Of a DNA stretch of 26,759 nt, positions 1-26,759 are shown piece by piece; the first letter of the stretch is position 1, and each line of letters starts with the position of its first letter. The notes beneath the pieces were generated by a model. That model had not been told where the DNA came from. It saw nothing but the letters and a program-made list of their open reading frames with translations, and did no database searches. Source of the stretch: a virus; IMG/VR virus record IMGVR_UViG_3300035698_006451, positions 1 to 26,759 of that record. One strand, written 5' to 3'. The translations under genes and the position numbers were made by a program.

Positions 1-142
1 CATCCACTAGGTCTGTGCGCGTGTAGCTTGTGGCGGCCTCGTGAATTTTTATCGGCCACCAATCACGGAATTCAATCGAGAAACCATTATCTTGATCAAT
101 CGTTGTTTTGCAGGCGTGTATCACCCTCGGTCTATCACTCAT
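1..142 (-). CDS. Hypothetical protein, N-terminal part only (runs off left edge)
   Basis: The reading frame starts at ATG 142-140 and stays open to the window edge, giving about 47 residues beginning MSDRPRVIHA. The start is supported by the phage's recurrent ribosome-binding motif AACCGGAG, which overlaps the stop codon of the lipoprotein gene just upstream on the same strand, so translation is probably coupled. No domain is recognisable in the visible part. It continues the leftward operon that begins with the primase gene. Confidence 0.6.
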   Translation of the reverse strand, partial: MSDRPRVIHACKTTIDQDNGFSIEFRDWWPIKIHEAATSYTRTDLVD

Positions 143-155
143 ATCTCTTCTCCGG

Positions 156-497
156 TTAACAATCTCTTAGAACGTCATAATTGTTTATGACCACAGCTCC
201 TTTCGTAGCAAGTGTGAATCCTTGGAACCATTTAAAGAATGGCGCCTCTCTGTGGTTGTCAGCGATCCATTGGTAAGCAAAGGACGTGGCAAGAAAGAAT
301 GCGATGGTTGGTACTGGGTCTGGTTTCTCACCCAGTACATCACGGAGCAATACTTCTGAGCAACCGTGATCAGGGTCCCCGAACTCAATGGTTTGATAAG
401 TGTCCAGGGCGTTCATTGTATGGTATGCAACATCCGAGGGTGTCATGTTCTGACACCCACTGATGAGGACTACCGATAGCAGTATAAGGGAACGCAT
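156..497 (-). CDS. Small predicted lipoprotein
   Basis: The product is 113 residues. It begins with a short basic start, a hydrophobic stretch (residues 4-12) and a lipobox LISG-C, so Cys15 would be lipidated and the protein anchored to a host membrane. The mature part carries a DTYQT segment and two weakly hydrophobic helices (around residues 55-70 and 85-100). I chose the ATG at 497 because it follows the upstream stop (499-501) by one base and puts the signal peptide at the N-terminus; a longer frame exists but lies inside the upstream gene. DxxQT-type small membrane proteins occur in other phages, but I cannot name the family. Superinfection exclusion or an envelope role is only a guess. 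Confidence 0.65.
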   Translation of the reverse strand: MRSLILLSVVLISGCQNMTPSDVAYHTMNALDTYQTIEFGDPDHGCSEVLLRDVLGEKPDPVPTIAFFLATSFAYQWIADNHREAPFFKWFQGFTLATKGAVVINNYDVLRDC

Positions 498-498
498 C

Positions 499-933
499 TT
501 AATGTTTCTGGTCTTTGTCAGATGGGATCTTAGACAGCTCTTTGACCTTGTCTTTATTGGGAGCGGGGACTTGACCCTTGACAATGGTTTCCTTCAGGAC
601 TTGGTTCTCCGCCATTAGGCGTTTAACCAAATCCGACTCGTTCAGTAGGGCTTGGGCTTGGCGATCTATTATATCAATGAATGCCGTTGCGGGTAACTTG
701 ACACCATTGCGGCCCATCCACTCACAGAAAGCCCAGTAGACCCCTTGAGTATCAGGAACAGGTTCCCCACCTTTAAGCACCATTCCATTCATGGCATCAA
801 GCACCAAGAACTCTGAACCGTCAGGTCCGTAAAATATGGTCTGGAAGCTCATTGGGCTGAAGGACATAAACTTCTTGTCCTCTGGATCCCCTTCTGTTGG
901 CACTGGTGCCACGTCTTTTACTTTGTCGTTCAT
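499..933 (-). CDS. Hypothetical protein with C-terminal coiled-coil-like segment
   Basis: The product is 144 residues with a good Shine-Dalgarno (GGAGGAAAG) before ATG 933. Residues 1-22 are charged and probably disordered. The middle contains YGPDGSEFLVLDAMNG and aromatic-rich segments. Residues about 90-120 look like an amphipathic helix or coiled coil, followed by a Lys/Asp-rich tail. No known domain is recognised. It lies one base upstream of the lipoprotein gene, in the leftward operon. Confidence 0.7.
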   Translation of the reverse strand: MNDKVKDVAPVPTEGDPEDKKFMSFSPMSFQTIFYGPDGSEFLVLDAMNGMVLKGGEPVPDTQGVYWAFCEWMGRNGVKLPATAFIDIIDRQAQALLNESDLVKRLMAENQVLKETIVKGQVPAPNKDKVKELSKIPSDKDQKH

Positions 934-997
934 GGTCTTTCCTCCGTATGGCGCTCTAGAGAATCCGGGGCGCCGTTTAATGATGGTACTACTTAGC

Positions 998-1156
998 TCA
1001 GGGTCTGTCCACCGCTGACCATACGTCGCCCGCTGTTGCGTAGCGTTGTCCTTTGAATAGGTACTTCACTTTCCTATCTCCCAGTATTAGGTTCACGGCA
1101 AAGGACCCATCGGGCCCCTGTCGAACTACACTGCCCCAATTTACAAAGCGGACCAA
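998..1156 (-). CDS. Possible small protein overlapping the end of the upstream gene
   Basis: A frame of 52 codons runs from TTG 1156 (or 32 codons from GTG 1096) to a TGA at 998-1000. It is in the -1 frame relative to the end of the 1141-1590 gene and overlaps its last 16 bases. The sequence, including VVRQGPDGSFAVNLILG and VKYLFKGQRYATAGDVW, looks like a real globular protein rather than a shadow. No convincing ribosome-binding site precedes either start. It could instead be a frameshifted C-terminal extension of the upstream protein or a decayed gene remnant. The rest of the 934-1140 gap holds only an imperfect GGCGC/GCGCC inverted repeat near 950-975. Confidence 0.35.
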   Translation of the reverse strand: MVRFVNWGSVVRQGPDGSFAVNLILGDRKVKYLFKGQRYATAGDVWSAVDRP

Positions 1157-1590
1157 GCTTTTAGGATACTTTTAACTTCCTTCAGTGGGTTGTTGGCTGA
1201 CCGCTGAGCTAGGATTTCAGCGCGTTCTGATGCGCGTTTCTCTTCGCTCCATCCTTCCACTTCAGAAATCTTTGCTTCGGTCTTTGCAATGTCATCCCTG
1301 AGCATCTGTTCTGTGACCCGATACTTCATGCGGGAGACTCTTACCGCCATTGCGATCTTCGCCATTTGTTTGTAAGTGTAGTCGTTGAACGAACCTCTTG
1401 AGTAGTGCCACCCAATGCGGATGACACCTGCATCAACTTGAGCTGCGACGCGGTCATCCATTGCGCGTTTGGCAGCACAAAGACCATTGGCATTGAAGTA
1501 GTGAAATTTCGCTCGAGCTTCAAGGTTAGTGATCTGCTCAATTGAATCAGCTGTCTTTGTGATAAACTCGAATGTCATTTTCTGCTTCAT
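1141..1590 (-). CDS. Hypothetical protein, mostly helical
   Basis: The product is 149 residues, basic and predicted helical, with an aromatic central segment (GWHYSRGSFNDYTYKQM) and a Lys/Glu-rich helical C-terminal half. The ATG at 1590 has AAGGAAG about eight bases upstream, and a sigma70-like promoter lies a short distance before it (1630-1657), so this gene probably has its own transcript within the leftward operon. No known domain is recognised. Confidence 0.7.
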   Translation of the reverse strand: MKQKMTFEFITKTADSIEQITNLEARAKFHYFNANGLCAAKRAMDDRVAAQVDAGVIRIGWHYSRGSFNDYTYKQMAKIAMAVRVSRMKYRVTEQMLRDDIAKTEAKISEVEGWSEEKRASERAEILAQRSANNPLKEVKSILKAWSAL

Positions 1591-1629
1591 TGTCTTTCTT
1601 CCTTTGATTTGTTAGTAGGTATGCACAAC

Positions 1630-1657
1630 ACTATAGAAGAACAAATCATAAACGCAA
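1630..1657 (-). promoter_or_regulatory. Sigma70-like promoter, 16-bp spacer
   Basis: On the minus strand TTGCGT (1657-1652) is separated by 16 bases from TATAGT (1635-1630). It belongs to a family of near-identical promoters in this window and drives the gene starting at 1590. Confidence 0.65.
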
Positions 1658-1670
1658 CACCTTTGTTGAT

Positions 1671-1967
1671 TTATTTATTACGCTTCTTCTGCTCCTCTAT
1701 TTCTACTGCATGATCACCTTCCGCAATTTCAATTGCTCTTTCAATTGAGGACAGAGCTTCCATCAGGTCGGTCTTAGTATTCTTCCCTCCCCGTTGCCCA
1801 GGCATCAATAACTTCTTGATTGCATGTTGGGTGGCTGGGCAGGTTACACCGAACGCCTTCAGCACTGCATACACGTCAACGACGGAGCGAACCATGACGT
1901 CAGTTGGTGTAGTCCCCTCAGACACGGCTTCGCCAAGAATGACTTTGTTGTATTTTCCAATCTTCAT
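1671..1967 (-). CDS. Hypothetical protein
   Basis: The product is 98 residues. It overlaps the dUTPase stop by four bases (ATGA), so it is translationally coupled to it. Residues 1-45 could form a compact alpha/beta fold and the C-terminal half is a charged helix ending in EEQKKRNK. A similar small protein with a GVTCPATQHAIKKLL-like motif next to phage DNA-metabolism genes is plausible, but I cannot assign a family. Confidence 0.7.
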   Translation of the reverse strand: MKIGKYNKVILGEAVSEGTTPTDVMVRSVVDVYAVLKAFGVTCPATQHAIKKLLMPGQRGGKNTKTDLMEALSSIERAIEIAEGDHAVEIEEQKKRNK

Positions 1968-2374
1968 TTCCCAGTGCTCCCGAATCCGCCTTCCCCGCGT
2001 TCCGTGACGCTGCCAACGACACCCTCTGTGAAGCTTCCATGGGCTGTTACTACCAGTTGAGCAACCTTGTCGCCTACGCCTACATGGTAGGGGTACTTAC
2101 TATGGTTAATCAGGATAACCCCAATCTGCCCGCGGTAATCCGAGTCAATGATGCCCGGAGCATTAAGAACGCTCACACCATGTTTCAGCGCCATCCCGCT
2201 CCGAGAACAAACCATACCGAACTGCCCGGATGCAATCTCTACGCGAACCCCTGTGGACACTAGGGCCCGATCACCAGCAGGTATATCCACAGCAATGGTT
2301 GCTCTGAGGTCGTACCCAGCAGACAGCTCTGTGCCCTTGCTTAGCTTACCTTCATAATGGTTCTCACTCATCAT
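1964..2374 (-). CDS. dut: dUTP diphosphatase (trimeric dUTPase)
   Basis: Hydrolyses dUTP to dUMP and pyrophosphate, which keeps uracil out of phage DNA and supplies dUMP for dTTP synthesis. All five trimeric dUTPase motifs are present in 136 residues: AGYDLR (19-24), CSRSGMA (56-62), GIIDSDYRGQIGV (74-86, with catalytic Asp77 and substrate-stacking Tyr80), GDKVAQLVV (101-109) and the P-loop-like RGEGGFGSTG (126-135). The length is typical of the family. The start overlaps the primase stop (ATGA), and GAGGAAG lies inside the primase coding end. The adjacent primase makes a DNA-replication role clear. Confidence 0.97.
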   Translation of the reverse strand: MMSENHYEGKLSKGTELSAGYDLRATIAVDIPAGDRALVSTGVRVEIASGQFGMVCSRSGMALKHGVSVLNAPGIIDSDYRGQIGVILINHSKYPYHVGVGDKVAQLVVTAHGSFTEGVVGSVTERGEGGFGSTGK

Positions 2375-4539
2375 ATCTTCCTCATATAGATTTGTTTGAT
2401 TTTAATGTTGTGTTGCTTTTTCTGGTTTGGCGACATCTGAACTATCTCCTCGTTCGCCTCGAGGTTGTAAAGGGTTTCTTTGAAGGACCTGTCAAACCCG
2501 CGTTGGTCTCCAGTGAAGCAAGCCATGTTCTTGGCCCTAGCGTTTAGGTATCGTCTTGGAACATACAATGGAAAGTCCCCAGCCTTTGCGGCATAACTGG
2601 TTCTCTTACGAGGTGACAGGTTGTACCAGTCCGCAAAGAGCTCTAGGAGGTTCTGCTCCCTCTGGAGCGCAGTGTTCCCTCCCAGTGCACCGACTCTATA
2701 CTTGCTAATCAGGTTGTTCAGACTATAGGTGACATAGGAGTGAGCCCATTCAAGTAATGGCATGGTGATGACTGGTTTCTTTGGGTTCTCACAAGCTGCC
2801 AAGACGCTTGCAATACGACAGATGTTTAAGTGAACTCGGTTGTACAATCCCTGCTCAACCAGTGTGGAAGCATTGTCCTGAAGCACCACGATGTCATTCC
2901 GGAACGTCTTAGCAGCTAACTCAACCTCCTCGTCAGCGAAGGGAACCTCAATGACTGTCGTCTGTGTTGCGCTTTCAATCAGCTTCCGTAGACCGTCTAT
3001 TATCTTTGGGTGAGGGGGTGAGAACTCATCGTCGTTGTATGCTGGTGTTTTTCCTTTGTGCTCAAGAACAATGAAGCGAGGTATTAATCCGCGCTTGATT
3101 GCATGGTCCCCAATGGACTCAAAGAAGTCTGGTGTACCACTGCCCATCAGGGTGACAGCAGGCCGCTCAACTGCCTGTACATTGTTCTTGGAATCACGAT
3201 GCACCTTACCACCGAAATCCACCTCGTCGTACAGGCGAAGGTAAGCATTGCACATGACGCGAGCGTTGTCACTTGCTTTGATGTCACTAATCATTAACAG
3301 GTCGTCCGCGAACTCCCCAGTGTAAACACTATAGCAAGGCTGTTCCGCCAAGCTTGCAAACAATGCCTGCCCGCTTGCTGCTTCAGGTCCTAGGAACTGC
3401 CCAAACAATAACCCCTTCTCGTCAAGCACCTTCTTAAGCTGGAACAGTGGTTTCCGGCTGGCGTCCTTACCGCTACCAGTGCGCCCAATGATAAGGGTGA
3501 AGGTGTTAATAGTGGATCCTCGGAACGCATATCGTCTGCCGACTATGCCTGCGAGTGTGGTCATTACATTAGCAATCGCAAAGCTCTTGATGGGCTGGAC
3601 GCTGTTGATGTAAAAGTATTCTGACATCAGTCCAGCCAGACCGGGCGGGAACTCCAATGTCTCGTCGGGAAGACCGGAAGCGATTGCGTCTGGGTTCTGC
3701 TTCTTGAGGAACTCGCTGAGTTGCGTAAGATCAACCGCATCGTCTGGTTCTTGGTTGACCGCTCTAGAATGCTGAAGGCTCCGGTCAATATACTCGTTCC
3801 CCCTTGCTGCAACCTTTGCCCGCTTTGCTCTTCTGCTTTCTTTGAATAGCCTACGGACTTGTTCATTAGACTCGCTGTAGAAGCAGAGTCTTTCAATAAG
3901 CGATTGATCCAGGATGCTATCGTCACCCTCCACCTCCTCGTCATACAGTTTTGAATTCTCGTCCCCGTTATAAGCTTGCCTGAAGCGGTCCATGACCTCT
4001 TGGTCTGTCTGTGTCTCAGGTTGCTCAACGAGCTCTATTCTTTTGACATCGTCATCTGGGAACTCCTTCAAGTAGAGCTCGTCAAACAATTTCTCACTGT
4101 CCACAGTCACTTCTTTTCCGTTACTGTTTTGAGTAATAATGATGTAGCGGCCCCAACTATAGTACTCAGTGTTCGCGCTCCGCCTACTGGTGAGCTGAGT
4201 GCCTTCGTATATAATATGGTATCCGTTTCCGCTGAAGCTCACTTCACAATAGTGCCCGTGTTCATTGGACCGCGAAACCATAAGGTCGTTCCGCGTTTGC
4301 ACTTCGGGGTCTAGTTTTTTGTTGTCAAGGTCAAAGACACAGAATGGGTCTGTGGTGGTAAAGACAAATCCAATGTGAGTACCGATACCACTTTCAACAG
4401 CGGCGGTTGCTTGCTTAAAGGTAGCCCAATGGGAAGCGTCAGTAACGCTTGCCCTACTACCATTGATCCGAAGCGGTTCCTTGTTCACGCTTGGGTTACT
4501 GATAACCCATTGCTTGAACTTCTTCATTCTTCCTAGCAT
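2371..4539 (-). CDS. Primase-ATPase: AEP-like primase domain plus DUF3987-like ATPase/helicase
   Basis: This 722-residue protein probably primes and helps open the replication fork. The N-terminal region resembles archaeo-eukaryotic primase (NrS-1/RepB-type) folds: VFDLDN with Asp70 and Asp72 as the metal-binding DxD, then SGNGYHI with His108, then GRYIIITQ near 130. After an acidic linker (about 160-290) comes an ATPase region with the P-loop GRTGSGKD (352-359), typical of phage DUF3987/VirE-like proteins. The C-terminal 80 residues are basic. The ATG at 4539 follows TAACCGGAGAATTA. It is the first leftward gene from the divergent control region. Assignment of the fold is by motif only. Whether it is a primase-polymerase or a primase-helicase is inference. 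Confidence 0.85.
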   Translation of the reverse strand: MLGRMKKFKQWVISNPSVNKEPLRINGSRASVTDASHWATFKQATAAVESGIGTHIGFVFTTTDPFCVFDLDNKKLDPEVQTRNDLMVSRSNEHGHYCEVSFSGNGYHIIYEGTQLTSRRSANTEYYSWGRYIIITQNSNGKEVTVDSEKLFDELYLKEFPDDDVKRIELVEQPETQTDQEVMDRFRQAYNGDENSKLYDEEVEGDDSILDQSLIERLCFYSESNEQVRRLFKESRRAKRAKVAARGNEYIDRSLQHSRAVNQEPDDAVDLTQLSEFLKKQNPDAIASGLPDETLEFPPGLAGLMSEYFYINSVQPIKSFAIANVMTTLAGIVGRRYAFRGSTINTFTLIIGRTGSGKDASRKPLFQLKKVLDEKGLLFGQFLGPEAASGQALFASLAEQPCYSVYTGEFADDLLMISDIKASDNARVMCNAYLRLYDEVDFGGKVHRDSKNNVQAVERPAVTLMGSGTPDFFESIGDHAIKRGLIPRFIVLEHKGKTPAYNDDEFSPPHPKIIDGLRKLIESATQTTVIEVPFADEEVELAAKTFRNDIVVLQDNASTLVEQGLYNRVHLNICRIASVLAACENPKKPVITMPLLEWAHSYVTYSLNNLISKYRVGALGGNTALQREQNLLELFADWYNLSPRKRTSYAAKAGDFPLYVPRRYLNARAKNMACFTGDQRGFDRSFKETLYNLEANEEIVQMSPNQKKQHNIKIKQIYMRKI

Positions 4540-4610
4540 ATTGTAATTCTCCGGTTACAAAGCCCGCTTCACGAGTGGGGCTGTTACTTTACAGGAGGGG
4601 CTCGGGACTG

Positions 4611-4637
4611 TCTATAGTGTTGGGGGACCAGTGTGAA
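4611..4637 (-). promoter_or_regulatory. Probable leftward promoter of the primase operon
   Basis: On the minus strand TTCACA (4637-4632) is followed after 15 bases by TATAGA (4616-4611). The -10 is good and the -35 is weak. It is placed correctly for the leftward operon starting at 4539. Confidence 0.45.
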
Positions 4638-4654
4638 CCACTACATATAGGGGC

Positions 4655-4683
4655 TTGCTATTGGGAGCCCCGTTGTCTATATT
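4655..4683 (+). promoter_or_regulatory. Probable rightward early promoter
   Basis: TTGCTA (4655-4660) and TATATT (4678-4683) are separated by 17 bases, a good sigma70 match 34 bp before the first rightward gene. It is overlapped by the AGCCCC inverted repeat. Confidence 0.55.
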
Positions 4684-4716
4684 TAGCCCCTCACTCGTGT
4701 AACCGGAGAATTACTT

Positions 4717-5097
4717 ATGTCAGACCTCATCTTTGAATGGGAGCAAGCGGATCGCGCTCTCAGGAAAGCCAAGAAGCTTGAAAGCGATCTGCGAAAGGCG
4801 CTTGTCGCACACCACCATCCCGTCACCCTGCCAGAAGGTACTACTACCATTGAAGATCTCTTCAGCGGTAACGAACATGACGTTGTCCTGAAGATCACTC
4901 AGCCCTTTAGTTACAAACTAGACGCTTCCTTCCCTCAGGAGTGGTCCAACAGTGTTGTCGTTCGCACCAAGTATGAGCTCGTCAAAGCTGAATATAATAA
5001 GCTCAGTGACGTGCAAAAGAAGGAGCTTCAGCGTTGGCTAACAATCTCGCCAGGGTCCCCAAGCGTCAAAGTAATCCACACCGAAGCGGACGCATAA
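4717..5097 (+). CDS. Hypothetical protein, first gene of rightward operon
   Basis: The product is 126 residues. The N-terminal 35 residues form a charged helix (FEWEQADRALRKAKKLES) and the C-terminal part has a QPFSYKLDASFPQEW segment and a second helical stretch. The start ATG follows GTAACCGGAGAATTAC. Position next to a Sak4-like ATPase gene suggests a recombination or replication accessory role, since small proteins of this size commonly precede such genes in phages. No domain is recognised with confidence. Confidence 0.75.
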   Translation: MSDLIFEWEQADRALRKAKKLESDLRKALVAHHHPVTLPEGTTTIEDLFSGNEHDVVLKITQPFSYKLDASFPQEWSNSVVVRTKYELVKAEYNKLSDVQKKELQRWLTISPGSPSVKVIHTEADA

Positions 5098-5258
5098 TGA
5101 AACTGTTAGTTCAAACACTTTCAAAGTCGTTAGCCCCCGAAAATCGAGATCGAGTTTCATCAACCTACTTATATAGAGGTGAACGATCGGGGTCTGTAGG
5201 GGGCTTAAATTGCCGCACAATGAACAGTCAAACCTTAAACAACCAACCGGAGCAGTAA
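5097..5258 (+). CDS. Possible 53-residue protein lying over the repeated element
   Basis: The ATG at 5097 overlaps the stop of the preceding gene (TAATG), and the frame ends with TAA two bases before the next gene, which is an operon-like fit. The product begins MKLLVQTLSKSLAPENRDR and is polar and basic. The frame covers almost all of the 95-bp element duplicated at 15046-15140. In the second copy the matching frame keeps ENRDR-x-SSTYLYR with mostly synonymous changes and then stops. It may be a small gene, a leader peptide, or an accident of a non-coding element. Confidence 0.35.
   Translation: MKLLVQTLSKSLAPENRDRVSSTYLYRGERSGSVGGLNCRTMNSQTLNNQPEQ
5121..5216 (+). repeat. Duplicated ~95-bp element, copy A (before Sak4 gene)
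   Basis: This stretch is closely similar, nearly ungapped, to 15046-15140. Shared blocks include CCGAAAATCGAGATCGA, TCAACCTACTTATA and GCTTAAATTGCCGC. In copy A the element is flanked by a AGCCCCC/GGGGGCT inverted repeat (5132-5138 and 5199-5206), which is not kept in copy B. Function is unknown. A cis-regulatory or replication site, or an RNA leader, would fit. Confidence 0.75.
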
Positions 5259-5260
5259 TT

Positions 5261-6184
5261 ATGGGCGATGAAGCCAATTTCCAGATAGACAGCGATTTAG
5301 AAAAACACATGAATGGCCCAGGCGATGTGGCCCCCATTTTTCAACAACCCGAGGTGACAGTAACTGAGCCGGAACCTATAGTAGTAGCACCAGCTCAGCC
5401 GCTTAGTCTACTCAGCACCATCACGCGGACGAAGCATAAAACACCACCTCGGATCGTTCTTCATGGTCCCGAGAAGGTTGGTAAGTCCACGTTCTTTTCT
5501 AAAGCACCTAACCCAATTTATATCCAGACTGAAGACGGTCTGACGGGTATTGAAGCTGAGGGGTTCCCCCTTTGCGAAACCTTCCAGCAGGTCCTGGATC
5601 AGATTGGGGTTCTCTGCACAGAAGAACACGATTACCGAAGCGTCATTATGGACAGCGCAGATTGGACGGAACGATTAATCCATGCCCATGTTTGCAGCAT
5701 TGAGGGAGTCAGTAACATTGACAAAGCTCAAGGGGGTTATGGTAAGGGGTATCTTGAGGCCCTGAACCTTTGGAGAAGCGTCCTCCGCGGATTTGACTTC
5801 CTTAATAAACAGCGTGGAATGATTGTGGGCATTATCTGTCACAGCCGCATCGTTAGCATTAACGATCCAATGAACGATGTCTATGACAGCTACCAGATGA
5901 AGCTACATGATCCCAAGTCTGGTAACGGTAGCTCAGCTCTCTTGCGTGAATGGGCAGACATATTGCTATTCGCCAACACTCAAATCTTTACCCGTAAAAT
6001 CATCAGGGATGGGGGTAACGAAAAGAACTCAGCTGATAAACTGGGACGCGCCACTGGTACTAATAAAAGAATCCTGTACACTAACCCTTCCCCCGCTTAT
6101 GCAGCAGGCAACAGATACAATCTGCCAGCAGAGCTGGACCTAGAATGGGACGCGCTTCAAAACGCGCTTTCCGCAAACCCGTAA
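5261..6184 (+). CDS. RecA-family ATPase, Sak4-like (AAA_24) single-strand annealing/recombination protein
   Basis: The 307-residue protein carries a Walker A P-loop GPEKVGKS (69-76) and a Walker B-like SVIMDSADW with Asp131, as in the AAA_24/Sak4 group of phage RecA-like ATPases. These proteins promote single-strand annealing and homologous recombination with a partner single-strand-binding protein. The first 50 residues are acidic and Pro-rich. I chose ATG 5261 because AACCGGAG lies ten bases upstream; a longer TTG frame beginning near 5210 would run through the repeated element. It is followed 14 bases later by the DUF669 gene, the usual partner arrangement. Confidence 0.88.
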   Translation: MGDEANFQIDSDLEKHMNGPGDVAPIFQQPEVTVTEPEPIVVAPAQPLSLLSTITRTKHKTPPRIVLHGPEKVGKSTFFSKAPNPIYIQTEDGLTGIEAEGFPLCETFQQVLDQIGVLCTEEHDYRSVIMDSADWTERLIHAHVCSIEGVSNIDKAQGGYGKGYLEALNLWRSVLRGFDFLNKQRGMIVGIICHSRIVSINDPMNDVYDSYQMKLHDPKSGNGSSALLREWADILLFANTQIFTRKIIRDGGNEKNSADKLGRATGTNKRILYTNPSPAYAAGNRYNLPAELDLEWDALQNALSANP

Positions 6185-6198
6185 CCGGAGAATTACTC

Positions 6199-6762
6199 AT
6201 GGTACAATTAGCTCAACCTTTTAACCCAGCAGACATTCCACCTCAAGACAACAACTTTGAACCGTTGCCCACAGGTTGGTATCCCGCAATGATTGATGAA
6301 ACCACTCAGAAGGCCACCAAGGCTGCTCAGCGTGGAGAGAACAATGATTGGTATCTAAATGTCCGCTATACCATCCTCGGAGAGAAGTTTGCCAACCGCA
6401 AAATCTTTGACATGCTTAATCTCCAGAACAGCGGACCCAATGGGCAGCAGACAATGGAAATTGCCTACCGTCAAATGTCTTCAATCTGTCATGCTATTGG
6501 TTCTGGTCCCATCCAGGACACGGACCAGTTGAAGGACATCCCAATGAGCATCCACCTCAAGATGATCCCAGCGAAAGATGATTACCCAGCGAAGAACGAA
6601 GTCAACGGGTGGCAGGCATTGGACGCTCAACCTCAGGCGCCAGGAACACCAATGCCTGCGGCAGTAACAACAGCAGCGGCGACACCTGCCACAGTAACCG
6701 ACCCAACAGCAGCGCCGGCAGTAACTACCTCGGCACCAGCCAAACCGCCTTGGGAAAAGTAA
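6199..6762 (+). CDS. DUF669 family protein, probable ssDNA-binding partner
   Basis: The 187-residue protein has a folded N-terminal part (1-125; FEPLPTGWYPAMIDET, NDWYLNVRYTILGEKFANRKIFD) characteristic of phage DUF669 proteins, which are found next to Sak4-type ATPases. An Ala/Pro/Thr-rich disordered linker (about 140-182) follows, and the tail ends in KPPWEK. That architecture of OB-like core, linker and short conserved tip resembles single-strand-binding proteins. The stop codon of the upstream gene is part of the ribosome-binding motif TAACCGGAGAATTA. The ssDNA-binding function is inferred from family and context. Confidence 0.82.
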   Translation: MVQLAQPFNPADIPPQDNNFEPLPTGWYPAMIDETTQKATKAAQRGENNDWYLNVRYTILGEKFANRKIFDMLNLQNSGPNGQQTMEIAYRQMSSICHAIGSGPIQDTDQLKDIPMSIHLKMIPAKDDYPAKNEVNGWQALDAQPQAPGTPMPAAVTTAAATPATVTDPTAAPAVTTSAPAKPPWEK

Positions 6763-6772
6763 GTAGCAGCCC

Positions 6773-6794
6773 GGGCCGGAGGTAACTCTGGCCC
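6773..6794 (+). other. Stable hairpin with GUAA tetraloop
   Basis: GGGCCGGAG-GTAA-CTCTGGCCC forms a nine-base-pair stem (one G-U pair) capped by a GNRA-type loop. It lies ten bases after the DUF669 stop and just upstream of a terminator hairpin, so it may stabilise the 3' end of the message. Confidence 0.6.
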
Positions 6795-6800
6795 ATTAGT

Positions 6801-6826
6801 GCGGGGAGAAATCCCCGCATATTTTT
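6801..6826 (+). terminator. Rho-independent terminator
   Basis: GCGGGGA-GAAA-TCCCCGC is a perfect seven-base-pair GC-rich stem with a four-base loop, followed by ATATTTTT. It ends the transcript carrying the 4717 gene, the Sak4 gene and the DUF669 gene, or attenuates expression into the genes downstream. Confidence 0.85.
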
Positions 6827-6842
6827 AACCGGAGAAACAGAT

Positions 6843-7163
6843 ATGAAGAAGCAAATCATCCCCCCTGCAAAATTACTCCACAACTATGACGCATTAAACA
6901 ACCCAGCTCAATATATGGGCCTCCCAATATTCCAGTCCTCAATGATTGGAAAGATGGTTACTGTTAAGGAGGTTGTACCGTTCAAGGAACGATGGTGGAA
7001 ACCTTGGGAGCGAACCCGTCACCGATCCTATTTCCAGCCAGGAGCAACCGTATTCAATACTCCGGGCTTCGGAAAGAGAATTCTCGTTCACCCTGCTCTA
7101 TACCAGCAACTGATTGACGGACTACTAGACCCAACCGGAGCCTCAATAGATGGCTTATTCTAA
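6843..7163 (+). CDS. Hypothetical protein
   Basis: The product is 106 residues, starting at ATG 6843 after TAACCGGAGAAACAGAT. It is rich in aromatic and basic residues (WWKPWERTRHRSYF in the middle) and contains HPALYQQLIDGLL near the C-terminus. No domain is recognised. It overlaps the following gene by 14 bases. Confidence 0.7.
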   Translation: MKKQIIPPAKLLHNYDALNNPAQYMGLPIFQSSMIGKMVTVKEVVPFKERWWKPWERTRHRSYFQPGATVFNTPGFGKRILVHPALYQQLIDGLLDPTGASIDGLF

Positions 7164-7404
7164 ACGGGTCAGACACGAGCTGGACAACCTAGAATATTAT
7201 ATTTGTACCACTATCATCCCGCGCCAACTGGGACGGGTCGTGTACCAGTTTAGATACAAGTCCCCAGTCTATAGAAGTGAAGTAATTAATATCATTAAGA
7301 AGCATGGGCTCACGCCAATTCCAATTGGAATGTATAGGGAGCTCCAAGCTAAGCAAGATGGGCTGACTTTTTACAGGTCACCAATGGAATCAAAGTTATA
7401 CTGA
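7150..7404 (+). CDS. Hypothetical small basic protein
   Basis: The product is 84 residues. The ATG at 7150 lies inside the end of the preceding gene, and AACCGGAG 9 bases upstream supports it. The protein is Tyr- and Arg-rich, with a possible helix-turn-helix-like stretch around VINIIKKHGLTPIPIGMYREL. No family is recognised. Confidence 0.65.
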   Translation: MAYSKRVRHELDNLEYYICTTIIPRQLGRVVYQFRYKSPVYRSEVINIIKKHGLTPIPIGMYRELQAKQDGLTFYRSPMESKLY

Positions 7405-7410
7405 ATATAT

Positions 7411-7472
7411 AGGGGCCGGACTTTTAGGCGTATAGGTTTTTCTCTCCGGTTAGCTAGTGCGCTCCGGCCCCT
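7411..7472. repeat. Perfect 10-bp inverted repeat in intergenic region
   Basis: AGGGGCCGGA (7411-7420) and TCCGGCCCCT (7463-7472) are exact complements around a 42-base loop. They lie between the 84-residue gene and the nuclease gene. After it come two tandem ribosome-binding motifs (AACCGGAGCTCAT then AACCGGAG). It could be a long hairpin in the leader of the nuclease-helicase transcript or paired protein-binding sites. Confidence 0.55.
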
Positions 7473-7510
7473 TCCATTATTACAACCGGAGCTCATAACC
7501 GGAGAAGTCT

Positions 7511-8386
7511 GTGTTAGAAATTCAAAAGATAGTAGACCAAGAGATATACGACAGCCAGGAGGAGGGTTTCCGTTATCACTTGGGGGCCAGCGTACTGGGT
7601 ACTGACTGCGAGCGCGAGCTGTGGTATTCGTATCGGTGGTTTCGTAGGGTCATGCACAAGCCGAGTTTGCTCCGCCTCTTTGCTAGAGGTCACCGTGAGG
7701 AAGACGTCGTCCTGGCCCACCTTAAAGCTGTGGGCATCACAGTCCACGCCCTCAACCCTGAAACAAATGAACAGTATCACCTGAAAGCTTTGGGCGGTCA
7801 TCTTGGTGGTAGTCTTGACGGCATCCTGACAAACATTCCTGACCCTGTTCTTGAAGCTCTCGGTCCGGGTTTGTTTGAATGCAAGACATCCAACGACAAG
7901 AGCTTCAATAAGATCAAGAAGGATGGTGTCCGCGCTAACAAGGTTGAGCATTATGTACAGATGCAGATCTATATGAAAGCCTTCAAGCTTGCCTGGGCTC
8001 TGTACGTCTGTGTTAACAAGAACAATGACGAGTGGCACTGGGAAGTTATAATGTATGACGCCCCCTTTGCTGAGAACTATATCCAGCGTGGCGCGAACGT
8101 CATAGCGAGCGACAAGCCCCCACTAAGGCTGACAAACGATCCGGGATTCTTCCAATGTAAATGGTGTGACTATTCTGAGATCTGTCACTATGAAGGCACC
8201 CCCGATATCAATTGTAGAACCTGTGCCCACAGCTCGCCAGAGTCAGACGGTCGTTGGCACTGTGCAAAGCTGCCAACCTATGCCATCCGGACCCATGACG
8301 AAGCGAAGAAGGGTAAGAAGTCAATTAATCATATGCCCTGCTCAGGGTTGCAGCACCAACACATTGAGCAGGTAAAAGCTTTATGA
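7511..8386 (+). CDS. Cas4/RecB-like PD-(D/E)XK nuclease with probable Fe-S cluster
   Basis: This 291-residue protein has nuclease-core residues GGSLDG (Asp103) and LFECKTSN (Glu123, Lys125), then HYVQMQIYM as the QxxxY-like motif. One Cys near the N-terminus (Cys33 in TDCERELWY) and a C-terminal CKWCDYSEIC cluster match the four-cysteine iron-sulfur arrangement of Cas4 and AddB nucleases. A further C-terminal CRTC...C group may bind zinc. The GTG start at 7511 is preceded by AACCGGAG. It overlaps the helicase gene by four bases (ATGA), so the two probably act together on DNA ends during replication or recombination. There is no CRISPR array, so a Cas role is unlikely. Confidence 0.85.
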   Translation: MLEIQKIVDQEIYDSQEEGFRYHLGASVLGTDCERELWYSYRWFRRVMHKPSLLRLFARGHREEDVVLAHLKAVGITVHALNPETNEQYHLKALGGHLGGSLDGILTNIPDPVLEALGPGLFECKTSNDKSFNKIKKDGVRANKVEHYVQMQIYMKAFKLAWALYVCVNKNNDEWHWEVIMYDAPFAENYIQRGANVIASDKPPLRLTNDPGFFQCKWCDYSEICHYEGTPDINCRTCAHSSPESDGRWHCAKLPTYAIRTHDEAKKGKKSINHMPCSGLQHQHIEQVKAL

Positions 8387-10068
8387 CAATCACCCTCCGC
8401 AATTACCAAGACTACGCGGTCAAGTCAATCTTTGACTACTATAAGGAAGGCAACACTGGGAACCCGCTTGTCGCGCTCCCTACTGGCACAGGTAAGAGTC
8501 TGGTGCTCGCTGCTTTCATTAAGCGGATACTTGATGCCTGGAGTAATCAGCGGGTTCTCTGCCTCACCCACGTGAAGGAGCTAATCGTTAACGACGTCAA
8601 AGCTTTGCAGAGCATATGGCCCGACGCTCCAATTGGGGTGTATAGTGCCAGCCTTAACTCTAGGACTGTTGACAGCGTCACCTTTGGTGGTGTCGCCTCC
8701 GTTGCTCATAATATGCACCTGTTCAAGAACACCTCCATCATACTGGTGGATGAAGCGCATCTGGTCAGCCCCAACGGATCCACAATGTACCGCAAGATCT
8801 TTGAGTACATTAAATTCTACAACCCGAATGTCAAAGTGATAGGAACAACCGCAACAATCTATCGTCTAGGTCAGGGGCTTCTAACAGAAGGAAGCACAGC
8901 TCTATTCACTGACGTCTGTTGTGACCTCACTGGGTTGGAGGCGTTCAACTGGTTCCTTGAAGAGGGCTATCTATCACCACTAATCCCCAAGCCAATGATG
9001 ACTGAGTTTGACTTGGAGGGTGTAGCTACCTTGGGAGGCGAGTTCAACTTGAAGGACTTAGCGAAGGCGGTTGACATCACTACCGTGACCGAAGCCGCTT
9101 GTGAGGAAATCTTATTGCATGGGGGCGACCGGAATTCCTGGCTCGTCTTTGCCAGCAGCATTGAACACGCACAACATATAGGACACTACTTACGAAGCAA
9201 AGGTATTTCGGTCGGGGTTGTCCACAGCAAAATACCAGACGCCGAACGGGACAGCATTCTGCAGAAGTTCTGTAGCGGTGAGCTCAGAGCTGTGGTCAAC
9301 CAGAACATCCTCACAACTGGGTTTGACCATCCTGGACTGGATCTCATTGCTGTACTGCGACCAACCAAGTCTACCTCATTATGGGTGCAGATGCTGGGTC
9401 GTGGTACAAGACCGCTGAAAGGGAAAGAAAACTGTTTAGTATTGGATTTCGCTCGCAACACAGAGCGACTGGGGCCGATTAATGATCCGGTCCTCCCTAA
9501 AGCAAAGGGGAAATCCAAAGGAGGGGCAGCCCCCGTTAAGAACTGCCCCCAGTGCGATACATACAATCACGCCTCCGCTCGCACTTGTATCTGCTGCGGA
9601 TACGAGTTCCCCCGCGGAGTTGACCTGTATATACAAGCGGGGACGAGCGTTCTCATTGCCCCACCAAAGAACGTAGACCCTGTATTCATTGAAGCTGATA
9701 TCACGAACGTGACCTACAACCTGCATCCGAAGAGCGGGTTCACCTCTCTACGGGTAAGCTACTTCTGTGGCATGAGTAAGTTTGATGAATACATCCACTT
9801 CGAACGGACTGGGTGGATGAGAAGAAAGGCCCTTGAGTGGTTCAAAGACAGGGTCCCAGATGCAGACATTGAACCTCCCGTATCAACGGATGAGGTCATT
9901 GAGCTCTATGGAGAGCAGCTCGTTCCACCAAAGTGGATCAGGGTCCAAACCAATAAAAAGTTTCCGGAGATAGTTCATTATGGTTTCAGTGACGAAGGAA
10001 GAAGTGATCAAGCTAGTACGGGACGACATAGACCGGAGTGGTCTAGTGATACACTGTATGAACTGTAG
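8383..10068 (+). CDS. Superfamily 2 DNA helicase (DEAH type) with zinc finger
   Basis: The 561-residue ATP-dependent helicase has PTGTGKS (33-39), DEAH (123-126), a GTTAT motif III, and QMLGRGTRP motif VI near 340. A four-cysteine zinc finger (CPQC...CICC, around 388-406) follows the helicase core, and the remaining 150 residues form an uncharacterised C-terminal domain. Phage helicases of this RecG/RadD/UvsW-like type remodel forks and recombination intermediates. Translation is coupled to the nuclease gene upstream. The last 89 bases overlap the next gene, whose ribosome-binding site lies inside this coding region. Confidence 0.9.
   Translation: MTITLRNYQDYAVKSIFDYYKEGNTGNPLVALPTGTGKSLVLAAFIKRILDAWSNQRVLCLTHVKELIVNDVKALQSIWPDAPIGVYSASLNSRTVDSVTFGGVASVAHNMHLFKNTSIILVDEAHLVSPNGSTMYRKIFEYIKFYNPNVKVIGTTATIYRLGQGLLTEGSTALFTDVCCDLTGLEAFNWFLEEGYLSPLIPKPMMTEFDLEGVATLGGEFNLKDLAKAVDITTVTEAACEEILLHGGDRNSWLVFASSIEHAQHIGHYLRSKGISVGVVHSKIPDAERDSILQKFCSGELRAVVNQNILTTGFDHPGLDLIAVLRPTKSTSLWVQMLGRGTRPLKGKENCLVLDFARNTERLGPINDPVLPKAKGKSKGGAAPVKNCPQCDTYNHASARTCICCGYEFPRGVDLYIQAGTSVLIAPPKNVDPVFIEADITNVTYNLHPKSGFTSLRVSYFCGMSKFDEYIHFERTGWMRRKALEWFKDRVPDADIEPPVSTDEVIELYGEQLVPPKWIRVQTNKKFPEIVHYGFSDEGRSDQASTGRHRPEWSSDTLYEL
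9964..9969 (+). promoter_or_regulatory. Internal ribosome-binding site within the helicase gene
   Basis: CCGGAG, the phage's recurrent binding motif, sits ten bases before ATG 9980 inside the helicase coding sequence and decides the start of the overlapping downstream gene. Confidence 0.6.
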
Positions 10069-10297
10069 GCATGGACTCAGCACCAGTGGTAACGGTACTG
10101 TTTCCGCAAACAACCTGCTCTGCAACCTCAATCCACAGTCGGGTCAGCCGCCACCCAACATCTTAGTCTACGGCTGCCCAAACTGGGAGCTGAAGGAATT
10201 TCAACTTCAGAGGGATCCATCGTGGGCTGCCAAACTACAAGAATACAATAACGATAATAAAACTGACGACGATTGGGACGACGACATACCATTTTGA
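9980..10297 (+). CDS. Small Cys-rich protein with SSB-like acidic C-terminal tip
   Basis: The 105-residue product contains four cysteines (26, 29, 48, 66) in a CxxC...C...GCPNW pattern, like small zinc-binding phage proteins. It ends in TDDDWDDDIPF. The last six residues, DDDIPF, are the same as the C-terminal tip that bacterial SSB uses to recruit RecQ, RecO, primase, ExoI and others. No OB fold is visible, so this is not an SSB. The tail may attract or block host SSB-binding proteins, or tether the protein to phage replication factors. It overlaps the helicase gene by 89 bases. Confidence 0.72.
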   Translation: MVSVTKEEVIKLVRDDIDRSGLVIHCMNCRHGLSTSGNGTVSANNLLCNLNPQSGQPPPNILVYGCPNWELKEFQLQRDPSWAAKLQEYNNDNKTDDDWDDDIPF

Positions 10298-10315
10298 TTT
10301 ATTTTGCGAAAGGGG

Positions 10316-10343
10316 TTGAACTGTTCGAACAGATGCCTATACT
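10316..10343 (+). promoter_or_regulatory. Sigma70-like promoter with palindromic spacer
   Basis: TTGAAC (10316-10321), a 16-base spacer, then TATACT (10338-10343). The -35/spacer contains the perfect 12-bp palindrome CTGTTCGAACAG (10321-10332), a likely operator. It drives the small gene at 10385. Confidence 0.75.
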
Positions 10344-10384
10344 GGGTAACAAGTAAAGCAACTAATCAATCCAAGGAAAACAAA

Positions 10385-10621
10385 ATGAAAAGATCAGACC
10401 TAGTAGCTCTTTGCAAAGAATTCGCTTCCATCAAGTACGAAGAAGGATGTGATCGTTTCGTTGAGTGTTACGGTGACGCAGAGTGGGACGAGTTCCTAAA
10501 TGGAATTATCACTTGGTCGCAAGCTCGTCGCAAGCTGGTAGTCTTCGCAGAACGTTGGATGGAGAAGGACGCTGAAGCAGCTCATTACAAAGAGGACCAG
10601 CCTAGCGCGGCGGATTATTAA
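10385..10621 (+). CDS. Hypothetical small acidic helical protein
   Basis: The product is 78 residues. The ATG at 10385 is the first after the promoter at 10316-10343, with AAGGAAAAC upstream; an upstream in-frame extension would begin before the transcript. The protein is aromatic and acidic (FVECYGDAEWDEFL, ERWMEKDAEAAHY). It has its own promoter and is followed by a hairpin element, so it looks like a highly expressed, separately controlled early protein. No family is recognised. Confidence 0.7.
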   Translation: MKRSDLVALCKEFASIKYEEGCDRFVECYGDAEWDEFLNGIITWSQARRKLVVFAERWMEKDAEAAHYKEDQPSAADY

Positions 10622-10637
10622 ACTCACCACACCTCAC

Positions 10638-10669
10638 GGGGCGCATTAGGCGTCCTTTGTCGTCACTAA
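10638..10669 (+). repeat. Intergenic hairpin element, copy 1
   Basis: GGGGCGC-ATTAG-GCGTCC forms a short stem with one bulge and is followed by the conserved CTTTGTCGTCACTAA. It is nearly identical to the element at 20254-20286 and related to 12607-12639. Each copy lies just after a gene stop, which suggests partial termination or RNA processing. Confidence 0.65.
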
Positions 10670-10682
10670 CCGGAGGACGAAT

Positions 10683-11270
10683 ATGAGTTACCCTGCAATC
10701 AATACAGTCACCATGAAGGTGATTGCCATTACCGATACTGTTGAGCAGTCTCACGCTCACGCTGACATCTCCTGTCCCCGCGATAACTTTATTATCGTTG
10801 ACGACACTTGCTATGAGTGGCACCAGTTTACCGCTCCTGAGCGTCAAAAGCTTTTCAAAGAGCTCACTGGTAAGAACCTTGACTCCACTGGGAATCTCCC
10901 CTTGGAAGCCCGAGCACTCAACAACGCCCTTCGGAACCTTGAGCTGGATGAGACCCCATTGGAACAATTGAACGGGAAAAGACCCACGATACGCCCGATA
11001 CATGCAGAGGGGCATACAGTCGAGCCTGGGGCGTTGAATACATCATCAAGCTTAACAGTAAGGCCCCCTGTTAAAAAGGGCCCCAGCATCAAGACAATCG
11101 TGTACGAATTGATGGATCTCAAAATGTCGCAGGGTATTATGGACGAGGATGCTGTGCCAGGGCTCCGGATAGACCTCATGAACGAAATGGGTGTATCCCA
11201 CCCGCACATCAAACGAACCAGTGTGAGCACCACATTGGGCCAATGGAACAAAGAGAGGTTCACTAAATGA
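10683..11270 (+). CDS. Hypothetical protein with C-terminal winged-helix-like domain
   Basis: The product is 195 residues with TAACCGGAGGACG before ATG 10683. The N-terminal part (1-85) contains a compact beta-rich stretch ending in a helical segment. A Pro/Thr-rich linker follows (about 98-130). The C-terminal 65 residues (SIKTIVYELMDL ... TTLGQWNKER) have the same helical pattern as domains in the 11999 and 19554 proteins, consistent with a small DNA-binding fold. It overlaps queE by four bases, which ties it to the modification island; a role in it is only inferred. Confidence 0.7.
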   Translation: MSYPAINTVTMKVIAITDTVEQSHAHADISCPRDNFIIVDDTCYEWHQFTAPERQKLFKELTGKNLDSTGNLPLEARALNNALRNLELDETPLEQLNGKRPTIRPIHAEGHTVEPGALNTSSSLTVRPPVKKGPSIKTIVYELMDLKMSQGIMDEDAVPGLRIDLMNEMGVSHPHIKRTSVSTTLGQWNKERFTK

Positions 11271-11953
11271 GAAACGAACAGAAGCCAATTGCTATCTCGG
11301 GGAAGGAACACGACCTCAAGGTCTTTGAAATCTTTAGCACCATCCAGGGCGAGGGTCCGTTCGCGGGTCGTCGTGCAACGTTCATCCGTCTGTACGGGTG
11401 CAACCTGCAATGTCCGCTCTGCGACACCGACTACACTTCAAAGAGAACTCAAATGACAGAGATTGACATTCTTGTTGCCGTTAAACAGTATCCCAACGAG
11501 CTGATCGTTATTACTGGGGGCGAACCTTACAGACAGGATATCTACAGTCTAGTTGAAGTTCTCCAGCTGGCGGACTACACTGTTCAGATTGAAACGAACG
11601 GGACCTATAATAGACCAATGCCATCCGGGACGACAATTGTTTGCAGCCCGAAGGAAGATTACCTCGGGGTCGGTATGCCTGGACGGGTCACTCACTACAA
11701 ATATGTCATTCACCACAGAGCTGTCCATAAACCAGACGGTCTACCGACACTAGCACTCGCTCATAATACCAGCGAGGGTGGCATCCTTGCACGTCCGCCA
11801 CTTGGTTTCCCTAGTGAGCGGATATACGTCCAACCTGTGGACACTGGGGATTCCGCTATCGACGAAAAGAATCTGCAGGCCGCCATTGTATCGTGTCGTC
11901 AGTTCGGATATACTCTGTGCTTACAAGTGCATAAGATTATTAACCTGCCATAA
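11267..11953 (+). CDS. queE: 7-carboxy-7-deazaguanine synthase (radical SAM)
   Basis: Converts 6-carboxytetrahydropterin to 7-carboxy-7-deazaguanine, the third step of preQ0 synthesis. The 228-residue protein has FSTIQGEGPFAGRRATFIRL (residues 23-42), then the radical-SAM cluster CNLQCPLC (Cys45, Cys49, Cys52; the CxxxCxxC spacing) and TGGEP, which binds S-adenosylmethionine. The ATGA overlap with the preceding gene couples translation. The order queE, Lys/Ala-rich gene, gat-queC, queD, folE, dpdA-like places it in a complete pathway. Confidence 0.95.
   Translation: MRNEQKPIAISGKEHDLKVFEIFSTIQGEGPFAGRRATFIRLYGCNLQCPLCDTDYTSKRTQMTEIDILVAVKQYPNELIVITGGEPYRQDIYSLVEVLQLADYTVQIETNGTYNRPMPSGTTIVCSPKEDYLGVGMPGRVTHYKYVIHHRAVHKPDGLPTLALAHNTSEGGILARPPLGFPSERIYVQPVDTGDSAIDEKNLQAAIVSCRQFGYTLCLQVHKIINLP
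11886..11914 (+). promoter_or_regulatory. Possible promoter inside the end of queE
   Basis: TTGTAT (11886-11891), a 17-base spacer and TATACT (11909-11914) lie about 90 bases before the 11999 gene. The match is good, but it sits in coding sequence, so it is a candidate only. Confidence 0.4.
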
Positions 11954-11998
11954 CGGCAACCAATTAAACGCGCCACACCGGCGTCGGAGGAGTTTAGA

Positions 11999-12583
11999 AT
12001 GAACAACAAGACAGACCCAGCACCAAAGGTAGAACGAGTTAAAGCTGAATTCAAAAACGGGATTCGCAAGCCCCTGAAAGCAGATTCAAAGTGCGGTCAG
12101 GTTTGGGCTATCTGTGATGGCTTAACCAACGGCACATCAATCCCGACTATCGCACAGGTATTCAAGAAAGCGTTACCTGCTGGTCTTAACGAGAACAACG
12201 TCAAGGTTGAATACATTAGCTGGCGTAAGTTCAATGGCCACCCTTCTGTTGGCAAGGGTCCTGAAGCGGTAAAAGCAAAAGCTGACGCTGAGAAAGCCAA
12301 GGTTGATGCTCAAGCTGCTAAAGTTAAGGCTCGCGCTGACGCAAAAGCTGAGAAGGAAAAAGCTTCAGTTGACGCTAAGGGTGCTAAAGCTAAAGCTAAG
12401 ACCGAGGCTGCCGCTGCTAAAGTCAAGGCCGCAAAGGAAAAGGCTGACGCCAAGAACGAAGCTGCCAAGGTTAAAGCTGCTGCTGACAAGCAAGCAAAGT
12501 CTGACAAGGCTGCCGCTGCTAAAGTCAAAGCTGACAAAGCTGCTAAGGCTGCAAAAGCTGCTAAGGCTGCAAAAGCTGCCTAA
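11999..12583 (+). CDS. Histone-H1-like protein: winged-helix-like N-terminus with Lys/Ala-rich tail
   Basis: The 194-residue protein has an N-terminal folded region (about 25-80; GQVWAICDGLTNG...NNVKVEYISWRKF) related to domains in the 10683 and 19554 proteins. It then has a 110-residue tail made almost only of Ala, Lys, Asp and Glu in AKxKA-type repeats, like histone H1 or AlgP tails. Such tails bind nucleic acid without sequence preference. GGAGGAG precedes ATG 11999. The gene interrupts the preQ0 pathway between queE and queC, so it may act on modified phage DNA, for example in compaction or protection. That link is inference. Confidence 0.78.
   Translation: MNNKTDPAPKVERVKAEFKNGIRKPLKADSKCGQVWAICDGLTNGTSIPTIAQVFKKALPAGLNENNVKVEYISWRKFNGHPSVGKGPEAVKAKADAEKAKVDAQAAKVKARADAKAEKEKASVDAKGAKAKAKTEAAAAKVKAAKEKADAKNEAAKVKAAADKQAKSDKAAAAKVKADKAAKAAKAAKAAKAA
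12539..12580 (+). repeat. Tandem 18-bp repeat encoding the Lys/Ala tail
   Basis: Two exact copies of GCTGCTAAGGCTGCAAAA (12539-12556 and 12557-12574) are followed by a partial third copy, just before the stop. Such repeats can vary in copy number by slippage. Confidence 0.85.
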
Positions 12584-12606
12584 ACCCAGCTCAACAAGTC
12601 GTGCCA

Positions 12607-12639
12607 ACAAAGGGGGCTTCGTGCCTCCTTTGTCGTCAC
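12607..12639 (+). repeat. Intergenic hairpin element, copy 2 (terminator-like)
   Basis: ACAAAGGGGGC-TTCGT-GCCTCCTTTGT forms an 11-bp stem with one G-T mismatch pair, followed by CGTCAC. The 3' arm and tail CCTTTGTCGTCAC are shared with the elements at 10638 and 20254. It lies between the Lys/Ala-rich gene and gat-queC. Confidence 0.65.
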
Positions 12640-12659
12640 CCACAACCGGAGGAAATACA

Positions 12660-14036
12660 ATGTGCGGAATCGTCGGAGCCCTGCTCTACAATGTCAAGGA
12701 CGACTTTGAGGTCAAACTTGTCAACACAATGCTCAATGAAATAATGAGAAAGAGTTCTGATCGGGGACGGGATGGTTATGGTTACACCACCCGCCAAGAC
12801 AAGAACACACCAAACGTATTCAAGTCTTTGGTATCTTTTAAAAAGGATGAGAATGTTTCTCACCCCTACTTCAGCAGCCCCTTCAGGTATGGAACAATGA
12901 TTGCCAACCTCAGGGCAGAGCCAACCACCGAATACATCAAAGAGAAGCAGTTCGTTGATCAACAGCCCTACACTCGGGGAGGTTGGAGTATGGTTCATAA
13001 TGGGACTATCGCAAACGACAAGGAGTTGAGGGATCAGTTCCAGAATGGTTTTCGGGATTACCCATCTAAAATAGATAGTGCGGCAGTAATAGAAATGCTC
13101 CAAGCTACTCAAAGTCCTCATCAGGTGTCCACAATGCTCAAGGGTAGCTTTGCAATTCTAGCGCAAGACCAGCTCGTACCAGACAGACTTCACATCATGT
13201 GCAACTACCGTCCCATCTGGTACATTAACACCCCCTATGGAATGTTCTTTGCTAGTAGTGACGCATACTTGCCAACCAACTGGGGCTCAGCCACAATGGT
13301 TGAACCCTATACTTACAACGTATTTGGCTCGCGCAAACTCCTATCAAGTGCATCCTTGCTGCATGACGGCCCCGCTTACAGAAAGATTCTGGTCGTCTGT
13401 AGTGGTGGTCTAGATAGCGTAGTGGCAGCAACGAAGCTCCTTCGGGAGGGTAATGACGTTGAGTTACTTCACTTTGATTATGGGAGCAGGGCAACGACCC
13501 CTGAATTAAAAGCTGCACAGGAGATCGCGGAGCACCTCAATGTGACCCTGCATGTCATGCCAATGAACATATATGACAAGTCAGACAGCCCCTTGCTCCA
13601 AGCTGATTCGGAAATAGCTGGGGGCGAAGAGGGGGCTGAGTTTGCTCATGAATGGGTTCCCGCTCGAAACCTTGTAATGTTGTCACTAGCTACCGCGTTC
13701 GCAGAAGCTAAGGGCTTCAACGCTGTTGCACTGGGTAACAACCTCGAGGAAGCTGGCGCCTACCCTGACAACGAACCTGAATTCATTAACCGCTTCAACG
13801 CCATTCTACCCTTCGCGGTAAGGGATGGAAAGCGGTTGACAATTGAGCAGCCGGTAGGCAACCTTATGAAGCACGAAATTGTCGCACTGGGGCTGAAGGT
13901 GGGCGCCCCCTTACACTTAACATGGAGTTGCTACCGAGCTGGTAAGAGGCACTGTGGGACCTGTGGTCCGTGCTTTATGAGGCGGACTGCTTTTGAAATC
14001 AACCAACGAAAAGAGGTAATTAGTTATGACGCTTAG
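12660..14036 (+). CDS. queC: Glutamine amidotransferase-QueC fusion (7-cyano-7-deazaguanine synthase)
   Basis: This 458-residue fusion joins a class-II glutamine amidotransferase to QueC. The N-terminal half has the nucleophile Cys2 (MCGIVG), SSDRGRDGYG (32-41), NLRAEP with Arg85, VHNGTI (112-117) and DS (139-140). The C-terminal half has the PP-loop SGGLDS (248-253) and zinc cysteines in CYRAGKRHCGTCGPC (424-438). QueC makes preQ0 from 7-carboxy-7-deazaguanine. In archaeal Gat-QueC proteins, the amidotransferase half supplies ammonia to turn the nitrile into the formamidine of archaeosine; phage 9g, whose DNA carries dG+, encodes such a fusion. I chose ATG 12660 because CAACCGGAGGAAA precedes it and the amidotransferase needs Cys2. 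A longer upstream frame only reads the Lys/Ala repeats out of frame. Confidence 0.95.
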   Translation: MCGIVGALLYNVKDDFEVKLVNTMLNEIMRKSSDRGRDGYGYTTRQDKNTPNVFKSLVSFKKDENVSHPYFSSPFRYGTMIANLRAEPTTEYIKEKQFVDQQPYTRGGWSMVHNGTIANDKELRDQFQNGFRDYPSKIDSAAVIEMLQATQSPHQVSTMLKGSFAILAQDQLVPDRLHIMCNYRPIWYINTPYGMFFASSDAYLPTNWGSATMVEPYTYNVFGSRKLLSSASLLHDGPAYRKILVVCSGGLDSVVAATKLLREGNDVELLHFDYGSRATTPELKAAQEIAEHLNVTLHVMPMNIYDKSDSPLLQADSEIAGGEEGAEFAHEWVPARNLVMLSLATAFAEAKGFNAVALGNNLEEAGAYPDNEPEFINRFNAILPFAVRDGKRLTIEQPVGNLMKHEIVALGLKVGAPLHLTWSCYRAGKRHCGTCGPCFMRRTAFEINQRKEVISYDA

Positions 14037-14484
14037 TTGCAGCAGATGGCACGAGATAGACTGTGGTCACAGGGTAGTCGGCCAGGGCGGGAAATGCGAG
14101 ATGATCCACGGTCACCGCTACCGTATAGAGTTCCATGCCCGAACCGAAACTCCTACCTTCGAAATGGATCAATCTGTTGACACGGAAGAGCTCAATGAGA
14201 TTGGGATGATAATTGACTTTGGAATTATCAAAGAGAAGCTCTGCGGATGGCTGGATGAGAACTGGGATCACCGTTACCTATGCTATGACCGTGACCCACT
14301 GGGTGAGCAGATAATGGAACTGGATCTTGGTGCTGTCTTTGTTGACTTTAACCCAACGGCGGAAAACATTGCAGACCATCTACTTAGAATTGTAGCCCAA
14401 GAGCAGCTCGCAGACACTGGAGTTGAGGTCTGGAAAGTAGTAGTTCACGAAACCCTCAAGTGTCACGCAGAGGCAACACTATGA
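14026..14484 (+). CDS. queD: 6-carboxy-5,6,7,8-tetrahydropterin synthase
   Basis: Converts dihydroneopterin triphosphate to 6-carboxytetrahydropterin, the second step of preQ0 synthesis. The 152-residue protein has the zinc ligands His15, His28 and His30 (GHRV and MIHGH) and the catalytic Cys24 in a CxxxHGH motif, followed by DFGIIK and HETLKCHAE, which is the usual length and pattern. It overlaps gat-queC by 11 bases and folE by four bases, so the three are translated as a coupled group. Confidence 0.95.
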   Translation: MTLSCSRWHEIDCGHRVVGQGGKCEMIHGHRYRIEFHARTETPTFEMDQSVDTEELNEIGMIIDFGIIKEKLCGWLDENWDHRYLCYDRDPLGEQIMELDLGAVFVDFNPTAENIADHLLRIVAQEQLADTGVEVWKVVVHETLKCHAEATL

Positions 14485-15032
14485 AGCAGTCTATGAACAA
14501 CGGAAGACTCTTCTACCTTTTGCTTGAAGCGATAGGGGAAGACCCCAATCGTGACGGGTTGAAGGAAACACCGGAGCGAATGATAAAAGCTTGGGAGCAT
14601 TGGACAAGCGGTTATGATACAAACTTTGACGAGCTCCTGACCACCTTTGAGAACGATGGTAATTATGACCAGATGATAACGGTGAAGGACATTCCGTTCT
14701 ACAGTCATTGTGAACATCACCTCGCTCCCTTTTTCGGAACAGCCACCATCAGTTACATCCCAGGCGAAGGTAGAATTGTGGGGCTCAGTAAGCTCAGTCG
14801 GGTTCTCGCTGGCTACTCAAAGCGCCTTCAGGTTCAGGAACGACTCACTGCTCAAGTTGCAGAAGCCTTAATGGAACATCTTAGTCCCGAGGGAGTTGGT
14901 GTTGAAATAAGAGCAAGACATCTTTGCATGGAGTCGCGGGGAATCGCTCAGCAAGGTTCGGAAACTATCACCACAGCTCTGCTCGGTTGCTATCGGGACG
15001 CCGAGGTAAAGCAGGAGTTTTTAAACCGTTGA
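14481..15032 (+). CDS. folE: GTP cyclohydrolase I
   Basis: Makes dihydroneopterin triphosphate from GTP, feeding QueD. Diagnostic motifs in 183 residues are ETPERM (29-34), SHCEHHLAPF (75-84, zinc ligands Cys77 and His80), GLSKLSR (101-107), RLQVQERLT (115-123) and HLCMESRG (147-154, Cys149). I chose ATG 14481 because it overlaps the queD stop as ATGA and has GAGG upstream; a GTG at 14460 is possible but lies inside queD. The gene frees the pathway from host folate metabolism. Confidence 0.96.
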   Translation: MKQSMNNGRLFYLLLEAIGEDPNRDGLKETPERMIKAWEHWTSGYDTNFDELLTTFENDGNYDQMITVKDIPFYSHCEHHLAPFFGTATISYIPGEGRIVGLSKLSRVLAGYSKRLQVQERLTAQVAEALMEHLSPEGVGVEIRARHLCMESRGIAQQGSETITTALLGCYRDAEVKQEFLNR

Positions 15033-15045
15033 AATCGCAGCTTAA

Positions 15046-15140
15046 TCAAGTTGTTAACATCCGAAAATCGAGATCGATGTTCGTCAACCTACTTATACCG
15101 ATGAATAGGAACGCCTCTGTAATCATGCTTAAATTGCCGC
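15046..15140 (+). repeat. Duplicated ~95-bp element, copy B (before dpdA-like gene)
   Basis: This copy is highly similar to 5121-5216 and begins 14 bases after the folE stop. It ends one base before the ATG of the dpdA-like gene, so it fills the whole leader where a Shine-Dalgarno would normally lie. It shares CCGAAAATCGAGATCGA, TCAACCTACTTATA and GCTTAAATTGCCGC with copy A. The identical placement just upstream of two different genes argues for a regulatory or DNA-site role. Confidence 0.78.
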
Positions 15141-15141
15141 T

Positions 15142-16053
15142 ATGAAGATCTACATTGCAGCCCTTTACTCCAACCAGTATAAATCGCCCGGGCGTCAAGC
15201 CAAACTTGATCAACGGGAGAAAGGGGTCATAGATGGACTGGAAAACTTGTTGGAGAGCTATCATTACGTCAACAAGGACAGCTTCGTTGACAAGATGAGG
15301 GAGACCGGAGCCACTGTCTTTTTGGACAGTGGTGCCTTCAGTGCGGACACTCTTGGGGTCACAATTGATATTGAGGCATACTGTAAATACATACAGGTCA
15401 ACCAAGACATCATTCGCGTTCAGGATGGAACCCTAATGGCGGCCGTCCTTGATGGCATTGGTGACGCTCAACTCACTTATGAGAACCAGCTCACAATGGA
15501 AAGTCTGGGAGTCAGACCGATGCCATGTTTCCATGCTGGGGAAGACATTAGGTATCTGGAATGGTATATCGAGAACTACGATTACATCAGCCTCGGTGGG
15601 TTGGTGGGGGCGAGCGTTAAACAGCTCACCATCTGGTTGGACAGGGTCTGGAATAACCATCTAGTGGACGGAGCTGGGAATCCTAAAATTAAGGTCCACG
15701 GATTTGGTATCACCAGTATTCCACTCATGGAGCGTTATCCTTGGTTCAGTTGTGACAGCTCCTCCTGGATCCAGAGTGCAGCCTTTGGAACTATCATCAC
15801 CCCCGACTTTGGAACGGTGAGCGTTAGTAGCAAGAGCCCTTCGAGATTTGATAAGGGTCAACACCTCACAACCCTAACATCCATAGAAAGGGAGTTTCTT
15901 GAAAACCAAATCAGGGAGCAGGGGTTTGACCCCGACAAGCTTGCAATCGTGTATGAAAGTCGTGCAACATATAATCTCTGGACGTTCACCGTACTGGAGG
16001 ATCTAATTAATGCTAAGGCAAAATCTAAGACGGTAGTCCAGGAACTTTTTTAA
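15142..16053 (+). CDS. dpdA: DpdA-like 7-deazaguanine DNA transglycosylase
   Basis: Predicted to exchange guanine in phage DNA for the preQ0-type base, in the TGT/DpdA fold. The 303-residue protein has FLDSGAFS (Asp62, corresponding to the TGT TDSGGF motif), CFHAG (129-133), SLGGLVGAS (150-158, TGT-like phosphate or base loop), HGFGIT (186-191) and FSCDSSSW with Asp205, a candidate nucleophile matching the catalytic Asp region of TGT. It follows folE directly and has no separate Shine-Dalgarno because the repeated element occupies its leader. Family and context are strong; which base it inserts is inferred from the amidotransferase-QueC fusion. Confidence 0.88.
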   Translation: MKIYIAALYSNQYKSPGRQAKLDQREKGVIDGLENLLESYHYVNKDSFVDKMRETGATVFLDSGAFSADTLGVTIDIEAYCKYIQVNQDIIRVQDGTLMAAVLDGIGDAQLTYENQLTMESLGVRPMPCFHAGEDIRYLEWYIENYDYISLGGLVGASVKQLTIWLDRVWNNHLVDGAGNPKIKVHGFGITSIPLMERYPWFSCDSSSWIQSAAFGTIITPDFGTVSVSSKSPSRFDKGQHLTTLTSIEREFLENQIREQGFDPDKLAIVYESRATYNLWTFTVLEDLINAKAKSKTVVQELF

Positions 16054-16067
16054 CCGGAGAATTAAAA

Positions 16068-16280
16068 ATGAAGAAGAACGAGATTGGAGTTGAGTATGAA
16101 GGTGGGCCCCGTAATGGTGTCACCGAGGTCATTGGTAAGGACGCATGTCGGGTCCACTTTGACATACTGTGGAACGACATGACATTGAAGCATCGGGACG
16201 TCTACCGCAAGACTGAGCGGCTAACCGAAAGCGGTGACGCTATCTTTACCCACGACCCAGTTCTAAGCGGGGAGCAGTAA
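16068..16280 (+). CDS. Hypothetical small protein
   Basis: The product is 70 residues. TAACCGGAGAATTA precedes ATG 16068, and the TAA of that motif is the stop of the dpdA-like gene. It is charged and polar (RVHFDILWNDMTLKHRDVYRKTERL) with no recognisable domain. The stop overlaps the next start by one base (TAATG). Position suggests a replication or modification accessory protein. Confidence 0.6.
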   Translation: MKKNEIGVEYEGGPRNGVTEVIGKDACRVHFDILWNDMTLKHRDVYRKTERLTESGDAIFTHDPVLSGEQ

Positions 16281-16540
16281 TGGAAATCAAAATTGTCTAC
16301 CCCATATTGTGTCAGGGGGAAACTCACACGTCCAATAGTTTTGATGTTCTTCAAAGGGTCTGCGATGCAGAGCTTTGGGACTTTGATCAGCAAGGTGATT
16401 CAAAGGTTGTTCATGCCACCAAGTTCTTTAGCGATGTTGAACAAGCTAAGTTCTCAAGGAATGCGTTCATTGCACGTCTACACGCTGTGAAGACTAAATA
16501 CATGGGCATTCGAGCTCCACTCATCACAGGGGTATTCTAA
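16280..16540 (+). CDS. Hypothetical small protein
   Basis: The product is 86 residues, coupled by one-base overlaps to both neighbours (TAATG at each end). It contains CDAELWDFDQQ and a basic central helix (FSRNAFIARLHAVKTKY). No domain is recognised. It sits directly before the clamp gene. Confidence 0.6.
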   Translation: MEIKIVYPILCQGETHTSNSFDVLQRVCDAELWDFDQQGDSKVVHATKFFSDVEQAKFSRNAFIARLHAVKTKYMGIRAPLITGVF

Positions 16541-17520
16541 TGCTCAAGTCCTTAAAGTTTGTTCAGGGGGCGGTTGGCAAGCGGGACTTCATCCCCGCCC
16601 TAACCCACTACCGGATCAGAGACAGTATCATTACCAGTTACAATGGAACCATCGCGCTCAGTATGCCCATCGCGTGTGACATAGATTGCGTTCCCCAAGC
16701 GGAACCATTCTTCAAAGCGATTGCTCGTTGCGAAAGCGATACGATATCAATGTACATGACTGAGTCGGGTCGCCTTGCAATTAAGAGCGGCGGGTTCCGT
16801 GTCTACATCCCTTGCATCACCGAGCCAGTTGCTGCCGTTGAGCCCGAGGGAGAGTTCCCAGACAGCTTTGACGGGTCTGAGTTAATGAAGGCCCTCCGTA
16901 TTGCTCAACCCTTTATTGGTACTGATGCGTCACGTCCTTGGGGAACTGGTGCGCTCCTAGATGGAACCAGTGTATTCGCTACCAACAATGTCGTCATTGT
17001 TGAGGTGTATACAGGGGTGGCGTTTCCGTTTAAGTGCAACCTTCCAGGCACCACAGTCAAGGAGCTGCTTCGCATAGGTGAAGACCCGATAGCGGTTCAG
17101 GGGAATACAAACTCCATCACCTTCCATTATGAGTCGGGTGGCTGGTTAAAGACCCAGCTATATAGCTGTGAGTGGCCTGACGTGAAGAGGGTAGTGGGTG
17201 CGGAATGCAACCTTACCCCAATAGACGAACGCATATTTGAAGCTCTAGAAACCCTGCGACCCTTTGTGGACAGTGAATACGGGAAGGTGATGTTAACGAA
17301 CGAAGGGATCAGCACCGATGTCAATCCGTTAGAAGGAGCTCACGTTGACATTCCCGACTTCGGTATAGAGGGAACGTATAATCTAAAGATGCTCGCTCTG
17401 TTAAATGAGATCGCAATTGAAGCGGACTTCACAACTCACCCTCAGCCCTGCCTGTTCCAAGGGGATCATCTGCGCGGAGCAATCATTGGAATGAGAGACG
17501 GGTATAAGCGTGAGGCATGA
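16540..17520 (+). CDS. DNA polymerase sliding clamp (beta-clamp-like)
   Basis: The 326-residue protein has the three-repeat, beta-rich pattern of a DnaN-type clamp: an N-terminal FVQGAVGKRDFIPALTHYRI (8-27), a second domain with ALRIAQPFIGTD, and a third with the region ending GDHLRGAIIGM, where DnaN proteins have DxxxYLIMPM-like tails. A clamp would keep the adjacent PolB on DNA. It is immediately upstream of the polymerase gene, overlapping it by 11 bases. Sequence identity to bacterial DnaN is low, so this is a structural-type assignment. Confidence 0.72.
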   Translation: MLKSLKFVQGAVGKRDFIPALTHYRIRDSIITSYNGTIALSMPIACDIDCVPQAEPFFKAIARCESDTISMYMTESGRLAIKSGGFRVYIPCITEPVAAVEPEGEFPDSFDGSELMKALRIAQPFIGTDASRPWGTGALLDGTSVFATNNVVIVEVYTGVAFPFKCNLPGTTVKELLRIGEDPIAVQGNTNSITFHYESGGWLKTQLYSCEWPDVKRVVGAECNLTPIDERIFEALETLRPFVDSEYGKVMLTNEGISTDVNPLEGAHVDIPDFGIEGTYNLKMLALLNEIAIEADFTTHPQPCLFQGDHLRGAIIGMRDGYKREA

Positions 17521-19480
17521 TTCGCTAGGAATGTTCTGGGAAGACCTACCTCCAGAGCCAAAGGTTAAAAAGAGCGCGATTAAACGCATACCTCCGGACC
17601 CAGTGTGGTTAGATGCCGAGTACCTGCCTTACCTTGCCGAAGCAGAGCGATTCGAATTGGACGCTGAGCAATACACCGATGAAGATCTAATCGGGCTTAG
17701 AGAGCCCCTAGTGTTCGACATTGAATCGAATCCCAACTATTTTCTCGTCATGTTCATGGGTGTCCACAGCAAGAAGCTTATCTGGTTTGAGTCCCTCAAC
17801 GGCTCCCAGTTTGATATTGAAAAGCTCCGCTGGCTGGTAACGACTAAATTAATTGTAGGCTTCAACAGCCGGAAGTATGACATTATTATTTTGGCGTTGG
17901 CATTAAAGGGTTATGACTCATCCATCCTAAACAATGCTACTGACATGATTATCAACCAGGATTATCTTCCTTGGGACGTCCTCAGACACTATAAGACAAG
18001 GGACCTTGAGTGTAACCATATAGATTTAATAGAGGTGTCCCCCGTATTTGGTTCTCTGAAAATATATGGGGGGCGTATACATTGTCAACGGATGCAGGAT
18101 TTACCATTCCCGCCAGGAAGCATTCTAAGTTATGAGCAGGCAATCATTACCCGCTTGTATTGTACCAACGACCTTGATATCACCTGTGACCTTTTTATGG
18201 TGCTTGAAAAACAACTCTCATTACGGGAAACGATGGGGAATGAGATGGGGCTTGACCTTAGAAGTAAATCCGACGCTCAAATTGCTGAGGCAACTATTAG
18301 CCAGACTCTAAGAAAGCTTCAGGGTTCTAAGCCCCTTCCCCCCGCAACAGAAGTCGGGAGAAAATATAAATATCAAATCCCCGACTATCTAAACTATAGG
18401 AGCCCCCTTATGCGGTGGGTTCTTGAGGTGGTGAGAGGGCTAGAATTTGAAGTTGGTCTTAAGGGGTCAATTATATTACCCGAGGACATGAAGCTCCTGT
18501 CTCAGATCCCTATAGGGGGCAGTGTTTACAGAATGGGGATTGGTGGGTTGCATAGTAGCGAGGACAGTGTCTCGCACCATGCTGACGCTGAGCATAGATT
18601 GTTAGACAGGGATGTCACCAGCTATTACCCCTTTATTATACTCAACCAAGAGCTTTATCCGAAGCACCTCGGTCGTGAGTACCTTGTAATCTATAGGGGG
18701 ATTGTTAACCGTAGGCTCGAGGCTAAGGCCTCTGGTAATAAGATAGTCGCTGACGCTTTAAAGATTACTATCAATGGGACTTTTGGTAAACATGGCAGTA
18801 AGCATTCTCTTGTCTATAGCCCTAACCTAGTGATGCAAATTACCGTGACGGGGCAGCTGGCTCTATTACTTCTAATAGAAAGATTGGAACTAGCGGGGAT
18901 ACCAGTTGTGTCCGCCAATACTGACGGCGTCGTAATCAGACCTCACATTAGCAAAGAACAAGAGATGGAAGATATTATTTTGCAATGGGAAAAAGATACC
19001 CGCTTTAATACCGAGGGGGTCGAATATAAGTCGTTGTACAGTAGGGACGTGAATAATTATATAGCGGTACAGACAGACGGAACCACAAAGACGAAGGGGA
19101 TCTTTGGTGATCCCGGATTAAGCAAGAACCCACAGAACAACATTGTGGCCACAGCCATTAAGCGCTTACTCACAGATGGCATACCAGTTGACCAGACTAT
19201 CAATGTCTGTAGGGACATCACCCAGTTCCTGACAGTGCGAACTGTTAAAGGTGGGGCTGTGAAGGATGGTGTATACCTCGGGAAGGCGATTCGCTGGTAC
19301 AAGAGCGACAGCGTCGGCGGGGAAATAGTATACGCCAGCAGTGGTAACAAAGTTCCAATGAGTGAGGACGCACGTCCTCTAATGAACCTACCAGACGAGT
19401 TCCCAGATGACGTGGACTTCGCTTGGTATGTTGAGGCCGCTTTGAAGCTTTTAAAAGAAATCGGATTTAATTTAGATTAA
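17510..19480 (+). CDS. Family-B DNA polymerase with 3'-5' exonuclease
   Basis: The 656-residue replicative polymerase carries exonuclease motifs FDIES (Asp70, Glu72), VGFNSRKYD (Asn119, Asp124) and YCTND (Tyr217, Asp221). Polymerase motifs are DVTSYYP (Asp368), KITINGTFG (Lys418, Asn422) and SANTDG (Asp472). In motif C the usual YxDTDS is replaced by NTDG, so one of the two acidic residues is Asn470. A GTG at 17510, overlapping the clamp gene, is used here; an ATG at 17531 is a possible alternative. No terminal-protein domain is seen. It forms a module with the upstream clamp. Confidence 0.88.
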   Translation: MRHDSLGMFWEDLPPEPKVKKSAIKRIPPDPVWLDAEYLPYLAEAERFELDAEQYTDEDLIGLREPLVFDIESNPNYFLVMFMGVHSKKLIWFESLNGSQFDIEKLRWLVTTKLIVGFNSRKYDIIILALALKGYDSSILNNATDMIINQDYLPWDVLRHYKTRDLECNHIDLIEVSPVFGSLKIYGGRIHCQRMQDLPFPPGSILSYEQAIITRLYCTNDLDITCDLFMVLEKQLSLRETMGNEMGLDLRSKSDAQIAEATISQTLRKLQGSKPLPPATEVGRKYKYQIPDYLNYRSPLMRWVLEVVRGLEFEVGLKGSIILPEDMKLLSQIPIGGSVYRMGIGGLHSSEDSVSHHADAEHRLLDRDVTSYYPFIILNQELYPKHLGREYLVIYRGIVNRRLEAKASGNKIVADALKITINGTFGKHGSKHSLVYSPNLVMQITVTGQLALLLLIERLELAGIPVVSANTDGVVIRPHISKEQEMEDIILQWEKDTRFNTEGVEYKSLYSRDVNNYIAVQTDGTTKTKGIFGDPGLSKNPQNNIVATAIKRLLTDGIPVDQTINVCRDITQFLTVRTVKGGAVKDGVYLGKAIRWYKSDSVGGEIVYASSGNKVPMSEDARPLMNLPDEFPDDVDFAWYVEAALKLLKEIGFNLD

Positions 19481-19483
19481 AGG

Positions 19484-19511
19484 TTGCGCTTCTGATTTGT
19501 TTACCTATACT
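19484..19511 (+). promoter_or_regulatory. Sigma70-like promoter, 16-bp spacer
   Basis: TTGCGC (19484-19489), 16 bases, TATACT (19506-19511), followed by GGGTAAC. CCTATACTGGGTAAC is shared with the 10316 promoter. The -10 is framed by TTACC and GGTAA, a small palindrome. It drives the 19554 gene. Confidence 0.75.
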
Positions 19512-19553
19512 GGGTAACAGTTACATCAAACAAACAAACCGGAGCAACACATC

Positions 19554-20240
19554 ATGTCACACAAAAATATCGCAATGGACAACGTCGCCAACAAGTATCA
19601 TCAAGCAAGTCTTGCATCACTTGAGAAAGGTGAAACCAATGACTGCACTGTCAAGGCAGTGTCAATCGCTTCAGGTTGCAGCTATGACGAAGCTCACAAG
19701 CTTATGGCAGAGCAGGGTCGCAAGAAGGGTCGGGGCGCACATGGCTGGAGAGAAGCACTTCGCAAACTGGGTTTTCGTTGCGTGATTGAAAACAGCATCA
19801 CCGCTCGTACGCTTGCCACCATCATGCCAATGCTAGAGAATGACAAGACTTATGTTATCCACAGCACACGTCACGTTAGTGCGGTTGTCAATGGTGAGTT
19901 CCTTGACTGGGCTTACATGCGTCAGAAGCACGTCAACGCGGTCTATCAGGTTGTTCCTTATGCTAAGAAGGTCAAGCTTGTAACTCCAGCAGCCCACATC
20001 ATGAAGGAACGCGGTAAGGGTTGGAAAATTAAGCCACCAGTCCGCGGTCATGGTGCTAAGATTTGGGCCTTCATGGAAGAGGAAGTTGGTTCAGGTCGCG
20101 CTTGGTTTGTCAACCGTGAAACCAAGCCTGATCTTGTAGACTTGGTCTTGGAAGCGTTCGCTGGTGAGATCACCAACGTCAACAATGTCAAAACAGAAAT
20201 CAGCTGCTGGGCAAAGTACCACAGAGAACTGGGTCAGTAA
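19554..20240 (+). CDS. C39/papain-like cysteine peptidase-fold protein with C-terminal winged-helix-like domain
   Basis: The 228-residue protein has an N-terminal papain/C39-like pattern: ETNDCTVKAVSIASG with candidate nucleophile Cys31, then RHVSAVVNGEFLDW with His107 and Asp118, the Cys-His-Asp order of such folds. Residues about 168-228 (AKIWAFMEEEVGS...NNVKTEISCWAKYHRELG) share spacing and residues with the 11999 protein, giving a second, probably nucleic-acid-binding domain. AAACCGGAGCAACACATC precedes ATG 19554, under its own promoter and ended by a hairpin. An early host-takeover protease is a plausible reading; the activity is not proven by sequence alone. Confidence 0.78.
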   Translation: MSHKNIAMDNVANKYHQASLASLEKGETNDCTVKAVSIASGCSYDEAHKLMAEQGRKKGRGAHGWREALRKLGFRCVIENSITARTLATIMPMLENDKTYVIHSTRHVSAVVNGEFLDWAYMRQKHVNAVYQVVPYAKKVKLVTPAAHIMKERGKGWKIKPPVRGHGAKIWAFMEEEVGSGRAWFVNRETKPDLVDLVLEAFAGEITNVNNVKTEISCWAKYHRELGQ

Positions 20241-20253
20241 TCCCACTCACCGC

Positions 20254-20286
20254 AAAGGGGCGCTTCGGCGTCCTTTGTCGTCACTA
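20254..20286 (+). repeat. Intergenic hairpin element, copy 3
   Basis: AAAGGGGCGC-TTCG-GCGTCCTTT forms a stem closed by a UUCG tetraloop, with one bulge, followed by GTCGTCACTAA. It is almost the same as 10638-10669. It lies 13 bases after the stop of the protease-like gene. Confidence 0.7.
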
Positions 20287-20315
20287 ATTTAATTTGATTT
20301 AATTTGCGTTATCGC

Positions 20316-20343
20316 TTGCGGAGTTCAACTAGATGCCTATAAT
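20316..20343 (+). promoter_or_regulatory. Sigma70-like promoter with consensus -10
   Basis: TTGCGG (20316-20321), 16 bases, TATAAT (20338-20343). The AGATGCCTATA and GGG around the -10 match the 10316 promoter. It drives the two small genes 20378 and 20561. Confidence 0.8.
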
Positions 20344-20377
20344 GGGATACATAAACAAGCAAACAAGGACGCACAAA

Positions 20378-20548
20378 ATGACAAATTCAAAAGCAAGCAA
20401 AGCAAAAAACCTCAAGGTTTTAATGACAATGAACGTTGACCAAGCTTACAAAGCTTTGTTTGCTGCTAGGGACGCCGGTGACCTTGCTGGAATGACAGCC
20501 GCTCGCAAGCAAATCGCTCGCAAAAACGCACTGCTCAACAGCAAGTAA
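20378..20548 (+). CDS. Hypothetical small basic protein
   Basis: The product is 56 residues, Lys/Ala-rich and helical (KASKAKNLKVL, QAYKALFAARDAGDLAG, ARKQIARKNALL). I chose ATG 20378 because AAGGA lies eight bases upstream and a strong promoter precedes it; a longer upstream frame would begin inside the promoter. Its size, charge and strong promoter suggest an abundant nucleic-acid-binding or host-takeover protein. Confidence 0.65.
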   Translation: MTNSKASKAKNLKVLMTMNVDQAYKALFAARDAGDLAGMTAARKQIARKNALLNSK

Positions 20549-20560
20549 GGAGAAAAGAAA

Positions 20561-20812
20561 ATGGCAAAGCTACTACTCAAAATCAAAGCAACTGACAGCA
20601 ACCGAAACGCTTTCACTCTTTCGACTTTCGACAACGGAGCGGTTGTTCTTAAAGGGGTTGCAGCTGACCATTGTCTGTCAAGCTTAGTTAGCAGGGGAAA
20701 TGGAACAGCTGAACGTCGCGCAACAGTTCGCACCATTGCCAAGGGTTGCAAAACATCAGCTCAGCTTGCAATGAGAATCAGCGCCGTATCCTTTTGGAAC
20801 TGGTCGGTATAA
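20561..20812 (+). CDS. Hypothetical small protein
   Basis: The product is 83 residues, with AAGGAGAAAAG before ATG 20561 and 12 bases after the previous stop. The N-terminal half is beta-like (LLLKIKATDSNRNAFTLS) and the C-terminal half helical and basic. Ends in SFWNWSV. No domain is recognised. It shares the transcript of the 20378 gene. Confidence 0.65.
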   Translation: MAKLLLKIKATDSNRNAFTLSTFDNGAVVLKGVAADHCLSSLVSRGNGTAERRATVRTIAKGCKTSAQLAMRISAVSFWNWSV

Positions 20813-20817
20813 AGTAC

Positions 20818-20845
20818 TTGCAAAGTAGAAACATTCCTCTATAGT
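20818..20845 (+). promoter_or_regulatory. Sigma70-like promoter, 16-bp spacer
   Basis: TTGCAA (20818-20823), 16 bases, TATAGT (20840-20845). It is 38 bases before the 20883 gene and fits the promoter family of this phage. Confidence 0.75.
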
Positions 20846-20882
20846 GCTTTACATACACCAAAAAACAAACCGGAGAAAGACA

Positions 20883-21797
20883 ATGTGCAATTCAAAAGAT
20901 CAGGGTGACTTTGCTGCATTCCTCGCTGAAGCTGGTAAGGACTTTGACGCCGAGCTTGCTGGGGACATCGCACAGCTTAATGAGTTCGCAGTAGACGAGA
21001 ACCTCACCTTTCTTGGTCAAAGCACCAGCAAAGCAACTATCGCCAAGTATGAAACCAAGTGCAAAGACTGCAACGGTTCCGGCACCTTTACTAGCTGGGC
21101 AGGTCGCCCCGTCGGTCCTTGCTTTAAGTGCAAGGGAAAGGGAATTATCTTTACCAAAACTAATCCTGTCACTCTTGAAGCTAACCGTAAAAAGGCAGCT
21201 GAAAAGCGCGTCGCTGATAAGGTTGCTGCTGTTAGCAAATCCGACCAGTTCTTAATTGACAATCCTGACATCGCTGAGTGGTTTGTTGACACCGCTAGCT
21301 GGATGGATTTCTCCCGTAGCTTGCGTGACCAGTTAGTTAAAAAGGGTTCGCTCAGTGAGAAGCAAATTGCAGCCGCTCGCACCAGTGCAGCCAAAGCAAA
21401 AGCAAAGAAGGTCGCAAAGGAAATTGACCACAGTGCAGCTCAAAGCGGAATAGACATCAGCAGCTTGAAAGGTTACTACTCGGTCCCACAGGGGGACACC
21501 AGACTGAAGGTCTACGTCAGCCATCCTGGCAAGCAAAGCAACTGGCACGGAACTACTTTTGTTTCCGATGGTGCTGAGTACGGGTCACGCACCAACTACG
21601 GTCGCCAAGCTCCCACTGGTCTTTACAACGGAAAGATCCAGGAGCAGCTGACAGCTATTCTAGCTGACCCACTTCAAGCACAAATCGCCTACGGTAAGTT
21701 GACAGGGACTTGTGGAATGTGCGGTCGCCACTTGGAAGACGAGACCAGTGTAGAGATTGGCATGGGTCCAATCTGCAGAGGGAAGGCGGGGATATAA
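20883..21797 (+). CDS. Zinc-finger protein: DnaJ-type CxxCxGxG motifs and DUF6011-like C-terminus
   Basis: The 304-residue protein has an acidic N-terminus, then two CxxCxGxG-like motifs (CKDCNGSG, residues 60-67, and CFKCKGKG, 80-87), forming a DnaJ-like zinc ribbon. A Lys/Ala-rich helical stretch follows (about 165-190). The C-terminus has CGMCGRHLEDETSVEIGMGPIC (277-298), typical of the DUF6011 small zinc domain. AACCGGAGAAAG precedes ATG 20883. A role in nucleic-acid or protein binding is likely, without further detail. Confidence 0.75.
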   Translation: MCNSKDQGDFAAFLAEAGKDFDAELAGDIAQLNEFAVDENLTFLGQSTSKATIAKYETKCKDCNGSGTFTSWAGRPVGPCFKCKGKGIIFTKTNPVTLEANRKKAAEKRVADKVAAVSKSDQFLIDNPDIAEWFVDTASWMDFSRSLRDQLVKKGSLSEKQIAAARTSAAKAKAKKVAKEIDHSAAQSGIDISSLKGYYSVPQGDTRLKVYVSHPGKQSNWHGTTFVSDGAEYGSRTNYGRQAPTGLYNGKIQEQLTAILADPLQAQIAYGKLTGTCGMCGRHLEDETSVEIGMGPICRGKAGI

Positions 21798-21798
21798 A

Positions 21799-22104
21799 AT
21801 GAGAGTTGAAACCAATCCAAACGAACCGTGGAAGGGCGAGGAGCTGGTCTGTGACTGTGGGCAACGATTCCCCCGCGCCGATCATTCTGCAACTGGGGAC
21901 AAAGCACTCAAGCGTAGACGCAAGCAAGCTATCAGTCATCATTTGAACGATTGCTCTGTCGGTCATGATTCAAGACGAAAAAGACAAATCTGGGAAGCTG
22001 AGAACGACGAACAACGGGAGCAAGGTTTTAAGTATTCAACTCTTGCAGACGCTGGGTTCACACGTGAGCAAGCGGAAGCATTAATCGAGATCTTCGGATC
22101 ATAA
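21799..22104 (+). CDS. Small zinc-finger-like protein
   Basis: The product is 101 residues. CDCGQRF (Cys18, Cys20) and HHLNDC (His48, Cys52) could form one zinc site, followed by a long basic/acidic helix (about 55-85). ATG 21799 begins one base after the upstream stop and has GGCGGGG upstream. A longer frame from 21757 overlaps the previous gene and is less likely. No named family is recognised. Confidence 0.65.
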   Translation: MRVETNPNEPWKGEELVCDCGQRFPRADHSATGDKALKRRRKQAISHHLNDCSVGHDSRRKRQIWEAENDEQREQGFKYSTLADAGFTREQAEALIEIFGS

Positions 22105-22128
22105 CTTTCTAAGAGAAGGAAAATAACC

Positions 22129-22383
22129 ATGAGTCCCGACCAACGATGTGCGATATACAATGCAGATGACCAGCTCGTAGAGGTGCGTGTCATTACCCTC
22201 GCCGTCTGGGCATCAGGTCTCAAGGGTGCAGTCAAGGGAGTAATTGTGAATCCCAATCTCGTTCCCACAGTCCGCGAGTTCTTAAAGGCCGACAAGGATT
22301 GTACAATTAAGGACATGAGCGATCACATTAACAGCAGCTACGACGATGTCAAGGTCCAGCTCCGCGAGTTGGGGTTAATGTAG
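22129..22383 (+). CDS. Hypothetical small protein
   Basis: The product is 84 residues; AGAAGGAAAATAACC precedes ATG 22129. The C-terminal half (FLKADKDCTIKDMSDHINSS, with YDDVKVQLRELGL) looks like a winged-helix or helical DNA-binding segment. No family is recognised. Confidence 0.6.
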   Translation: MSPDQRCAIYNADDQLVEVRVITLAVWASGLKGAVKGVIVNPNLVPTVREFLKADKDCTIKDMSDHINSSYDDVKVQLRELGLM

Positions 22384-22622
22384 TGAAACCAGCAAATTCC
22401 GAGGGGGGATCTCAAATTCGGGGTAAACCTATGGGGGTACAGGCTGAGATCGCAGGGCCCCCCGCCATACTAACACCGGCCCCAAAGGATGTGGCGCGTA
22501 AGAGCGCCTGGAGCTATACAATTGAGATTGATAAAAAGAACCCCTGTCTCTACTGCGGATCAACCAGATTCGTGAGGTATGAGGGTCAGTGGCCCTATTG
22601 TGAAGGATGTAAAGCGGTATGA
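22383..22622 (+). CDS. Small zinc-ribbon protein
   Basis: The product is 79 residues. Two CxxC pairs (Cys55/Cys58 and Cys73/Cys76) form a zinc ribbon at the C-terminus. The GTG start overlaps the previous stop by one base and has no strong Shine-Dalgarno; ATG 22431 is an alternative that would keep the zinc ribbon. Confidence 0.6.
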   Translation: MKPANSEGGSQIRGKPMGVQAEIAGPPAILTPAPKDVARKSAWSYTIEIDKKNPCLYCGSTRFVRYEGQWPYCEGCKAV

Positions 22623-22819
22623 GTTGGGAAAGTACATGGACTCCAACAGCGGATAATATTAATGCTCTACCCAACCCGATCCGGGACTACATCCACGGTC
22701 TTGAAACATTGTGTGACCCAGCCGGAATTATAATTGAAAACACCTTGCTCCAAGACAAAGTTAGGCTTTTAGATTTTGCTCTAGGGCGAGCAATTAAAAA
22801 ATGTGAGGATGCCCAATGA
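22619..22819 (+). CDS. Small conserved phage protein with DNINALPxPIRDYIHxLE motif
   Basis: The product is 66 residues, coupled to both neighbours by ATGA overlaps. Its TADNINALPNPIRDYIHGLE segment and the following DPAG resemble a small protein common in phages and prophages, whose function is not known. It is predicted to be helical and acidic. Confidence 0.7.
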   Translation: MSWESTWTPTADNINALPNPIRDYIHGLETLCDPAGIIIENTLLQDKVRLLDFALGRAIKKCEDAQ

Positions 22820-23202
22820 GTGAACTAACTTGTCCCTATTGCAAACAACCCGCGAAGCTGGTAACAGGTGAACTCATTTACCCCCACCGCCCAGATTTAC
22901 AATCGAAACGGTTCTGGCACTGTGATCCCTGCGATGCCTACGTTGGAACCCATAAGAACAGTAGACATCACGCTCCGTTGGGTGGGCTGGCGAATGCCGA
23001 ACTGAGGAAAGCGAAGAGCAAAGCTCACAGGGAATTTGACGTACTATGGCGACAATGGGGAATGCCTAGGGGAGCTGCATATAGTTGGCTCGCTGGACAG
23101 TTATCCGTTGAGGTCAAGCATTGCCATATTGGAATGTTTGATGTCGCAACCTGTCAACGGGTCTGCGATATAATGAAGGTGTTTAAAAATGGGAACCCGT
23201 AG
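22816..23202 (+). CDS. Zinc-finger phage protein (DUF3268-like)
   Basis: The 128-residue protein has CPYC (6-9) and CDPC (36-39) as a four-cysteine zinc site, then a basic stretch ending in a WLAGQL helix, like DUF3268 zinc-finger-containing phage proteins. It overlaps the preceding gene by ATGA and is the last rightward gene before the convergent lysis cluster. Its stop codon lies in the left arm of an inverted repeat. Confidence 0.75.
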   Translation: MSELTCPYCKQPAKLVTGELIYPHRPDLQSKRFWHCDPCDAYVGTHKNSRHHAPLGGLANAELRKAKSKAHREFDVLWRQWGMPRGAAYSWLAGQLSVEVKHCHIGMFDVATCQRVCDIMKVFKNGNP

Positions 23203-23243
23203 AAGCGCCCACGGAGGAATAGACATTGCTTAAACGGGTTCCC
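23191..23243. repeat. Perfect inverted repeat at the convergence point
   Basis: GGGAACCCGT (23191-23200) and ACGGGTTCCC (23234-23243) are exact complements, extended inward by AAGC/GCTT after a 2x2 mismatch. The hairpin covers the end of the last rightward gene and lies 50 bp before the end of the leftward endolysin. It lacks a T-run, so it is not a classical terminator, but its position suits transcription end control for convergent operons. The remaining intergenic bases, about 90, hold nothing else I recognise. Confidence 0.6.
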
Positions 23244-23292
23244 TATCCTACGCCAACCCACCGCAACAGTGAGCACAATAGGCGCGGGATTC

Positions 23293-23733
23293 CTACGCTG
23301 CTTCCTCTAGCAGCGGAACGTGACCAAACAATTCCCAGTGTGGGCGGTCAAGTCCCTCGAACACTTCTTTCCGATACTTCCTTGCCCAGAATCCGCCCCA
23401 TCGTATATTGACGTTCAACTCGATAGCTGCTTCAAACATTGCACGAGCGATGAGGGCGTAATGGTATCCATCGTGACTGGTCTTACCGTCAACCCACGGA
23501 TAGATATCAACCGCTCCCGACAACCCAGTGGCGTCTGGAAGGTGTTTGCTTTTCATCGTCCAGCTAGTGCCGGCCTCAACATAACCCCTCTGCTCCGCCA
23601 TTGTACGCCGACCATCAACAACCGAGAAGTCTATCTTGCACTTCTTAAGTGCTAAATGAACGACGTCAGATAACATCCCCTTGACACCAGATAGGTGCAT
23701 CTCGGAACCTGTTCCTAGCTTGTGATGCTGCAT
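23293..23733 (-). CDS. Endolysin, peptidase M15 family (L-alanyl-D-glutamate/D-Ala-D-Ala peptidase type)
   Basis: The 146-residue peptidase cleaves peptide cross-bridges of peptidoglycan to release virions. Zinc-binding residues follow the M15 pattern: SKHLPDATGLSGAVDI (His64, Asp76) and RPHWEL (His132), with DGRRT (Arg42) upstream. I chose ATG 23733 because AGGAGG lies just upstream; a longer frame overlaps the holin gene and is unlikely. No export signal is present, which fits release by the adjacent holin. Confidence 0.92.
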   Translation of the reverse strand: MQHHKLGTGSEMHLSGVKGMLSDVVHLALKKCKIDFSVVDGRRTMAEQRGYVEAGTSWTMKSKHLPDATGLSGAVDIYPWVDGKTSHDGYHYALIARAMFEAAIELNVNIRWGGFWARKYRKEVFEGLDRPHWELFGHVPLLEEAA

Positions 23734-23743
23734 TACCATCCTC

Positions 23744-24337
23744 CTACTTGAATAAATTTTTAACGCCAGCAAGAATCCCTTCCATTGGCGGTATAGCTTG
23801 ACCCTGAGCCGCAGCGGAATCCCTGTCCTTAGCTCGCTCCCTAAATCCAAACCATGATCTTATGATTGCGGCGGGTAACGCCTGGACTCCCAGTATCACT
23901 GGCCACAGTCCAGCAACAGCAGTGACCGCCAATGCTATTGAAGCACCAACAGACAAGGCAGCGTTCTCCTTCATTGCCGACTCAATGCTCATGTGAAGTA
24001 GGTACATGAAGTAGATCGAGGTCCCAGAAACGACGAATGAGAATTGGAAGACAATAAAGGGTCTTAACCAACTCCATCCCGAGGACTTGGTCATAGCAGT
24101 ATGACGCTTGGTCCACTCCCTGTCATGCTCAACGTCAGCTTGTATTTCTGCCGTCAACACCTTCTGGCGTTCCTCTGGAGACAGGTCATCTATCTGATTA
24201 CGAGCTTCCGCACCAGTAAGACCCTCGGGGGGCTTCTTACCCGTCACCGCTCCTATAACCGCCAGAGCCATTTTCCCTGCTGGGTGAGCACTGATAAGAC
24301 CAGTGCCAACTGTCTTTAATATGTCTGCTATATTCAC
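23744..24337 (-). CDS. Holin, GTA_holin_3TM-like
   Basis: The 197-residue protein begins NIADILKTVGTGLI, as in holins of the 3-TM gene-transfer-agent group, then an acidic helical segment (about 45-90) and two strong hydrophobic stretches (about 91-116 and 125-158). It would form lesions in the inner membrane to free the endolysin. It starts with GTG, overlapping the previous stop (GTGA), and precedes the endolysin gene by ten bases. Confidence 0.8.
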   Translation of the reverse strand: MNIADILKTVGTGLISAHPAGKMALAVIGAVTGKKPPEGLTGAEARNQIDDLSPEERQKVLTAEIQADVEHDREWTKRHTAMTKSSGWSWLRPFIVFQFSFVVSGTSIYFMYLLHMSIESAMKENAALSVGASIALAVTAVAGLWPVILGVQALPAAIIRSWFGFRERAKDRDSAAAQGQAIPPMEGILAGVKNLFK

Positions 24338-24654
24338 GGTATCTGTCCATCCGTTTTGACATCCAATTTAGTTGCAATCCTAATAAGCAACTCCCTATTC
24401 CCAGCAGCAAGCGCCTTGGCTTCTATCACGCTATCCGTCAGAGCTACCATCTTGGTCTCAACGATAGTAACTCTCGTCCCCTGATCCCCAATCCTCTCAA
24501 ACTGCTTCTGGTTACTTGCACTGTGAACAGCGAGCATCTCTGTCGCCTCCTCAGCGGCCGTACTTTTAACCCATACACCCAACAACACGACAAAGAAAGT
24601 CAACGCCGCTCCCGCGATCCACTGTGGCACCTTTACGACATCTGGCATGTTCAT
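24334..24654 (-). CDS. Membrane-anchored coiled-coil protein in lysis cassette
   Basis: The 106-residue protein has one N-terminal membrane helix (about 10-30) and a long amphipathic helix (about 35-100) outside it. This is the layout of an inner-membrane spanin or a holin accessory protein, next to the holin gene. No outer-membrane spanin partner is clearly present; the true lysis role is inference. It overlaps both neighbours by ATGA/GTGA. Confidence 0.6.
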   Translation of the reverse strand: MNMPDVVKVPQWIAGAALTFFVVLLGVWVKSTAAEEATEMLAVHSASNQKQFERIGDQGTRVTIVETKMVALTDSVIEAKALAAGNRELLIRIATKLDVKTDGQIP

Positions 24655-25013
24655 TCTTCCTCTGCTGGCGGGACTCGGCCGATAACCGTTTGGTCGTCTG
24701 CCGGATTAAGACCCGCGTGTAATTTTGCTATCCGTATCTTGGTATCGTTGTGACTTCGCTCGGCTTCCATTCTAGCTTCTGCCGCGAGCCTTTCGGATCG
24801 CTCTCTTCCCTCAGCTGCACTACGAACCATCGCCATCATGGCGCCAATCAAAGCAAACAATACTCCAGAACCTATAATGTGAAGCTCAAACCCTTCTGTG
24901 GCCGCGAGACCTGATACCTTGGCGCCTCCTCCGAACGCTACAAACGCAAACCCAGCAATCATCATCCACTGGTTCTGTTTCATGCCTAGAATTGTTTTAA
25001 TCACTTCTTCCAT
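24651..25013 (-). CDS. Small membrane protein of the lysis region
   Basis: The 120-residue protein has two hydrophobic segments (about 14-32 and 43-63), then a charged helix (64-96) and an acidic tail. AAGGAGG lies eight bases before ATG 25013. It could be a second holin or antiholin. No family is recognised. Confidence 0.6.
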   Translation of the reverse strand: MEEVIKTILGMKQNQWMMIAGFAFVAFGGGAKVSGLAATEGFELHIIGSGVLFALIGAMMAMVRSAAEGRERSERLAAEARMEAERSHNDTKIRIAKLHAGLNPADDQTVIGRVPPAEEE

Positions 25014-25026
25014 TACCGCGCCCTCC

Positions 25027-25437
25027 TTATCGATATAAAATTAAAGCGATCTCGAACCTCTCACGCATCGCTTCTTCCGTAAAATGTTTTGCCAGTTTGT
25101 ATTTGGTCAAGATGAACTGAGCGAAAATCTCTTTAGTGAATTTGTCCGCGCCAGGAGTGCTATGGTACTGCACAGCGTAGGCGTTACACTCGGATCGGAG
25201 TCTGTATGCAGGGGAATAACGATATCGGAAGTAGTGTGACCACAGTGTCTCCCAGTGCTCCCAGATGTGATGGTCTTCATGGTTGTGGAGACCAATGTCA
25301 TCTTTGTACTTAGGATGGATCTTGGTTCGTGTCCAAGGGCCAAACAATACCACCTGACCGCCCATACGAACGTCATCCGTATAGACGATCTCGTGTAGTA
25401 TCCAGAAGCGGAATAGTTTCACAGCGTTCCATCCCAA
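25027..25437 (-). CDS. Predicted zinc metallopeptidase-like protein (HExxH)
   Basis: The 136-residue protein has HEDHH (53-57), a match to the HExxH zinc motif, then, about 25 residues on, SECNAYAVQ with Glu83 as a possible third ligand. This pattern is seen in small gluzincin-like proteins with a YRxxxE...AYxxQ segment. It is in the lysis/tail region and may process the cell envelope or a virion protein. It overlaps the upstream gene by 19 bases. The assignment rests on the short motifs only. Confidence 0.5.
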   Translation of the reverse strand: MGWNAVKLFRFWILHEIVYTDDVRMGGQVVLFGPWTRTKIHPKYKDDIGLHNHEDHHIWEHWETLWSHYFRYRYSPAYRLRSECNAYAVQYHSTPGADKFTKEIFAQFILTKYKLAKHFTEEAMRERFEIALILYR

Positions 25438-25967
25438 TCACTTGCGTATAGTTCGCCCCTGGAGCTTATGAACGCTTGAGTCGCTTGAACCTTTCGTTTT
25501 TCTTGCCGCGCTGGTTCAATTTCAACGTCAGTTAGTTTGCCGTCAACCACCTGCTTTTCAGTTACCGCAGGAACCTTGACTGTCTCAGTTGTTGTCTTTC
25601 CAGCTACTTTTACATCAACAGTCGGTAGGCTTGCGATATACGCCGCTTTGACCTCAGCATCAAAGACTATGCCGCAGAAGGTTTTAACCCTGTCTGATTC
25701 GGTTGAGTAGTCCTGTAGCGGTTGAAACGTTAAGTTGTGCCGTTTGCCTCGGACGCCGCCAATTACAGGGATGCACTCAATAGTAACTATCAAGGTTTTT
25801 TGATTGAAACTACAGATTTCTTCGCAGTCTGGCCGCGCATACTCTTTTATATACGGAAACGCCTTATGAAGTTTAAGCGATGTAGCACAGGTTGAGTCGG
25901 GAGCTTTATCGTTTAGAACAGCGCCATCACTAGAATTTATTGAATTATCCTCTCTAAGTTTAATCAT
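25419..25967 (-). CDS. Hypothetical virion-region protein
   Basis: The product is 182 residues. A beta-rich core (about 30-110) is followed by a repetitive Thr/Val/Lys/Glu-rich stretch (VKVAGKTTTETVKVPAVTEK) and a short C-terminal DWDGTL. It is coupled to the tail-fibre-like gene by TAATG. A tail or adhesin role is inferred from position only. Confidence 0.6.
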   Translation of the reverse strand: MIKLREDNSINSSDGAVLNDKAPDSTCATSLKLHKAFPYIKEYARPDCEEICSFNQKTLIVTIECIPVIGGVRGKRHNLTFQPLQDYSTESDRVKTFCGIVFDAEVKAAYIASLPTVDVKVAGKTTTETVKVPAVTEKQVVDGKLTDVEIEPARQEKRKVQATQAFISSRGELYASDWDGTL

Positions 25968-26759
25968 TACGCTGCGTCCGTTATGTAAGTTCCTGTGATG
26001 TAAATATCAGATACCCCTGTGGTTAAATCGCCTACCGCGACAGTCTGGGAATTCCCTGCGTCTATCAGTTCGGTTAATGTCATAAACGAAACGTTCTCAG
26101 CAATAGTAGCGGCGACATTAACCGGAGTGGATGAAAAGTTGACTTGATTCATTCGGACGTTCAACGTTGCAAAGTTCCCTGTGCCCCCCTTAAAATCAGA
26201 GTCAAATGGTAGGTTTCTGATATAGAAGTTATTGCCTGCGGTCATTCCGGTCGTGACTATATTGACCAGAGCAATTTCAAGGAAAACCATATCTCCTACT
26301 CGGGTATACCAAGATGAGGCTGTTGCTGTTCCGGTATTCCCTCCACTCGAAGCGTCTGCAATTTCCGCCGTGAAAGTGGTGGCGGCAGAGTATGTAGCGA
26401 GAACCCCTCCACCAGCAGCAGAGAAATCAATACCCTTGCCTGATGTGCCTATGACTACATTTCCTGATGTTGCGGTTATGTCACCACTAACATCAAGTGT
26501 TCCTATAACCTCAGCACCATCGTTATCAACTTTAAGTCGAGCAGTAACTGTGGGGGTCGCGCCTGTTGCTTTGGAAGATTCAGCGCCAATATGCACTTCC
26601 CCTGTTGGGTATAGTGAAACCGCTGCCGCCCCAGTTAAGCTGTTAGCCCCATGAGACACCCACAAACTACCAGCACCACGATAGCCATTTGATGTTAGAT
26701 TAACTGCGAATGATCCTTGTGATGTCAGACCGCCAACGCCTCCAACATCATAATAGGAG
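25967..26759 (-). CDS. Tail-fibre-like protein, C-terminal part (starts beyond right edge)
   Basis: The frame stays open from the right window edge, so the gene begins outside the window; about 263 residues are visible. The sequence is Gly/Thr/Ser/Ala-rich with segments like NDGAEVIGTLDVSGDITAT and VIGTSGKGIDFSAAG, which recur in beta-structured phage fibre and tail-spike proteins, and a compact beta-rich C-terminal domain (about the last 130 residues). An internal TTG at 26665 is not the start, since the frame continues upstream. It should bind the host surface or stabilise the trimer. Confidence 0.8.
   Translation of the reverse strand, partial: SYYDVGGVGGLTSQGSFAVNLTSNGYRGAGSLWVSHGANSLTGAAAVSLYPTGEVHIGAESSKATGATPTVTARLKVDNDGAEVIGTLDVSGDITATSGNVVIGTSGKGIDFSAAGGGVLATYSAATTFTAEIADASSGGNTGTATASSWYTRVGDMVFLEIALVNIVTTGMTAGNNFYIRNLPFDSDFKGGTGNFATLNVRMNQVNFSSTPVNVAATIAENVSFMTLTELIDAGNSQTVAVGDLTTGVSDIYITGTYITDAA

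Follow-up and report, generated by a model that had tools for sequence, protein, structure and literature searches.

A duplicated bipartite element before the dpdA and Sak4-like genes of a Queuovirinae-like phage may be an activator-dependent promoter cassette

Gene organization

The window, by which we mean the whole 26.8 kb viral record analysed here, is probably a fragment of a genome. Its forward gene block is a Queuovirinae-like replication and DNA-modification module that reads DUF7173, Sak4, DUF669/SSB, a PD-(D/E)XK (YqaJ-like/Cas4-like) exonuclease and a helicase, followed by queE, a small protein, gat-queC, queD, folE, dpdA, a clamp-like protein and PolB. Annotations of Pseudomonas phage MiCath and of Alteromonas phage R7M show this gene order as well, and a role in dG+ synthesis is given to these genes in the R7M publication (PMC8265664). 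The Sak4 protein is 32% identical to that of MiCath, and DpdA is 61% identical to that of R7M. The region at 4539–4717 is divergent, separating primase/helicase genes on the minus strand from the forward block, with a promoter (TTGCTA-N17-TATATT) situated 39 nt before 4717. The genes that concern us most are as follows.

5261–6184, plus strand: Sak4-like single-strand annealing ATPase (phrog_124, 2e-33; Pfam AAA_24, 7e-36)
6199–6762, plus strand: DUF669/single-strand DNA-binding protein, the gene directly after Sak4
14481–15032, plus strand: folE (GTP cyclohydrolase I), the gene before copy B of the element, 60% identical to MiCath FolE
15142–16053, plus strand: dpdA (7-deazaguanine-inserting transglycosylase), without a Shine-Dalgarno sequence (phrog_887, 3e-77)

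A duplicated element with conserved blocks and a free spacer

A preliminary description of this DNA reported a duplicated element of about 95 bp, and the duplication is genuine: two 93 bp copies are identical at 66 of 93 positions in an ungapped alignment, with no net insertion or deletion. Both are situated in non-coding gaps (5098–5260 and 15033–15141), and there is no similarity between their flanks. They form the top-scoring 93-mer pair in the window, ahead of low-complexity coding stretches, which score 57, and members of a sigma-70 promoter cassette family, which score 55, and searching the record with the element returns exactly these two copies (E = 2.6e-12). As the window is probably a fragment, further copies may be located outside it.

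5124–5216, plus strand: copy A of the element, 93 bp, located in the gap that leads to the Sak4-like gene
15048–15140, plus strand: element copy B, 93 bp, in the folE–dpdA gap
5124–5174, plus strand: left block of copy A, where a regulator is proposed to bind, 51 bp, 43/51 kept
15048–15098, plus strand: left block of copy B, 43/51 kept
5138–5158: imperfect palindrome of copy A, CGAAAATCG-AGAT-CGAGTTTC
15062–15082: imperfect palindrome of copy B, CGAAAATCG-AGAT-CGATGTTC
5160–5173 (copy A) and 15084–15097 (copy B): the 14-mer TCAACCTACTTATA inside the left block
5175–5202, plus strand: spacer of copy A, 28 bp, 9/28 identical to copy B
15099–15126, plus strand: spacer of copy B, 28 bp, 9/28 identical to copy A
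5203–5216, plus strand: right block of copy A, GCTTAAATTGCCGC, which matches copy B at 14/14 positions, with a proposed -10 region (TTAAAT/TAAATT) assigned by analogy with relatives
15127–15140, plus strand: right block of copy B, GCTTAAATTGCCGC, with two overlapping -10-like hexamers before the dpdA ATG, TAAATT (-12) and TTAAAT (-13)

Identity between the copies is distributed very unevenly. The left 51 bp agree at 43 positions and the final 14 bp at all 14, while the 28 bp in the middle agree at 9, which is near chance; taken together, the blocks are identical at 57/65 positions and the spacer at 9/28 (Fisher p = 2e-7). Every block occupies an identical offset in both copies, such that the spacer is fixed in length and free in sequence. 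Uneven decay of this kind is not what one would expect of a neutral duplicate, and the blocks therefore appear to be selected, with the spacer keeping only its length. The palindrome of the left block has the form CGAAAATCG-AGAT-CGA(GT/TG)TTC in both copies and lies at -80 to -60 from the proposed start of transcription. By a rough estimate the palindrome on its own could be due to chance; at low mismatch, the palindrome and the 14-mer TCAACCTACTTATA occur only in the two copies.

The window contains other repeats. A second leader family has three copies (10293–10351, 19461–19519 and 20293–20351) of the form TTTGATTTAATTTGCG...TTGNNN-N16/17-CCTATAMTGGGNWACA, and each is a clear sigma-70 promoter cassette in front of a small gene. 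In addition, a hairpin-like sequence of about 40 nt (AAAGGGGCGCTTCGGCGTCCTTTGTCGTCACTAA) is repeated after genes at 10630–10669, 12603–12642 and 20248–20287, the first and third copies being 80% identical, and is perhaps terminator-like.

Position of the element relative to start codons

Copy B is followed by a single T and then by the dpdA ATG at 15142. After copy A come the bases ACA and then an ATG at 5220 that had been overlooked in the preliminary description, and with three bases and one base intervening respectively, both copies abut an ATG. The ATG after copy A opens a short reading frame.

5220–5258, plus strand: 12-codon ORF (ATG...TAA) just 3' of copy A; it stops 2 nt short of the Sak4 ATG and contains the Sak4 Shine-Dalgarno sequence (AACCGGAG)

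The earlier observation that copy B leaves no room for a Shine-Dalgarno sequence at dpdA holds: there is none at -19 to -4, in spite of the 109 bp gap that precedes the gene. Nearly all other genes in the window have one, mostly AACCGGAG, and dpdA is the sole gap-following gene without it. Among the other genes listed as lacking one, those at 16540 and 17510 overlap the preceding gene, and the start of that at 20348 is approximate.

Searches for the element elsewhere

We sampled 80 dpdA loci and 80 polB loci from IMG/VR and searched 2.9 Mb of these related loci with nhmmer and blastn, finding no copy of the element. Only chance matches were recovered by DNA-pattern searches in IMG/VR and GTDB, by blastn against phages and plasmids, and in 30 related virus records, which likewise lack the element. 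Matches at six loci (L008, L009, L010, L172, L173 and L174) are to unrelated sequence with the rest of the element missing. The Sak4 protein used as a query against IMG/VR found no close relative. The relatives thus do without the element, an outcome that the preliminary description would have counted against its proposal, but the nearest of them are only about 60–65% identical in DpdA, and an absence seen among relatives so distant (DpdA 65% or less) says little.

A different conserved leader of 160 nt occupies the gap before dpdA in six loci (L023, L025, L029, L030, L032 and L033), with a long hairpin (GACGATCGACTTGT...ACAAGTCGATCGTC), a promoter downstream of it and a single copy per locus. 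Weak minus-strand nhmmer matches to this leader in phages of the L023/L030 type (E = 1.5) were judged to be chance.

Does the element act as an RNA leader?

In one rival explanation the element would be a cis-acting RNA leader with which both messages begin, either riboswitch-like or the target of a translational regulator, and would control translation of, or read-through into, dpdA and sak4. Its location directly before an ATG without a Shine-Dalgarno sequence and its size, 93 nt or so being typical of leaders, are consistent with this. Copy A can form an outer stem of 7–10 bp (AGCCCCC/GGGGGCT), two pairs of which look by eye to be compensated in copy B, and a TTCRTC...GRTGAA stem is possible in both copies. 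However, consensus folding of the two copies on the plus strand is no better than that of column shuffles (z about +0.4), and on the minus strand the signal is weak (z about -1.4). The predicted folds differ between the copies. Compared with redrawn sequences, the outer stem is fairly strong in copy A (p = 0.03) but not in copy B (p = 0.87), and the pairing probability of the inner stem is 0.8–0.9 in copy A and 0.03 in copy B. A significance check on covariation of the outer arms came out negative, and the spacer varies freely with no covarying positions. No Rfam family matches the element at either the gathering or a relaxed threshold, in agreement with the earlier remark that it resembles none of the known preQ1 riboswitches. 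With no common fold, and with redrawn sequences pairing equally well, a structured RNA leader is unsupported; the folding results, from two sequences only, do not favour an RNA, and we consider this explanation unlikely.

Promoters upstream of dpdA and Sak4

The folE–dpdA gap of many Queuovirinae-like relatives holds a sigma-70-like promoter, typically TTGCGN-N17-TANNNT. Among 26 dpdA genes without a Shine-Dalgarno sequence, nine have a promoter with its -10 at -11 to -13 that beats 95% of shuffles, where about 1.3 would be expected, although this count overstates independence, as the loci are akin to each other (those of the L073/L075 type are not independent). The -10 at positions -10 to -14 also tends to be better in dpdA genes without a Shine-Dalgarno sequence than in those with one (Mann-Whitney p = 0.03). 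Six loci (L058, L080, L026, L071, L073 and L075) have TTGCNN-N17-TANNNT with the -10 at -11 or -12 of the dpdA ATG, examples being TTGCCA-N17-TAAAAT-tgctgc-ATG in L058, TTGCGT-N17-TATACT-gcagc-ATG in L080 and TTGCGT-N17-TAAACT-aggtc-ATG in L026. A -10 located 11–13 bases before an ATG that lacks a Shine-Dalgarno sequence implies a leaderless message, and several Queuovirinae-like phages thus apparently make leaderless dpdA mRNAs, judging from these sequences. Upstream of Sak4, the gap is promoter-like in MiCath (by eye) and in R7M (scored), and other loci with Sak4 present a mixed picture.

In copy B the hexamers TAAATT and TTAAAT at -12 and -13 match the -10 consensus at 4/6 positions (hexamer p = 0.03 against shuffles; p = 0.066 for the promoter score with the -35 included). 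Neither copy has a -35 hexamer 16–18 bp upstream of the -10-like sequence, and the sequence there is not conserved. Similarly, no sigma-70 promoter is called in either copy of the element, and several other gaps in the window have one. Sites for sigma-54, sigma-28, IHF and MotA were looked for by eye only, and none fits the element.

A model for the element

The explanation that we favour, and to which we give about an even chance of being correct, is that dpdA and the Sak4 operon are jointly controlled by a duplicated promoter cassette, the element, which depends on an activator and gives a leaderless dpdA mRNA. In this model the conserved left block, at about -95 to -45 from the proposed start, would be the binding site of a regulator (in all likelihood an activator) and would stand in for the absent -35, and the right block (GCTTAAATTGCCGC) would serve as a -10/start block from which RNA polymerase begins at or next to the ATG. 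Copy B would then give rise to a leaderless dpdA mRNA, and copy A, with its start near 5218, to an mRNA with a leader of about 40 nt carrying the sak4 Shine-Dalgarno sequence AACCGGAG, such that the two copies would switch on DNA modification (by DpdA) and the Sak4 recombination operon together. We infer the role of the right block as a -10, the binding of a regulator to the left block, the activating nature of that regulator and its candidate identity.

This model is favoured by the bipartite conservation, with a free spacer fixed at 28 bp and identical offsets, and a conserved upstream block does lie at a constant distance from the presumptive -10, in place of a -35. It is favoured too because dpdA is the only gap-following gene lacking a Shine-Dalgarno sequence and has a -10-like hexamer where its relatives have leaderless promoters, which also lends weight to the earlier suggestion that expression of dpdA depends on the element. 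Further points in its favour are the lack of a shared RNA structure, the absence from the element of a sigma-70 promoter of the kind present in other gaps, and the fact that this phage already repeats another promoter cassette three times. Against it we count the weak -10 match, the lack of a -35, the absence of a significant structural match for the candidate regulator described below, the presence of only two copies and the lack of a homologue elsewhere. The interpretation offered in the preliminary description is thereby upheld in part: its suggestion of a regulator-binding leader fits best, and those of a replication or recombination site or a DpdA/Sak4 recognition site are unsupported.

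The same left block could instead be an operator for a repressor, or a nucleoprotein site, blocking transcription or read-through, with the true promoters elsewhere and dpdA transcribed from the upstream que/folE operon. The imperfect 20 bp palindrome in both copies, the shared direction of the upstream genes and the lack of a recognisable promoter in the element accord with this, but a read-through mRNA would reach dpdA without a Shine-Dalgarno sequence, unlike at the other gap-following genes, and the identical right block beside the ATG would be left unexplained; we regard it as quite unlikely. That the element is a site of DNA processing (a replication origin, a place of recombination or nicking, or a target of Sak4 or DpdA) is very unlikely. 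It is non-coding, repeated and beside DNA-metabolism genes, and other phages are known to repeat nick motifs on one strand (PMC11780129). However, both copies are placed exactly against an ATG on the same strand as the genes, there are only two of them, separated by 10 kb, the element is missing from relatives that have the same DNA-processing proteins, and the published nick motif WACTRTGAC is not found in it by eye; we found no evidence for a replication or recombination site, and nothing supports recognition by the DpdA/Sak4 machinery. A functionless remnant of an insertion or mobile cassette would accord with the spread of small cassettes between genes that is common in phages and with relatives that lack the element at both places, but the contrast between blocks (57/65) and spacer (9/28) indicates that the blocks are selected, and neither terminal repeats nor target duplications are seen, making this highly improbable.

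The conserved left block is rich in GA steps, and GA is reportedly a motif at which Queuovirinae DNA is modified (title of Olsen et al. 2023, cited in PMC11780129). A regulator could therefore bind differently to copies with and without the modification, and the element might be a promoter switch that senses the modification made by DpdA, with feedback among modification, dpdA and the Sak4 operon, although we attach the slightest probability of all to this idea.

If the promoter cassette model is correct, the timing of 7-deazaguanine DNA modification would be tied to recombination in one regulon, dpdA may often be translated from leaderless messages in Queuovirinae-like phages, and not every repeated leader at a modification gene would be a riboswitch.

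A candidate regulator

The small protein encoded between queE and gat-queC (11999–12583) is a candidate DNA-binding regulator. Its N-terminal domain recurs near queE in related loci, and a conserved domain (NGIRRPKPDTKCG...LNEGNVKAEYARWRKFNG) is present in 99 of the loci sampled, and a phage often has two paralogues; in the window the protein has an Ala/Lys-rich, histone-like tail. The R7M counterpart is annotated as a transcriptional activator. AlphaFold predicts a confident three-helix core (pLDDT 79), and a Foldseek search with the model gave no significant structural match.

Comparison with known systems

A parallel in position is offered by the sigma-70 promoters in the folE–dpdA gap of Queuovirinae-like phages, which share with copy B the gap, the position of its putative -10 and, in some, a leaderless dpdA start of the kind proposed here. 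In contrast to the element, these promoters include a -35 (TTGCGN), and no upstream block is repeated. The preQ1 riboswitches (classes I–III) likewise precede genes of 7-deazaguanine metabolism, but the element has no Rfam match and is also found before sak4. In behaviour the element comes closest to T4 middle promoters, P2 late promoters, T4 PeSLs and the SAS/ESAS sequences of mycobacteriophages. At T4 middle promoters a MotA box, which replaces the -35, is combined with a -10. The element resembles these in having a putative activator box for a -35 at co-regulated replication/recombination genes, but it lacks a MotA box at -30 and its conserved block is at -95 to -45. In P2 late promoters the -10 is usable but the -35 is poor, and a phage activator binds to a dyad further upstream, a combination that the proposed architecture of the element resembles. 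They are activated by Ogr (PMC3931495); the Ogr dyad TGT-N12-ACA is in neither copy, and no Ogr-like zinc finger was noted here. The PeSLs of T4-type phages are mobile cassettes with an early promoter and a terminator stem-loop (cited in PMC4503421), and they are similar as promoter cassettes repeated between genes; neither a promoter nor a terminator is called in either copy of the element.

The SAS/ESAS sequences of cluster K mycobacteriophages (Pope et al. 2011; PMC3203893) also provide a parallel. The SAS are 13 bp, numerous and on the same strand immediately before the starts of unrelated genes, and about half have an imperfect inverted repeat upstream (PMC3203893); a regulatory role has been proposed for SAS/ESAS, with function unproven (PMC12699233). 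The likeness is that of a repeated same-strand sequence right before unrelated start codons, but the element is 93 bp, has two copies and no Shine-Dalgarno-like motif, and belongs to another phage group, and the SAS motif GGGATAGGAGCCC gave 0 matches with 2 mismatches allowed. As the defining motifs of SAS, Ogr promoters and PeSLs were sought and not found, we place the element in none of these classes and treat it, with a confidence of about one half, as a variant form of phage promoter/operator cassette.
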